Translations under genes and position numbers: made by a program
Origin: an uncultured Bacteroidia bacterium
GTDB lineage: Bacteria > Bacteroidota > Bacteroidia > Bacteroidales > UBA932
NCBI GenBank assembly: GCA_902784965.1
Contig: CACZWU010000006.1
Span: 1-51,205, forward strand
Reading direction: 5' to 3'
DNA: 51,205 nt
In this document: positions 1 to 51,205 of the stretch, one piece after another
How positions within the stretch are numbered: position 1 is the first letter of the stretch
Layout of the letters: each line of letters starts with the position of its first letter
Notes under the pieces: generated by a model
What the model was told of the DNA's origin: nothing
Seen by the model: only the letters and a program-made list of their open reading frames with translations
Database searches by the model: none

Positions 1-1
1 T

Positions 2-415
2 ATCATCGCGAAGAACCCGAAGGTCTGCGCCATCAACTCCGCCCTCCAGGTGGACATCACCGGCCAGGTCTGCGCCGACTCCCTCGGCACGAAGTTCTAT
101 AGCGGCGTGGGCGGCCAGATCGACTTCACCTACGGCGCTTCGCTCTCCGAGGGCGGCAAGGCCATCATCGCGATGCCTTCTGCCACGAACAAGGGTGTCA
201 GCAAGATCGCCCCGGTGCTGACCGAAGGCGCCGGCGTCGTCACGACCCGCAACCACATCCACTGGCTGGTCACCGAATACGGCGCCGTGGATCTTTACGG
301 CAAGAGCCTCCAGGAGCGCGCGAAACTGATCATCAGCGTTGCCCACCCGGATGCCCGCGAAGCCCTCGACCGCGCCGCCTTCGAAAGGTTTGGACCGCAT
401 TATCACAGCTTCTAG
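2..415 (+). CDS. Acetyl-CoA hydrolase/transferase family protein, C-terminal part (5' end outside window)
   Basis: The reading frame is open from base 2 and ends at TAG 413-415, so only about 137 C-terminal residues are present. The segment SGVGGQIDFTYGASLSEGGK and the later TEGAGVVTTRNHIHWLVTEYGAVDLYGKSL are characteristic of the class I CoA-transferase family that includes succinyl-CoA:acetate and 4-hydroxybutyrate CoA-transferases. In that family the GGQ.DF loop lies near the CoA-binding active site. The catalytic glutamate would be upstream of the window, so the exact substrate (acetate, succinate, butyrate, 4-hydroxybutyrate) cannot be decided. A strong terminator follows 25 bases after the stop. 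Family assignment is firm; the specific reaction is open. Confidence 0.85.
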   Translation: MIAKNPKVCAINSALQVDITGQVCADSLGTKFYSGVGGQIDFTYGASLSEGGKAIIAMPSATNKGVSKIAPVLTEGAGVVTTRNHIHWLVTEYGAVDLYGKSLQERAKLIISVAHPDAREALDRAAFERFGPHYHSF

Positions 416-440
416 ACGGGGCGCTGCCCCGAACGAAAAA

Positions 441-478
441 GGCCTTCTGCCGAGCGACAGAAGGCCATTTTTGTTGTT
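441..478 (+). terminator. Rho-independent terminator after the CoA-transferase gene
   Basis: A perfect 9-bp stem GGCCTTCTG/CAGAAGGCC (441-449 with 458-466) encloses an 8-base loop and is followed by a T-rich tract ending near 478. An A-run (436-440) precedes the stem, so it could also act weakly on the other strand, although no minus-strand gene needs it. Confidence 0.85.
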
Positions 479-558
479 CCATCCTCATTTTCGAAGAAGC
501 ACACGCAACAATTCACCCCTTTTTTGCATCTATATGATAGAACTTTCTCTCGATTGAA

Positions 559-1095
559 ATGATGAAACGCTTTTTTATTGTGGCTGTCATGGCGATAATG
601 TCGCTATGTTCCTGCGAATACCTTCCAGTGGAAAAAATCTATTACCCTGAAGAACTGGGGTGGATCATAGACTGGAGCTACGGCGGCTGGAGTGAGGTAA
701 AAAATGAGACGGACGGAATGGTCACACTCGTTACCACCTATCCGGACTATCATTCAGATTCGATCCAGACCGAAGTCACCTCGGTCATTATGCCCGGCGA
801 TACTGTACGGCTGACACAAGGCGCCTTCGTGCCGGGCGTATCCATCGACGAGTGCTTGACGGCTACCATCAAGCTGGGCGATGGAACGGAAATCGTATGC
901 ACGCGCGGCTACTATGAGAGCCGCTATGACTGCCACTATGACGACCCCTGGTCCGAGCGGTTCTTTGGAAATTTCGAACAACGCGCAGATTATGAAGTCG
1001 TTAGACATGAAGACAAGAATATCCGCCACGACCTGATCATCCGCACCTACCATATAGATAAAACGCTCGTTGACGCCTGGAAAGCCGGACAGTGA
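559..1095 (+). CDS. Hypothetical lipoprotein, 178 aa
   Basis: I do not recognise this family. The N terminus MMKRFFIVAVMAIMSLCSCEY is a lipoprotein signal peptide: basic start, hydrophobic core, and a lipobox with candidate lipidated cysteine at residue 18 or 20. The mature part is acidic, rich in Tyr, Asp and Thr, and looks like a small beta-rich domain (alternating strands such as MVTLVTTYP and TEVTSVIMPGDTVRL). The start is either of two tandem ATG codons (559 or 562). It stands alone between a terminator upstream and two hairpins downstream. Base composition is lower in GC than the neighbouring genes, which may mean looser codon selection or more recent arrival; this is a weak inference. 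Confidence 0.7.
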   Translation: MMKRFFIVAVMAIMSLCSCEYLPVEKIYYPEELGWIIDWSYGGWSEVKNETDGMVTLVTTYPDYHSDSIQTEVTSVIMPGDTVRLTQGAFVPGVSIDECLTATIKLGDGTEIVCTRGYYESRYDCHYDDPWSERFFGNFEQRADYEVVRHEDKNIRHDLIIRTYHIDKTLVDAWKAGQ

Positions 1096-1101
1096 CAATG
1101 C

Positions 1102-1163
1102 CCATCCTCACCAGAGGGTCCCTTTGAGGATGGCGGAAGAGATGCCCGGTCGGAGCCGGGCAT
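1102..1163. repeat. Two adjacent small hairpins between convergent genes
   Basis: The first hairpin pairs CCATCCTCA (1102-1110) with TGAGGATGG (1125-1133). The second pairs ATGCCCGG (1142-1149) with CCGGGCAT (1156-1163) around a 6-base loop. Neither is followed by a T tract on either strand. They fill the gap between the stop of the lipoprotein gene and the stop of prfA. They may be REP-like intergenic palindromes or non-canonical bidirectional transcription stops; the window holds no second copy. Confidence 0.5.
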
Positions 1164-1185
1164 GACGGAAGGCCCGATCGACGGA

Positions 1186-2274
1186 TTACTCCCCGGCAGC
1201 CTTGAGCCGTTCGGCGTTTTCGGCGATCTGGAGCTGGTCGATGACCTCCTGGATGTCGCCGTCCATGAAGACGGGGAGGTTGTACATCGTGTAGCCGATG
1301 CGGTGGTCGGTCACGCGCGACTGCGGGTAGTTGTAGGTGCGGATCTTCGCGGAGCGGTCGCCCGTCGAGACCATCGTTTTGCGCTTGGCCGTGATGTCGT
1401 TGAGGTATTTCTCGTATTCGAGATTGTAGAGACGCGTGCGGAGCTCAGCCATGGCCTTGTCGAGGTTCTTGAGCTGCGAACGCTCGTCCTGGCACTGGAC
1501 CACGATGCCGGAGGGGATGTGCGTCAGGCGGACGGCGGAGTAGGTGGTGTTGACCCCCTGTCCGCCGGGACCGGAGGAGCAGAAGAGGTCCTTGCGGACG
1601 TCCTTCATGTCGATCTCGACGTCGAACTCGTCGGCTTCCGGGAGGACGGCCACCGAAGCGGCGGAGGTGTGGACGCGGCCCTGTGTCTCCGTCTGGGGGA
1701 CGCGCTGCACGCGGTGCACGCCGCTCTCGTATTTCAAGGTGCCATAGACCTTTTCGCCCGAAACCTTGCAGACAATCTCTTTGTAACCGCCTGCGGCGCC
1801 TTCGCTCGCGTTCGTCACTTCACACTTCCAGCCCTTGCGCTCGAAATACTTGGTATACATGCGGAACAGGTCGCCGGCGAAGATGGCTGCCTCGTCGCCG
1901 CCCGTGCCGCCGCGGATCTCCAGGATGGCGTTCTTGCCGTCCTGCGGGTCGGCGGGGATGAGCAGGATACGGATTTCCTCTTCCATTTTCGGCAGTTCCT
2001 CCTCCAGGGCAGTGGCCTCTTCCTTCGCCATTTCTCGCAAGTCTTCGTCCTTCTCGTTGAGGAGGATGCTCTTGGCGTCGGCCAGGTCGCCCACCATCTT
2101 GCGGTAGCGGTCGCCCGCCTGAACGATCGGTTCCAGTTCCTTGTAGTCCTTGTTGAGCTGGACATACTTCTTCATGTCGGCAATCACCTCGGGGTCGCCG
2201 AGCTGTGTGCCGATGGCCTCGTATTTCGCCTTGAGGCCGTCCAGTTTTTCGAGCAAATTGTTCTCTGCCATCAT
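1186..2274 (-). CDS. prfA: Peptide chain release factor 1
   Basis: Class I release factor that recognises UAA and UAG and triggers peptidyl-tRNA hydrolysis on the ribosome. The 362-residue protein has the family's normal length. The N-terminal third is helical. The codon-recognition loop reads RVPQTETQGRVHTSA, so the PxT tripeptide is PQT, which marks RF1 rather than RF2 (SPF). The hydrolytic GGQ motif sits in SSGPGGQGVNTTYSAVRL. The C terminus RSAKIRTYNYPQSRVTDHRIGYT is the classic RF1 tail. The start is one of two ATG codons (2274 or 2271). A TAACTTTG promoter element lies 16 bases upstream, giving a leader of about ten bases. The gene is monocistronic in the visible sequence. Confidence 0.97.
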   Translation of the reverse strand: MMAENNLLEKLDGLKAKYEAIGTQLGDPEVIADMKKYVQLNKDYKELEPIVQAGDRYRKMVGDLADAKSILLNEKDEDLREMAKEEATALEEELPKMEEEIRILLIPADPQDGKNAILEIRGGTGGDEAAIFAGDLFRMYTKYFERKGWKCEVTNASEGAAGGYKEIVCKVSGEKVYGTLKYESGVHRVQRVPQTETQGRVHTSAASVAVLPEADEFDVEIDMKDVRKDLFCSSGPGGQGVNTTYSAVRLTHIPSGIVVQCQDERSQLKNLDKAMAELRTRLYNLEYEKYLNDITAKRKTMVSTGDRSAKIRTYNYPQSRVTDHRIGYTMYNLPVFMDGDIQEVIDQLQIAENAERLKAAGE

Positions 2275-2290
2275 TCGTGCATTTGGGCTG

Positions 2291-2298
2291 CAAAGTTA
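2291..2298 (-). promoter_or_regulatory. prfA promoter -7 element
   Basis: Minus-strand TAACTTTG matches the Bacteroidota -7 consensus TAnnTTTG. The predicted transcription start is about 5 bases downstream, leaving a very short leader before the prfA start. Confidence 0.65.
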
Positions 2299-2322
2299 AA
2301 ATAAATTTTAAAAAATATTTTA

Positions 2323-2331
2323 GGGGGGGGG
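2323..2331 (+). repeat. Homopolymeric G9 tract
   Basis: Nine consecutive G residues lie in an otherwise AT-rich intergenic stretch. The tract ends 19 bases before the TAAATTTG -7 element of the downstream gene, so it occupies the place where a -33 element would sit. Such tracts are prone to slipped-strand length change. Confidence 0.8.
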
Positions 2332-2350
2332 TATGTATCTAAAAATTTGT

Positions 2351-2358
2351 TAAATTTG
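2351..2358 (+). promoter_or_regulatory. Promoter -7 element of the polysaccharide gene
   Basis: TAAATTTG fits TAnnTTTG. A TGGGG/CCCCA hairpin (2361-2374) begins almost at the predicted transcript 5' end. The leader would be about 50 bases long. Confidence 0.65.
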
Positions 2359-2414
2359 CATGGGGAAATCCCCACGAACCTGAACCAATTTGCACCCAAA
2401 GGTTAATAATTTCT

Positions 2415-4313
2415 ATGAAAGATAAACTTCGCCAACTCTTCGACAAGGTCTTTACCCGCTACGTGAGTACGGGTTTGATCTTCGCCCTGGACGTTTCGCT
2501 GTCCTTCGTTTCAGCGCTGATTGTCGACCTGGCTGTCCAATATTTTTCCGGCTTCCTGATGGTTCCCGACCCGGGTGCTTTCTCCTGGGTATGGCTGCTC
2601 GTCTCCACGGCTTCGGCCGCCCTCATGTTCTGGCTGTTCAAGAGCTACCGCATCATTATCCGGCACTCATCCCTGTCCGACGTCAACCGTTTTGCCGTGG
2701 CCATGCTCTGCGCCACGGTGCTGGATGGCGTCGTGCTGGCACTGCTTGGCCGCTGGTTCCCCTTCACCTGGGCCATCTTGATGGCGTATTTCATCCTGTG
2801 CATGTTCCTGATCGTATCGTTCCGTATGGTGATGGTACGGAGCTATGAGGAGATGCTGCGGCGTTTCCGTGTCAACTCGAAGAACCTGCAGCGGGTGATG
2901 ATCTACAACACGAGCGACAAGGCCATTGCCCTGGCGGGACGCCTCCACAATTCGAAGCACTATAACGTCGTGGGCTTCATGACCCCTGTGGCATCGGAAG
3001 ACCTGATGAGCACCAACCGCATTCCTGTCTACTCTTTCTCCAGCAAGGAAGACGTCGCTGAACTGACGGAGAAATTCGCCTTGAATGCCATTATCTTCCC
3101 GAACGAGTCGGATATCCGCCAGGAGGCGCACCGACTGGTGGAATACGCCGCCGACTGCCAGCTGAAATTGCTGATCGCACCGACTATCGACGAATATTCC
3201 AACATTGCCATGCAGGGCGTGCGCAACGTCAAAGTGGAAGATCTGCTGGGCCGCGACGAGATTGCCATCTCGATGGACAAGATCAAGGAACGCTTCTCCG
3301 GCAAGGTGGTGATGGTCACCGGCGCATCCGGCTCCATCGGTTCGGAGCTCTGCCGCCAGCTGGCCCGCATCGGCATCAAGAAACTGATTCTCTACGACAA
3401 CGCCGAGACCCCGATGCACAACCTCCGCCTCGAGCTCGAGGATAAGTACAAGGACCTGAATTTCGTGCCGGTGATCGGCGACGTGCGCCAGGAACCCCGG
3501 CTCGACTATGTGTTCCGCACCTGGCATCCCCAGGTGGTGTTCCACGCGGCTGCCTACAAGCACGTGCCGCTGATGGAAGACAATCCCTGCGAAGCCGTGC
3601 TGGTCAACCTCATCGGCTCGCGCAACGTGGCTGACAAATGCCTGGAATACGGCACCGAGATGATGGTGATGATCTCGACCGACAAGGCGGTCAACCCCAC
3701 CAACATCATGGGCTGCACCAAGCGTTTGGCTGAAATCTATGTCCAGTCGATCAACAGCACAACCACCAGGTTCGTCACCACGCGCTTCGGCAATGTCCTG
3801 GGATCCAACGGATCCGTGATTCCGCGCTTCCGCGAGCAGATCGAGAAAGGCGGCCCGGTGACGGTGACCCATCCCGACATCACCCGTTTCTTCATGACCA
3901 TTCCCGAGGCCTGTCGCCTGGTGATGGAGGCCGCAACGATGTCGGAAGGCAAGGATATCTTTGTTTTCGACATGGGCGAACCCGTGAAAATCGACCACCT
4001 GGCCCGCCGGATGATCGAACTGGCCGGCTTTGTGCCCGACAAGGATATCAAGATCGTCTATTCGGGTTTGCGCCCCGGTGAGAAACTCTACGAAGAAGTG
4101 CTCTCCGACGTGGAGAACACCGATCCGACCCAGCACGACCGCATCCGTATCGCCCACGTCCGTGAGTATGCTTATGAAGACGCCCTCAAGTTCGTCGCTG
4201 AACTGGAGGTGCTCTCGCGGGAAGTCCGGATTCCCGAGATGGTCAAGCGGATGAAACAGATCGTACCGGAATTCAAATCGAACAATTCGAAGTTCGAGGC
4301 CTACGACAAATGA
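2415..4313 (+). CDS. Membrane-bound nucleotide-sugar 4,6-dehydratase/epimerase (FlaA1/WbpM/CapD type)
   Basis: Probable UDP-sugar-modifying enzyme of surface polysaccharide or glycan synthesis, acting at the inner membrane. The 632-residue protein starts with about 150 residues holding four hydrophobic segments, followed by a CoA-binding-like Rossmann domain and then a short-chain dehydrogenase domain with the nucleotide loop VTGASGSIGSE near residue 300. Its active-site segment is STDKAVNPTNIMGCTKRLAE: the usual Tyr of YxxxK is replaced by Met (MGCTK), as in the inverting or retaining 4,6-dehydratases of the WbpM/PglF group. This makes dehydratase activity more likely than simple epimerisation. 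The final codons overlap the next gene as ATGA (4310-4313). The promoter contains a G9 tract. Substrate and glycan are unknown. Confidence 0.92.
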   Translation: MKDKLRQLFDKVFTRYVSTGLIFALDVSLSFVSALIVDLAVQYFSGFLMVPDPGAFSWVWLLVSTASAALMFWLFKSYRIIIRHSSLSDVNRFAVAMLCATVLDGVVLALLGRWFPFTWAILMAYFILCMFLIVSFRMVMVRSYEEMLRRFRVNSKNLQRVMIYNTSDKAIALAGRLHNSKHYNVVGFMTPVASEDLMSTNRIPVYSFSSKEDVAELTEKFALNAIIFPNESDIRQEAHRLVEYAADCQLKLLIAPTIDEYSNIAMQGVRNVKVEDLLGRDEIAISMDKIKERFSGKVVMVTGASGSIGSELCRQLARIGIKKLILYDNAETPMHNLRLELEDKYKDLNFVPVIGDVRQEPRLDYVFRTWHPQVVFHAAAYKHVPLMEDNPCEAVLVNLIGSRNVADKCLEYGTEMMVMISTDKAVNPTNIMGCTKRLAEIYVQSINSTTTRFVTTRFGNVLGSNGSVIPRFREQIEKGGPVTVTHPDITRFFMTIPEACRLVMEAATMSEGKDIFVFDMGEPVKIDHLARRMIELAGFVPDKDIKIVYSGLRPGEKLYEEVLSDVENTDPTQHDRIRIAHVREYAYEDALKFVAELEVLSREVRIPEMVKRMKQIVPEFKSNNSKFEAYDK

Positions 4314-5308
4314 GACGCGGACTGGCTATTGCCCTTTTCGTCATCCTGTTCGCTGCAGTGGGGTATCTCTATTGGGAAACCCTGCCTGCCCTGCAGTCGC
4401 TGAAAGGGGAGACGCCGGAAGTGAGCGTCGTTACCCAGACCCTCGGCGATTCCGTGATCGTCGTGGAGCGTACCGTTGTCCGGGAAGGCCCCCGTCCGCC
4501 CCGGGTGCCCGCCTTCATCGTTTTTGCCGGCGATACCATCCGTTTCGACCGCGTGGACATGTATGAACGCATGGACCGTGAGCTGACGGCCTTTACCTAT
4601 AGCCATACCAACTCTTGGCTGATGCTCAAGCGCTCGACCCGCATCTTTCCCCAGGTAGAGCCGATCCTGGCGCAGAAGGGCGTGCCCGACGACCTGAAGT
4701 ACCTGATGGCTGTGGAGAGCAACGTGAGTGAAACGGCCGTTTCCGTGGCCGGTGCCGCGGGTCTGTGGCAATTCATGCGCGAGGTGGGGCGTGAGTACGG
4801 CCTGGAAGTGACGGCGACGGTCGACGAGCGCTACAACATCCGGCGCGAGACCGAGGCGGCCTGCGACTACCTGAAGAAATCGCACGCCCGTTTCGGTGAC
4901 TGGATGACGGTGGCGGCCAGCTACAACGGCGGCCTGAACGGCATCGCCCGCAAGCGCGAGCAGCAGAAACAGTCCCGGGCGATGGACCTGCAGCTGGTGG
5001 AGGAGACTTCGCGCTACATGTTCCGCATCCTGGTGGCCAAGATGTTCTTTGAGCATCCTGAGGATTTCGGCTTTCAGCTTGCGGCGGAAGACTATTATCC
5101 CTATATTCCCCCGAAACAGACGGTCTTCATCAATGCGTCGATCGACGACCTGGCCGATTTCGCGGCCCGCTACGGGCTGTCCTATGCCCAGCTGCGCCGG
5201 GCCAATCCCTGGCTGCGCGACCTGAAGCTGGCCGCCAAGACCGGAAAAACCTACGAAATCATCATCCCCGACCTGGAGGCAGAAAGGAATTATTTCTTAC
5301 ATTTGTAA
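4310..5308 (+). CDS. Lytic transglycosylase, SLT domain plus LysM-like region (MltD-like)
   Basis: Cleaves the MurNAc-GlcNAc bond of peptidoglycan. An N-terminal hydrophobic segment (residues 4-21) serves as signal or anchor. The SLT domain covers about residues 115-225, with catalytic candidate Glu136 in YLMAVESNVS, then AAGLWQFM and ASYNGG, all standard for the goose-type SLT fold. The last 60 residues (FINASIDDLADFAARYGLSYAQLRRANPWL...IIIP) read as one LysM-like peptidoglycan-binding repeat. MltD proteins usually carry more LysM repeats, so this is a compact form. Its ATG overlaps the stop of the upstream glycan enzyme, indicating translational coupling. No lipobox is present. Confidence 0.88.
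   Translation: MRRGLAIALFVILFAAVGYLYWETLPALQSLKGETPEVSVVTQTLGDSVIVVERTVVREGPRPPRVPAFIVFAGDTIRFDRVDMYERMDRELTAFTYSHTNSWLMLKRSTRIFPQVEPILAQKGVPDDLKYLMAVESNVSETAVSVAGAAGLWQFMREVGREYGLEVTATVDERYNIRRETEAACDYLKKSHARFGDWMTVAASYNGGLNGIARKREQQKQSRAMDLQLVEETSRYMFRILVAKMFFEHPEDFGFQLAAEDYYPYIPPKQTVFINASIDDLADFAARYGLSYAQLRRANPWLRDLKLAAKTGKTYEIIIPDLEAERNYFLHL
5298..5305 (+). promoter_or_regulatory. Promoter -7 element before the S9 peptidase gene
   Basis: TACATTTG fits TAnnTTTG and lies within the last codons of the transglycosylase gene. It would give the peptidase-GH3 pair its own transcript with a leader of about 18 bases. Confidence 0.5.
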
Positions 5309-5327
5309 GTTGTAATTCCTTTGAAAG

Positions 5328-7928
5328 ATGACCCAGAAAACCTTGTTGTTGGCGGCGGCCCTTGTGCTGGCCGGCTGCCTGACTGCCGCGGCTGATGGTT
5401 TCCGCCGCCCGGCCCAGGAAATCGAGACGCTGACGATGGCCAGCCCGCTGCCGTCCGTCTATTTCGACCGTGACTTTACGAAGGCCGTGATGGGCTACCG
5501 GGCCTGCCGGCAGGTACCCATTGCCGAACTGGCGGAAAGCGAGGCCCGTATCGGCGGCGTGCGTGTGGATCCGCGCAATTTCAGCGAGACCCGCGAAAAC
5601 TATTTCGACCGGCTGGAGTTGCTCGACGTGGCGACAGGCCGTACCCGCCCCGTGGAAGGCCTTCCCAACGAGGTTCGCGCCAAATTCATTACCTGGTCGC
5701 CCGACGGTCGTTCCGTGGGCTTCACCCTCTCGTTCCCCGACCGTGTGGAACTCTGGCGGGTCGATGCCACGGCTGCCGTGCCGACGGCCGAGCGCCTGAC
5801 CGACGTCCGGGTCAACACCATCTTCGGCAATCCTTTCTTTTTTCTGGATAACGACCATATCCTCTTCAAAGCCGTGCCCGACGACCATCGGCAGGCACCG
5901 GCACCGGGCATCGCCCAGTCGTCGGTGATCCAGGAGGTGATGGGGGAGAAGAAATCAATCCGCACCTACCAGGACCTGCTCAGCGGCCCGGCTGACGAAG
6001 CGCTCTATGACTACTGCTGCACCAGCCAGTTGTGCGTCTGGAGTCCTGAAGGTGTCCGGAAAGTGGGCGATCCAGCCGTCTGGCGCTCGATCGACCCTTC
6101 GCCCGACGGACAGTACGCCATCGTGGTGACGGAGCACCATCCGTATTCCTACGTACAGTCGCACAATTCCTTCCCGAGCAAGCAGTTCATCCTGCGCCTG
6201 GCTGACGGCAATATGGTGCGGATGCTGCGCGACGGCACCGTCAAGGAAGAGAAGAAAGCGCCCGCGAATGACGACAAGAAACCGGAGAAGCCGAAGCCGG
6301 CTGGTTTCGGCTGGCGTCCCGACCTGCCGGCCACGCTCTACTGGAGTGAGTCGGAGGGTGCCGGTCCGATGGGCCCGATGGGTCCCGGCGGCCCGATGGG
6401 TCCGCCGCCGGGTGACGATCCGGCCCCAAAGGATACGACCCGGGAAAAAGAACGCCCCGAAAAGACCTTTACCGACCGGCTCTATCAGTGCCAGGCACCG
6501 TTTGATTTCGAAAACGAGAAGCATCTGCTCCTGGCGCCGGAATACCGGATGGGCCGCATCACCTGGAGTGACCCTTCGCTGGCTTTCTTTGAGGAAAGCT
6601 CCCCGAAACAGAAATTCCGCCGCCTGGTCAGTTTCGTGCCGGGCGATACGCTGGCGCCACGCCGCGTTATCTACACACAGAGCACCGAGACGGACACGCT
6701 GGGCGATTTTCCGGTCTACGGACGACTCCACATGGCGCGCAACGCCTTCAACCGGCTGGTAGCCTGGACTGACGCCAAGCACAGCCGTATCTTCCTGGAA
6801 GGCACCGACCGCCGCGATGCGGAAGGCTTTCGCCGGGGGTTCCTCGACCAGGTGACGATCAAGGATGGCAAGGCCGAAAACGTATGGACCTCTGCCGGTG
6901 ACTGCAAGGAGACCCTGACGGCCATCACCGACTATACCCCGAAGAAACTGAAACTGCTGGTCCGCCGCGAAGCCTTCGACGTGGTGCCGGACTTTTGGGA
7001 AGTCGACCTGCGCCGCAAGTCGGCCCGCCAGATTACCCATCTCGAGAATCCTGTGCCCCAATTGCCCGAGCTGCTCACCGACCAGTATGTGACCTATACC
7101 CGCAAGGATGGGCTCAAGTGCTACGGCCACCTCTATCTGCCGGCCGGCTACGACAAGGAGCGCGACGGCCGGCTGCCCGTGTTCATGTGGACCTATCCCT
7201 ATGATTACAAGTGTCCGGCAGAATGCGACAAGGCCCGTCCCGAGAAACACAAGTTCACCAAGCCGACCTATGGATCGGCGATGATCTGGGCGACCCAGGG
7301 TTACGCGGTGTTAGACGAATTTACGATGGCCATCATTGCGGCCGACAAGGATTCGCTGGCCAACGACCGCTTCCTGGAGCAGCTTGTGATGAGCGCTGAG
7401 GCCGCCGTCGATTTCGTGTGCGATTCGCTGGGTATCGGTGACCGCGACCGCATCGGCGTGGGTGGCCACTCGTACGGTGGCTTCATGACGGCCAACCTGC
7501 TGGCGCACACCCGTCTCTTCCGGGCCGGCGTGGCCCGCAGCGGTGCCTACAACCGCAGCCTGACGCCCTTTGGCTTCCAGAGCGAGCGCCGTACCTATTG
7601 GAAGGCCCGCCAGGTCTACGACGAGATGTCGCCGTTCAACTACGCCGACAAGATCAAGGACGCCCTGCTGCTGATCCACGGCCAACTGGACAACAATATG
7701 GGTACCTTCCCGGTGCAGTCGGAACGCCTCTACCAGGCGCTGGTCTTTTTCGGGGCTACGGCACGTTATGTGCAGCTCCTCTACGAAAGCCACGGCTACC
7801 AGGGCATTGAGACCACACTCGACATGCTTCATGAGACGGGTGCCTGGCTCGATCAATATGTAAAGAACGCCCAGCCGCGCAAGAAAGACGGCAGGAAGGC
7901 GGACGATAAAGAGAAAACGGAAGAATGA
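5328..7928 (+). CDS. S9 family prolyl-oligopeptidase-type serine peptidase, lipoprotein
   Basis: Secreted peptidase of the dipeptidyl/acylaminoacyl-peptidase group. Residues 1-17 form a lipoprotein signal ending in the lipobox LAGC (Cys17). Residues up to about 590 should form the beta-propeller, and the C-terminal 270 residues the alpha/beta-hydrolase domain. The catalytic triad is readable: Ser715 in GGHSYGGF, Asp788 in HGQLDNN and His822 in YESHGY. The 866-residue length is normal or slightly long. An unusual low-complexity insert at about residues 305-372 has Lys/Pro/Glu runs followed by GPMGPMGPGGPMGPPPG. The gene has a promoter in the end of the preceding gene and overlaps the downstream GH3 gene by ATGA (7925-7928). 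Confidence 0.93.
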   Translation: MTQKTLLLAAALVLAGCLTAAADGFRRPAQEIETLTMASPLPSVYFDRDFTKAVMGYRACRQVPIAELAESEARIGGVRVDPRNFSETRENYFDRLELLDVATGRTRPVEGLPNEVRAKFITWSPDGRSVGFTLSFPDRVELWRVDATAAVPTAERLTDVRVNTIFGNPFFFLDNDHILFKAVPDDHRQAPAPGIAQSSVIQEVMGEKKSIRTYQDLLSGPADEALYDYCCTSQLCVWSPEGVRKVGDPAVWRSIDPSPDGQYAIVVTEHHPYSYVQSHNSFPSKQFILRLADGNMVRMLRDGTVKEEKKAPANDDKKPEKPKPAGFGWRPDLPATLYWSESEGAGPMGPMGPGGPMGPPPGDDPAPKDTTREKERPEKTFTDRLYQCQAPFDFENEKHLLLAPEYRMGRITWSDPSLAFFEESSPKQKFRRLVSFVPGDTLAPRRVIYTQSTETDTLGDFPVYGRLHMARNAFNRLVAWTDAKHSRIFLEGTDRRDAEGFRRGFLDQVTIKDGKAENVWTSAGDCKETLTAITDYTPKKLKLLVRREAFDVVPDFWEVDLRRKSARQITHLENPVPQLPELLTDQYVTYTRKDGLKCYGHLYLPAGYDKERDGRLPVFMWTYPYDYKCPAECDKARPEKHKFTKPTYGSAMIWATQGYAVLDEFTMAIIAADKDSLANDRFLEQLVMSAEAAVDFVCDSLGIGDRDRIGVGGHSYGGFMTANLLAHTRLFRAGVARSGAYNRSLTPFGFQSERRTYWKARQVYDEMSPFNYADKIKDALLLIHGQLDNNMGTFPVQSERLYQALVFFGATARYVQLLYESHGYQGIETTLDMLHETGAWLDQYVKNAQPRKKDGRKADDKEKTEE

Positions 7929-9094
7929 AAAAATGGAAATTCGGGTGGCTGGCAGTCGCCGTCGCACTGGTGACCGTCAGTTGCCATCCCATCGAACCTG
8001 AACCTGAACCTCAGCCCCAGCCGGAAGAAAAGGTTCTTTATGAGCTCACGCCACTCGACCAGATGAGTCTGCGCGAGAAAGTGGGGCAGTTGTTCAATGT
8101 CCGGGTCGAAGCCCTCGACCTGACGTCGAGTTACACGCAGACGGGACCTTCCCAGGTGATTACCGACGGCTTCAAGCGTTATCCCTGCGGGGGTCTTACG
8201 CTCTATGCGGCCAATATCAAGAATCCCCAGCAGATCATTACCTTTACCCGCTTCCTGCACGACCTGGGCAACTATCCGCTCCTGTGCATCGACGAGGAAG
8301 GCGGGCGCGTGGCCCGCATTGCCAACAACGGCCAGTTCAATGTGGTCAAATATGCCAGCATGGCGGCCGTCGGTGCCACCGGCGACCCGAAGAACGGCTA
8401 TCGGGCAGGCGAAAGCATCGGCAGCTATCTTTCGATCTATGGCTTCGACGTCGATTTCGCGCCGGTGAGCGACGTCAATACCAATCCCGACAACGTGGTG
8501 ATCGGCGACCGAGCCTTCGGCTCGTCGCCCCAGCTGGTGGCCGATTTCGCGAGCCAGTTCCTGGCGGGCCTCCAGTCCAATGGGGTGGAGGGATGCCTGA
8601 AACATTTCCCGGGCCACGGTGATACCCAGGCCGACACCCACTACGGCTATGCCGAATCGCTCAAGACCTGGCCGGAGATTTCGGACTGTGAGATGGTTCC
8701 CTTCCGCAAGGGCATCGAGACGGGTGCGCAGCTCATCATGACGGCCCACGTGTGCCTGCCCAACGTTACCGGAGAGGTCATTCCTTCGACCCTGTCGCCG
8801 CTCATCCTGCAGGAGAAGCTCCGCGGTGAGCTCGGTTTCAAGGGGATCATCATTACCGACAGCATGGGCATGGGCGCCATCACCCAGCAATTCTCGCCCG
8901 AGGAAGCGGCCATTTCTGCCCTGGAAGCCGGTTGCGACATTATCCTCGATCCGGCCGATTACGTCAGCGCTTTCGAAGCGGTGGTCTCGGCCGTGGAGTC
9001 GGGCCGCCTCTCCATGGAACAGATCGATGAGCGGGTAGGCCGGGTCCTGGCCCTCAAGAAACGCATCCTTCAGAAGCGCGGGCAGTTGAAGTGA
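7925..9094 (+). CDS. Glycoside hydrolase family 3 lipoprotein (beta-N-acetylhexosaminidase, NagZ-like)
   Basis: Probable beta-N-acetylglucosaminidase acting on peptidoglycan fragments or other GlcNAc glycans. The N terminus is a lipoprotein signal ending in VTVSC (Cys20), followed by a Pro/Glu linker (EPEPEPQPQPEE). The GH3 barrel has CIDEEGGRVARI, the NagZ-type KHFPGHGDT loop (Lys226, His227, His231, Asp233) that carries the histidine acid/base in this subfamily, and the probable nucleophile Asp312 in ITDSMGMG. At 389 residues it is a single-domain GH3 enzyme. Lipidation is notable because classical NagZ is cytoplasmic; this one would act in the periplasm or at the surface. It is translationally coupled to the upstream S9 peptidase. 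Confidence 0.92.
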   Translation: MKKWKFGWLAVAVALVTVSCHPIEPEPEPQPQPEEKVLYELTPLDQMSLREKVGQLFNVRVEALDLTSSYTQTGPSQVITDGFKRYPCGGLTLYAANIKNPQQIITFTRFLHDLGNYPLLCIDEEGGRVARIANNGQFNVVKYASMAAVGATGDPKNGYRAGESIGSYLSIYGFDVDFAPVSDVNTNPDNVVIGDRAFGSSPQLVADFASQFLAGLQSNGVEGCLKHFPGHGDTQADTHYGYAESLKTWPEISDCEMVPFRKGIETGAQLIMTAHVCLPNVTGEVIPSTLSPLILQEKLRGELGFKGIIITDSMGMGAITQQFSPEEAAISALEAGCDIILDPADYVSAFEAVVSAVESGRLSMEQIDERVGRVLALKKRILQKRGQLK

Positions 9095-9113
9095 TTGAAA
9101 TATCGCTGTTTGT

Positions 9114-9165
9114 GTTGTTTTTTGTAAAATAATCGCTACATTTGCAGCCCCGCTCGGACAGCGGG
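9114..9165 (+). promoter_or_regulatory. rpsA promoter and 5'-terminal leader hairpin
   Basis: A TTG at 9114-9116 and TACATTTG at 9137-9144 are spaced 20 bp, matching the -33/-7 arrangement. The hairpin CCCGCT/AGCGGG (9149-9154 with 9160-9165) starts at about the predicted first transcribed base. The remaining leader to 9215 is about 50 bases of AT-rich, unstructured sequence, suitable for binding of S1 itself. Confidence 0.7.
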
Positions 9166-9215
9166 ATTATAAATAAAGTCTAACTACTTATTGTTTAACA
9201 ATTTATTAACCAATT

Positions 9216-11090
9216 ATGTCTGAAGAGATCATCAACCCTGCAGTGGAAAATGCAGAAGAGATCGAAGAGCAGGTGATCGTGAAACCTGCCACCAAGAAAA
9301 GCAACGCATCGGTCGACAACGACAAGTTCGACTGGGATGCATTCGAAAACGACGGCTTCGACGCTGCGGAGAAAGCCGCCAATGAAGAAAGTTACAGCAA
9401 GAGCCTCAGCCGTATCAACGAAAATGAGGTCGTGGAAGGTACCGTTACCTCCATCAACAAACGCGAAGTGATCGTCAACATCGGTTACAAGAGCGAAGGT
9501 GTCATCAGCATCAACGAATTCCGCTACAACCCGGACCTCGCCGTCGGCGATACCGTGGAAGTCTACGTGGAGAACGCTGAGGACAAGAAAGGCCAACTGA
9601 TCCTCTCCCACAAGCGCGCCCGCGCCGTCAAGTCCTGGGACCGTGTCAACGAAGCCTTCGAGAAAGACGAAATCGTGAAGGGTTACATCAAGTGCCGTAC
9701 GAAGGGTGGCATGATCGTCGACGTGTTCGGCATCGAGGCCTTCCTGCCGGGCAGCCAGATCGATGTCAAGCCCATCCGTGACTACGATATGTACGTCAAC
9801 AAGACCATGGAATTCAAGATCGTCAAGATCAACCAGGAATTCCGCAACGTGGTCGTTTCCCACAAAGCCCTCATCGAGGCTGAGATCGAGGCCCAGAAGG
9901 CCGACATCATCGGCAAGCTCGAGAAAGGCCAGGTGCTGGAAGGAACGGTCAAGAACATCACCTCCTACGGTGTGTTCGTCGACCTGGGCGGCGTGGACGG
10001 TCTGATCCACATCACCGACCTGAGCTGGGGCCGCATCAACCATCCGGAAGAAGTGGTCTCCCTCGACCAGAAGATCAACGTGGTGATCCTCGACTTCGAC
10101 GACACGAAGAAGCGCATCGCCCTCGGTCTGAAGCAGCTTAACCCGCACCCTTGGGACGCCCTCGACCCGAACCTCAAGGTGGGCGACAAGGTGAAAGGCA
10201 AAGTGGTGGTCATCGCCGACTACGGTGCATTCGTGGAAGTGCAGCCGGGTGTCGAAGGCCTGATCCACGTCTCCGAAATGAGCTGGAGCCTGCACCTGCG
10301 CAGCGCACAGGACTTCCTCAAGGTGGGCGAAGAGGTGGAGGCCGTGATCCTCACCCTCGACCGCGAGGAGCGCAAGATGAGCCTCGGTATCAAGCAGCTG
10401 AAACCCGATCCGTGGGCTACCATCACCGAGAAATATCCCATCAACTCGAAACATACCGCTACGGTTCGCAACTTCACCAACTTCGGTGTCTTCGTGGAAC
10501 TGGAAGAAGGTGTCGACGGTCTGGTCCACATCAGCGACCTGAGCTGGACCAAGAAGATCAAACACCCTTCGGAGTTCACCTCCATCGGTGAGCCTCTCGA
10601 GGTCGTGGTCCTCGAAGTCGACCAGGAGAACCGTCGTCTGAGCCTCGGCCACAAGCAGCTCGAGGAGAACCCCTGGAACGAATACGAGAACACCTACTCC
10701 GTGGGTTCCGTCCACGAAGGTACGGTGACCTCGCTCGGCGAGAAGGGTGCCACCGTGACCCTGGCCGAAGGCGTGACGGGCTTCTGCTCGAACCGCAACC
10801 TGGTCAAGGAAGACGGCACCACCGCCAAGGAAGGCGAGAAACTCCCGTTCAAGGTGACCGAATTCAACAAGGGCAGCAAGAAGATCACCCTCTCGCACAC
10901 CCGTACGTATGAAGAGGTCAAGCGTGAAGAGGCCAAGAAGGAAGCCCGCGAGAAAGACGCCGAGGCCAACACCACCCAGAAGGCCGTCCGCAAGCTGAAG
11001 GACAACCTGGAGAAGACCACCCTCGGTGACATCTCCTCGCTGGCCGACCTCAAGAGCCGTCTTGAAGCCGAAGAAAAAGCGAGCAAGTAG
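9216..11090 (+). CDS. rpsA: 30S ribosomal protein S1
   Basis: RNA-binding ribosomal protein that helps load mRNA, particularly important where Shine-Dalgarno pairing is little used. The acidic N-terminal extension (about 65 residues) is followed by six S1 repeats near residues 70-140, 155-225, 240-310, 325-395, 412-482 and 500-570. Repeats 3 to 5 carry the clearest GVFVDL..GVDGLIHI.DLSW signatures. The 624-residue length is somewhat longer than the E. coli protein, mainly at the charged ends. The stop codon TAG shares its last base with the GTG start of rnz. The gene has its own strong promoter and a hairpin at the transcript 5' end. Confidence 0.97.
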   Translation: MSEEIINPAVENAEEIEEQVIVKPATKKSNASVDNDKFDWDAFENDGFDAAEKAANEESYSKSLSRINENEVVEGTVTSINKREVIVNIGYKSEGVISINEFRYNPDLAVGDTVEVYVENAEDKKGQLILSHKRARAVKSWDRVNEAFEKDEIVKGYIKCRTKGGMIVDVFGIEAFLPGSQIDVKPIRDYDMYVNKTMEFKIVKINQEFRNVVVSHKALIEAEIEAQKADIIGKLEKGQVLEGTVKNITSYGVFVDLGGVDGLIHITDLSWGRINHPEEVVSLDQKINVVILDFDDTKKRIALGLKQLNPHPWDALDPNLKVGDKVKGKVVVIADYGAFVEVQPGVEGLIHVSEMSWSLHLRSAQDFLKVGEEVEAVILTLDREERKMSLGIKQLKPDPWATITEKYPINSKHTATVRNFTNFGVFVELEEGVDGLVHISDLSWTKKIKHPSEFTSIGEPLEVVVLEVDQENRRLSLGHKQLEENPWNEYENTYSVGSVHEGTVTSLGEKGATVTLAEGVTGFCSNRNLVKEDGTTAKEGEKLPFKVTEFNKGSKKITLSHTRTYEEVKREEAKKEAREKDAEANTTQKAVRKLKDNLEKTTLGDISSLADLKSRLEAEEKASK

Positions 11091-11860
11091 TGAATTTCAC
11101 CCTCACAACCCTTGGTACGGCATCCGCACGACCGATGGTTGACCAACATCAAAGCGCCCACGTATTCAATTTACACGGGCGCTTGTTTTTGGTCGACTGT
11201 GGCGAGAACGTGCAGGTGCAGCTCAAGCGCTACAAAATCTCGAAGGCACGTCTCGACAACATCCTGATCTCCCATCTGCACGGGGACCATCTGTTCGGGA
11301 TTTTCGGGATGCTCTCGACCATGGCGCTCGACGGCCGCACGGCGCCGCTCTATATCTATGCGCCACGCGACTTCGCCTCCATCCTTCACTTCTTCCTTGG
11401 CCATTTCGGGGAAGGAGTGAAGTATGAGATCCACCACGTTCCGCTCACGATGAAGGAGCCGGAGCGCATCATTGCCCTTCGTAACTGCGAAGTGTGGGCC
11501 TTCCCGCTCCAGCACCGGATCGACTGCTTCGGCTATCAGATCCGCTGGCTCAAGACGGGGCAGATGGCGGCCTATTGCTCCGATACGATGGTCTTTCCCG
11601 AGGAAGCGGAATGGCTGAAGGGAACCGACCTGATCTATCACGAGGCCACTTTTGCCGACGAACATGTCGATTTGGCACACAAAATGTTTCATTCAACGGC
11701 GCGGGAGGCGGCTACGGTAGCCGCTGCTGCCGGCGCGAAGAAACTGGTCCTCGGTCATTTCTCCTCGCGCTATCAGGATCTGGGCGTCCTGCTCTCGCAG
11801 GCGCGCGAGGTCTTCCCGGAAAGCTATCTGGCCGAGGAAGGAAAAGTGTTTGAAGTATGA
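11090..11860 (+). CDS. rnz: Ribonuclease Z (tRNA 3'-processing endonuclease)
   Basis: Metallo-beta-lactamase-fold nuclease that trims tRNA 3' trailers. It contains the zinc-binding motif SHLHGDHLFG, then CSDTMVF, the HEATF motif (LIYHEATFADEHVDLAHKMFHST) and the C-terminal LGHFSSRY, all diagnostic for the RNase Z family. The start is GTG at 11090, overlapping the rpsA stop by one base; no better in-frame start preserves the N-terminal strand LTTLGTASARP. At 256 residues it is shorter than the usual 300 or so, with the reduction spread over loops. The tRNA-Phe gene in this window does not encode CCA, so trimming before CCA addition would be needed. Confidence 0.93.
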   Translation: MNFTLTTLGTASARPMVDQHQSAHVFNLHGRLFLVDCGENVQVQLKRYKISKARLDNILISHLHGDHLFGIFGMLSTMALDGRTAPLYIYAPRDFASILHFFLGHFGEGVKYEIHHVPLTMKEPERIIALRNCEVWAFPLQHRIDCFGYQIRWLKTGQMAAYCSDTMVFPEEAEWLKGTDLIYHEATFADEHVDLAHKMFHSTAREAATVAAAAGAKKLVLGHFSSRYQDLGVLLSQAREVFPESYLAEEGKVFEV

Positions 11861-13437
11861 AACGTCTCCTCATCCTTGTCGTGCTGCTGGTGTGCGTTTG
11901 GCCGCTCCCGGCGCAGAATGCGACGTTCCGCCGCAACGCCGAGAAAATCGCCAGTGCGCTCTATTACATCGAAACGCGCTATGTCGACAGCGTCGACATG
12001 GAAAAGGCGATCGATGCCATGCTGGAAGGTCTGATCAGCGGACTCGATCCGCACTCCAGCTACATCCCGCTGGACAAGGTGCAGACGACCAATGAACCCC
12101 TGGAAGGTTCGTTTGAAGGGGTGGGCATCGAATACGTGATGCTTGCCGATACGCTGACCATCCAGGCGGTGGTCCTCGGCGGCCCTTCCGAGGCTGTGGG
12201 GCTCCGGCCGGGCGACAAGATCGTGGCTGTCGACGGAGAGACGGTGGCAGGCGTGGGCCTGACGGCCAATGATATGCGTCAGCGGCTGCGTGGACCCAAG
12301 GGTAGCAGGGTGGAGGTGAAGGCGTTGCGCGACGGCCGTACCCTCGATTTTGTCATCCGCCGTGACACCATCCCCATCGAGAGCATCGATGCGGCCTATC
12401 AGCCGGTTCCCGGCATCCTTTATATCAAGCTGAGCCGTTTTGCCCAGAACACGGGCGAAGAGTTCATCGAAACGCTCCGGAAGGCCACGAAAGTCCGGCC
12501 CGACGGCATCATCCTCGACCTGCGCGGCAATGGTGGCGGCTATATGCATATTGCGACCTTCCTGGCCAATCTTTTCCTGGATGAAGGCAAGGAGATCGTG
12601 CGGATGGAGGGGAGCAGCGTCGAGCGGGTGGACCGTTCGGTCGACGGAGGCCTTTTCCCGGAAGGGCCGCTGGTGCTGCTGGTCGATGAGGACAGCGCCA
12701 GCGCCAGCGAGATCCTGGCCGGAGCCTTGCAGGACTGGGACCGGGCGGTCATCGTAGGACGCCGTACTTTTGGCAAGGGCCTGGTCCAGCAGCAATACAG
12801 CCTGGCCGACGGCTCGGAGATCCGCCTGACCGTGGCCCGCTACCATACGCCCAGCGGACGGATGGTCCAGGCTCCCTATGAGATGGGGAAACGGGATGCT
12901 TATTACCAGCAGGCAAGGGACCGCTACGCCCGCGGCGAATGGTTCAGCCGTGACAGTATCTCATTGCCTGATTCCTTGAAATACAAGACCCTGCGGCTGG
13001 GGCGCACCATCTATGGCGGAGGCGGCATCATGCCCGACGTATTCATTCCCTATGACACCACCGGAATCAACCGCTATGTGCTGCGTGCCATCAACAGCGG
13101 CCGTTTTTCGGAGTATTGCTACGATTATATCGACAAGCACCGCGGTGAAATGGATGCGAAAGACCTTCCGGCCTTTGAGAAGAAATGGGCTCGGATGGAA
13201 AAAGGTGCTTTCGACGGAATGGTTGACTTTTTCGCCCAGAAGGGAATCGAGCCCGAGGGAGATGAACTGGAGGAAAGCACGCCGCTGCTCAAGACCCGGC
13301 TCAAGGCGATGATGGCCCGGAGCGTCCTGGGTTCGACGGCTTACTGGCAGGTATTCAACAAGGAGCGGGACCCGGAGTTCCAGGAAGCCCTGAGGATTGT
13401 CACTAATTGGTCCGGGGATTTTCCTGCGCTGCCTTAG
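11857..13437 (+). CDS. S41 family carboxyl-terminal processing peptidase (CtpA/Prc-like)
   Basis: Periplasmic serine protease cleaving C-terminal regions of envelope proteins. A signal peptide ends near WPLPAQ. A PDZ domain (about residues 85-165) binds C-terminal tails. The protease domain carries LDLRGNGGGYM and the catalytic Ser282 in DSASASE, with Lys307 in TFGKG exactly 25 residues later, the spacing of the Ser-Lys dyad in this family. The C-terminal 120 residues are family-typical helices. The ATG overlaps the rnz stop as ATGA. Its last 35 bases overlap the end of mltG on the opposite strand. Confidence 0.93.
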   Translation: MKRLLILVVLLVCVWPLPAQNATFRRNAEKIASALYYIETRYVDSVDMEKAIDAMLEGLISGLDPHSSYIPLDKVQTTNEPLEGSFEGVGIEYVMLADTLTIQAVVLGGPSEAVGLRPGDKIVAVDGETVAGVGLTANDMRQRLRGPKGSRVEVKALRDGRTLDFVIRRDTIPIESIDAAYQPVPGILYIKLSRFAQNTGEEFIETLRKATKVRPDGIILDLRGNGGGYMHIATFLANLFLDEGKEIVRMEGSSVERVDRSVDGGLFPEGPLVLLVDEDSASASEILAGALQDWDRAVIVGRRTFGKGLVQQQYSLADGSEIRLTVARYHTPSGRMVQAPYEMGKRDAYYQQARDRYARGEWFSRDSISLPDSLKYKTLRLGRTIYGGGGIMPDVFIPYDTTGINRYVLRAINSGRFSEYCYDYIDKHRGEMDAKDLPAFEKKWARMEKGAFDGMVDFFAQKGIEPEGDELEESTPLLKTRLKAMMARSVLGSTAYWQVFNKERDPEFQEALRIVTNWSGDFPALP

Positions 13438-14470
13438 CCCGCATTTCCGCACTGAGTGCCCGCTGGTAACGGCGGGCATTTTCGTTGTGGGCCGACAGGG
13501 TCTTGGCGAAGACATGCTGTCCGTCGAAACTGTCCTTGGCGCAGAAATAGAGATAGTCGTGGTGCTCGTAGTTCAGCACGGCATCGATGGCCGACACGGG
13601 CGGCATGGTGATGGGACCCGGGGGAAGACCGGTATACTTATAGGTGTTATAAGGGGAATCGGTCTCGAGGTGGCGGTTGAGGACGCGTTTGATGGAGGGG
13701 TCGCCGATGGCGAAGAGGACGGTGGGGTCGGCCTGCAGGGGCATTCCTTTATTGAGGCGGTTGACGTAAACTCCTGCGATGCGGGGCAGTTCGGGCTCGT
13801 ATTTGCTCTCTTCGATGACGATGGAGGCCAGGGTGCTGACTTCCTGCTGGGTCAGGCCCATGGCTTCGGCCTTGGCGTCGCGCTCGGGCGTCCAGAACCG
13901 CAGATACTCCTGGTACATCCGTTCGAAGAATTCGTCGGGTGTGACGGTCCACCATACTTCATAGGTATTGGGAATGAACATCCCGATGAAGGTTTCCGGC
14001 GTGAATCCGAATCCCTCGATACGGAGCCTGTTGGCAAAGGCATCCCGGAACTGTTCCGCACTGGCTTCCAGTTTCTCGCCGAGAAACTCGGCAAAGCGGT
14101 CGAGGTTGCGGAAGTAGCCCGGAATCACCAGGCGGACGGGCGTCTGCCAGCCCTTCTGCAGGGTGCGTACCAATGCCTTGTTGCCCATCCCCGGGCGGAA
14201 ACTGTACAGTCCGGGACGGAACCCGTCTTTGAGTTTCATCACTCTGGCAGCCCGGCGGAAAGTCTTTTCGTTGTCGATGGCGCCGCTTTGCAGGACTGCC
14301 TGCATCATCCGGTCGTAGTTGTAATTCCTCGGGATCTCGATCAGGGGCTGTTTCTCCAGCGCAGCCACGTTGTTATGGTAGAAGGTGCCGTAGAAATTGA
14401 ATGCGGCCAGGAAGCCGACGAGCAGCAGGACGACGATTGTCCAGAGTATGATACGGGATTTCTTTTTCAT
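13403..14470 (-). CDS. mltG: Endolytic murein transglycosylase MltG (YceG-like)
   Basis: Inner-membrane enzyme that cleaves nascent glycan strands and so terminates their polymerisation. One transmembrane helix (about residues 6-26) precedes a LysM-like subdomain and the YceG domain. The catalytic candidate is Glu221 in ASIVIEES, followed by GVYVNRLNKGMPLQADPTV and LPPGPI, all hallmarks of the family. The 355-residue length is normal. The start ATG overlaps the stop of the upstream glucosaminidase gene, so two peptidoglycan hydrolases are coupled. The 3' end overlaps the convergent S41 protease gene by 35 bp. Confidence 0.95.
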   Translation of the reverse strand: MKKKSRIILWTIVVLLLVGFLAAFNFYGTFYHNNVAALEKQPLIEIPRNYNYDRMMQAVLQSGAIDNEKTFRRAARVMKLKDGFRPGLYSFRPGMGNKALVRTLQKGWQTPVRLVIPGYFRNLDRFAEFLGEKLEASAEQFRDAFANRLRIEGFGFTPETFIGMFIPNTYEVWWTVTPDEFFERMYQEYLRFWTPERDAKAEAMGLTQQEVSTLASIVIEESKYEPELPRIAGVYVNRLNKGMPLQADPTVLFAIGDPSIKRVLNRHLETDSPYNTYKYTGLPPGPITMPPVSAIDAVLNYEHHDYLYFCAKDSFDGQHVFAKTLSAHNENARRYQRALSAEMRAKAAQENPRTN

Positions 14471-15423
14471 CGCGGTTTACGGAGAAGGAGGATGGTGCCC
14501 GGTTCGGGTTCGGTTCCGGGCATCATCGCGTTGTACTTGTAGAGTTTCTTCATCTTCACGGCATAGCGCTGGGCCAGGTCTCGCATCGTTTCGCCCGCTT
14601 CCACCACGTGCTTGTCGAGGTTCGGGGCGCTTTCGTTCTTCTTGGCTTCCAGGTACACGATTTCGCCCTCGTGCAGCGGAACGCGGCGCGTACGGTCGTT
14701 GAAATGGAGGATTTCACCGGTAAAGAGGTTGTATTCCTTGGCCAGGCCGGCGTAGCTGTCTCCTTCCCGGGCCCTGATCCAGGGCACGCCGTTGGTGGTG
14801 CGGATCTCGCGGGTGAGTGACACGGTGTAGAGCTTGTGGCCCGGATGCGGCTTGAAGGCGTAGCTGGCTTCGGCTTCCATCGGGGTGGGAGGAAGCGCCT
14901 GTTCTTCCGCAGCGTCGAGCTGGTCATATCGCCAGAGTTCGTTTTCTTCGATGATCTGGATCAGACTGGCGGCATAGGTCTTGGCCGTGGCGTAGCCGGC
15001 TTTCTGGAGCCCGTAGGCCCATCCCTTGTAGTCGGTGGGCTTGAGATTGAAGAGACTGGCATAGCGGTCGCGGTAGCGCAGGAAGTCGCTGTGGTCGCGA
15101 TACGATTCGTCGGCGCTTTTATAGCTGCGGAAGCATTCGTGCCGTGCGTCATCGTCCTGGTAGAGGGTCTTGCCTTTCCAGTTGTTGTGGCATTTGATGC
15201 CGAAGTGATTGTTGGCTTTGGTGGCCAGGGTGCTGTTGCCGTTGCCCGATTCCAGGCAGCCCTGCGCCAGCGTAATGCTGGCCGGGATACCGGTGGCTTT
15301 CATTTCGCGAACGGCGGTCGGGGCGTATTTCTCGATGTATTGCCGGCGCGTCATTTTCTGCTGCTGCCCGAAGGAAGGCAGGCACGTCAGCAGCAGTGCC
15401 AAAAGAGTCAGGGTCCGTTTCAT
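14467..15423 (-). CDS. Secreted glucosaminidase with LysM repeats
   Basis: Probable peptidoglycan endo-beta-N-acetylglucosaminidase of the FlgJ/LytG type. A signal peptide ends at about PSFGQ (residue 20). The glucosaminidase domain covers about residues 25-170, with catalytic candidate Glu58 in QGCLESGNGNSTLA, then NNHFGIKC. Two LysM-like repeats follow, around residues 215-255 (PWIRAREGDSYAGLAKEYNLF) and 272-317 (HVVEAGETMRDLAQRYAVKMKKLYKYN). It lies 11 bases downstream of the efflux outer-membrane gene, so it may be transcribed from the efflux promoter; no separate promoter element is visible. Confidence 0.9.
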   Translation of the reverse strand: MKRTLTLLALLLTCLPSFGQQQKMTRRQYIEKYAPTAVREMKATGIPASITLAQGCLESGNGNSTLATKANNHFGIKCHNNWKGKTLYQDDDARHECFRSYKSADESYRDHSDFLRYRDRYASLFNLKPTDYKGWAYGLQKAGYATAKTYAASLIQIIEENELWRYDQLDAAEEQALPPTPMEAEASYAFKPHPGHKLYTVSLTREIRTTNGVPWIRAREGDSYAGLAKEYNLFTGEILHFNDRTRRVPLHEGEIVYLEAKKNESAPNLDKHVVEAGETMRDLAQRYAVKMKKLYKYNAMMPGTEPEPGTILLLRKPR

Positions 15424-15434
15424 CCTTACTGGGG

Positions 15435-16784
15435 TTATTCCGTTCCGAAGCCGCCCAGCGCCGAGTACAAGTCAATCAGGGACACGATGAGGTCATACTG
15501 GTTGCTGACCTCCTCGAGTTGTGCTGCCAGCAGGGATTCCTGCGCCGTGAGCACTTCCAGATAGGTGGTGGAACCGTGATTCATCAACTCGGTCGTCGCG
15601 TTGAAAGCTTCCTGGAGCGCGTTTACCCGGGTGTCGAGATGCACGGATTTCTCCTCGGCCGTCCGGCAGGCGTGAAGATAGAAATAGGCTTCGTTGCCCG
15701 CATCGATCAGTGTCTGAACGAATTCCAACTGTGCTTTCTCCTGTTCGGCCTTGGCGTTCTTCAGTTGTGCATTGAGTTTTCCGCCGGCAAAGACAGGCTG
15801 CGCCAGCGATGCCACCGCCTGACCCAGCATCAGGGCCGGATTGACGGAACCCAGGCCGAAGAGGCCGTCAAGGGTCAAGCTGGGGAAAAATGCCTGGCGG
15901 GCCTGCTGGGTGCCGTAATAGGCAATCTCCATGTTGTGCTCGGCCATCCGCACGTCGGGCCGGGCGGCGAGCAGGCGGATCGGAAGTCCGACGTGGATCT
16001 GTTCGGGAACCTGGAAAGAAGCAATAGGGGACCGCTCGATGGAATGGGGTGGTTCGGCCAGCAACTGGCAGAGCGACGATTCCGCAAGAAGAATGCTGTA
16101 ACGCAAATCTAAGATATCGGTGCGGATACCCGCCAGGGAGGCTTCCATCTGATACACGGCAGGACTCTGGAAAATGCCGGCCTCATACAGGGATCGGGTG
16201 GTGTTGAGGGATTCTTCCCACAGGATTTCCGTCTGCTCTGCAATCGAGAGCTGGCGGTCCAGCATCGCCAGGGTGTAATAGAGGTCGGCGACATGGGCGG
16301 CCAGACTCACCTGGACGGCCTGCCTGTAATCTTCGGCGTAGGCCTGCTGGGCTTTGGCCTTCCGGATCTGGCTTCTGGTCTGCCCGAAAATTCCCAGCTG
16401 CCAGCTTGCGGAAACGGGAAGCGTGACATTCAGGCTGTTTACCCCACCCAGATTTTGATAGGTAGCCTGCGGTGTCAGTGCCAGCGTGGGTGCGTAGCCC
16501 CATTTGGCAGCTTTGACATCGTTCTGGAGTTGTTCGATGGAAAGCTGCGCCGTACGCATATCGGTATTGTTGGCCAGTGCCTTCTCGATCAGCTGCTGCA
16601 GCAGGGGGTCCTGGAACAGGTCATGCCAGTCCATGCTCCCGACAGATACTGTATCCTGCAGATTGACAATATCGCCCATCACCTGATCCGGAACGGTGGC
16701 GCTGGATTCATATTTCTGATAGATGGAGCAGCTCGGGAGCAGCAGGATTCCGGCCCAAAGTATAATAAGGTAGATCTTTTTCAT
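15435..16784 (-). CDS. TolC-family outer membrane efflux channel, lipoprotein (NodT/OprM type)
   Basis: Outer-membrane component of a tripartite multidrug efflux pump. I chose the ATG at 16784 because it begins a clean lipoprotein signal (MKKIYLIILWAGILLLPSC, Cys19); a longer frame to 16811 would put non-signal residues first and reach into the pump gene. Two repeated outer-membrane efflux domains follow, with typical motifs SWQLGIFGQTR, LLAARPDVRMAEHNMEIAYYGTQQARQAFFPSLTLDG and LAQPVFAGGKLNAQLKNAKAEQEKA. At 449 residues the length is normal. The pump stop codon is 19 bases upstream, in operon order adaptor-pump-channel. Confidence 0.93.
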   Translation of the reverse strand: MKKIYLIILWAGILLLPSCSIYQKYESSATVPDQVMGDIVNLQDTVSVGSMDWHDLFQDPLLQQLIEKALANNTDMRTAQLSIEQLQNDVKAAKWGYAPTLALTPQATYQNLGGVNSLNVTLPVSASWQLGIFGQTRSQIRKAKAQQAYAEDYRQAVQVSLAAHVADLYYTLAMLDRQLSIAEQTEILWEESLNTTRSLYEAGIFQSPAVYQMEASLAGIRTDILDLRYSILLAESSLCQLLAEPPHSIERSPIASFQVPEQIHVGLPIRLLAARPDVRMAEHNMEIAYYGTQQARQAFFPSLTLDGLFGLGSVNPALMLGQAVASLAQPVFAGGKLNAQLKNAKAEQEKAQLEFVQTLIDAGNEAYFYLHACRTAEEKSVHLDTRVNALQEAFNATTELMNHGSTTYLEVLTAQESLLAAQLEEVSNQYDLIVSLIDLYSALGGFGTE

Positions 16785-16803
16785 GGAAATACTTTTTATC
16801 GGG

Positions 16804-19800
16804 TCACTCACTTTCCTTTTCAGGGGTTAATCGCTCATGCACGTTCTGGAAGAAAATATACAGGGCCGGTGTAATGAACAGGATGGCTATGATGCCCACG
16901 GCCATACCGCCCACCACACAGATGGACAACGACTTGTTGCCCACAGCGCCGGCCCCTCCTTCGACAATGAGCGGTACCATGCCGATGAACATCGTCAGGA
17001 CGGTCATCAGGATCGGACGCAGACGGTCGTAGCAGGCGCCTACGGCCGCATCGTAGACTGAAAGCCCCTCTTTGCGCTTTTGCACGGCAAACTCGGTGAT
17101 CAGGATGGCCGTCTTGGCGACCAGACCGATCAGCATGATCACACCCGTCTGCACATAGACGTTGACGCCCACACCCATCAGCGATTCCAGCGGACGGACC
17201 ACCAGATAGGCGCCGAAGATGCCGAACGGGATCGAAAGCAGCACGGCAAACGGGATGAACAGGGAGTTGTAGAGGCAGGCGAGGATGAGGTAGATCAGCA
17301 GCAGGGCAATGCCATAGATGATGGCGGTGTCATTCGATTGGGCGTTGACGGCCTCTTCGCGGGCCATACCGCCGTATTCATAGCCGTATCCGTCCGGGAA
17401 GACTTCCTCCATCAGTTCGGAGACGGCCGTACGTACGTGCGACGTGGTATAACCGGTAGCCGGCATGACGTTCATGTTATAGCAGGGGAACAGGTTGAAC
17501 CGGCGTTCCTGGGAAGGGCCCATGGTCTTGGTGAGGGTGACGAACTCCGATACCGGCGTCATCTTGTCGCCCGCCGGCACGTAAATGTTGTTGAGAACGC
17601 TCGGTTCCATCCGATAGTCGGCGCCCGCCTCGACGAGCACCTGATAGACCTTCCCGAACTGGATGTAGTTGCCGATGTAGGTTCCGGCCAGGTTGACGCC
17701 GATCGTCGAGACGACGGCCTGCGGGGAGATGCCTTTGCGTTTGCAGGCGGCCACATCGACATCGAGCTTGTATTTCGGGTAATCGGAGGAGTAAGAAGCC
17801 AGCGCGAAGGAGACCTCGGGACGCTGCTGCAACTTTTGGGCAAATTCGCTGCACAGTGCGATGAAGGTCTCGTTGTCGTCCGTTCCGGAACGGTCCTGGA
17901 TGTTCAGCTCCATCATGGAACCGGAGCCGTATCCCGGAATCTGCGGCATCTGGTAAGGCGTGACATCCGCTTCCGGCATGTTCATCATAGCCCAGACGGC
18001 GATTTTTTGCTGCACGTCCGCGATACTGTAGAAGGCACGTTCGTCCCAGTTTTTCAGGCGGACCATCAGGGTGGCGTAGTTGGTGCCGCCACCGCCGTTC
18101 ATCATGGAGTAGCCGGTGATGCCGCCCACCAGTTCCGTGTCGTCCAGCGTACGGACGAAAGACTCCAGTTTTTCTACCGCCGCCTGCGTCTCGTTCAGAT
18201 ACGTGCCGGAGGCCAGTGTGACGTCGACCATCAGGAATCCCTGGTCTTCCTGCGGCACAAGGTCTTTCTGCGCCGTTTTCATCAGCCATGCCATGCCGAT
18301 GCAGAAGATGATCAGCAGAATCCAGGAGACGACGGGGCGTTTGATGAATTTGCCGACGCCTTTGACATATTTGCCCAGCAATGCGTTGTAAACCGCGTCA
18401 TAGCCTTTCTTTACATAATAGTTAATGCCTTTCCGGTTCGCGTCTTTTTCTGTTTTGGGCTTGAGCAGGATGGCGCACAGGGCCGGACAGATGGTCAGCG
18501 CCGACAGGGTGGACAGGCACACTGAAGCGGACATGATGGTACCGAACTGCTTGAAGAAGGTACCCGACGTCCCCGACAGGAAGGTCACGGGGACGAACAC
18601 GGCAATGAACACGAGGGTGGTCGAGATACAGGCCGCCGTCACCTCGCCGAGTGCAGCCGAGGTGGCGGATGCCGCCGATTTGTATTGTCCGGTCTCCAAC
18701 TTCGCCATCACGGCCTCCACGACCACGATGGCGTCATCCACAACGGTACCGATGGCAAGGACCAATGCAAACAGCGTCAACAGGTTCAGCGAGAAACCTG
18801 CGGCCTTCACCATGGCGAAGGTTCCGATCAGCGAGACGATGATGGAAACGGAAGGGATCAGCGTCGCCTTGAAGTCCTGCAGGAAAAGATAGACGATGAA
18901 GATGACCAGCAGGATGGCGATGATGAGCGTTTCGACCACGCTGGACATGGAGGCGTAAAGGAAGTCATCCGAGGTCTCCAGCAATTTGAACTCCAGCCCG
19001 GCCGGCAGCGACTTCGAGATGTCGTCGATCACCCGGTTGATTTCGGCGTTGACCTGCGTCGCATTGGCGCCCGGCGCCTGGTTGATGATGATCAACACGC
19101 CCGGATGGCCATCGATGTTGGAACGGAACTCGTAGGACCTGTTTCCCAGTTCCACGTCGGCCACGTCTTTCAGATAGAGGATTTCCCCGTTCGGCATGGC
19201 ACGCACGATAATCTGCTCGAACTCGCTCATTTCGTTGAGCAGTCCCTGGAATTCGATGTCTATCGCGTTGACGGCACTTTCAAACCGGCCGACCGGCGAT
19301 ACGAAGTTCTGTTCGTTGACCGCGCTGATGATTTCATTCGGCGTGAGGTGGTACATGGCCAGCACATCCGGCTTGAGCCAGATACGCACGCTGTATTTGT
19401 CACCGATGAGCAGGGTCCGGCCCACGCCCGTGATACGGCTGATGGCCGGTACCACGTTGATGTCCAAATAGTTGGAGATAAACTTCTGGTCAAACCTGTC
19501 ATCGGTGCTCTCCAGGCTGATAATCTGCAGGATGGAGTTGACGCTCTTCGTCACCGTGACGCCTTGCGTCCTGACATCGGAAGGCAGGAGGCCCAACGCC
19601 TGGTTTACACGGTTCTGCACGTTCACGGTCGCCTGGTCGGCGTCGGTACCTTGCTTGAAATAGACAGAGATCTCGGCGGAGCCGTTGGAGAGCGCCGTCG
19701 AGGAGACATACATCATATCCTCCACGCCGTTGATCTGTTCTTCGAGCGGCATGATGACGGATTTCATCACGGTGTTGGCGTCGGCACCGCTGTAGGAAGC

Positions 19801-19953
19801 GCGCACCGACACCATCGGAGGTGCGATATTCGGATACTGCTCGATCGGCAGGGAGGAGAGTCCCACGAAGCCGATCAGGCAGATCAGCACGGCCAGTGCC
19901 AGGGCAGCCACCCAGTGACTGACGAAAAACTTCTGTTTCCGGACCTGTTCCAT
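16804..19953 (-). CDS. RND multidrug efflux pump permease (HAE1/AcrB family)
   Basis: Proton-driven inner-membrane exporter of hydrophobic or amphiphilic compounds. The 1049-residue protein has the full RND layout: TM1 at residues 14-31, large periplasmic loop, TM2-6, TM7, second periplasmic loop, TM8-12. The proton relay is visible as Asp406-Asp407 in GTVVDDAIVVVEAV. N-terminal FVGLSSLPIEQYPNIAPPMVSV is typical of the HAE1 group. The start lies one base after the adaptor stop. No TetR, MarR or AraC regulator is visible nearby, so control may be distant or constitutive. Substrates cannot be predicted. Confidence 0.96.
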   Translation of the reverse strand: MEQVRKQKFFVSHWVAALALAVLICLIGFVGLSSLPIEQYPNIAPPMVSVRASYSGADANTVMKSVIMPLEEQINGVEDMMYVSSTALSNGSAEISVYFKQGTDADQATVNVQNRVNQALGLLPSDVRTQGVTVTKSVNSILQIISLESTDDRFDQKFISNYLDINVVPAISRITGVGRTLLIGDKYSVRIWLKPDVLAMYHLTPNEIISAVNEQNFVSPVGRFESAVNAIDIEFQGLLNEMSEFEQIIVRAMPNGEILYLKDVADVELGNRSYEFRSNIDGHPGVLIIINQAPGANATQVNAEINRVIDDISKSLPAGLEFKLLETSDDFLYASMSSVVETLIIAILLVIFIVYLFLQDFKATLIPSVSIIVSLIGTFAMVKAAGFSLNLLTLFALVLAIGTVVDDAIVVVEAVMAKLETGQYKSAASATSAALGEVTAACISTTLVFIAVFVPVTFLSGTSGTFFKQFGTIMSASVCLSTLSALTICPALCAILLKPKTEKDANRKGINYYVKKGYDAVYNALLGKYVKGVGKFIKRPVVSWILLIIFCIGMAWLMKTAQKDLVPQEDQGFLMVDVTLASGTYLNETQAAVEKLESFVRTLDDTELVGGITGYSMMNGGGGTNYATLMVRLKNWDERAFYSIADVQQKIAVWAMMNMPEADVTPYQMPQIPGYGSGSMMELNIQDRSGTDDNETFIALCSEFAQKLQQRPEVSFALASYSSDYPKYKLDVDVAACKRKGISPQAVVSTIGVNLAGTYIGNYIQFGKVYQVLVEAGADYRMEPSVLNNIYVPAGDKMTPVSEFVTLTKTMGPSQERRFNLFPCYNMNVMPATGYTTSHVRTAVSELMEEVFPDGYGYEYGGMAREEAVNAQSNDTAIIYGIALLLIYLILACLYNSLFIPFAVLLSIPFGIFGAYLVVRPLESLMGVGVNVYVQTGVIMLIGLVAKTAILITEFAVQKRKEGLSVYDAAVGACYDRLRPILMTVLTMFIGMVPLIVEGGAGAVGNKSLSICVVGGMAVGIIAILFITPALYIFFQNVHERLTPEKESE

Positions 19954-19954
19954 A

Positions 19955-21097
19955 TTATCTTACGCTGACACCGTTAGACAATTTGCGGACACCGTTGGTG
20001 ACGATCTCATCACCGGGTTTCAGGCCGTCGATGATGTAGTATTCCGTTCCGTCGTTGGAAGGGAAGACCTGGCAGATCACACCCTCGACGGTTCCGTCTT
20101 CCTTGACGCGATAGAACATCATCTGGTCCTGGAGGCGGACGGCAGCCGTCTGGGGCGCGCAGAGAACGTTGCCTTCAAGAGGAATCACCACCTTGGCCGA
20201 CAGTCCGGAACGGAGGATGCCGTCGGGATTGGGGAATGCCGCTTTGCAGGTTACGGTTCCCGTCGAGGCGTTGACAATGGCATCGATCTTGTCGAGCATG
20301 CCGTCATGCTCATACGTGGAGCCATCCTTGAGCAGCAGCTTCAAGGGCGGGAACACATCGCCGATCTGTTTGCCCTTGGGCCCTTCCAGTCCTTTCTCCG
20401 TTACGCGAAGGCCGTATTCCCTGACCATCTCCAGCAACTGGGTTTCGGTGAGGGAGAATTTTGCCTTGACGAGGCTGTTGTCACTGACTGTGCACAGGGC
20501 AACGCCGCGGTGGGCCAGGTCGCCTTCTTCCACTTCCTTGTCTGCGACGAAACCGGTAATCGGGGAAGTGACGGTGCAATAGCCGAGGTTGGTTTTCGCG
20601 ATATTGAGCTGGGCTTCCGCCTGGGAAACGGCAGCCTTGGCTACTTCATAGGCGTTCAGGCTGGTCTGGAGCACGTAGTCGCTGATAATTTTCTTCTCGG
20701 CGAGCGTCCGGTTCGATTCGTACTGTAACCTCGTGGTCTCCATCTGGGCCTGCGCTGCGCTCAGGTTGGCCTGGGCCGACTGGACGCTCAGACGGAACTC
20801 CGTCGGGTCGATGACGAAAAGGGTCTGCCCTTTCTTGACCTTGATACCCGAACTGCAGTTGCACACCTTGATGATTCCTTCCACCTGGGGATAGATACTG
20901 ATTTCCGTATCGCCCGACAAAGTGGCGGGAAAAGTCAGCTGGTAGACCCGCGATTCGGGCTGCAGCACCTTCGTCTCGTATTTTACCTTTAGTTCCGCCG
21001 CGCCGTTGACTTTGTTTCCGCTTTTACACGAAACCATTATGCAGCATGCCGCGGCCAGAGCTGCACACATCATGAGGAAAGATTGCTTCATCATCAA
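19955..21097 (-). CDS. RND efflux periplasmic adaptor (membrane fusion protein), lipoprotein
   Basis: Links the RND pump to the outer-membrane channel. The lipoprotein signal ends in IMVSC (Cys24 from the first Met), after three tandem start candidates (21097, 21094, 21091). The order is lipoyl half (YPQVEGIIKVCNCSSGIKVKKGQTLFVID), alpha-helical hairpin (about residues 95-170, rich in Ala, Gln and Glu), lipoyl half (VTSPITGFVADKEVEEGDLAHRG), then beta-barrel and proximal domains. At 380 residues the length is normal. It is the first gene of the operon and starts about 36 bases downstream of a TATATTTG promoter. Confidence 0.95.
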   Translation of the reverse strand: MMMKQSFLMMCAALAAACCIMVSCKSGNKVNGAAELKVKYETKVLQPESRVYQLTFPATLSGDTEISIYPQVEGIIKVCNCSSGIKVKKGQTLFVIDPTEFRLSVQSAQANLSAAQAQMETTRLQYESNRTLAEKKIISDYVLQTSLNAYEVAKAAVSQAEAQLNIAKTNLGYCTVTSPITGFVADKEVEEGDLAHRGVALCTVSDNSLVKAKFSLTETQLLEMVREYGLRVTEKGLEGPKGKQIGDVFPPLKLLLKDGSTYEHDGMLDKIDAIVNASTGTVTCKAAFPNPDGILRSGLSAKVVIPLEGNVLCAPQTAAVRLQDQMMFYRVKEDGTVEGVICQVFPSNDGTEYYIIDGLKPGDEIVTNGVRKLSNGVSVR

Positions 21098-21136
21098 TAT
21101 ATGTTTTATTTATTATAAACGACGTAAAAAAACATA

Positions 21137-21144
21137 CAAATATA
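21137..21144 (-). promoter_or_regulatory. Efflux operon promoter -7 element
   Basis: Minus-strand TATATTTG fits TAnnTTTG. It is divergent from the cdd promoter, with the two -7 elements 14 bases apart, so the two promoters overlap functionally. Confidence 0.65.
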
Positions 21145-21158
21145 CGATAACTTTTGTG

Positions 21159-21166
21159 TATCTTTG
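21159..21166 (+). promoter_or_regulatory. cdd promoter -7 element
   Basis: TATCTTTG fits TAnnTTTG, 25 bases before the cdd start. Confidence 0.65.
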
Positions 21167-21191
21167 TAAGAATATACGCAAATCGTAGATT

Positions 21192-21665
21192 ATGGAGAAG
21201 AAGACATTGACCATTCCCTACGAGGAATATGCCTCCATCAACGAATTGAATGCGGATGACCGTGCGCTGCTGGAAGCGGCCATTGACGCCACCAACGGAT
21301 CCTATGCCCCGTATTCCCATTTCAACGTGGGTGCTGCGGTGCGGTTGGAAGACGGAACGGTCGTCAAGGGGGCCAACCAGGAGAACGCAGCCTATCCCTC
21401 TGGACTCTGCGCCGAGCGTACTGCTATGTTCGCAGCCAGTTCCCAATATCCGAAGGTGCCTATGGAAGCCCTGGCCGTGGTCTGCGCGCGCGACGGTTCG
21501 CTGATGATCAACCCGGGATCGCCCTGCGGCGCCTGCCGGCAGGTGATGTCCCAATACGAACGCCTGGCCCTGAAACCCCTGCGCATCATCCTGGGCAGCG
21601 GCGGACCCATCCTCGTCTTTACGGGCGTGGAGTCGCTGATGCCGTTTATGTTCAATGATTTATAG
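21192..21665 (+). CDS. cdd: Cytidine deaminase
   Basis: Converts cytidine and deoxycytidine to uridine forms in pyrimidine salvage. The zinc site is complete: Cys73-Ala-Glu75 in GLCAERTAMF, where Glu75 is the proton shuttle, plus Cys112 and Cys115 in PCGACRQ. The substrate-binding segment YAPYSHFNVGAAV lies at about residues 38-50. At 157 residues it is a small tetrameric-type enzyme with an N-terminal extension of about 20 residues. Its 3' end faces the SRP RNA gene transcribed towards it. Confidence 0.96.
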   Translation: MEKKTLTIPYEEYASINELNADDRALLEAAIDATNGSYAPYSHFNVGAAVRLEDGTVVKGANQENAAYPSGLCAERTAMFAASSQYPKVPMEALAVVCARDGSLMINPGSPCGACRQVMSQYERLALKPLRIILGSGGPILVFTGVESLMPFMFNDL

Positions 21666-21694
21666 AGAAATGGAATCCTTCGCGCCGGGACACG

Positions 21695-21798
21695 AAAAAA
21701 GGGTAAGCTTGATATATCGCACCGCTACAACCACCTACCCTTGCTGCCTTCCGACCCTGGGGGAGTTCAGTGGGAGCTGGTCGTATACGACTTACCCC
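21695..21798 (-). ncRNA. ffs: Signal recognition particle RNA (bacterial small SRP RNA, 4.5S-like)
   Basis: The minus strand carries the conserved apical core GGGTCGGAAGGCAGC (21743-21757), with the GGAA tetraloop and asymmetric loop bound by Ffh. Terminal pairing brings together GGGGTAAG (21791-21798) and CTTACCC (21701-21707), giving one long hairpin about 100 bases long. A T-run (21695-21700 on the minus strand) directly follows the closing stem and ends transcription. A TACCTTTG promoter starts 5 bases upstream. There is no Alu-domain, as expected for the small bacterial type. Confidence 0.93.
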
Positions 21799-21802
21799 GG
21801 CA

Positions 21803-21810
21803 CAAAGGTA
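21803..21810 (-). promoter_or_regulatory. SRP RNA promoter -7 element
   Basis: Minus-strand TACCTTTG with TTG 22 bases upstream (21833-21835), which falls inside the first codons of mnmA. The predicted start matches the first base of the terminal RNA stem. Confidence 0.7.
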
Positions 21811-21827
21811 AGTATTTTTTTGAATAA

Positions 21828-23012
21828 ATGAACAAGAAAGCCAAGATCTGCATCGGACTCTCCGGCGGCGTCGATTCCAGCGTGGCCGCTTTGCTGCTGA
21901 AACAGCAGGGCTGCGACGTGTTTGCACTTTTCATGCAGAACTGGCACGATACCACAGGCACCCTGCACGGAGAATGCGAATGGGAGGAGGATCGGGCGGT
22001 TGCCGAGATGGTGGCCCGGAAGATCGGCATTCCCTTCCATTTCGTGGACCTGAGCGACAGTTATCGGCAGCGGGTCGTGGACTATATGTTCAGTGAATAC
22101 GAGAAAGGACGCACGCCCAATCCCGACGTGCTGTGCAACCGCGAGATCAAGTTCGACGCCTTCTGGAAGGCGGCACAGGAACTGGGGGCGGACTACGTGG
22201 CGACGGGGCATTACTGCCGCAAGGACAGTTTCGTCGCGCCGGAAGGCCGCACAGTGTACCGCATCCTGGCGGGCAGCGACCCCAACAAAGACCAGAGCTA
22301 TTTTCTCTGCCAGCTCTCACAGGCACAGCTGGCGACGGCCCTGTTCCCCATAGGTGAGCTCACCAAGCCCGAAGTGCGGCGCATCGCCCGGGAAGCCGAG
22401 CTGCCCAGCGCCGCAAAGAAAGACAGCCAGGGCATCTGCTTCGTGGGCAAGGTTGACCTGCCGGTGTTCCTGCAACAGAAACTGAAGTCGCACGAAGGCG
22501 ACATCGTGGAGATTCCCCGCAGTTTCTACGAAGGCCGGCCTGCGCCGCAGACGCTGGAAGAAATGGCCGCGCCCATCCGCTACCGGCGGGAGGACGGCAA
22601 GGTCATCGGCAAGCATATCGGCGCACAATACTACACCATTGGGCAGCGGAAGGGCCTCGGCATCGGCGGACACGCCGAATCCTGCTTCCTGATTGCCAAC
22701 GACATCGACAGGAACCTGATTTTCGTAGGGGAGGGGCAGGACCACCCCGGCCTGTACCGGAAGGCCCTGCACATCTGTCCCGAAGAAGTACACTGGATCC
22801 GCCCCGACCTGGCCCTCGCTCCCGGCGAAGACCGCCGCTACCAGGTGCGCATCCGCTACCGCCAGCCCCTGCAAGGAGGCGTGCTCCATGCCCGGGAAGA
22901 CGGGCTTTACATCGAATTCGACCAGCCGCAGCGCGGCATCACGCCCGGCCAGTTCGCCGTCTGGTACGCTCCGGACGGAGAGATGGTGGGCAGCGGCGTG
23001 ATTGACCAATAA
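21828..23012 (+). CDS. mnmA: tRNA-specific 2-thiouridylase
   Basis: Adds sulfur to U34 of Lys, Glu and Gln tRNAs using ATP. The N-terminal PP-loop reads GLSGGVDSSVAALLL (about residues 8-22). The two sulfur-relay cysteines are Cys103 in VLCNREIKF and Cys204 in GICFVGK. The C-terminal beta-barrel includes HIGAQYYTIGQRKGLGIGG. At 394 residues it is slightly longer than average. The start codon region overlaps the upstream promoter sequence of the oppositely transcribed SRP RNA gene. No clear plus-strand promoter was found. Confidence 0.96.
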   Translation: MNKKAKICIGLSGGVDSSVAALLLKQQGCDVFALFMQNWHDTTGTLHGECEWEEDRAVAEMVARKIGIPFHFVDLSDSYRQRVVDYMFSEYEKGRTPNPDVLCNREIKFDAFWKAAQELGADYVATGHYCRKDSFVAPEGRTVYRILAGSDPNKDQSYFLCQLSQAQLATALFPIGELTKPEVRRIAREAELPSAAKKDSQGICFVGKVDLPVFLQQKLKSHEGDIVEIPRSFYEGRPAPQTLEEMAAPIRYRREDGKVIGKHIGAQYYTIGQRKGLGIGGHAESCFLIANDIDRNLIFVGEGQDHPGLYRKALHICPEEVHWIRPDLALAPGEDRRYQVRIRYRQPLQGGVLHAREDGLYIEFDQPQRGITPGQFAVWYAPDGEMVGSGVIDQ

Positions 23013-24533
23013 ATGATTTCCGTCATGAAACAGATTTCAGGAAGAATTCTCCTTTTCGTGTTTCTTGTTTGGGCTTTCACGGCCTGTGAGCCCGTTGAGC
23101 CCGACAACCCCGGCAAAAGCAATTCCGTGTCGCTCATGCGCTTTGCCTTCCCGGCGGGCGACAACCCCTCGCTGAACGCGACGGCGACCGCCATGTCCGT
23201 CAACAGTGTGTTCTGGGTTACTGTTCCTGCCGGCACCGACCTGACCCGGCTCGTTCCCGAAATCACCGTGTCGGAAGGCGCTTCGGTGACCGTGGCTGGT
23301 TCACCCTACACGCCGGGGAAGGCCTATGATTTCTCCGGCAATGTCGTGGGAGTGAAGGTGGTGTCGGAGTCCGGCGAACGGACGGGCAACTACCGCGTGT
23401 GCGTCAAGGAAGGCGAGCCGCAGGTCGACCGCTCCATCTACCAGTTCATGAACGACTTCAACGTACCGGGTGTTTCGGTATCGATCATGAAAGGCACGGA
23501 GGTGGTGTATTCCAGCGGCTTCGGCTTCGCCGTGGTGGAGAATGATACGCGCTGCACGCCCGACCATCTTTTCCGGATGGCCAGCATCTCGAAGCAGTTC
23601 TGCACGATGTGCATCATGACGCTCAAGGAGCAGGGCCGGCTCGAGCTCGACCAGCCGGTCTTCGGCGAGAAAGGCATCCTCAAGGGCCTGTACCACGATA
23701 TCACGCCTTACCACGAAGCGATTACAGTTCGCAATCTGCTCAGCCACAGCAGCGGCATCTGCAAAGGCCTGAGTGATCCGTGCTTCACCAATTCCTACCG
23801 CTTCTACAGCGGCACTTCCACTCCCGTTCCCACCGACACGCTGATCCAGCGCACCCTCGATGCCCGACAGCAGCCCTACGACGACGGGACGATGGTCTGG
23901 AGCCCGGGCATGGCCTACAACTACAGCAACGTCGGTTTCTGCATCCTCCACCGCATCGTGGAGGTAATCAGCGGCAAGGATTACGAGAGCTTCCTCAAAG
24001 AAGACGTGCTGGCTCCCATCGGCGTGACCGACACCCACATCGGCGGCTACCAGAACGAGCGCCGTTCCAATGAATGCGTCTACTACTCGCAGGGCGACAG
24101 CGACAGCTACCGCAATCCGCTGCGGCAAATGGCTGGCGCGGCTGGCATCATCACCTCTACCAACCAGATGATGAAGGTACTTACCTATCTGGATGGTGAC
24201 GACACGGTTCCTGACATCTTCAGTCATGAGACGATCGAAGAAATGTACACACCCTACCACTATGCGGGTTCCGGCACCTATGGCGAGAATTACAGGCGCT
24301 ACGGTCTGGGCTGGCGGATGAACCATTCCCGGCTCTTCATCGGTTCGCACTACCACGGCGGAAACATCGCCGGCACGGCCACCCTGTGGGTGGGGCACAC
24401 GGAAAATGGGATGAGTGGTGCCATCGTGTGCAACTCGCGCGCCTACAACAGCAATTCCAGCGGTGATATCGACGACAACATGTATCTCATCCTCGACGAG
24501 TTGCTCCGCTACTTCTACAACAAGGCCCAATGA
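23013..24533 (+). CDS. Serine hydrolase of the class C beta-lactamase/esterase family, lipoprotein
   Basis: Penicillin-binding-protein-like hydrolase, substrate unknown (D-amino peptide, ester or beta-lactam). The lipoprotein signal ends in FTAC; the true start is ATG 23013 or the Met five codons in (23025). Residues about 35-135 form a beta-rich domain resembling the Bacteroidota DUF5018-type module (VTVPAGTDLTRLVPEITVSEGASVTVAG). The catalytic domain has Ser191-Ile-Ser-Lys194 (SxxK), Tyr304-Ser-Asn306 (YxN) and His448-Gly-Gly (third motif), all in order. It begins immediately after mnmA and overlaps the next gene by ATGA, so it is part of a three-gene operon. Confidence 0.9.
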   Translation: MISVMKQISGRILLFVFLVWAFTACEPVEPDNPGKSNSVSLMRFAFPAGDNPSLNATATAMSVNSVFWVTVPAGTDLTRLVPEITVSEGASVTVAGSPYTPGKAYDFSGNVVGVKVVSESGERTGNYRVCVKEGEPQVDRSIYQFMNDFNVPGVSVSIMKGTEVVYSSGFGFAVVENDTRCTPDHLFRMASISKQFCTMCIMTLKEQGRLELDQPVFGEKGILKGLYHDITPYHEAITVRNLLSHSSGICKGLSDPCFTNSYRFYSGTSTPVPTDTLIQRTLDARQQPYDDGTMVWSPGMAYNYSNVGFCILHRIVEVISGKDYESFLKEDVLAPIGVTDTHIGGYQNERRSNECVYYSQGDSDSYRNPLRQMAGAAGIITSTNQMMKVLTYLDGDDTVPDIFSHETIEEMYTPYHYAGSGTYGENYRRYGLGWRMNHSRLFIGSHYHGGNIAGTATLWVGHTENGMSGAIVCNSRAYNSNSSGDIDDNMYLILDELLRYFYNKAQ

Positions 24534-25759
24534 AACGGCAGGTCGCTATCGTCGGCGGCGGCCCCGCCGGGATGATGGCGGCGATCCGGGCCGCAGAAGT
24601 CCTGGGCGACGGTGCGCGCGTGGTGCTGTTCGACAAGAACGAGCGGCTGGGCCGCAAGATCTACCTCACGGGCAAGGGCCGCTGCAACCTTACCAACCGG
24701 CGCGGTTGGGAGGAATTTTCTCCGCACATCCATCCCAACCAGGGTTTCCTCAAAAGCGCTTTCCGTGCTTTCTCCAACGAAGATCTTATCCGCTTCTTCG
24801 AAGAGGAACTCGGTGTGCCGACCGTTACCCTGCAGGGGCAGCGGGTGTATCCGGCCTCGCTGGTGGCGGGTGATGTGGCGCGGTCCCTGGAGCGGCGAGT
24901 GCATGAACTGGGCGTGGATATCCGTTACGGCACGTCGGTCGCTTCGTTGGCCGATCTGGCGGATTTCGGTGCGGTGGTCATTGCGACCGGCGGAAAGTCC
25001 TATCCGGTGACGGGGTCGACCGGCGACGGCTACCGTTTCGCTATGGAGGCCGGGCATACGGTGACGCCCGTTTTTCCGAGTGAGACGGCCTTGCTGCCCC
25101 AGGACTATGATCCGGGACTGCCGGGCATGGAGATGAAGAACGTGGGGCTGCAGCTGTATGTCGACCGGACAATGGTCGAGAGCGAGCAGGGCGATTTCAA
25201 CTTTACGGCCGACGGTCTGGAAAGCGGCATCGCCTACCATTTGAGCCGCCGCGCTGTCTGGGCCCTCTACAACGGCCAGCAGGTCGATATCGTGATGGAC
25301 CTCAAGCCGGCACTGACGGAAGCGCAATTAGTCAAACGTATGCAACGGGAGGAGCAAGCGGGTGGCTTTTGGAGCCGCGAGCATTTTTCTGCGAGCGGGA
25401 CAAAAGCCAGAGCTGCGGAGCCCGTTGCATTCCTTCGAAGATTCCTGCCGGAAGCGCTGATCGCGCCCTTTCTGCGCGCCCATCCGGGCCTGACGATCGA
25501 AAAGCTCCCCGCCGCCCTGAAATCCTGGCCCTTCCACATCGTCGACTACAAAGGCTTCGACCGCGCCGTCGTGACGGCAGGCGGTGTCAGCCTCAAGGAA
25601 ATCGTCCCCAAGACCATGGCCTCGCGCCTGCGGCCGGGCCTCTTCTTCTGCGGTGAAGTCCTCGACCTCGACGGCGACACCGGTGGCTACAACCTCCAGA
25701 TCGCCTTCTCCACTGGTGCCATGGCCGGCGCCAACGCCGCGAAGTACGTTTTAGGCTGA
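24530..25759 (+). CDS. HI0933/YhiN-family FAD-dependent oxidoreductase with an embedded repeat element
   Basis: Flavoprotein of poorly known role, annotated elsewhere as aminoacetone oxidase-like. The N-terminal FAD-binding motif is VAIVGGGPAGMMAAIRAA, followed by the family signature GRKIYLTGKGRCNLTN and, near the C terminus, VVTAGGVSLKEI...MASRLRPGLFFCGEVLDLDGDTGGYNLQIAFSTG. Between TEAQLVKRM and FLPEALIAPFL, residues from about 271 to 301 are encoded by an 89-bp nested inverted repeat (25341-25429) shared with an intergenic site. From memory of the family this loop is about 16 residues shorter elsewhere. The frame stays open, so the product is probably full length with a surface insertion; activity is uncertain. 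Confidence 0.9.
   Translation: MKRQVAIVGGGPAGMMAAIRAAEVLGDGARVVLFDKNERLGRKIYLTGKGRCNLTNRRGWEEFSPHIHPNQGFLKSAFRAFSNEDLIRFFEEELGVPTVTLQGQRVYPASLVAGDVARSLERRVHELGVDIRYGTSVASLADLADFGAVVIATGGKSYPVTGSTGDGYRFAMEAGHTVTPVFPSETALLPQDYDPGLPGMEMKNVGLQLYVDRTMVESEQGDFNFTADGLESGIAYHLSRRAVWALYNGQQVDIVMDLKPALTEAQLVKRMQREEQAGGFWSREHFSASGTKARAAEPVAFLRRFLPEALIAPFLRAHPGLTIEKLPAALKSWPFHIVDYKGFDRAVVTAGGVSLKEIVPKTMASRLRPGLFFCGEVLDLDGDTGGYNLQIAFSTGAMAGANAAKYVLG
25341..25429 (+). repeat. Nested inverted-repeat element, copy A (inside a coding sequence)
   Basis: Outer arms TGCAACGGG (25341-25349) and CCCGTTGCA (25421-25429) are perfectly complementary, as are inner arms TGGCTTTTG (25363-25371) and CAAAAGCCA (25401-25409). 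Three blocks match copy B: GCGGGTGG (25358-25365), the apex GCGAGCA-T5-CTGCGAGC (25377-25396) and CCAGAGC (25407-25413). Spacings between blocks are 11 and 10 bases, against 11 and 11 in copy B. The element is read through in frame as part of the flavoprotein gene. Copy B lies at 40760-40850. Confidence 0.8.
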
Positions 25760-25767
25760 ATGAATCC

Positions 25768-26685
25768 TTAGTTGCAGGAGGATTCGTCGGCGCAGGGATG
25801 GCCTTCCTTTTCGGTTTCGAGGGTGGCGTGCTGGATGCCGGCCTTGCGCAGGGCGTGCTTGACGTCGTGGACGATGGCCTCGGCATCGCTTTCCGGAGCG
25901 ACGACCAGATGGGCAGTCAGCGCTGTTTCCGTAGTGCTGATGGGCCATATATGGAGGTGATGCACGCTGCAAACGCCCTCAGTGTCTTGCATTTGCTGCA
26001 GGATCTCATCGGGATGGATGCCCTCCGGGACGGCGTCCATGCTCATGCGGACGCTTTCCGCAAGCAGTTGCCAGGTGCTGACCAGGATGACGACAGCGAT
26101 GACAATGCCGATGACAGGATCGATGAACGTCCAGCCGGTGATCGAGATGACGATGCCTGACACAACCACGCCGACAGACACCAGCGTGTCGGCGGCCATG
26201 TGCAGGAAGGCGCCACGGGTGTTGATGTCGTTTTTCCGATGCCGCATCAGCAGCCAGGCCGTCAGGCCGTTGAGGATAATACCCACACCAGCCGTCCAGG
26301 CTACAGCCCCGCCGTCGATGGCGACCGGATTGCGCAACTTATGGATACTCTCCACAATAATGGCACCTACGGCCACCAGCAGGATGACGGCATTGAGGAG
26401 TGAAATCAGGATGGAACCCTTCTTGTAACCATAAGTGAACTTTCCGGTACTGTGCGAGGTAGCCAGCCGGAAGGCAATCAAGGCAAGCACCAGCGAAAAG
26501 ACGTCGCTGAGGTTATGCCCCGCATCGGACAGCAGGCCCAGGGAACCCTTCCATAAGCCAACGCCCGCCTCGACCAGCACAAATGTCAGATTCAAAGCGA
26601 TGGAAATCCAATAGATGCCCCGCAGAGACGCCACGTCTTGCGCCGCCTCCGCGTGATGATTGTGATGATGATGCTCGTGTTCCAT
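25768..26685 (-). CDS. Cation diffusion facilitator (CDF) metal efflux transporter
   Basis: Exports Zn2+, Co2+ or similar divalent metals across the inner membrane in exchange for protons. The start is placed at ATG 26685 because a promoter element covers 26695-26702, making the longer frame to 26697 impossible. The protein opens with a histidine-rich tail (MEHEHHHHNHHAE), then six TM helices with metal-site residues in SDAGHNLSDV (TM2) and HMAADTLVS (TM5), which fits the ZitB/CzcD group. A C-terminal cytoplasmic domain contains VHHLHIWPISTTETALTAHLV. Length 305. It converges with the flavoprotein gene, leaving 8 bases between stops. Confidence 0.94.
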   Translation of the reverse strand: MEHEHHHHNHHAEAAQDVASLRGIYWISIALNLTFVLVEAGVGLWKGSLGLLSDAGHNLSDVFSLVLALIAFRLATSHSTGKFTYGYKKGSILISLLNAVILLVAVGAIIVESIHKLRNPVAIDGGAVAWTAGVGIILNGLTAWLLMRHRKNDINTRGAFLHMAADTLVSVGVVVSGIVISITGWTFIDPVIGIVIAVVILVSTWQLLAESVRMSMDAVPEGIHPDEILQQMQDTEGVCSVHHLHIWPISTTETALTAHLVVAPESDAEAIVHDVKHALRKAGIQHATLETEKEGHPCADESSCN

Positions 26686-26694
26686 ATTCAACGG

Positions 26695-26702
26695 CAAAGA
26701 TA
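26695..26702 (-). promoter_or_regulatory. CDF transporter promoter -7 element
   Basis: Minus-strand TATCTTTG fits TAnnTTTG and ends 9 bases before the ATG, predicting a leader of only a few bases. It excludes the upstream TTG at 26697 as a start. Confidence 0.65.
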
Positions 26703-26754
26703 GTGTGAATTCCGATGCCCGTCCATCCCCATTTGTAGGGAAAGAAAAAAATGC

Positions 26755-27384
26755 CTACCAGCGGTCGTAGTGGATGTTGTCGGGATTCCACTTGTCTTTC
26801 GGTTCGGGTTGCTCGGCAGGAACGCCGACCGGGACGATAGCCAGCGGCGTCACGTTCGCAGGGATGTCCAGATAGGCCCGGATGCGTTCGACGATACGCT
26901 CGGTCGGGTAGCAGGAGAGCCACACAGCGCCCAGGTCAAGGGCCGTAGCTGCCAGCAGCAAGTTCTCGGTGGCAGCCGAGCAGTCTTCGAACCAGTATTT
27001 GTTGGGGCGTTCGACCATTTCGACTCCTTCTTCGGCGTCGTGGGGCTTGACCATGCGGGTGGTCTCGCCGCAGACGACGATGACCGCGCCGGCCGTAGTG
27101 ACCATCTTTTTGTGGACTTCTCCCTGATACAAACCCGCCTTGATTTCGTCATCCGTGATGACGATGAAACGCCAGGGACGGATGTCGACAGCTGTCGGCG
27201 CGGCCATCGCTGCGTCGAGCAGCGTGTTGATCTGTTCTTCGGTAAGTTTCTCTCCCGTAAAACTCCGGATGCTGGTCCGGGCTTTGATGACTTCCAGTGC
27301 GCCTTTTTCTTTCGGTGCTTCGTTCTTGCAGCAAGCTGTTGTCATCATCAAAACGGCTGTGCATATCAACAAAAGTTGTTTCAT
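26755..27384 (-). CDS. Nitroreductase-family flavoprotein with lipoprotein signal
   Basis: FMN-dependent NAD(P)H oxidoreductase fold. The family core is clear: ARTSIRSFTGEKLTEEQINTLLDAAMAAPTAVDIRPWRFIVI, then AATENLLLAATALDLGAVWLSCYP and PLAIVPVGVPAEQP. The N terminus MKQLLLICTAVLMMTTACCKN reads as a lipoprotein signal (Cys18 or 19), so the enzyme should be anchored outside the cytoplasm, which is unusual because most relatives are cytosolic. The gene lies 28 bases downstream of the TPR-LuxR regulator on the same strand with no promoter element between, so the two are probably co-transcribed. Electron donor and substrate are unknown. Confidence 0.88.
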   Translation of the reverse strand: MKQLLLICTAVLMMTTACCKNEAPKEKGALEVIKARTSIRSFTGEKLTEEQINTLLDAAMAAPTAVDIRPWRFIVITDDEIKAGLYQGEVHKKMVTTAGAVIVVCGETTRMVKPHDAEEGVEMVERPNKYWFEDCSAATENLLLAATALDLGAVWLSCYPTERIVERIRAYLDIPANVTPLAIVPVGVPAEQPEPKDKWNPDNIHYDRW

Positions 27385-27412
27385 GGTTCTTGCCTCTTCT
27401 GGTGAATATTTG

Positions 27413-28876
27413 CTATAGGATTCCCATTTCCGTCGCCTTGTGGATCATGTCCATCACATTCCGGACTTCCATCTTGGAATAGATACGCTGACGATGGGTA
27501 TTGACGGTGTGGACGCTCAAAAACAAACGTTCTGCAATCTGGGCGGCCGTCAGCCCTTCTGCACTGAGACGGATGATTTGGATTTCTCGTGCTGACAGCC
27601 CGATGTCTGCGATTTTCCGGCTTCGCTCGATCAGGAGATCGCCGACGTATTGTGCAACGTCCGTGTTGATTTCCTGCGCATTGCGTGCCAGCTCCTGGCA
27701 CTTCTTCCGGATCTCTTCCGGCGGGAGCGTTGCTGCGCTGGACGAAAGGCCGGCAATCTTGCCCGCCATCGTATTGGCCGGATTCTTCAAATCCTTGGAC
27801 AGGACTTCGATAATCTGCTCTTTGGCATCGCTCAGGCGCTGCAGTTCCGCACTGCGGCGACGGGCTTTGCGGAGGTAGATGGCAACGATGGCGAGGATGG
27901 CCCCGGCCAGCAGGAGAGCCAGGACGAGAAGTCCGATCTGGTAGCCCCGACGCTCGATTTCCCGCTCTTTTTCCTGCACCTCGAAACGGGTTTCCATCTC
28001 CTGCAGCGTTTCATCGGCTTTTTGCTGCATATACAACTGCATTTGATAAACATAGTCGTCGTGTGCCTCCTGCGCCTTTTCATATTCTCCCAGGCGCCCG
28101 TACAGGCGAACCAGCCGGTCGTCGAGGCTGGCAGCCGTGAGGTGGTCCGTCTCTTTCAAACCGGCCAGAACCTGTGTAAAGTAGAGAACGGCTTCCTCAT
28201 TGCGTTCGCCCTGCTGGAACCAGCGGGAGCGGAAGAGGATGCCGTTTCTGCGAAGACGCGGAATATCATAGGTCTCGGCCAACGACTGTCCTTTGTCCAG
28301 GTATTCCCCTGCCGTCTGATAGATGTGGGGATCGATGGGCTCGTTCCAGCGATTTTCATTGATATATAACGATGCAATCACGTAGCAGGCTTCGCATTGC
28401 TTCTCGTGGTCGTTCGTCTCCTCTGCCAGTGAAAGTGCCTCGAAGGCATACTCCAGTCCTTCCTCGTTTCTCCCGGTCTCGGGTGAAATCTCTGCATAGG
28501 AACAGAGTTTTGCTTTTGAAATCAGAATTCCCGCCAGTTCCTCCTTGAATCCGTTTACCCGCGCAAGCGTCTCCGCCTCGAGGACTTTGTCCCAGGCATC
28601 CGCATCCCGGCTGGTCATGATGTCGATGCCGGTGATGCAGTCGAGAGCCTGGACCCTGAGCAGTGGATTGTCTGCTGCATCGGCAATGGCCAGCGCCTCC
28701 AAAGCCTTTTCCATCGCCGCATCAAAATGCTGCGCATAGACATCCTCTCCGGCCTTCGCGAGCAAAGCGGTCGCTTTTTCGGTTTCCGCATTTCCGACCG
28801 CCCTGCTATCGGGTCGGCAGGAAGGCAAAAGCAGGCACAGGAAAAGGAAAATCAGGGGTAGAAACGCGTTTTTCAC
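27413..28876 (-). CDS. Membrane-tethered TPR/LuxR-type transcriptional regulator
   Basis: Probable one-component regulator spanning the inner membrane. The GTG start at 28876 begins a lipoprotein-like signal (LLLPSC, Cys20). A TPR-like helical array (about residues 25-290) faces the periplasm. One transmembrane helix follows near residues 309-333 (IGLLVLALLLAGAILAIVAIYL). The cytoplasmic part holds a coiled-coil segment resembling a histidine-kinase dimerisation domain, EVLSKDLKNPANTM, where the phosphoacceptor position is Lys361 instead of His. The C terminus is a LuxR helix-turn-helix (SAREIQIIRLSAEGLTAAQIAERLFLS..TVNTHRQRIYSKM). It is divergent from a secreted unknown protein and upstream of a nitroreductase gene. 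Confidence 0.88.
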   Translation of the reverse strand: MKNAFLPLIFLFLCLLLPSCRPDSRAVGNAETEKATALLAKAGEDVYAQHFDAAMEKALEALAIADAADNPLLRVQALDCITGIDIMTSRDADAWDKVLEAETLARVNGFKEELAGILISKAKLCSYAEISPETGRNEEGLEYAFEALSLAEETNDHEKQCEACYVIASLYINENRWNEPIDPHIYQTAGEYLDKGQSLAETYDIPRLRRNGILFRSRWFQQGERNEEAVLYFTQVLAGLKETDHLTAASLDDRLVRLYGRLGEYEKAQEAHDDYVYQMQLYMQQKADETLQEMETRFEVQEKEREIERRGYQIGLLVLALLLAGAILAIVAIYLRKARRRSAELQRLSDAKEQIIEVLSKDLKNPANTMAGKIAGLSSSAATLPPEEIRKKCQELARNAQEINTDVAQYVGDLLIERSRKIADIGLSAREIQIIRLSAEGLTAAQIAERLFLSVHTVNTHRQRIYSKMEVRNVMDMIHKATEMGIL

Positions 28877-28899
28877 AGTTTTTCAGTAGCTTCAATGCC

Positions 28900-28951
28900 C
28901 AAAATTACTGAAAAATCATTAATCCGGAGTCGTTGCCAGCGAGTAATTTTG
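28900..28951. promoter_or_regulatory. Mirrored divergent promoters with a 9-bp inverted repeat
   Basis: CAAAATTAC at 28900-28908 and GTAATTTTG at 28943-28951 form a perfect inverted repeat. Each half contains a TAATTTTG -7 element: minus strand for the TPR-LuxR regulator, plus strand for the secreted protein. They are separated by 34 bases. Confidence 0.7.
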
Positions 28952-28971
28952 CTCAACAAAACGATACAACG

Positions 28972-30081
28972 ATGAAACGATTTCAAATGATTGCCGGAAT
29001 GCTGGTGTCGATGGTCATCGCTCTGAGCGCGGGCATGGTCCCGTACGAACAGAAATTTGATGTGGATTATTCCAAAGCCCGCCACACGGATTGGAATTAT
29101 ACCTCGGGTGGCGCGACCGTAGAGGCGGACCTGGCTTATTGGATGAAGCGGCTGTCAGAATCGCTGGATGCAGAAGATCCTGACAAGGTGGACTACGAGG
29201 CGGCCTTTCGTCTGAATACAGGCAAGCCCAGTTTCGATTTTCTCGACAAGACCTATCATTTGTGGGATGGTGAGAAACTCACAGACTACGAAGCGGAGCA
29301 GTGGCAGTTTGAACGGAAGGAAGTACTGAAGCGTATGCAGCAGATCGAGGCAATCGGTCTTCCCGAAAGCCCCGACTACAGTGGCGATGACAAGGAAACC
29401 AAGGCCCGCAAACTGGGTCAGTATATGGTGACCAAAGCCAACGCCCAACTGGCCCGTGCGCTCAAGAGTGACAATCCCGCCACGCGCATGTTCCATTTTT
29501 ACCGTGCCTTCGGCAGTCTTTCGACGGGTGTGACGATGAAATGGACGAATGGCTCGGAAGAGGGCTTCTCCGAAATGGCCGACAACATGCAAAAACTCTA
29601 CAACGAACTTCCCGAAGAATATAGGATTGATTTCCCGGCCTCTTTTGACATCGCTTCTCTGCAGGCATTTGATGCAGAGCGCAAGGCTGCCGCAAAGGAG
29701 AAAAAGCCCAATGCCGAAATCCTGAAGATGAAGAAAGGTGCCCTTCTGACGCAATATCGTACGACCCAGGCCCAGGGAGACAAGCACGAAAACTTCACAG
29801 GCCACGTCGCCTGGCTGGAACAGGCCGTCAAGGACAACTGCCCGGAGTGGGGCAATCCCAAGGCGGCGCGTGTCTTCTCGGACTACAAAGTGGAAGTCAA
29901 TGCATTGGGCGTTCCTGTTTACCGCACGTTTACCGCGGAGGTGATCTGCGAAGACCAGGGCTTCACGGTTTGCCACGAAGTATATTTGAAACAGGATTAT
30001 GCGGGTGGCAAGTACGGCAACAGCGAGATCCGTCCCGGCGGACTCAAATGGAATGACCGTTGCACCATCGTCAGCAAATAG
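28972..30081 (+). CDS. Secreted protein of unknown function, 369 aa
   Basis: I do not recognise a family. The start is ATG 28972 because the promoter element at 28944-28951 lies inside the longer frame. The N terminus MKRFQMIAGMLVSMVIALSAG is a signal peptide without a convincing lipobox. The mature protein is charged and helical in the middle (residues about 60-270, many Lys, Glu and Ala). The C-terminal 70 residues look beta-rich, with three cysteines (in VICEDQGFTVCHEVYL and NDRCTIVSK). It has no enzyme motif I can name. It shares a mirrored promoter region with the membrane-tethered regulator, so it may be its target or partner. A terminator follows. Confidence 0.75.
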   Translation: MKRFQMIAGMLVSMVIALSAGMVPYEQKFDVDYSKARHTDWNYTSGGATVEADLAYWMKRLSESLDAEDPDKVDYEAAFRLNTGKPSFDFLDKTYHLWDGEKLTDYEAEQWQFERKEVLKRMQQIEAIGLPESPDYSGDDKETKARKLGQYMVTKANAQLARALKSDNPATRMFHFYRAFGSLSTGVTMKWTNGSEEGFSEMADNMQKLYNELPEEYRIDFPASFDIASLQAFDAERKAAAKEKKPNAEILKMKKGALLTQYRTTQAQGDKHENFTGHVAWLEQAVKDNCPEWGNPKAARVFSDYKVEVNALGVPVYRTFTAEVICEDQGFTVCHEVYLKQDYAGGKYGNSEIRPGGLKWNDRCTIVSK

Positions 30082-30129
30082 TTTCATGCCGCTGCAACGG
30101 AAACATCTGAACGACAAGCAGTAACGAAA

Positions 30130-30160
30130 AGTCCTCCCCTTCGTCACAAAGGGGAGGACT
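30130..30160. terminator. Strong stem-loop terminator after the secreted protein gene
   Basis: A perfect 12-bp stem AGTCCTCCCCTT/AAGGGGAGGACT (30130-30141 with 30149-30160) encloses a 7-base loop. The downstream tract AATTGTAATTT is only moderately T-rich. The rest of the gap to 30270 shows no gene. Confidence 0.75.
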
Positions 30161-30270
30161 AATTGTAATTTGCTAATTGTCAGATGCGTACATTGCAGCG
30201 AATAGGTTGGTTTAGCACATGATCAGCAGCAAAAATCCGAAATTGTTGCGTAATAACGGACAAATAGCGC

Positions 30271-30278
30271 TATTTTTG
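30271..30278 (+). promoter_or_regulatory. Promoter -7 element of the DUF3298-type lipoprotein gene
   Basis: TATTTTTG fits TAnnTTTG, with TTG at 30246-30248 at 22-bp spacing. It sits just before a TTG at 30281, which therefore is not the start codon. Confidence 0.6.
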
Positions 30279-30313
30279 TCTTGAAAAAGGGAAATAATCT
30301 AACTATCATACCT

Positions 30314-31084
30314 ATGAAACGCACTTTTGCCATTCTTATGGCAGCCCTTCTGTTGCTGCCTGCCTGCACCCAGGAAATCAAAACCGAAACCCTCAAACTC
30401 GACGAAGACATTCCGTTCCGCGAGGGCAGCGACAACAGCCTGAGTCTCGACCTTGACATTGACTTCCCCGTCTCCGGTTTTTCGAAAGACGCTCTGGAGG
30501 AAGTCCGCAGAACCATCCGGACCCACACGCTCGGAGAAAACTATACCGATTTCACCGGATCACTCGACGAGATGGGACAGTACTGGCGCGACGCAATGGT
30601 CGAGGACTATCTCATTTCCAACGAAGGGATGCTGGAGGAAATGGAGATGTCGGAAGAAGATGCCCCTTTCCTCAACTGGGGTTACGACTACAAGGGCGCT
30701 TTTGGGGAGCCTTACAAACAGTATGTCAATTACATCATCGACCAGTACCAGTATCTGGGCGGCGCCCACGGCATGTACGGCACCTTCCCGATTGTTTTCG
30801 ATACGAAGACCGGAGAGCGGATGGAATGGCAGGAACTGGTTCCCAACGTTTCGGAAGAACGGATGGCCGAACTGCTTCTCCAGCACCGCTTCGATGACCT
30901 GGATGAAGTGATCGACGAAGATGATCTGGATCGGGACAATATCTTCTTCTCCGACACCGTCGAACCCAGTCCCTGGTTTTCCGTCGACAAGGATGGCCTC
31001 ACCTTCTACTACCAGCCCTACGACCTGGCCCCTTACGTCTTCGGTATCATCACGATCCCCGTTCCCTGGGAAGAATTGAAGTAG
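30314..31084 (+). CDS. DUF3298/RsiV-type domain lipoprotein
   Basis: Function not established. The start ATG at 30314 follows a promoter element and begins a lipoprotein signal (MKRTFAILMAALLLLPAC, Cys18). The acidic mature protein carries YIIDQYQYLGGAHGMYGTFPIVFDTKTGERMEWQELV, the GGAHG.......D..TG signature shared by the DUF3298 module of RsiV-type anti-sigma factors and PdaC-like deacetylases. The C terminus (VDKDGLTFYYQPYDLAPYVFGIITIPVPWEELK) is the expected end of that module. In RsiV the module binds lysozyme; that role here would be speculative. It is followed after 6 bases by a permease gene. Confidence 0.82.
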   Translation: MKRTFAILMAALLLLPACTQEIKTETLKLDEDIPFREGSDNSLSLDLDIDFPVSGFSKDALEEVRRTIRTHTLGENYTDFTGSLDEMGQYWRDAMVEDYLISNEGMLEEMEMSEEDAPFLNWGYDYKGAFGEPYKQYVNYIIDQYQYLGGAHGMYGTFPIVFDTKTGERMEWQELVPNVSEERMAELLLQHRFDDLDEVIDEDDLDRDNIFFSDTVEPSPWFSVDKDGLTFYYQPYDLAPYVFGIITIPVPWEELK

Positions 31085-31090
31085 TTGAAA

Positions 31091-32530
31091 ATGAAGAAAG
31101 AGAAACAATACTCATCACCCTACAGCCTGGACGGACGGCTTCCGCTCCGCACGGCTGTGCCGCTGGGGCTGCAGCATGTACTGGCCATGTTCGTCGGCAA
31201 CTTGTCGCCCCTGCTCATGATCATGGGCATCTGTGGCATCACCGCCGGTGAAGGCTTGGGTGCGTTGCGCCTGACGCTGCTGCAGAACGCGATGATCGTT
31301 TCCGGTCTGGTGACCTTCATCCAGCTCTATCCGATCGGACCCATCGGCAGCCGCCTGCCGATCGTGATGGGCACTTCCTCGGGCTTTATCGGCATCTCCA
31401 GCACCATGGCCACCAGTATGATGGCGGGTGTAGCGGCAGGTGTCATCACCACTGACGCGCTGGCGGGCATTTATGCCTATGGCGCCATTATGGGCGCCTG
31501 CCTCATCGGCGGCGTGTTCGAAATGGGACTCGGCTTTTGCATCAAACGCCTGCGCAAGTTTTTTCCGCCGGTAGTCACGGGCACGGTCGTGATGGTCATC
31601 GGTTTCAGCCTCATCCCCGTCGGTGTCGGATTTTTCGGCGGCGGCAACGATGCGGCTGACTATGGTAGCGGGCCGAACTTGCTGCTGGGCTTCATCACCC
31701 TGGCTTCCATCCTGTTCTTCCAGTTTGGTTTCAAGGGCTTCCCTTCCATCGCGTCGGTGCTTCTCGGCATCGTCGTAGGCTATCTTGCCTCGCTGGTGAT
31801 GGGCTTCGTGCTGCCCACCACCTACTTGGATGCAGCCGGGAACACACAGTATTACGCGTACGTCACGCAATGGTCGCAGGTGGACAAGGCCCCCTGGTTC
31901 ACCCTCCCCAGTTTGCTTCCTGTCCATTTGCAGTTCAACGCCAAGGCCATCATTCCGATGTGCATAATGTTCATTGTCACAGCCATTGAAACGGTGGGCG
32001 ACACCTCGGGCGTCGCCGAGGGCGGTCTGGGCCGGGAGGCAACGGACAAGGAAATGGCCGGCGCTGTCATTGCCGACGGCTTCGGCTCGTCCCTGGCCAC
32101 GTTGTTCGGCGTGATGCCCAACACTTCGTTCAGCGAGAACGTCGGTCTGGTGAGCATGACCAAGGTGGTCAACCGTTTCGCCATCGCGACGGGCGCCGGG
32201 ATCCTCGTGCTTGCCGGTCTCTTCCCGAAATTGGGCGCCGTCATCTCCATTATGCCCCAGTCGGTCCTGGGCGGTGCGGCGGTCATCATGTTTGCCAGTA
32301 TCGTGCTTTCGGGTATCCAACTGATCACGAGAGAGCCGCTGGATGCCCGCAACACCACCATCGTGGCTGTTGCCCTTGGCGTCGGCTATGGCTTGAGCAT
32401 TACCACCTCCGTCCACGAGCAGATGCCGGTCTGGCTCACGTATCTCTTCGGCGGTGCCGGTATCGTCCCGGCCGCCCTGATTGCCATCATTTTGAATATC
32501 GTCCTTCCCAAGAAGAAGCAAGAGCCATAG
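31091..32530 (+). CDS. NCS2-family xanthine/uracil permease
   Basis: Proton- or sodium-coupled nucleobase importer of the inner membrane. The start is ATG 31091 (MKKEKQYSSPYSLDGRLPL) rather than the TTG six bases earlier. About 14 hydrophobic segments fill the 479 residues. The N-terminal PLGLQHVLAMFVGNLSPLL and the signature region IVTAIETVGDTSGVAEGGLGREATDKEMAGAVIADGFGSSLATLFGVMPNTSFSENVGLV are diagnostic. The QN/TSFSEN-type segment fits xanthine/urate members rather than uracil-specific ones, but the substrate is not certain. It converges with the GH2 gene, with 9 bases between stops and no visible terminator. Confidence 0.93.
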   Translation: MKKEKQYSSPYSLDGRLPLRTAVPLGLQHVLAMFVGNLSPLLMIMGICGITAGEGLGALRLTLLQNAMIVSGLVTFIQLYPIGPIGSRLPIVMGTSSGFIGISSTMATSMMAGVAAGVITTDALAGIYAYGAIMGACLIGGVFEMGLGFCIKRLRKFFPPVVTGTVVMVIGFSLIPVGVGFFGGGNDAADYGSGPNLLLGFITLASILFFQFGFKGFPSIASVLLGIVVGYLASLVMGFVLPTTYLDAAGNTQYYAYVTQWSQVDKAPWFTLPSLLPVHLQFNAKAIIPMCIMFIVTAIETVGDTSGVAEGGLGREATDKEMAGAVIADGFGSSLATLFGVMPNTSFSENVGLVSMTKVVNRFAIATGAGILVLAGLFPKLGAVISIMPQSVLGGAAVIMFASIVLSGIQLITREPLDARNTTIVAVALGVGYGLSITTSVHEQMPVWLTYLFGGAGIVPAALIAIILNIVLPKKKQEP

Positions 32531-32539
32531 GATAGAGAA

Positions 32540-34345
32540 CTACCTGAGACTACGGATCACCGCCTGGTTGATTTCGCGGATGCGGGGGATGTCTACTTTG
32601 TCGACGCGGCGGTCGTAGGTCATCAGGCCGTTGACTTCAATCTCCACGTCGGTGGTCTGGGTGTAGATGGCCGCTGAGAAGCCGCGGGCGACCATATCCT
32701 TGAGCTGGCGGGCGTATTTCACGTATTCGTCGGTTACTTCCGTCGGGCTGGTAAATTTGATGTAGCCCCAGTTGCGGTCGGGTGTCCAGAGATGTCCTTC
32801 CACCGGCATGCCGATGCCGCCGTATTCACCCAGCACGGTTACGCGTTTCGCATCGAAGAGATACATCTCGGGCTGCGGATAGTGGTGCAGGTCGAGGATG
32901 TCGCCGGCCGCCAGGAAGTGGTTGCCGCCGCTGGCCGCATTGACCAGGCGGGTGGGGTCGTGCTGCTTCGTCCAGCCGGCGATCTCGACGGTCTTGAACT
33001 GGCCCCAGCCCTCGTTGAAGGGAACCCAGACCACGATGCAAGGCTGGCTGTAGAACGCATCCATGACTTCCTGCCATTCCTTGCGCCAGTTGGCTTCAGA
33101 AGCGGCACTGCGGCTGCGTTCCACGCCGTCGTAGAGCTGGGTCATCTGCCAGGGCGAGGTCCAGTCGCCGCTGGGCATGTCCTGCCACACGAGGATACCG
33201 AGACGGTCGCAATGGTAGTACCAGCGCGCCGGCTCCACTTTCACGTGCTTGCGGATCAGGTTGAATCCCCAGTCCTTGGTTTTCTGCACGTCGAATGCCA
33301 GCGCCTCGTCGGTCGGGGCGGTGTAGAGGCCATCGGGCCACCAGCCCTGGTCGAGCGGGCCGTACATGAAGATCGGTTTTCCGTTGAGAGTCATCCGCAC
33401 GATGCCGTCCGGACCGGTGGCGGTGCCCACTTCGCGCAGGGCGCAGTAGCTGCGTACCCGGTCGACCGGTTTGCCGTCGACGAGCAGCGTGGCTTCCAGA
33501 TCATAGAGATAAGGGTCGTCAGGCGACCAGCAGCGGGCATCCGGAACGTGGATTTCCGCCTCGGTTCCGGCCAGCGCCCGGGCCGTGGCGACCGTACGCC
33601 CATCAGCCTTCAGACGGTATTCCAAAGTGCCGTGCTCCACGCCTTCTGCCTGGATGCGGAAACAGCTGGCGGTCAGGTCGGGGGTGGTGCGCAATCCGGC
33701 GATATGCTGCTGTGCCACAGGTTCCAGCCAGACGGTCTGCCAGATGCCCGTGACGGAGGTGTACCAGATGCCGCCGGGCTTGCTCACCTGCTTGCCACGG
33801 GGCTGGAATCCGCTGTCGGTGCCGTCCCAGACCCGCACGGTGAGCGTGTTTTCACCTGCCTGCAGGGCCTCGGTAATATCCATGCTGAAAGATGTGTAGC
33901 CGCCCGTATGTGAGCCTGCTTTCACTCCGTTGACCCAGATGTCGGCCCGCCAGTCCACTGCACCGAAGTGCAGCAGCACGCGCCGCCCCTTCCAGGATTT
34001 GGGCACGCTGAAGCGGCGCTGGTACCAAAGGTTGTTGTCCGGGCCGACCGTGCGTCCGACGCCCGACAGGCTCGATTCGATACAGAATGGCACGAGAATC
34101 TGCCCCTCTGCCTTCTCGAAAGTGGCATCGAGCGGTAGCACGGCATAGTCCCAGAGGCCGTTGAGGTTCATCCAGTCGTCGCGCTGCAGCAGCGGGCGGG
34201 GATATTCGGGCAGGGGAGCCTTGGGATCGACCTGGTCTGCCCAGGGGGTGCGGATGTGGCCGCCGGCAGGAGCCCAGGTCTGGGCTATGGTTGTCGCTGC
34301 GCAAAATAGCAGTACCGAAAGAAGGAGAAGTGCTGTTTTTTTCAT
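32540..34345 (-). CDS. Glycoside hydrolase family 2 enzyme (beta-galactosidase-like)
   Basis: Secreted retaining glycosidase, probably on beta-galactosides, glucuronides or mannosides. The start is ATG 34345 (MKKTALLLLSVLLFCAATTIAQ, signal peptide); the longer frame to 34504 would cross the promoter and the neighbouring gene. The order is jelly-roll sugar-binding domain (LNGLWDYAVLP; RRVLLHFGAVDWRADIWVNGVKAGSHTGGYTSFSMDIT), Ig-like domain, then the TIM barrel. The acid/base is Glu445 in PFNEGWGQF and the probable nucleophile Glu507 in LGEYGG. At 601 residues it is a short three-domain GH2. It is divergent from an aldose 1-epimerase gene, pointing to galactoside use. Confidence 0.92.
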   Translation of the reverse strand: MKKTALLLLSVLLFCAATTIAQTWAPAGGHIRTPWADQVDPKAPLPEYPRPLLQRDDWMNLNGLWDYAVLPLDATFEKAEGQILVPFCIESSLSGVGRTVGPDNNLWYQRRFSVPKSWKGRRVLLHFGAVDWRADIWVNGVKAGSHTGGYTSFSMDITEALQAGENTLTVRVWDGTDSGFQPRGKQVSKPGGIWYTSVTGIWQTVWLEPVAQQHIAGLRTTPDLTASCFRIQAEGVEHGTLEYRLKADGRTVATARALAGTEAEIHVPDARCWSPDDPYLYDLEATLLVDGKPVDRVRSYCALREVGTATGPDGIVRMTLNGKPIFMYGPLDQGWWPDGLYTAPTDEALAFDVQKTKDWGFNLIRKHVKVEPARWYYHCDRLGILVWQDMPSGDWTSPWQMTQLYDGVERSRSAASEANWRKEWQEVMDAFYSQPCIVVWVPFNEGWGQFKTVEIAGWTKQHDPTRLVNAASGGNHFLAAGDILDLHHYPQPEMYLFDAKRVTVLGEYGGIGMPVEGHLWTPDRNWGYIKFTSPTEVTDEYVKYARQLKDMVARGFSAAIYTQTTDVEIEVNGLMTYDRRVDKVDIPRIREINQAVIRSLR

Positions 34346-34371
34346 ACCTTTGGAATTGTCTATCAAAATTA
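34345..34371. promoter_or_regulatory. Overlapping divergent promoters, GH2 and aldose epimerase
   Basis: Plus-strand TACCTTTG (34345-34352) serves the epimerase and begins on the GH2 start codon. Minus-strand TAATTTTG (34364-34371) serves GH2, with a TTTG at 34391-34394 (19-bp spacing) inside the epimerase gene. Only 34 bases separate the two start codons. Confidence 0.65.
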
Positions 34372-34379
34372 ACGAATCT

Positions 34380-35366
34380 ATGAGGATAATCAAAATATTC
34401 TGCACTGCTTTTCTGCTCGTGGCCTTGCTGGCAGGATGCCGGAAGGAGGGAGGGGCGGAGACTTTTACCCTCCGCAATGAAAACGGGATGACGGCCACGT
34501 TCACCTCCTATGGCGCCCGACTGCTTCGGCTCGAGGTGCCGGCCCGCGACGGCTCCCTGAAAAACGTGGTGTGGGGCTGCCGGAATGCGGAGGAGGCCCT
34601 GACCGACAGCGATTACCGCCAGCCCATTGTGGGCCGTTACGGCAACCGCATCGCCAAAGGAAGCTTCGAGCTCGACGGTTATACCTACCAGCTGTCCGTG
34701 AACGAGGGGGAAAACCATCTGCACGGCGGGAAGAAGGGCTTTGACAAGCAGGAATGGACGCTCCAGCCCCTGGCCGACAATGTCCTGCTGATGACGCGCG
34801 TCTCGCCGGACGGCGAAGAGGGCTATCCCGGTACACTCGAGATCTCCGTGCTCTGCACGCTGACCGACAGGAATGAGCTGGTGCTGCAATATGCCGCCAC
34901 CACCGACAGTCCCACCATCCTCAATCCCACGCTCCATGCCTGGTTCAACCTGCACGGGGACGGTGAGGGTCCCACTACAACGCACATCCTGAAAATCAAT
35001 GCCGACCATTATACGCCGGTCAACGACCAGCTCATCCCGACGGGCAAAATCGCTCCGGTGGACGGCACTCCGTTCGATTTCCGCGCAGGCAAGCCGGTGA
35101 CTCCGGAATTCGACCACAACTTCGTCCTGCGCGGCGCTTCGGGCGAACCTGCGCTCGAATTGTTCGAGCCATCCACGGGCATCCTGCTGAAGGTCTTTAC
35201 CGACCAGCCCGGCCTGCAGATGTACAGCGGCAAGCCCGACTGCGGCCTGGTACTGGAGACCCAGCATTTCCCGGATTCGCCCCATCATGGGACTTTCCCG
35301 TCCACGCTGCTGCGCCCGGGCGAAACCTATACGCAGACCACGATCTATCATTTCGAAATTTTATAA
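34380..35366 (+). CDS. galM: Aldose 1-epimerase (mutarotase), lipoprotein
   Basis: Interconverts alpha and beta anomers of galactose or glucose. The start ATG at 34380 begins a lipoprotein signal (MRIIKIFCTAFLLVALLAGC, Cys20), so the enzyme should sit outside the cytoplasm. Family motifs are intact: VGRYGNRIAKGSFELDGYTYQL, NHLHGGKKGFDK with an active-site His, PTLHAWFNLHGDG with a second His, and the catalytic Glu in GLVLETQHFPDSPHH. The 328-residue protein has normal length for the domain plus signal. Divergence from a GH2 glycosidase supports a role in handling liberated beta-galactose. The substrate assignment is inferred. Confidence 0.88.
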   Translation: MRIIKIFCTAFLLVALLAGCRKEGGAETFTLRNENGMTATFTSYGARLLRLEVPARDGSLKNVVWGCRNAEEALTDSDYRQPIVGRYGNRIAKGSFELDGYTYQLSVNEGENHLHGGKKGFDKQEWTLQPLADNVLLMTRVSPDGEEGYPGTLEISVLCTLTDRNELVLQYAATTDSPTILNPTLHAWFNLHGDGEGPTTTHILKINADHYTPVNDQLIPTGKIAPVDGTPFDFRAGKPVTPEFDHNFVLRGASGEPALELFEPSTGILLKVFTDQPGLQMYSGKPDCGLVLETQHFPDSPHHGTFPSTLLRPGETYTQTTIYHFEIL

Positions 35367-35390
35367 CTTTACACGAAAATCATACACGCC

Positions 35391-36761
35391 ATGGATAAGA
35401 ATAAAATGTCTCGCCGTGAGGCCATTCGCGCCATGATGCTCGCTGGAGCAGGCCTGGCCGCAGGTTCCTCGCTGGCCGCCGCTCCGCTCCGCGCCGCCGG
35501 CGTCCTTCCCCAGAACCGGAAATTCACCGAGCCCGCCAAAGGCGACCAGGTCATCCACCGCACATGGCCCTCGCTGGGCGGCGAGAGCATCAGCCTGCTC
35601 GGCATGGGCTGCATGCGCTTCCCGCGCAAGGGCACAGGCCGCCGCGCCCCGCTCGACCAGGAGGCCATCAACCAGATGATCGACTATGCCCTGGAACACG
35701 GCATCAACTATTTCGACACGGCGCCGGCTTATGGCGATTCGGAGCGCGCCACGGGCGAGGCCCTGAGCCGCCACCCGCGCAAAGACTATCTCATCGCCAC
35801 CAAGCTGTCGAACTTCACGAACGCCGAACTGGGCGCCTGCAAGGAGATGTTCGCCAACTCGCTGAAGAATCTGCGCACCACCTACGTGGATTACTTCCTG
35901 CTGCACTCCATCGGCAGCGTGGAAGATTTCAAGAAACGTTTCGTCGATAACGGTCTGTTGCCGTACCTCCAGGAGCAGCGCAAGAAAGGCGTGATCCGTC
36001 ACCTGGGCTTTTCGTTCCATGGCTCCAATGCCGCGATGAAGGAACTGCTTGCGATGCCCTACAACTGGGAATTCGTGCAGATCCAGATGAACTACGTGGA
36101 CTGGAAGAACATGCCGCTGGAAGACAGCGACGAGCCCTGCGATGCGGAGACGCTTTACAAGATGCTGGAAGCCAAGGGTATTCCGGTCGTCATCATGGAG
36201 CCGATCCGGGGCGGAGCCCTGGCCAATGTATCGGACGGCCTGAAAGGCAAACTAGCCGAGCGTTTCCCGCAGCTTTCGCCGGCCGGCGTGGCGCTGACCT
36301 TCGCTTCCACGCCGAAGGGCGTGATGTGTACGCTCAGCGGCATGAGCAACATGCAGCAGCTCATGGAGAACGTCTATACTTTCAGCCATTTCAAGCCCTT
36401 CACTGAGGCTGACAACGCATATATGATGGAGATGGCGCGGCTCTATAACGGCAATCCTCACATTCCCTGCACGGCCTGCCGCTATTGCATGCCCTGTCCT
36501 CGCGGCGTGGATATTCCCGGCGTCTTCGCGGTCTATAACGGCATGAGCGACGCACTGATGCTGCCCGATCCCAACGGCAAGAAAGACAAGGCGTACAAGG
36601 AGAAACGGAAGGAATTCCTCAAACGCTATGCGACACTGGCCAAAGACACCGACGCTTCGGCCTGCGTGATGTGCAACGCCTGTCTGCCCAAATGCCCGCA
36701 GCGCATCCGCATCCCCGACCAGATGCGCATGATCCACAAGCTGGTCAAGGATCTGGGATAA
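35391..36761 (+). CDS. Tat-exported aldo/keto reductase with C-terminal 4Fe-4S ferredoxin domain
   Basis: Redox enzyme of unknown substrate. The N terminus MDKNKMSRREAIRAMMLAGAGLAAGSS is a twin-arginine signal (SRREAI), so the protein is folded with cofactors before export. The aldo/keto reductase barrel runs from about residue 55 to 340 (LGMGCMRFP; FDTAPAYGDSERATGEAL; VDYFLLHSIG; MEPIRGGAL). Two ferredoxin cysteine clusters follow: CTACRYCMPCPRGVDIP and CVMCNACLPKCPQRI. This architecture is common in Bacteroidota. It starts 24 bases after the epimerase stop; TAACTTTA at 35364-35371 is a weak promoter candidate. A terminator-like stem directly after the stop belongs mainly to the opposing tRNA gene. 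Confidence 0.92.
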   Translation: MDKNKMSRREAIRAMMLAGAGLAAGSSLAAAPLRAAGVLPQNRKFTEPAKGDQVIHRTWPSLGGESISLLGMGCMRFPRKGTGRRAPLDQEAINQMIDYALEHGINYFDTAPAYGDSERATGEALSRHPRKDYLIATKLSNFTNAELGACKEMFANSLKNLRTTYVDYFLLHSIGSVEDFKKRFVDNGLLPYLQEQRKKGVIRHLGFSFHGSNAAMKELLAMPYNWEFVQIQMNYVDWKNMPLEDSDEPCDAETLYKMLEAKGIPVVIMEPIRGGALANVSDGLKGKLAERFPQLSPAGVALTFASTPKGVMCTLSGMSNMQQLMENVYTFSHFKPFTEADNAYMMEMARLYNGNPHIPCTACRYCMPCPRGVDIPGVFAVYNGMSDALMLPDPNGKKDKAYKEKRKEFLKRYATLAKDTDASACVMCNACLPKCPQRIRIPDQMRMIHKLVKDLG

Positions 36762-36792
36762 AAAAAGAGGCCGACCTTTTGGATCGACCTCT
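36760..36792 (-). terminator. tRNA-Phe terminator
   Basis: On the minus strand AGAGGTCGATCC pairs with GGTCGGCCTCT (two G-U pairs, AAAA loop) and is followed by a run of seven T residues. It begins six bases beyond the tRNA 3' end and abuts the stop codon of the convergent reductase gene. Confidence 0.8.
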
Positions 36793-36797
36793 GTCCG

Positions 36798-36870
36798 TGG
36801 TGCTGGGAAGAATCGAACTGCCGACACATGGATTTTCAGTCCATTGCTCTACCATCTGAGCTACAGCACC
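36798..36870 (-). tRNA. tRNA-Phe (anticodon GAA)
   Basis: The minus strand folds as a complete 73-base cloverleaf. The acceptor stem pairs GGTGCTG with CAGCACC, and the D arm contains AGCTCAGATGGTAGAGC. The anticodon loop is CTGAAAA with anticodon GAA, and the T arm contains GGCAGTTCGATTCTTCC. The discriminator base is A. The terminal CCA is not encoded. A promoter lies 12 bases upstream and a terminator 5 bases downstream, so it is a single-gene unit. Confidence 0.97.
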
Positions 36871-36882
36871 GCGTTGGGACTG

Positions 36883-36890
36883 CAAAGGTA
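36883..36890 (-). promoter_or_regulatory. tRNA-Phe promoter -7 element
   Basis: Minus-strand TACCTTTG with TTTG upstream (36909-36912, 18-bp spacing). The predicted start is a few bases before the mature tRNA 5' end. Confidence 0.65.
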
Positions 36891-36958
36891 AGGATTTTTT
36901 TTATGCTGCAAAAAATTTTTGTTCTTTTCGCATAGGATTGTTCAAAAAAGCATCGGAA

Positions 36959-38980
36959 ATGGCCGTGGAGAAGAGATATGTCGATGTGTTGCTGCCCCTG
37001 AAGTTGAAGGACACGCTGAGCTACCGGTTGCCGGAAAGTTGTGACGCGGGGCCGGGAAGCTGGGTGGAAGTGCCGCTTCGCGGCCATCCGGCCCTGGGTG
37101 TCGTGCTGCAGGTTCGAGACAGCGCGCCTGTCGGCGTGAACCTCTCCACGATCGAGGAGGTGTCTGCCGTGCTTGACATTCCGGCGGCAATGCCGGAGGA
37201 ACGAAACCTCTGGCAGGCCGTGGCCGGCTATTATCTCTGCACGCCCGGTGAAGTGCTCAAGGCTGCCTGCAATGTCGGGATCCAGCGTCAGATGCTGCAT
37301 CCGGTCAAGGCGCGGAAGCCTTCGAAGAAAAAAGATCCGGCTTCCGGAACGGATCCGTTGTGCGAACTTTCTTCCGCCCAGCAGACAGCGCTCGGTCAGA
37401 TCGAGGCAGGCTTTGCCGCCCGCAAGCCGGTGCTCCTGCACGGCGTCACCGGAAGCGGGAAGACCGAAATCTATCTGCACCTGGCTGCCGGACAGTTACA
37501 GCAGGGGAAAGACGTGTTGTATCTGGTTCCCGAGATCGCCATCTCCAGGCAGCTCGAACAGCGCCTGGCTGCCGTATTCGGGTCCCGATTGCTGGTCTAT
37601 CATTCCCAGACCACCGTGCCGCAGCGTTACAAGGTCATCGATACCCTCCGGCGGGATCCGGCACCGCGCATCGTGCTGGGCACGCGTTCGGCTGTCTTCC
37701 TGCCATTCCGTAAGCTGGGACTGGTGGTCGTGGACGAAGAACATGACCGTTCCTACAAGCAGGATGACACGGCTCCGCGTTACAACGGGCGTGATACCGC
37801 GCTGATGCTGGCAGCCCTGCACAAGGCCTCCGTGCTGCTGGGCAGCGCCACGCCTTCGTATGAGGCGCGCTATAACGTGGAGACCCATAAGTTTGCAGCC
37901 GTGCCCCTGCCCGGCCGCTACTATGGCGGCGGCGATCCCGCCATCGAAATCATCGACATGGCCCAGGCCTTGCGGCTCCGCAACGTGGAAGGTTCCTTCT
38001 CCCGCAAGCTGCTGAAGGAGATGGCGGCCGTGCTGGACGCCGGCCGGCAGGTCCTGGTGTTCCGCTCGAGGCGCGCCTATGCGCCCGTGGTGCAGTGCGA
38101 GGCCTGCGGAGCGGTAGTCCGCTGTCCCCATTGCAACGTGGCGCTGAGCTATCACCGCTTCAACAACTCGCTATCCTGCCACTACTGCGGCCATAGCCAA
38201 ACGTATACCCTGCGCTGCCCTTCCTGCGGGGAAGTGGCGCTGGTGGAGCGGGGAAGTGGTACCGAGAAACTGGAGGAAGAACTCCAGGCAGCTTTTCCGG
38301 GCCGGACGGTGGCTCGTTTCGATGCCGATACGACGCAGCGGAAAAGTGCCGGGGAGAAACTGATCCGCGACTTCGCAGACGGCCGCATCGACATCCTGGT
38401 GGGTACGCAGATGATTACCAAAGGTTTCGACTTCGAGCGCCTGGCGCTGGTGGCGCTCGTCAGCGCCGACAGTTTGTTCGCAGTACAGGATTTCCGCAGC
38501 GACGAGCGGGCCTTGCAGCTGATCACCCAGCTGATGGGCCGTTCAGGACGCCGGGGCGAACAGGGGAAAATCGTCATCCAGACCTTCCAGCCCGAACATC
38601 CGGTGCTGCAGCGTCTGCTGCATCCCGAGCTGAATGAGGCGGTGGATGAGCAGCTGATGGCGGAACGGAAAACCTTCGGCTATCCGCCTTATGTGCGCAT
38701 GATCGCCGTCACGGTCAAGGATCACTATGAGGGCCGGGTCTGGAACGTCTGCCGTCTGATCAGGGAAACTGCCGCAGCCATCGGCATCTGCGACATCGCC
38801 GGGCCCACCACGCCGGCCGTCGACGTCGTGGCAGATGAACATATCGCACAGTGCTGGATCAAGCTGCCGCGCAACCGCACCCTCGTATCGCTCAAACAGC
38901 AGTTGTATGAACGTATCGATCAGATCGAACGGGATTTCAAGGGCCATACCACGATCATCATCGACGTGGATCCGGCTTGA
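36959..38980 (+). CDS. priA: Primosomal protein N' (replication restart helicase PriA)
   Basis: Restarts stalled replication forks; a 3'-5' DNA helicase. I chose ATG 36959 over the TTG at 36938, since MAVEKRYVDVLLPLKLKDTLSYRLP is the standard N terminus of the DNA-binding domain. Helicase motifs are present: HGVTGSGKTEIYLH (Walker A), VVVDEEHDRSYKQ (DEEH box), LGSATPSYE, and TQMITKGFDFERLALVALV. The eight-cysteine zinc region runs from CEACGAVVRCPHC to CHYCGHSQTYTLRCPSC. At 673 residues it is compact compared with the usual 730-820. Its stop lies 2 bases from the stop of the convergent phosphodiesterase gene. No clear promoter element was found. Confidence 0.95.
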   Translation: MAVEKRYVDVLLPLKLKDTLSYRLPESCDAGPGSWVEVPLRGHPALGVVLQVRDSAPVGVNLSTIEEVSAVLDIPAAMPEERNLWQAVAGYYLCTPGEVLKAACNVGIQRQMLHPVKARKPSKKKDPASGTDPLCELSSAQQTALGQIEAGFAARKPVLLHGVTGSGKTEIYLHLAAGQLQQGKDVLYLVPEIAISRQLEQRLAAVFGSRLLVYHSQTTVPQRYKVIDTLRRDPAPRIVLGTRSAVFLPFRKLGLVVVDEEHDRSYKQDDTAPRYNGRDTALMLAALHKASVLLGSATPSYEARYNVETHKFAAVPLPGRYYGGGDPAIEIIDMAQALRLRNVEGSFSRKLLKEMAAVLDAGRQVLVFRSRRAYAPVVQCEACGAVVRCPHCNVALSYHRFNNSLSCHYCGHSQTYTLRCPSCGEVALVERGSGTEKLEEELQAAFPGRTVARFDADTTQRKSAGEKLIRDFADGRIDILVGTQMITKGFDFERLALVALVSADSLFAVQDFRSDERALQLITQLMGRSGRRGEQGKIVIQTFQPEHPVLQRLLHPELNEAVDEQLMAERKTFGYPPYVRMIAVTVKDHYEGRVWNVCRLIRETAAAIGICDIAGPTTPAVDVVADEHIAQCWIKLPRNRTLVSLKQQLYERIDQIERDFKGHTTIIIDVDPA

Positions 38981-38982
38981 TA

Positions 38983-39768
38983 TTACTTCTTGTTGTTGAA
39001 TTCCTCGATCAGGCGCTGGGCCAGTTCCGGCTCGTTGGTTGTAATCTGGTCGACGCCCAGTTCCAGCATCCGAAGGATGTCTTGCTCCTTGTCGACAGTC
39101 CACACATTGACGACCATGCCCAACTGATGGGCCTGCTCCACCCAATCCGGATGCTCGTCAAAAACCGAAAAGTGGTAGTCGATCCCGTTGATGCCCAGAT
39201 CGTGCAGGGCAGCGGGCTCCATCACACCTCCCAGAAACTCTACCCGGGTGTCGGGCATCCGGCGCGCAAACTCCTGGCAGGCGCTCAGGCTGAAAGAAAT
39301 GAACTCGACACGGTCTTCTACGCCAAAGCGGTGGATGGCTTCGATGCACAGGGGAATGGCGACGGCTTCGTAGGCAGGATCGCCTTTGCTCTTGAGTTCG
39401 AAGACCAGCTTCATTTCGGGATACTGAAGGGAAGCTTCCAGATATTCGTCCAGGGTGGGCAGCGGTTCTCCGTTCGACAGGCGCAGCGAGTCGGCGCGCA
39501 ACTGAGCCAGCTTGGTTTTGTAGAGGGTCAGGCCCTTGAAGGAGAAATCGTGGTTGACCACCAGGCAGCTGTCAGCCGTCAGGTTGATGTCGAATTCTGA
39601 ACCATAGGCGCCGATCCGACCGGCATTGAGCAGGGATGAAATGGAATTCTGGGCCGAACCGCCCGTTTTCCAGAAGCCCCGGTGCGCAACCACCTGCTGG
39701 CACTGAACTTCGGATTTGCAAGCTGTCAGCAAGCAGGCCATTACCAGTATTGTCAAGATTCTTTTCAT
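38983..39768 (-). CDS. Glycerophosphodiester phosphodiesterase, lipoprotein
   Basis: Hydrolyses glycerophosphodiesters to glycerol-3-phosphate and alcohols. The start is ATG 39768 (MKRILTILVMACLLTAC, lipobox Cys17), because a promoter element occupies 39774-39781. The GDPD barrel has the expected residues: VVAHRGFW (first catalytic His), GSEFDINLTADSCLVVNHDFSF (acidic metal ligands and second His), KLVFELKSKG (metal-ligand Glu) and NVWTVDKEQDILRMLELGVDQITTNEPE at the C terminus. At 261 residues the length is normal. The start codon lies only six bases from the -7 element, so the mRNA is predicted to be leaderless. Confidence 0.93.
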   Translation of the reverse strand: MKRILTILVMACLLTACKSEVQCQQVVAHRGFWKTGGSAQNSISSLLNAGRIGAYGSEFDINLTADSCLVVNHDFSFKGLTLYKTKLAQLRADSLRLSNGEPLPTLDEYLEASLQYPEMKLVFELKSKGDPAYEAVAIPLCIEAIHRFGVEDRVEFISFSLSACQEFARRMPDTRVEFLGGVMEPAALHDLGINGIDYHFSVFDEHPDWVEQAHQLGMVVNVWTVDKEQDILRMLELGVDQITTNEPELAQRLIEEFNNKK

Positions 39769-39769
39769 A

Positions 39770-39801
39770 TTTGCAAAGGTAGTCAAAATGATATAAATTT
39801 G
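39770..39801. promoter_or_regulatory. Overlapping divergent promoters, phosphodiesterase and Gate protein
   Basis: Minus-strand TACCTTTG (39774-39781) lies six bases before the phosphodiesterase ATG. Plus-strand TTTG (39770-39773) and TAAATTTG (39794-39801) have 20-bp spacing and serve the Gate-domain gene. The plus -33 element is embedded in the minus-strand core promoter. Confidence 0.65.
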
Positions 39802-39821
39802 CGCAGTCTACAGCATAGAAA

Positions 39822-40754
39822 ATGAAGCAGGAAACGAAAGACCGGCTGGTGCGTTGCGTGAAGGAGGTGCTGCCTTCCACAACCAAGACCTGTATCTGGA
39901 TCATCAAGATCACGGTGGCCGTGTCGTTCGCGATGATGCTGCTCAAGTATTTTGACATCCTGCCCTGGATTTCAAATGCGGTCAGCCCGGTTTTCAAGAT
40001 CTTCGGCCTGCCCGGAGCGGCGGCGCTGGCCTATGTGTCGGGTTATTTCGTGAACGTGTATTCCGCCATTGCGGTAATGTCCACCCTGGATCTCGACTGG
40101 CGGGCCCTGACCATCCTCTGCACGATGATCATGTGCTCCCACTCGATGGTGCTCGAGACGGCCGTGCTCAAGAAAACCGGCGCCAGCGGGGTCCGTATGG
40201 TGATCGTCCGGACGCTGAGTGCCTTCATCCTGGGCATCGTGCTCAACCTCATCCTGCCCGGCAGCGCCGACCTGTCGGTTGCGTCGGCCGCGGTAGGAGA
40301 GAAGCTGTCGTTCTGGACCACGCTCTGGGAATGGTTTCTCTCCGCGCTGAAATTGGTGCTGATGATGGTCTGCATCATTTATTCGCTCAACATCCTGCAG
40401 CGGCTGCTGCGGGAATTCGGCGTAATGGAGAAGATTGCGAAAGTCTTTAGGCCGCTGATGTATGTCTTCGGCCTGCCTTCCAACACGGTGTTCCTTTGGA
40501 TTGTGGCCAACATTATCGGGTTGGGTTACGGTGCCGCCGCGATGCTCGATGAACTGGAGCGGGGCGACGTAAGCCACCGCGACGTCCTCCTGCTCGACAC
40601 GCACATCTGCATCTCCCACAGCAACCTCGAAGACCTTCTCTTGCTGACCGCCTGCGGTGCCGTCTGGTGGATCATGCTTCTCTCCCGCTGGGCCATGTCC
40701 ATCCTATTAGTCTGGGAACAACGATTGGAATTCTATCTTCAGCGAAACAAATAG
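39822..40754 (+). CDS. Nucleoside-recognition (Gate) domain membrane protein
   Basis: Multi-pass inner-membrane protein related to the SpmA/SpmB-type and nucleoside-transporter Gate domains; cargo unknown. It has about eight hydrophobic segments in 310 residues. Two Gate-like halves are visible, one containing FGLPGAAALAYVSGYFVNVYSAIAVM and the other VFGLPSNTVFLWIVANIIGLGYGAAAML. This internal duplication is typical. A plus-strand promoter lies 20 bases upstream of the start. The stop codon is only 5 bases before copy B of the nested inverted-repeat element. Confidence 0.85.
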   Translation: MKQETKDRLVRCVKEVLPSTTKTCIWIIKITVAVSFAMMLLKYFDILPWISNAVSPVFKIFGLPGAAALAYVSGYFVNVYSAIAVMSTLDLDWRALTILCTMIMCSHSMVLETAVLKKTGASGVRMVIVRTLSAFILGIVLNLILPGSADLSVASAAVGEKLSFWTTLWEWFLSALKLVLMMVCIIYSLNILQRLLREFGVMEKIAKVFRPLMYVFGLPSNTVFLWIVANIIGLGYGAAAMLDELERGDVSHRDVLLLDTHICISHSNLEDLLLLTACGAVWWIMLLSRWAMSILLVWEQRLEFYLQRNK

Positions 40755-40759
40755 CTGCT

Positions 40760-40850
40760 CGGCTTGTGCTTACAGGCGCGGGTGGTATTGGATTGGGCGA
40801 GCATTTTTTCTGCGAGCACAAGCCAATACCAGAGCGCCAAGCACAAGCCG
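40760..40850 (+). repeat. Nested inverted-repeat element, copy B (intergenic)
   Basis: Outer arms CGGCTTGTGCTT (40760-40771) and AAGCACAAGCCG (40839-40850) pair over 12 bp. Inner arms TGGTATTGG (40783-40791) and CCAATACCA (40823-40831) pair over 9 bp. Blocks shared with copy A are GCGGGTGG (40778-40785), GCGAGCA-T6-CTGCGAGC (40797-40817) and CCAGAGC (40829-40835). A second AGCACAAGCC at 40815-40824 duplicates the right outer arm, so the left arm has two possible partners. A separate 7-bp hairpin, CGATGAT/ATCATCG (40849-40855 with 40868-40874), follows. The T run is in the apex, not after a stem, so this is not an ordinary terminator. Confidence 0.85.
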
Positions 40851-40896
40851 ATGATAGTTGTAAACCAATCATCGCTATAATATAATAAAAAATACT

Positions 40897-40904
40897 TAAC
40901 TTTG
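40897..40904 (+). promoter_or_regulatory. trxB operon promoter -7 element
   Basis: TAACTTTG fits TAnnTTTG, 17 bases before the trxB start. It is the only good promoter element seen ahead of the five genes trxB-bamD-rpoZ-recN-nagB. Confidence 0.65.
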
Positions 40905-40921
40905 CAAGTTCAAAGAGTATT

Positions 40922-41854
40922 ATGGAGAAAAGCACGATCAAATGTATCATCATCGGGAGCGGCCCTGCGGGCTATACCGCTGCCATTTACGCGGCACGCG
41001 CTGCGCTCAATCCCGTTCTGTATGAGGGACTTCAGCCCGGCGGCCAATTGACGACGACCACCGTCATCGAGAACTTCCCCGGTTACCCCGAAGGTGTCGA
41101 CGCCAACCAGCTGATGGCCGACATGCGCGCACAGGCCGTCAACCTCGGCGCAGACGTGCGCCCGGGCATGGTGTCGTCCGTCGACCTGTCAAAACGACCT
41201 TTCAAGGTGGAGATCGACGGTGAAGAAACCCTTTGGGCAGAGACCCTGATCATTGCCACCGGCGCGACTGCCAAATACCTGGGACTGCCCAGCGAAGAGA
41301 AATTCCGGGGCTTCGGCGTGTCGGCCTGCGCCACCTGCGACGGCTTCTTCTACCGTGGCAAAGATGTTGCAGTGGTTGGCGGCGGCGATACCGCCTGTGA
41401 GGAAGCCAGCTACCTGGCCCATCTCTGCAAGAAAGTCTACATGATCGTGCGCCGTAATGTCCTGCGCGCCTCCAAAGCCATGCAGGAGCGCGTCATGCAG
41501 ACGCCCAACATCGAGATCCTCTGGGAATGCCAGACCCAGGAGGTCCTGGGAGATGCGAGCGGCGTAACCGGCGTCCGTCTTGTCCGGAAGAACGGTGAAA
41601 CGTTCGAGAAAACCATCGACGGCTTCTTCCTGGCCATCGGGCACCAGCCCCAGTCGGGCCTGTTCAAGGAATGGGTGGAGACCGACGAGAACGGCTACAT
41701 CCTCACCGACGGCAAGAGTTCCCGTACCAACGTGGAAGGCGTCTTTGCCGCCGGCGACGTGCAGGATCCGCAGTATCGCCAGGCCATCGCGGCTGCTGGC
41801 AGCGGCTGCCGGGCGGCCCTGGATGCCGAAAGATACATTTTGTCAAAACAATGA
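40922..41854 (+). CDS. trxB: Thioredoxin-disulfide reductase
   Basis: NADPH-dependent flavoenzyme that reduces thioredoxin. FAD-binding GSGPAGYTAAIYAARA is at the N terminus. The redox disulfide is Cys136-Ala-Thr-Cys139 in SACATCDGFFY, followed by the NADPH loop VVGGGDTACEEA and the C-terminal FAD contact GVFAAGDVQDPQYRQAIAAAGSG. At 310 residues it is the standard low-molecular-weight form. Its TGA overlaps the bamD start as ATGA (41851-41854), beginning a chain of coupled genes. Confidence 0.97.
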   Translation: MEKSTIKCIIIGSGPAGYTAAIYAARAALNPVLYEGLQPGGQLTTTTVIENFPGYPEGVDANQLMADMRAQAVNLGADVRPGMVSSVDLSKRPFKVEIDGEETLWAETLIIATGATAKYLGLPSEEKFRGFGVSACATCDGFFYRGKDVAVVGGGDTACEEASYLAHLCKKVYMIVRRNVLRASKAMQERVMQTPNIEILWECQTQEVLGDASGVTGVRLVRKNGETFEKTIDGFFLAIGHQPQSGLFKEWVETDENGYILTDGKSSRTNVEGVFAAGDVQDPQYRQAIAAAGSGCRAALDAERYILSKQ

Positions 41855-42669
41855 AACCGATGCGCAAACCCCTCTTCCTCGCGGTGATGTCCGCCCTCCT
41901 TCTCCTGGCTTCGTGCAAGACCCAGTACGACACCATCCTGTATGGCAACGACACCGATGCCAAATATCAGTTGGCGTTCCAACTGTTCGAAGCCAAGAGG
42001 TACGCCAAGGCGGCGGAGGTCTTCGAGGCACTCTCGATGGCCACCCGCGGAACGCCGCAGGACGATACCGTACAGTTCTACTGGGGCTTGAGCAACTACC
42101 GATACGGCGACTATGTAACAGCCGAAAGCAACCTCAACCAGTTCGTCAACACATTCCCGCTGAGTCCGTTCAATGAGGAAGCGAAATTCCTTCGCCTCGA
42201 CTGCCTCTACCATAGCACCTATCGCTACGAACTCGATCCCATGCCCACCTACCGGGCGCTGTCGGAAATGAAAATCTTCCAGGCCGAGAACCCGACCTCC
42301 CAATACCGCCAGGATGTGGAAAGGATGATGGACGACCTGAACAACCGCCTCGAGCTGAAGGCCTACAAGGGCGCCTATCTCTACTACCATATGGAAGACT
42401 ACCAGGCCGCTCATTATGCCCTCAAGAACGTGCTCAAGGAGAATGCCGACAACCGCTACCGGGAAGAGATCCTCTACTATACGGCGATGTCAGCCTACAA
42501 GTATGCTCTCAACAGCGTCCCTGACAAGCAGCGCGAACGCTACCTCGTCTTCGTGGACGACTATTTCAACCTGGTGAGTGAATACCCGGAGTCCAAGTAT
42601 GCAAAGGAACTCGATGGACTTTACAAGAAAGTACAGAAAATATTGAAAAAAGATAACGAGAATGGATAA
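41851..42669 (+). CDS. bamD: Outer membrane protein assembly factor BamD
   Basis: Lipoprotein partner of BamA in inserting beta-barrel proteins into the outer membrane. The start is ATG 41851, overlapping the trxB stop (a second Met three codons in is possible). A lipoprotein signal ends in LLLLASC. TPR-like helices fill the rest, with the BamD/YfiO signature AFQLFEAKRYAKAAEVFEAL and YYTAMSAYKYALNS, and closing with YPESKYAKELDGLYKKV. At 272 residues the length fits. The last 8 bases overlap the next gene. bamA is also in the window, about 8 kb away. Confidence 0.9.
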   Translation: MKPMRKPLFLAVMSALLLLASCKTQYDTILYGNDTDAKYQLAFQLFEAKRYAKAAEVFEALSMATRGTPQDDTVQFYWGLSNYRYGDYVTAESNLNQFVNTFPLSPFNEEAKFLRLDCLYHSTYRYELDPMPTYRALSEMKIFQAENPTSQYRQDVERMMDDLNNRLELKAYKGAYLYYHMEDYQAAHYALKNVLKENADNRYREEILYYTAMSAYKYALNSVPDKQRERYLVFVDDYFNLVSEYPESKYAKELDGLYKKVQKILKKDNENG

Positions 42670-42991
42670 TCAGAAAATCGCCCAGGTGCCTACCAACACC
42701 ATTACCCGGAATCTGGCGGACTTTGCCGCCCCGACCGGAAACGTCTATGAGAGTGTGATGATCATCGCCAAGCGCTCGAACCAGATCGCTGCCGATATCA
42801 AGCAGGAACTCAACCACAAGCTGGAAGAGTTTACCAACTACGCAGACACCCTCGAAGAGACCTTTGAGAACCGCGAACAGATTGAGATTTCCAAGTATTA
42901 TGAGCGGCTTCCCAAGCCGGTACTCATCGCTACGAAAGAGTTCCAGGACGGGAAGATCTACTATCGTAGGGCAGCAGAGAAAACGGAATAG
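42662..42991 (+). CDS. rpoZ: DNA-directed RNA polymerase omega/Rpb6-like subunit
   Basis: Small RNA polymerase subunit of the form seen in Bacteroidota. The core segment TGNVYESVMIIAKRSNQIAADIKQEL contains the helix that clamps the beta-prime C terminus. ENREQIEISKYYERLPKPVLIATKEFQDGKIYYR is the conserved C-terminal part of this clade's protein. At 109 residues the length fits. The start overlaps the bamD stop by 8 bases, suggesting coupled translation; recN follows 9 bases later. Identification rests on remembered clade sequences, since omega is short and divergent. Confidence 0.82.
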   Translation: MDNQKIAQVPTNTITRNLADFAAPTGNVYESVMIIAKRSNQIAADIKQELNHKLEEFTNYADTLEETFENREQIEISKYYERLPKPVLIATKEFQDGKIYYRRAAEKTE

Positions 42992-43000
42992 TCCGTTGCG

Positions 43001-44638
43001 ATGCTCAAGCGCCTGCTCATCGAGAACTATGCCCTGATCGATCACCTGGATATCGCTTTTCCGGGTGGTCTTGTCATTATTACGGGCGAGACCGGAGCCG
43101 GCAAGTCCATCTTGCTGGGAGCCCTCTCGCTGGTGCTGGGCGGCCGCAGTGACGTGTCCGTCCTGCAGGACCCTTCGCGCAACTGCGTGGTGGAGGCGGT
43201 TTTCGATGATGCGGACGGAGAAAGGTTTTTCCGCCGGGTGGTTACCCCGCAGGGACGCTCGCGCGGATTTATTGACGATGAGCCCGCCAGCGTGGAGATG
43301 CTCCGCGCCGCAGCAGGCCGTCTGGTCGACATTCACTCCCAACACCAGCAACTGTTGCTCTCCGAGCGCGATTTCCAGCGCACGGTCCTCGACAGCTATG
43401 CGGGCCTCGGCAAGGCCGTAGCCGCCCATGGCCGCTACTACCAGGCCTGGCTCGAGGCCTCACAGGCCTTGCAGGCGCTTGACGAGCGCCTGGCCGCCCT
43501 CGAACGGGAACACGATTACCTGGAGTTCCAGTACGGACAACTGGAAGCGGCAGCCTTGCGGGAGGGAGAGATGGAGGCCCTTGATCAGGAGCAGCGACGG
43601 CTCTCCGCCAGCGAATCGGTCCGGGAGCAGCTTGCCCATGTGGAACAACTTTTCGAAGGGACCGACGGCTCGCTGGAATCCCGTCTCAAGGAGGCGGCGT
43701 CAGCGCTTGACAAAGTTGCGTCGTGTTATCCCGAGTTCGCAGCATTGGGCGAGCGGATCGAATCGGCCCGCATCGAACTCAAGGATGTGCTGGGCGAAGT
43801 CAGCAGCCGGAGCGGAAAGGTACAATACGATCCGCAGCGGCTGGAAGAGGTCGAGGCGCGGATGTCGGTGCTCCATGGATTGCTGCGCAAATTCAACGTA
43901 CAGACGGAAAGCGACTTGATGGCTTTGCGCGATGACTTGTCCGCCCGCTTGGGTGCGGCGATGGACGACCGCCTGGAGCGGGAGCGGCTGGCCGGGCAGG
44001 TGGAATCCTGCCGGACGGCCTGCATGGAGTCGGCCAAGGCTCTGCATGCGGCAAGGCTGCAGGCGGCACCGGGTCTGTCGTCCCTGCTGCAGGAGCAGGT
44101 CCGTGCACTGGAAGTGCCGCGGGCACGGTTCCAGGTGCAGGTGGAGGAGCGTCCGGATTTTGGCCCGGACGGCTGCGACGAGGTCTGCTTTCTTTTCGAT
44201 GCCAACGACCGGGGGATGCAGCCCCTGTCAAAATGTGCCAGCGGCGGCGAGCTGTCCCGTATCATGCTTTGCATCAAATCGCTGCTGGCGGAATACCAGG
44301 GAATGCCGACCCTGATTTTCGACGAGATCGACAGCGGCGTCTCCGGCCGTACGGCTGAGAAGATGGGCTGTCTGATTGCCGGGATGGGGGAACGGATGCA
44401 GGTGGTGGCCATTACGCACCTGCCACAAGTCGCCAGTCAGGGGACGTCCCACCTGCTGGTTTACAAGGAACAGGGACCGTCGGGCTTGCGTACCGCCATC
44501 CGTCCGCTCGACCCGGAGGAACGTGTCCGTGAAATCGCCCGCCTGCTGAGCGGTGCCGACATTACGCCCGAGGCGCTGGCCAACGCCCGGGTCCTTCTGC
44601 AAAGAAACAAATCAAAAACAACTGATATATGCGCCTGA
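43001..44638 (+). CDS. recN: DNA repair protein RecN
   Basis: SMC-like ATPase active in double-strand break repair. The N-terminal ATP-binding part has [36 protein letters not shown] (Walker A) and HSQHQQLLL (Q-loop region). A long coiled coil spans about residues 150-370. The C-terminal half has [48 protein letters not shown] (signature and Walker B) and [12 protein letters not shown]. At 545 residues the length is normal. The last 10 bases overlap the nagB start, an unusual coupling of a repair gene to amino-sugar metabolism. Confidence 0.96.
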
Positions 44639-45441
44639 TCATTCAAGAATCCTATGGAAAGATGTCGCAGTGGGCTGCGGCATACATCGTCAAACGGATC
44701 AATGAGTTCCAACCGACGCCGGAGCGTCCCTTCGTATTGGGCCTTCCGACCGGCTCGACTCCCATCGGCACCTACAAGGAGCTGATCCATCTCTGCCAGA
44801 TCGGCAAGGTCTCGTTCAAGAACGTGGTGACTTTCAACATGGACGAGTACATCGGCATCCCGCAGGACCATCCTGAGAGCTACCACACGTTCATGTGGAG
44901 CAACTTCTTCTCCCACATCGACATCCCGGCCGAGAATGTCAACATCCTCGACGGAAATGCCGACGATCCGGAACTGGAATGTGCCACTTACGAGGCCAAG
45001 ATCGCTTCCTACGGCGGCATCAACCTGTTCATGGGCGGTATCGGCCCGGACGGCCACATCGCCTTCAACGAACCGGGTTCCTCGCTCAATTCGCGTACCC
45101 GCGTCAAATCGCTGACCACCGATACCATCATCGCCAACTCCCGCTTCTTCAACAACGACATCAACCAGGTGCCCAAGCGCGCCCTGACCGTCGGTGTCGG
45201 AACCATCATGGATGCCGAGGAAGTGATGATCCTGGCCAACGGCCACAACAAGGCACGTGCCCTTGCCCACGCAGTGGAAGGCGCCGTCAACCATATGTGG
45301 ACCATCTCGGTGCTGCAGATGCACCCCAAGGGCATCATCGTCTGCGACGACGCAGCCACCGTGGAACTCAAGGTCGGCACGGTCAATTACTTCAAGGACA
45401 TCGAGAAGACGAATCTCGATCCTACTTCGATATTGCGATAG
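44629..45441 (+). CDS. nagB: Glucosamine-6-phosphate deaminase
   Basis: Converts glucosamine-6-phosphate to fructose-6-phosphate and ammonia. The N-terminal [17 protein letters not shown] is the phosphate loop. [20 protein letters not shown] carries the catalytic Asp, and [32 protein letters not shown] is the family signature with the active-site His. At 270 residues it is a typical hexameric-type enzyme. It overlaps recN by 10 bases and, at its 3' end, overlaps the oppositely transcribed LysM gene by 20 bases. It would process GlcNAc released by the wall hydrolases in this window. Confidence 0.97.
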
Positions 45442-47110
45442 AGAAATCGTCCTTGTCGTACACGAGATTGCGGGTGGCGTGGTTGCGCCATCCGCTATTT
45501 TCTTGTTCGCGGACGAAATGGAAATTGCAGTGGAGCAACTGCATCGGGTGCAGGTCGGCGTGGTCGATGAACGCCGTGCCCTGCTGCATCAGCGAGGTGA
45601 TGAAAAAGGCCAGTACGTCGTGGCCCTGGAAGGCGAAATCATCGGGCTCGGCGTAGTAGAGTGCCCGGTATTTGCGTACGAAGTCCTGGTCGTCGGGGTT
45701 ACTGTAATCGACGAAATAGGGGACGGAGGTATGGACCGACAGGTTGAACAGCGCGTCGGGATCGGAAGTCTCGTAGTTGCGCACGCGGTTGGTGCACCAC
45801 ACCTGCATGGGGATGTTCTTCTTGGCCAGGGCGTTGAGGGCGCTGATCACCTCGGCGGTGAAATTGCGGTTCTCCGAACCGATGATCACGCGGGCGGGAT
45901 CGAGCGGCGAAGCACTGCTTACGAGGCCGGGCAGTTCGGTCAGGGAGACCTTCCGATAGGAAATCGACTCGGCGTGGAGCGCTTCCTCGAAACGGGCAAT
46001 GAGCCCGTCTTCGTTCGTGGCGGTGCTGGTTACCAGAAGGACGGGTCCATGGTTGCGGCCGCGGACGCTGGATACCAGGTTCCGCAGCTGGGTGGTCTGG
46101 GAAGCGGGCGCCTGGAAGAAATAGGGATGGCTGTCGGCCAGGGAGTCGGCCTTATGGTCGAGCGGAGAAACCAGCAGCGCGCCTTCCTGGTCGGAGAATG
46201 ACAGGAAGGGTTCGAGTGTGGCGGCTTCTACGGGGCCGATCACAATGTCGCTTTCCCGGAAACGTGGGTCGTCGATGATGGCGGAGGACCCCTGCTCCAG
46301 GTCGTAGACGTTGAGCACCACGTGGGCACCTTTCTCTTTCTGCTCCTGTACGGCCATCAGGGCGCCGCTGTAGAAGTTCAGGAACTGTGTGGAGGCCTTG
46401 GTGGTGGCTTGGAAGGGAAGCACCAGCGCGATGCGGATGGGATCTGCGGCCGAGAACCAGCGGACCCGGCGGACCGGGGTCATCGGATCGTCGGGCTGGT
46501 CCGGTGTCTCGCTGACTTCGGGCGTGTCGGTCCCGTCGGTCTTTTCGACCTCGGCGATGTCTGCGTCAGTGCGGTAGATCGGGATGAGCAGGGTCTTGCC
46601 GCGGAGGCTTTCGGCCCGGCCAAGCCCGTTGTAGGCCAGGATATCATCGGCCTTGACCTTGTATTTGCGGGCAATCGACTGGATGGATTCGAACCAGCGG
46701 ACTTCGTGTTCGATGACGCGCTCGATCTGGCGGCCGTTTCCGTCTCCGACGGTCTGTAGCTCTTTGTCTTCTTTTGCTTCAGCGACGTCAGCGTTGTCAG
46801 CGCGGGTCTCGACGGTCTTCTGCGCTTCGGTTGTCTTGACGCTTTCCTTGATGGGGATGAAGAGGATAGAGCCCGCCTTCAGCCCGTCCTTGAGATCAGG
46901 ATTGGCTGCGACGAGCTCTTCTTCGGTCACACCGTATGCCTTGCAGATGGAAAATTGCGTCTGCTTGGGAAGCACCTTGTGGACATAGTAGAGTTTCCCT
47001 GCGATGTTCGCCTTCTCGGTCGATACGACGACCTCGGGCACCTCGTAGTCTTGGGCATACAGGGCCGGAGCGGCGAGCAGGAGGAACAGGAATATGGCCA
47101 GGCGCTTCAT
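45422..47110 (-). CDS. LysM-repeat protein with periplasmic-binding-protein-like domain
   Basis: Periplasmic protein of unestablished role. The signal peptide ends at about LYAQ (residue 20). The first LysM spans about residues 42-87 ([46 protein letters not shown]). A second LysM-like repeat lies near 135-180 ([30 protein letters not shown]). An acidic linker leads to a type 1 periplasmic-binding fold from about residue 225 ([13 protein letters not shown]...[30 protein letters not shown]). The layout resembles LpoA-like activators joined to wall-binding modules, but activator function is only a guess. It lies 15 bases downstream of the Skp gene and overlaps nagB by 20 bases tail to tail. Confidence 0.85.
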
Positions 47111-47125
47111 AGGCGGGATGCGGGT

Positions 47126-47746
47126 TTATTCGCTCTTCTTGGTGGTGTTGCGGGTCTTGATGTATTCGGCGTTGAGGCCTTCCACGATCTCCTGGGTGAT
47201 ATCCAGGGCGGGGGCGCCGACGATCACCACGTTGGTAGCGGCGGTGGTGGTCAGGATGGCGGCGAAGTTGTGCTCCTTGTTGTATTCCTCGAGATACGAC
47301 TGGATGGCAAACATCACCTGGTTGAGCAGCACCTGGCTCTCTTCAGCCAGTTCCTGCTGCTTCTGGGCGGCCTCGTTCTGGAGGTTGGCCTGACGCTGCT
47401 GCAGCGCGTTGTTCTGCTGCTCGGCGGCGGAGCGGGTGAGCAGGCCCTTGTTGATCTGGTTTTCAAAATTCTTGATGTCGCTCTCCAGCTTGCGGGCCTT
47501 CTTGTTGAGGTCGCTGTCGACGGTCTGGGCCTTGGCTTCGAAGGCGGACTGCAGGTCGCTGTACATGTCGTACTGCATCATCAGGGTGTCGAGGCGGAGA
47601 TAGACGATGTCGCCGGCCACGGCCTGGATGCTGTCGGTGTTTTCGACGGCTTTGTGATGATTCTTGGGCGTGGTGAGCGTGAGGATCAGGGCAGCCACTG
47701 CTGCGACGCAGGCAATGATGCTCAGGATGAGGGGAGTGTTTTTCAT
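47126..47746 (-). CDS. OmpH/Skp-family periplasmic chaperone
   Basis: Holds unfolded outer-membrane proteins in the periplasm. The start is ATG 47746 (MKNTPLILSIIACVAAVAALILTL); the frame extends to 47803 but a promoter element sits at 47791-47798. The N-terminal hydrophobic segment has no clear cleavage site, so the protein may be membrane-anchored rather than released. Residues about 65-150 form the long coiled-coil tentacle (Lys, Gln, Glu and Asn rich, SDLQSAFEAKAQTVDSDLNK). The C-terminal strand region is FAAILTTTAATNVVIVGAPALDIT. Length is 206 residues. It is co-transcribed with the LysM protein. bamA lies about 2.4 kb away. Confidence 0.87.
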   Translation of the reverse strand: MKNTPLILSIIACVAAVAALILTLTTPKNHHKAVENTDSIQAVAGDIVYLRLDTLMMQYDMYSDLQSAFEAKAQTVDSDLNKKARKLESDIKNFENQINKGLLTRSAAEQQNNALQQRQANLQNEAAQKQQELAEESQVLLNQVMFAIQSYLEEYNKEHNFAAILTTTAATNVVIVGAPALDITQEIVEGLNAEYIKTRNTTKKSE

Positions 47747-47790
47747 TGTATTGGTTAAAATAATTAATAGCCGTGCTTTCGTGCGAACCG

Positions 47791-47823
47791 CAAATATAAG
47801 CATTTTATTTCAACTCTCCCAAA
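47791..47823 (-). promoter_or_regulatory. Skp/LysM operon promoter
   Basis: Minus-strand TATATTTG (47791-47798) with TTTG (47820-47823) at 21-bp spacing. The -33 element lies within the last codons of pdxJ, so this operon can be transcribed independently of pdxJ. Confidence 0.65.
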
Positions 47824-48518
47824 TATGCTTGGATGGTCTTCTCCAAACCCAGGTACAGGGCGTCGCTGATCAGGGCGTGTCCGATCGATACTTCGAGCAG
47901 CCCGGGGATGTGTTCGTTGAAATAGCGGAGGTTGTCGGTGTTCAGGTCATGACCGGCGTTGAGGCCGAGGCCGAGCCGGACGGCTTCGGTGGCAGCGGCA
48001 TAGTAGGGGGCGATGGCCTTTTCCGGGTTGGCGGGATAGCCGGCGGCATAGGCCTCCGTATAGAGTTCCACCCGGTCACAGCCCGTTTCCGCCGCATAGC
48101 GGATCATTTCGACGACCGGGTCGACAAAGATGGAGACCCGGATTCCGTCGCGTTTGAAGATGCTGCATATCTCTTTGAGGTACTGTAGGTTCCGTTTCGT
48201 GTCCCAACCGGCGTTGGATGTGAGGACATTGTTGGCGTCGGGTACGAGCGTCACTTGGGCCGGATGCACCTCCAGCACGAGATCGCGGAAACTGTCGATG
48301 GGGTTTCCCTCGATGTTGAATTCTGTGGTAAGGATGGGTTTGAGCGCCCGTACGTCCGCATAGCGGATGTGGCGCTCGTCGGGCCGCGGGTGTACCGTGA
48401 TGCCCTGGGCGCCGAAACGCTCGCAGTCTACGGCCGCTTTCAGCACGTCGGGCACATTGCCGCCGCGTGCGTTCCGCAGCGTGGCAATCTTATTGATATT
48501 TACACTTAATTTGGTCAT
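47805..48518 (-). CDS. pdxJ: Pyridoxine 5'-phosphate synthase
   Basis: Condenses 3-amino-2-oxopropyl phosphate with deoxyxylulose 5-phosphate in vitamin B6 synthesis. The start ATG 48518 ([25 protein letters not shown]) is the standard N terminus; the longer frame crosses the promoter. The family features are clear: [68 protein letters not shown] and [13 protein letters not shown]. At 237 residues the length is normal. The ATG is only six bases from the -7 element, so the transcript should be leaderless. The gene is divergent from nadK. Confidence 0.97.
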
Positions 48519-48541
48519 GACATACAAAATTAATAATTTTG
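48510..48541. promoter_or_regulatory. Palindromic back-to-back promoters, pdxJ and nadK
   Basis: CAAAATTA (48525-48532), one A, then TAATTTTG (48534-48541): each half is a TAATTTTG -7 element, one per strand, separated by a single base. The nadK promoter also has TTTG at 48510-48513 (20-bp spacing), which lies inside pdxJ. Both start codons are within 10 bases of their -7 element. Confidence 0.75.
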
Positions 48542-48550
48542 ACTTCAATT

Positions 48551-49372
48551 ATGAAAATTGCTTTGTACAATCGCGACCGGAACGACGGAATCGAGGCGGT
48601 CAAGCGCCAGCTCCGCGAAAAAGGTGCCACGCTGGTCTGCTATCAGGAAGATTTCTCATCCGCTGAGGACCTGCCGTCCGATACCGACCTGTTCCTGTCA
48701 CTGGGCGGGGACGGGACCTTCCTCCAGTCGCTCACATTCGTCCGCGACCGGGGTATTCCCGTGGCCGGCATCAACTTCGGCCACCTGGGTTTCCTGACCA
48801 CGGCGCGGGCTGATGATGCAGAGTGGATCGACGCCCTGCTCTCGGGACGGTATACGGTGGAGGAGCGCAGCCTGCTCCGGGTGACCTGTTCCGCCCTGCC
48901 CGAAAGCTTCTATCCCTTCGCGCTCAATGAAGTTTCGTTGCATCGGCGGGGGACAAGCATGCTGCAGGTCAGCGTCCGCATCGACGGCCGGGAATTGCCC
49001 ACCTACTGGGCCGACGGGCTGGTAGTCGCCACGCCGACAGGCAGTACGGCCTATAACCTGAGTGTGGGAGGGCCCGTGGTGATGCCTACATCCACGGTGA
49101 TGGTCATCGCCCCGATCGCGCCGCACAACCTCAACGTACGCCCGCTGGTCGTGCCGATGGATGCTGCGGTGGAACTCTGCTTCCGCTCGCGCGGTAATGC
49201 CGCCCTGCTGACGCTCGACAACCGTTCCTTCGAGATTCCGTCCGGAACCACCGTGAGCCTCGCGCGTGGGCGCTACGGGCTCCGTTATGTCTCGCTTTCC
49301 CACGACAATTTCATCCATGCGTTGCAGACCAAACTCTTCTGGGGGGAGGACCGCCGCAACGCCAACCGATAA
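48551..49372 (+). CDS. nadK: NAD kinase
   Basis: Phosphorylates NAD to NADP. The start is ATG 48551 rather than TTG 48539, because the -7 element ends at 48541. The nucleotide loop LSLGGDGTFLQSL lies near residue 50, followed by INFGHLGFLT, the NAD-binding DGLVVATPTGSTAYNLSVGGPVV, and IAPIAPHNLNVRPLVVP. At 273 residues the length is normal. It precedes uppS by 22 bases with no promoter between, so they are probably co-transcribed. Confidence 0.97.
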   Translation: MKIALYNRDRNDGIEAVKRQLREKGATLVCYQEDFSSAEDLPSDTDLFLSLGGDGTFLQSLTFVRDRGIPVAGINFGHLGFLTTARADDAEWIDALLSGRYTVEERSLLRVTCSALPESFYPFALNEVSLHRRGTSMLQVSVRIDGRELPTYWADGLVVATPTGSTAYNLSVGGPVVMPTSTVMVIAPIAPHNLNVRPLVVPMDAAVELCFRSRGNAALLTLDNRSFEIPSGTTVSLARGRYGLRYVSLSHDNFIHALQTKLFWGEDRRNANR

Positions 49373-49394
49373 TCTAAGACAACCTATTATCCCT

Positions 49395-50093
49395 ATGGAA
49401 GTACCGCAACATATCAGCATCATCATGGACGGCAACGGCCGTTGGGCCAAGAAGCAGGGCAAGCTCCGGCTTTTCGGACACAACGCCGGCGCGGAGTCCG
49501 TCCGCGCCTGCACGGAATATTGTACGGAGATCGGCGTGAAATACCTGTCGCTCTTCGCCTTCTCCGAAGAGAACTGGGAGCGTCCGGCCGAAGAAGTCAA
49601 TGGCCTGATGCAACTGATGTTCAAATACGTGATCGGCGAGCACGATACCTTCATGAACAACAATATCCGTTTCCGGGTTATCGGCAATTATGAGCATCTG
49701 CCCGAAGACCTGATGGCGGCCGTACATCGGGAGGAGGAAGTGACGGCCGGCAATACCCGCATGACGATGATCCTGATGCTCAGCTACAGCGGGAAATGGG
49801 ACATCCTCCAGGCGGCCCGGCACTATGCCGCTGACTGCCTGGCCGCCGGCCGGCAGCTCCCGCTCGACGAGGCGGGATTCAGCAACTACCTGGCCACCGC
49901 CGGCATCCCCGATCCCGACCTGCTGATCCGGACCAGCGGCGAGCAGCGCATCAGCAACTATATGCTCTGGCAAAACGCCTATACCGAGTTTTACTATACA
50001 CCTGTACTTTGGCCTGATTTTCGCAAAAACGACCTCGAGCAAGCGATTTCCGACTTTAACAACCGTCAAAGAAGATACGGTAAAGTAGAATAA
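49395..50093 (+). CDS. uppS: Isoprenyl transferase (undecaprenyl diphosphate synthase)
   Basis: Makes the C55 lipid carrier for peptidoglycan and surface glycans. The start is ATG 49395 (MEVPQHISIIMDGNGRWAKKQG), giving the standard N terminus with the catalytic Asp in MDGNGRW. Later signatures are LFAFSEENWERP, LSYSGKWDIL and PDPDLLIRTSGEQRISNYMLWQNAYTEFYY. At 232 residues the length is typical. It lies between nadK and bamA, an order often seen in Bacteroidota. Confidence 0.97.
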   Translation: MEVPQHISIIMDGNGRWAKKQGKLRLFGHNAGAESVRACTEYCTEIGVKYLSLFAFSEENWERPAEEVNGLMQLMFKYVIGEHDTFMNNNIRFRVIGNYEHLPEDLMAAVHREEEVTAGNTRMTMILMLSYSGKWDILQAARHYAADCLAAGRQLPLDEAGFSNYLATAGIPDPDLLIRTSGEQRISNYMLWQNAYTEFYYTPVLWPDFRKNDLEQAISDFNNRQRRYGKVE

Positions 50094-50107
50094 GTCGAAA
50101 ATTTGTG

Positions 50108-50115
50108 TAACTTTG
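50108..50115 (+). promoter_or_regulatory. bamA promoter -7 element
   Basis: TAACTTTG fits TAnnTTTG, 23 bases before the bamA start and 14 bases after the uppS stop, so bamA can be expressed apart from nadK-uppS. Confidence 0.6.
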
Positions 50116-50138
50116 TAAGTCTATTCGGTAAGGATTTG

Positions 50139-51205
50139 ATGAAAAAGAAATTTTTAGCGCTGATCGGAGCCATCCTGGCATTTACCGCCCTTTCGGCACA
50201 GGATACAGGAACGGTTCCCGTGGTGGTAGACTACAACAATCCCAAGACCTACACGGTCGGGGGCATCTCTGTTTCGGGTACCAAATACCTGGGCGAAAGC
50301 CAGCTCCTCTCGGTGCTGGGCATCCGTCCGGGCGACAAGGTAACCCTTCCGGGTGACGATGTATCTGCCGCTATCAAGCGAATCTGGCTGCAGGGCGCCG
50401 CTTCCAACGTCGGCCTGTACGTCGATTCCCTCAGCGCCGGCCGTGATACCGCATGGCTGCGCCTCGACATCCAGGAGCGTCCCCGCGTCGTCACCTGGAC
50501 CTACCGCGGCGTGAAGAACAGCGAGCGCGACGACCTCAAGGAAAAACTCAACCTGCGCCGTGCCACGCCCCTGTCCGAATACGTGAAGGCCTCCTCCATC
50601 AAGACCATTAAAGACTACTTCAAGGAGAAAGGCTTTGCCGATGTCGATGTGAACATCCTGGTGGCCAACGACTCGATCATCCGCAACGCCGTGCGCGTGA
50701 CCTTCGACATCAAAAAGGGCAAGAAGTTGAAAATCAAATCGATTACCTACGAGGGCAACGACGAGATCAAGAAATTCAAGCTCGACCGTTCGATGAAGAA
50801 GACCAAGGACGCCAAGTGGTACAACCTCTTCTCATCGAAAAAATTCCAGGAAAGCGAGTATGCCGGCGACAAGGAGAAGATGCTCGAAGTCTTCAACGAA
50901 GCAGGCTACCGTGATGCCAAGATTGTCAGTGATTCGCTGTTCCGCTATCCGGAAGACGGACGCCTGGGTATCCATTTCAAGATCGACAAGGGGCAGAAAT
51001 ACTATTTCCGCAACATCACCTGGACAGGTAACTCCGAATATTCCGAAGACGTGCTCAACGAGATCCTCCGCATCAAGAAGGGGGATGTCTACGACGTGGT
51101 GACGATGGACAAGCGCCTGTATTCCGGCGAGAAGGAGGGCGACATCTCCGTCCGCAAGCTTTATAGCGACAACGGCTTCCTCTTCTTCAACGTCACGCCG
51201 GTGGA
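50139..51205 (+). CDS. bamA: Outer membrane protein assembly factor BamA (3' end outside window)
   Basis: Central Omp85-type component that inserts beta-barrel proteins into the outer membrane. The frame opens at ATG 50139 and stays open to the window end, giving 355 codons. The signal peptide MKKKFLALIGAILAFTALSAQ is followed by about four POTRA domains. Recognisable stretches are TVGGISVSGTKYLGESQLLSVLGIRPGDKV (POTRA 1), WTYRGVKNSERDDLKEKLNLRRATPLS (POTRA 2), IKSITYEGNDEIKKFKLDRSMKKTKDAKW (POTRA 3) and YYFRNITWTGNSEYSEDVLNEILRIKKGDVYD (POTRA 4). The barrel would be encoded beyond the window. Position after uppS and the presence of bamD and skp nearby support the assignment. Confidence 0.93.
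   Translation, partial: MKKKFLALIGAILAFTALSAQDTGTVPVVVDYNNPKTYTVGGISVSGTKYLGESQLLSVLGIRPGDKVTLPGDDVSAAIKRIWLQGAASNVGLYVDSLSAGRDTAWLRLDIQERPRVVTWTYRGVKNSERDDLKEKLNLRRATPLSEYVKASSIKTIKDYFKEKGFADVDVNILVANDSIIRNAVRVTFDIKKGKKLKIKSITYEGNDEIKKFKLDRSMKKTKDAKWYNLFSSKKFQESEYAGDKEKMLEVFNEAGYRDAKIVSDSLFRYPEDGRLGIHFKIDKGQKYYFRNITWTGNSEYSEDVLNEILRIKKGDVYDVVTMDKRLYSGEKEGDISVRKLYSDNGFLFFNVTPV

Follow-up and report, generated by a model that had tools for sequence, protein, structure and literature searches.

This analysis indicated that the palindromic unit at positions 40760-40850 (copy B) of the window, i.e., the whole stretch of 51,205 nucleotides analyzed here from an uncultured Bacteroidia bacterium, probably belongs to a family of non-autonomous palindromic insertion elements that is restricted to one lineage and is defined by a fold and not by sequence. 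The sequence-only reading of this DNA had proposed an unrecognized multi-copy family of nested inverted repeats with covarying arms and conserved blocks, and this main claim is supported by the finding of many more copies and by the absence of an Rfam match. The features concerned are given below, where R1 denotes a covariance model trained on 26 copies (own genome, 20; named relatives, 6).

40760..40850, plus strand: copy B, whole 91-bp unit including the outer arms (R1 61.4 bits; DNA fold z -8.96; 99% identical second copy)
40760..40771, plus strand: 5' outer arm CGGCTTGTGCTT, pairing with 40839-40850 (fold)
40839..40850, plus strand: 3' outer arm AAGCACAAGCCG (fold)
40778..40785, plus strand: 5' foot block GCGGGTGG (sequence; conserved in alignment A1)
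40783..40791, plus strand: 5' inner arm TGGTATTGG, copy-specific (fold; arm-pairing test)
40797..40817, plus strand: cap GCGAGCA-T6-CTGCGAGC, with tandem G.A mismatches and a T-rich loop (pattern match, alignment, fold)
40823..40831, plus strand: 3' inner arm CCAATACCA (fold; arm-pairing test)
40829..40835, plus strand: 3' foot block CCAGAGC (sequence; alignment A1)
39822..40754, plus strand: upstream neighbor of copy B, Gate / nucleoside-recognition domain protein (Pfam PF07670)
40922..41854, plus strand: downstream neighbor of copy B, Pyr_redox_2 protein (Pfam PF07992), presumably trxB
25341..25429, plus strand: copy A, within a coding gene (R1 93.9 bits, copy A being a training member of R1; DNA fold z -5.74)
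24530..25759, plus strand: HI0933-like flavoprotein ORF holding copy A in frame (Pfam PF03486, E 8.7e-74; orthologues with and without the insert)

The blocks that copies A and B were said to share were all present in the sequence at the spacings described: GCGGGTGG at 40778-40785 in copy B and 25358-25365 in copy A, GCGAGCA-T(6 or 5)-CTGCGAGC at 40797-40817 (T6) and 25377-25396, and CCAGAGC at 40829-40835 and 25407-25413, with spacers of 11 and 11 bases in copy B and of 11 and 10 in copy A. The arms, claimed to differ between the copies yet to pair in each, indeed did so in the sequence and in the predicted DNA folds, with 12 outer, 5 and 9 inner pairs in copy B, and with 9 outer and 9 inner pairs, and 5 pairs between them, in copy A. 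The blocks had also been described as conserved and unpaired; conserved they are, but unpaired only in part: they contain internal loops rich in G.A, namely GGG/GA at the feet and tandem GA/GA in the cap, which are bordered by GC pairs. As single-stranded DNA, copy B had a predicted folding energy of -35.2 kcal/mol, versus -13.9 for shuffles; its z as RNA was -8.30, and its opposite strand folded too, albeit less well (-30.8). A chance fold was rejected, with none of 200 dinucleotide shuffles folding as well. A transcription terminator was also rejected because the T-run sits in the loop and not after the stem, while carriage of copy B by plasmids or phages was rejected on the basis of blastn searches that gave no match in two collections.

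The covariance-model search proposed by the sequence-only reading was run on the own genome and its relatives, and clearly enlarged the family. In the window, copies A and B were the sole matches to R1, and 52 copies were found in the own genome, 32 of them outside the training set. At E<=0.01 with stricter filters, R1 matched 19 of 61 genomes: that of the window, plus those of 18 out of 36 species sampled in its genus (a few of which had supplied training copies), with 1 to 48 short-form copies per positive species; the 24 genomes taken from other genera of the order gave no match. Across 37 genomes of the genus, the own included, 324 matches were counted, and Bacteroidales/Bacteroidia MAG contigs carrying the element include CAMVKH010000002.1 and CAJONI010000050.1. 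The cap pattern is commoner than chance, since the own genome gave 21 matches, versus none in a control read backwards. A pattern scan of genome contigs gave at least 116 stretches, mostly chance matches; once GGGT or CAGAG had been required close by and the rest inspected by eye, seven loci were kept as real relatives (L037, L057, L082, L089, L096, L122 and L127), and the unfiltered stretches may hold variants. Alignment A1 took in six of these seven, L082 being omitted, as was L014, which has an insertion in the stem. In a first scan of viral contigs (67 stretches), no convincing member was seen among the matches listed.

According to the alignment, the short form has, from the outside inward, outer arms, a looped foot, a stem that varies between copies, and a cap. 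The outer arms vary, often with GCGNAGC-type blocks, the foot is GCGG[GA][TC]/[AG]GAGC with a G.A-type internal loop, and the cap is GC-GA-GCA-T5/6-C-TGC-GA-GC with tandem G.A mismatches, replaced by perfect pairs in some copies (e.g., C28:8141 and C5:2602 in the own genome). Arm pairing was tested on 49 of the 52 own copies, three without a scorable core being left out. Over the nine positions inward from the foot, within-copy Watson-Crick pairing reached 0.964, versus 0.701 on average and never above 0.760 when right arms were dealt among copies (2000 shuffles), and this with 29 distinct variable arms; uninterrupted pairing fell below nine in 7 of the 49. Of the two strands, the sense one gave the better fold in 45 of 49 copies when treated as RNA and in 46 of 49 when treated as DNA, as expected from its G.A mismatches, which are C.T in the complement.

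The remark of the sequence-only reading that it knew no named family with this layout held against Rfam for the window, for copy B and for six loci. The window gave only SRP and tRNA above cut-off; with copy B as query, E<=10 let through nothing but animal miRNA families, which scored well under their gathering cut-offs; and six element loci (four with long or mosaic forms, see below) gave no Rfam 15 match at E<=1. The SRP match is a Bacteroidales small SRP RNA (21697-21804, minus strand), which marks the DNA as coming from that order, and the tRNA gene lies at 36798-36870, also on the minus strand. Four element strings of 17-20 bases did not occur in the literature searched; no description of the family was found in the available portions of work on palindromic and REP repeats, RPE, RAYT, structured RNAs and in-frame palindromes, nor in those of PMC3733652 and PMC2864571.

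Among the three explanations put forward by the sequence-only reading (a mobile hairpin, a recombinase site or a structured RNA), the non-autonomous mobile hairpin is favored on account of empty sites, of a nearly identical twin with unrelated flanks and of both orientations relative to genes. The twin of copy B, at C8:43424-43514 in the own genome, is 91 bp long and 99% identical. The comparison of occupied with empty sites was run between sister species. The copy B site was examined in 28 of 40 genomes of the genus; both neighbors were placed in 23, the own included, and 5 lacked a neighbor. A short spacer without insert was found in 17 of the 22 relatives with both neighbors placed, and two further sites were empty in relatives: the insert region around C8:40329 is absent from genomes G026 and G003 (G006 has an unrelated spacer there), and that around C8:31569 is absent from G026. 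Longer inserts or spacers occupied the copy B site in six genomes, i.e., G000 (own), G007, G026, G023, G012 and G030. The insert is a different member of the family in G007, and consists of similar outer arms around other sequence in G026; in G003, where a neighbor is missing at the locus, an R1 match directly follows the upstream gene of copy B. In the C8:40329 region, the element is accompanied by another in inverted orientation, whose long-form cap is truncated, and the two make a BIME-like pair. No target-site duplication was seen by eye at the two 91-bp, 99% identical copies, and the empty sites in relatives are too diverged for fixing the edges of the element.

When genes were called by a simple codon-based method, the 52 own copies proved to be intergenic in 39 cases, inside ORFs in 9 and overlapping an ORF end in 4. 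Between co-directional genes, 14 copies were in sense and 7 in antisense orientation, while 12 lay between convergent and 6 between divergent genes; 6 intragenic copies were sense and 3 antisense. GC skew of the flanks, taken in element orientation, averaged -0.028 and was positive for 14 of 52 copies (permutation p 0.001); no claim about the strand is drawn from it, given its confounding with gene direction and the weak skews of the contigs. Two local observations should also be mentioned. A stretch of 777 bases at G026:C18:36614-37390, element included, is 97% identical to contig C8 of the own genome, other long matches there reaching 84-89%, and would reflect either recent transfer or contamination. 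At L459:3431-3760 (about 31430-31760 of the same contig C8), tandem half-unit repeats CCTAAGGTTTGCACC..CAGCTCG adjoin one copy, which suggests slippage or partial copying.

Copy A amends the earlier picture, as it is not intergenic: it lies in frame within an intact ORF of 409 amino acids (24530-25759). Among 25 genomes aligned, the element was in frame in the linker of this flavoprotein in four species (G000, G003, G007 and G023), and the linkers of G026 and G006 look like remnants of it. Other palindromic inserts stood at the same place in G014, G017, G063 and G022, other genomes having a short linker, and this linker is an insertion-tolerant place. Unrelated palindromic inserts of the AGAACCTTTCAAACCC..GGGTTTGAAGAACC type were observed at the linker loci L370, L371, L377 and L376. 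The outer arms of copy A and its orthologues are ATGCAACGGG/CCCGTTGCAT in G000, CTGCAACGGG/CCCGTTGCAG in G003 and ATGAAACGGA/TCCGTTTCAT in G007, and three positions change on both sides together among these three genomes; good pairing is lost in G023. Judging from the alignment, the left outer arm would correspond to native coding sequence and the right arm to its inverse. A second intragenic case was found in G000, G003 and G026, in the linker of a protein that reads as DnaX-like from its translation. All six sense copies in predicted ORFs read the cap as ..[RA]EHF.., sharing one reading frame there, and at the foot five of the six do so. This shared frame is not forced by stop codons, because the three sense frames were open in 40, 40 and 37 of 41 copies (of the 49, those inside genes being left out). 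Elements had 4.39 open frames on average, versus 2.42 in composition shuffles, 2.51 in palindrome-preserving shuffles and 3.86 in flanking genomic windows of the same length.

The feet and outer arms of copy B recur on longer units. Very similar arms are present on both sides of L396, an intact long form, and of L292, a mosaic that is partly masked, and a copy B-like outer arm stands on the left side of L395 and on the right side of L398. The order of the long-form cap is S1 - S2 - S1' - linker - S2' - AGGGG - P4 hairpin - AGGG - P5 hairpin, and this cap is a predicted H-type pseudoknot. In 40 distinct caps, counted cells paired at 99.2% in S1, 99.5% in S2 and 92.5% at the P4 base. However, CCC/GGG was a condition of the search expression, both in S2 and at the base of P4; these pairs constitute no evidence, and unfitting caps (e.g., L438 and L439) fall out; the case for the long form therefore depends on S1, two free S2 positions and the P4 stem. 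At the free S2 positions, within-cap pairing was 0.988, versus 0.645 when shuffled (maximum 0.775 of 2000), and P4 stem pairing was 0.895 versus 0.517 (n=38), while S1 occurs as AACC/GGTT, TGCC/GGCA, AAGC/GCTT, AGCC/GGCT, GGCC/GGCC, CTGC/GCAG and others. The covariation score was 0.331, versus 0.097 in shuffles, none of 500 being as high, and most of this signal was abolished by sliding the helix partners. Two of five measures were no higher than shuffles, namely pairs with a double change (7 versus 5.6; 59 of 500 shuffles) and further pair types (17 versus 16.6; 271 of 500). Alignment A2 comprised 36 of 42 long caps and A3 all 40 caps matched by the expression just described; the outer S1 pair was gapped in 23 of the 40 rows of A3, and a separate anchored count was made.

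The long-form pattern was found in 28 of 40 genomes of the genus, with 334 matches (including a few overlapping double matches) and none in the reversed control. R2, a covariance model of the long-form cap, found it in the own genome and in four others, each of another genus, among 295 genomes from 184 genera of the order; the pseudoknot thus occurs in a few Bacteroidales, of several families. Abundant genus-wide copies of the long form, among them L436, L442 and L435, have copy-specific arms exceeding 30 bp in some cases. Among 37 genomes, all 19 with the short form also had the long form and 8 had the long form alone, for which reason the short cap is read as derived. It would most likely be a reduced replacement for the pseudoknotted cap, because both forms share their feet and, in copy B, their outer arms. 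The long-form pseudoknot, for which the loci searched gave no Rfam 15 match, is a further structured motif that may merit a study of its own.

With regard to known systems, the best reading is that the element works like REP/RPE-type palindromic repeats. As with REP/BIME sequences and their RAYT (TnpA-REP) enzymes, the element is a short, mostly intergenic hairpin, present in tens of copies, in both orientations and with some inverted pairs, and RAYT-type genes exist in its genus. Double-foot REPs and in-frame REP insertions are also described in the accessible part of PMC6006769. It differs from REPs by its nested unit of about 57-91 nt, as opposed to the 20-40 given in the available text of PMC3733652, by a foot GCGG[GA][TC]G[GA] without a conserved GT[AG]G (GTGG occurs in many copies but not all), by a stem whose sequence varies while loops and feet are fixed, and by the lack of any copy beside a RAYT gene. 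Rickettsia palindromic elements are likewise palindromic and found both between genes and in frame within them (RPE side from the consulted part of PMC10969869), a trait seen here in the six sense copies in predicted ORFs; compared by description alone, they are set apart from a family defined by feet, cap and free stems and including a pseudoknotted long form. The small size, interspersed distribution, hairpin formation and lack of any observed coding capacity are reminiscent of MITEs, of which Porphyromonas BrickBuilt is an example. The available text of PMC10969869 nevertheless gives terminal inverted repeats and, in young elements, target duplications as typical of MITEs, whereas here the arms vary (29 distinct in 49 copies, with outer arms that also differ), the middle and feet are conserved, and visual inspection of the 99% identical pair showed no target duplication.

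It is possible, although we consider it doubtful, that the element is simply a REP-type hairpin moved in trans by one of the tyrosine (HUH) transposases of the genus. PF01797 (RAYT/IS200-type) was matched at E<=0.001 in 27 of 40 genomes of the genus, 25 of them above the family cut-off, and was present in 18 of 19 short-form genomes versus 8 of 18 others (p 0.0011, kinship ignored) and in 24 of 28 long-form genomes versus 3 of 12 others (p 0.0004, kinship ignored). This association was, however, reckoned without phylogeny, and PF01797 covers IS200-type transposases too. Besides, none of 68 PF01797 loci (213,171 bases; RAYT frame recognized by motif scan in 41) carried the short element at a credible R1 score (best 12.4 bits, E 0.14), no strict long-form pattern stood among the matches listed for these loci, and many of the RAYT flanks read carry other, differing hairpins. 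GT[AG]G is not conserved, GTGG occurring as GTGA, GCGG or ATGG, and no PF01797 match at E<=0.001 was found in G017 (8 short and 9 long copies; 87% complete) or in G020 (20 long copies; 96% complete). RAYT subclass 2.6, mostly of Bacteroidetes, is reportedly flanked by atypical structures, according to the part of PMC6006769 available, which would fit such a mobilizer. Several RAYT genes among L293-L335 have nested hairpin flanks of their own, with GTGGC/GCCAC-type feet and inner arms AATCGTGTGCG.., AATCGGTTGCG.. and CTTTCTGTCC... A reverse-transcriptase route was rejected, neither form being associated with it (p 0.72 and 0.71); PF00078 was found in 12 of 40 genomes of the genus and was not detected in the own genome (78% complete).

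Three further explanations appear improbable. Arm-to-arm template switching among interspersed copies can generate covariation without selection, and such quasipalindrome correction alone might keep the palindromes perfect; homogenization of inverted repeats by template switching is documented in the accessible parts of PMC7202029 and PMC8604942, and the perfect arms of unrelated sequence, like the right outer arm that mirrors the left one, aligned with native coding sequence, in the flavoprotein gene of three species, speak for it. We nevertheless give it a low probability as the sole process, given that the mismatched loops of foot and cap are conserved and left uncorrected in most copies and that sites occupied here are empty in relatives. 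A structured RNA, whereby transcribed copies would act as folded mRNA motifs in stability, processing, self-cleavage or protein binding, is kept as a reading in view of the strand bias of the fold and of the covarying pseudoknot in the long form; the G.A-rich internal loops are also RNA-like, and sense copies make up 14 of the 21 that lie between co-directional genes and 6 of the 9 that are intragenic. It seems, however, about as improbable as template switching, since the 12 convergent, 6 divergent and 7 antisense co-directional copies indicate that sense transcription is not a given for a large part of the family, and since presence varies among species of the genus. An integron- or Xer-like recombination site, with a hairpin as attachment site, would share the conservation of structure over sequence and the strand bias of the hairpin, but is highly improbable for copies that occur alone or two together, with ordinary genes on either side or within a gene.

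From a mechanistic point of view, the favored mobile hairpin could spread as follows. Replication or repair would expose one DNA strand; the sense strand, with mismatches of the G.A and not the C.T kind, would then fold into the nested hairpin, and a trans-acting, structure-reading single-strand DNA enzyme would insert the folded element elsewhere, a RAYT-like HUH nuclease being the leading, unproven candidate. The stems may be kept perfect by selection for the fold, by template-switch repair between arms, or by both. A wider and rather unlikely proposal is that the fold itself, and not the sequence, is the inherited information of the mobile element: the enzyme would read feet and cap in single-stranded DNA, the stem would be rewritten at each site by arm-templated copying, with host sequence even borrowed as one arm, and the caps (T-loop hairpin or pseudoknot) would be interchangeable modules. 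With hundreds of copies, empty sites, sister species, two caps and copies in genes, this family offers a natural series in which one may ask whether bacterial palindromic repeats spread via a structure-reading enzyme, and how their arms stay perfect.

The long form alone also resembles intrastrand-triplex repeats (E. coli BoxC / PIT / ITxF TM motif), by way of its G-rich cap core GGGAGGGGCCC[stem]GGGAGGG, which is also found on viral-collection contigs, often joined there to CCCTCTCCC..GGGAGAGGG and TGAGGG. A full triplex is impossible in 26 of 40 long-form caps because their S2 purine strand holds a pyrimidine, and the short form differs by lacking that G-rich core: the copy B sequence contains no homopurine run with a pyrimidine strand and a mirrored third strand. 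A long-form-like core with a free hairpin was present in 94 viral-collection stretches, many in the frame CCCTCTCCC..GGGAGAGGGAGGGGCCC[stem]GGGAGGGTGAGGG, which resembles the TM motif of bacterial intrastrand-triplex repeats as given in the portion of PMC4666352 available. R2 gave 94 matches at E<=0.01 over 80 of these 94 stretches, with 20.5-38.6 bits, i.e., weaker than in Bacteroidales, and five such loci had no Rfam match at gathering. On the viral-collection contigs of L505, L507, L520, L538 and L541, the GGGAGGGGCCC[stem]GGGAGGG core is repeated 4-6 times per contig, often 1.2-2.4 kb apart.
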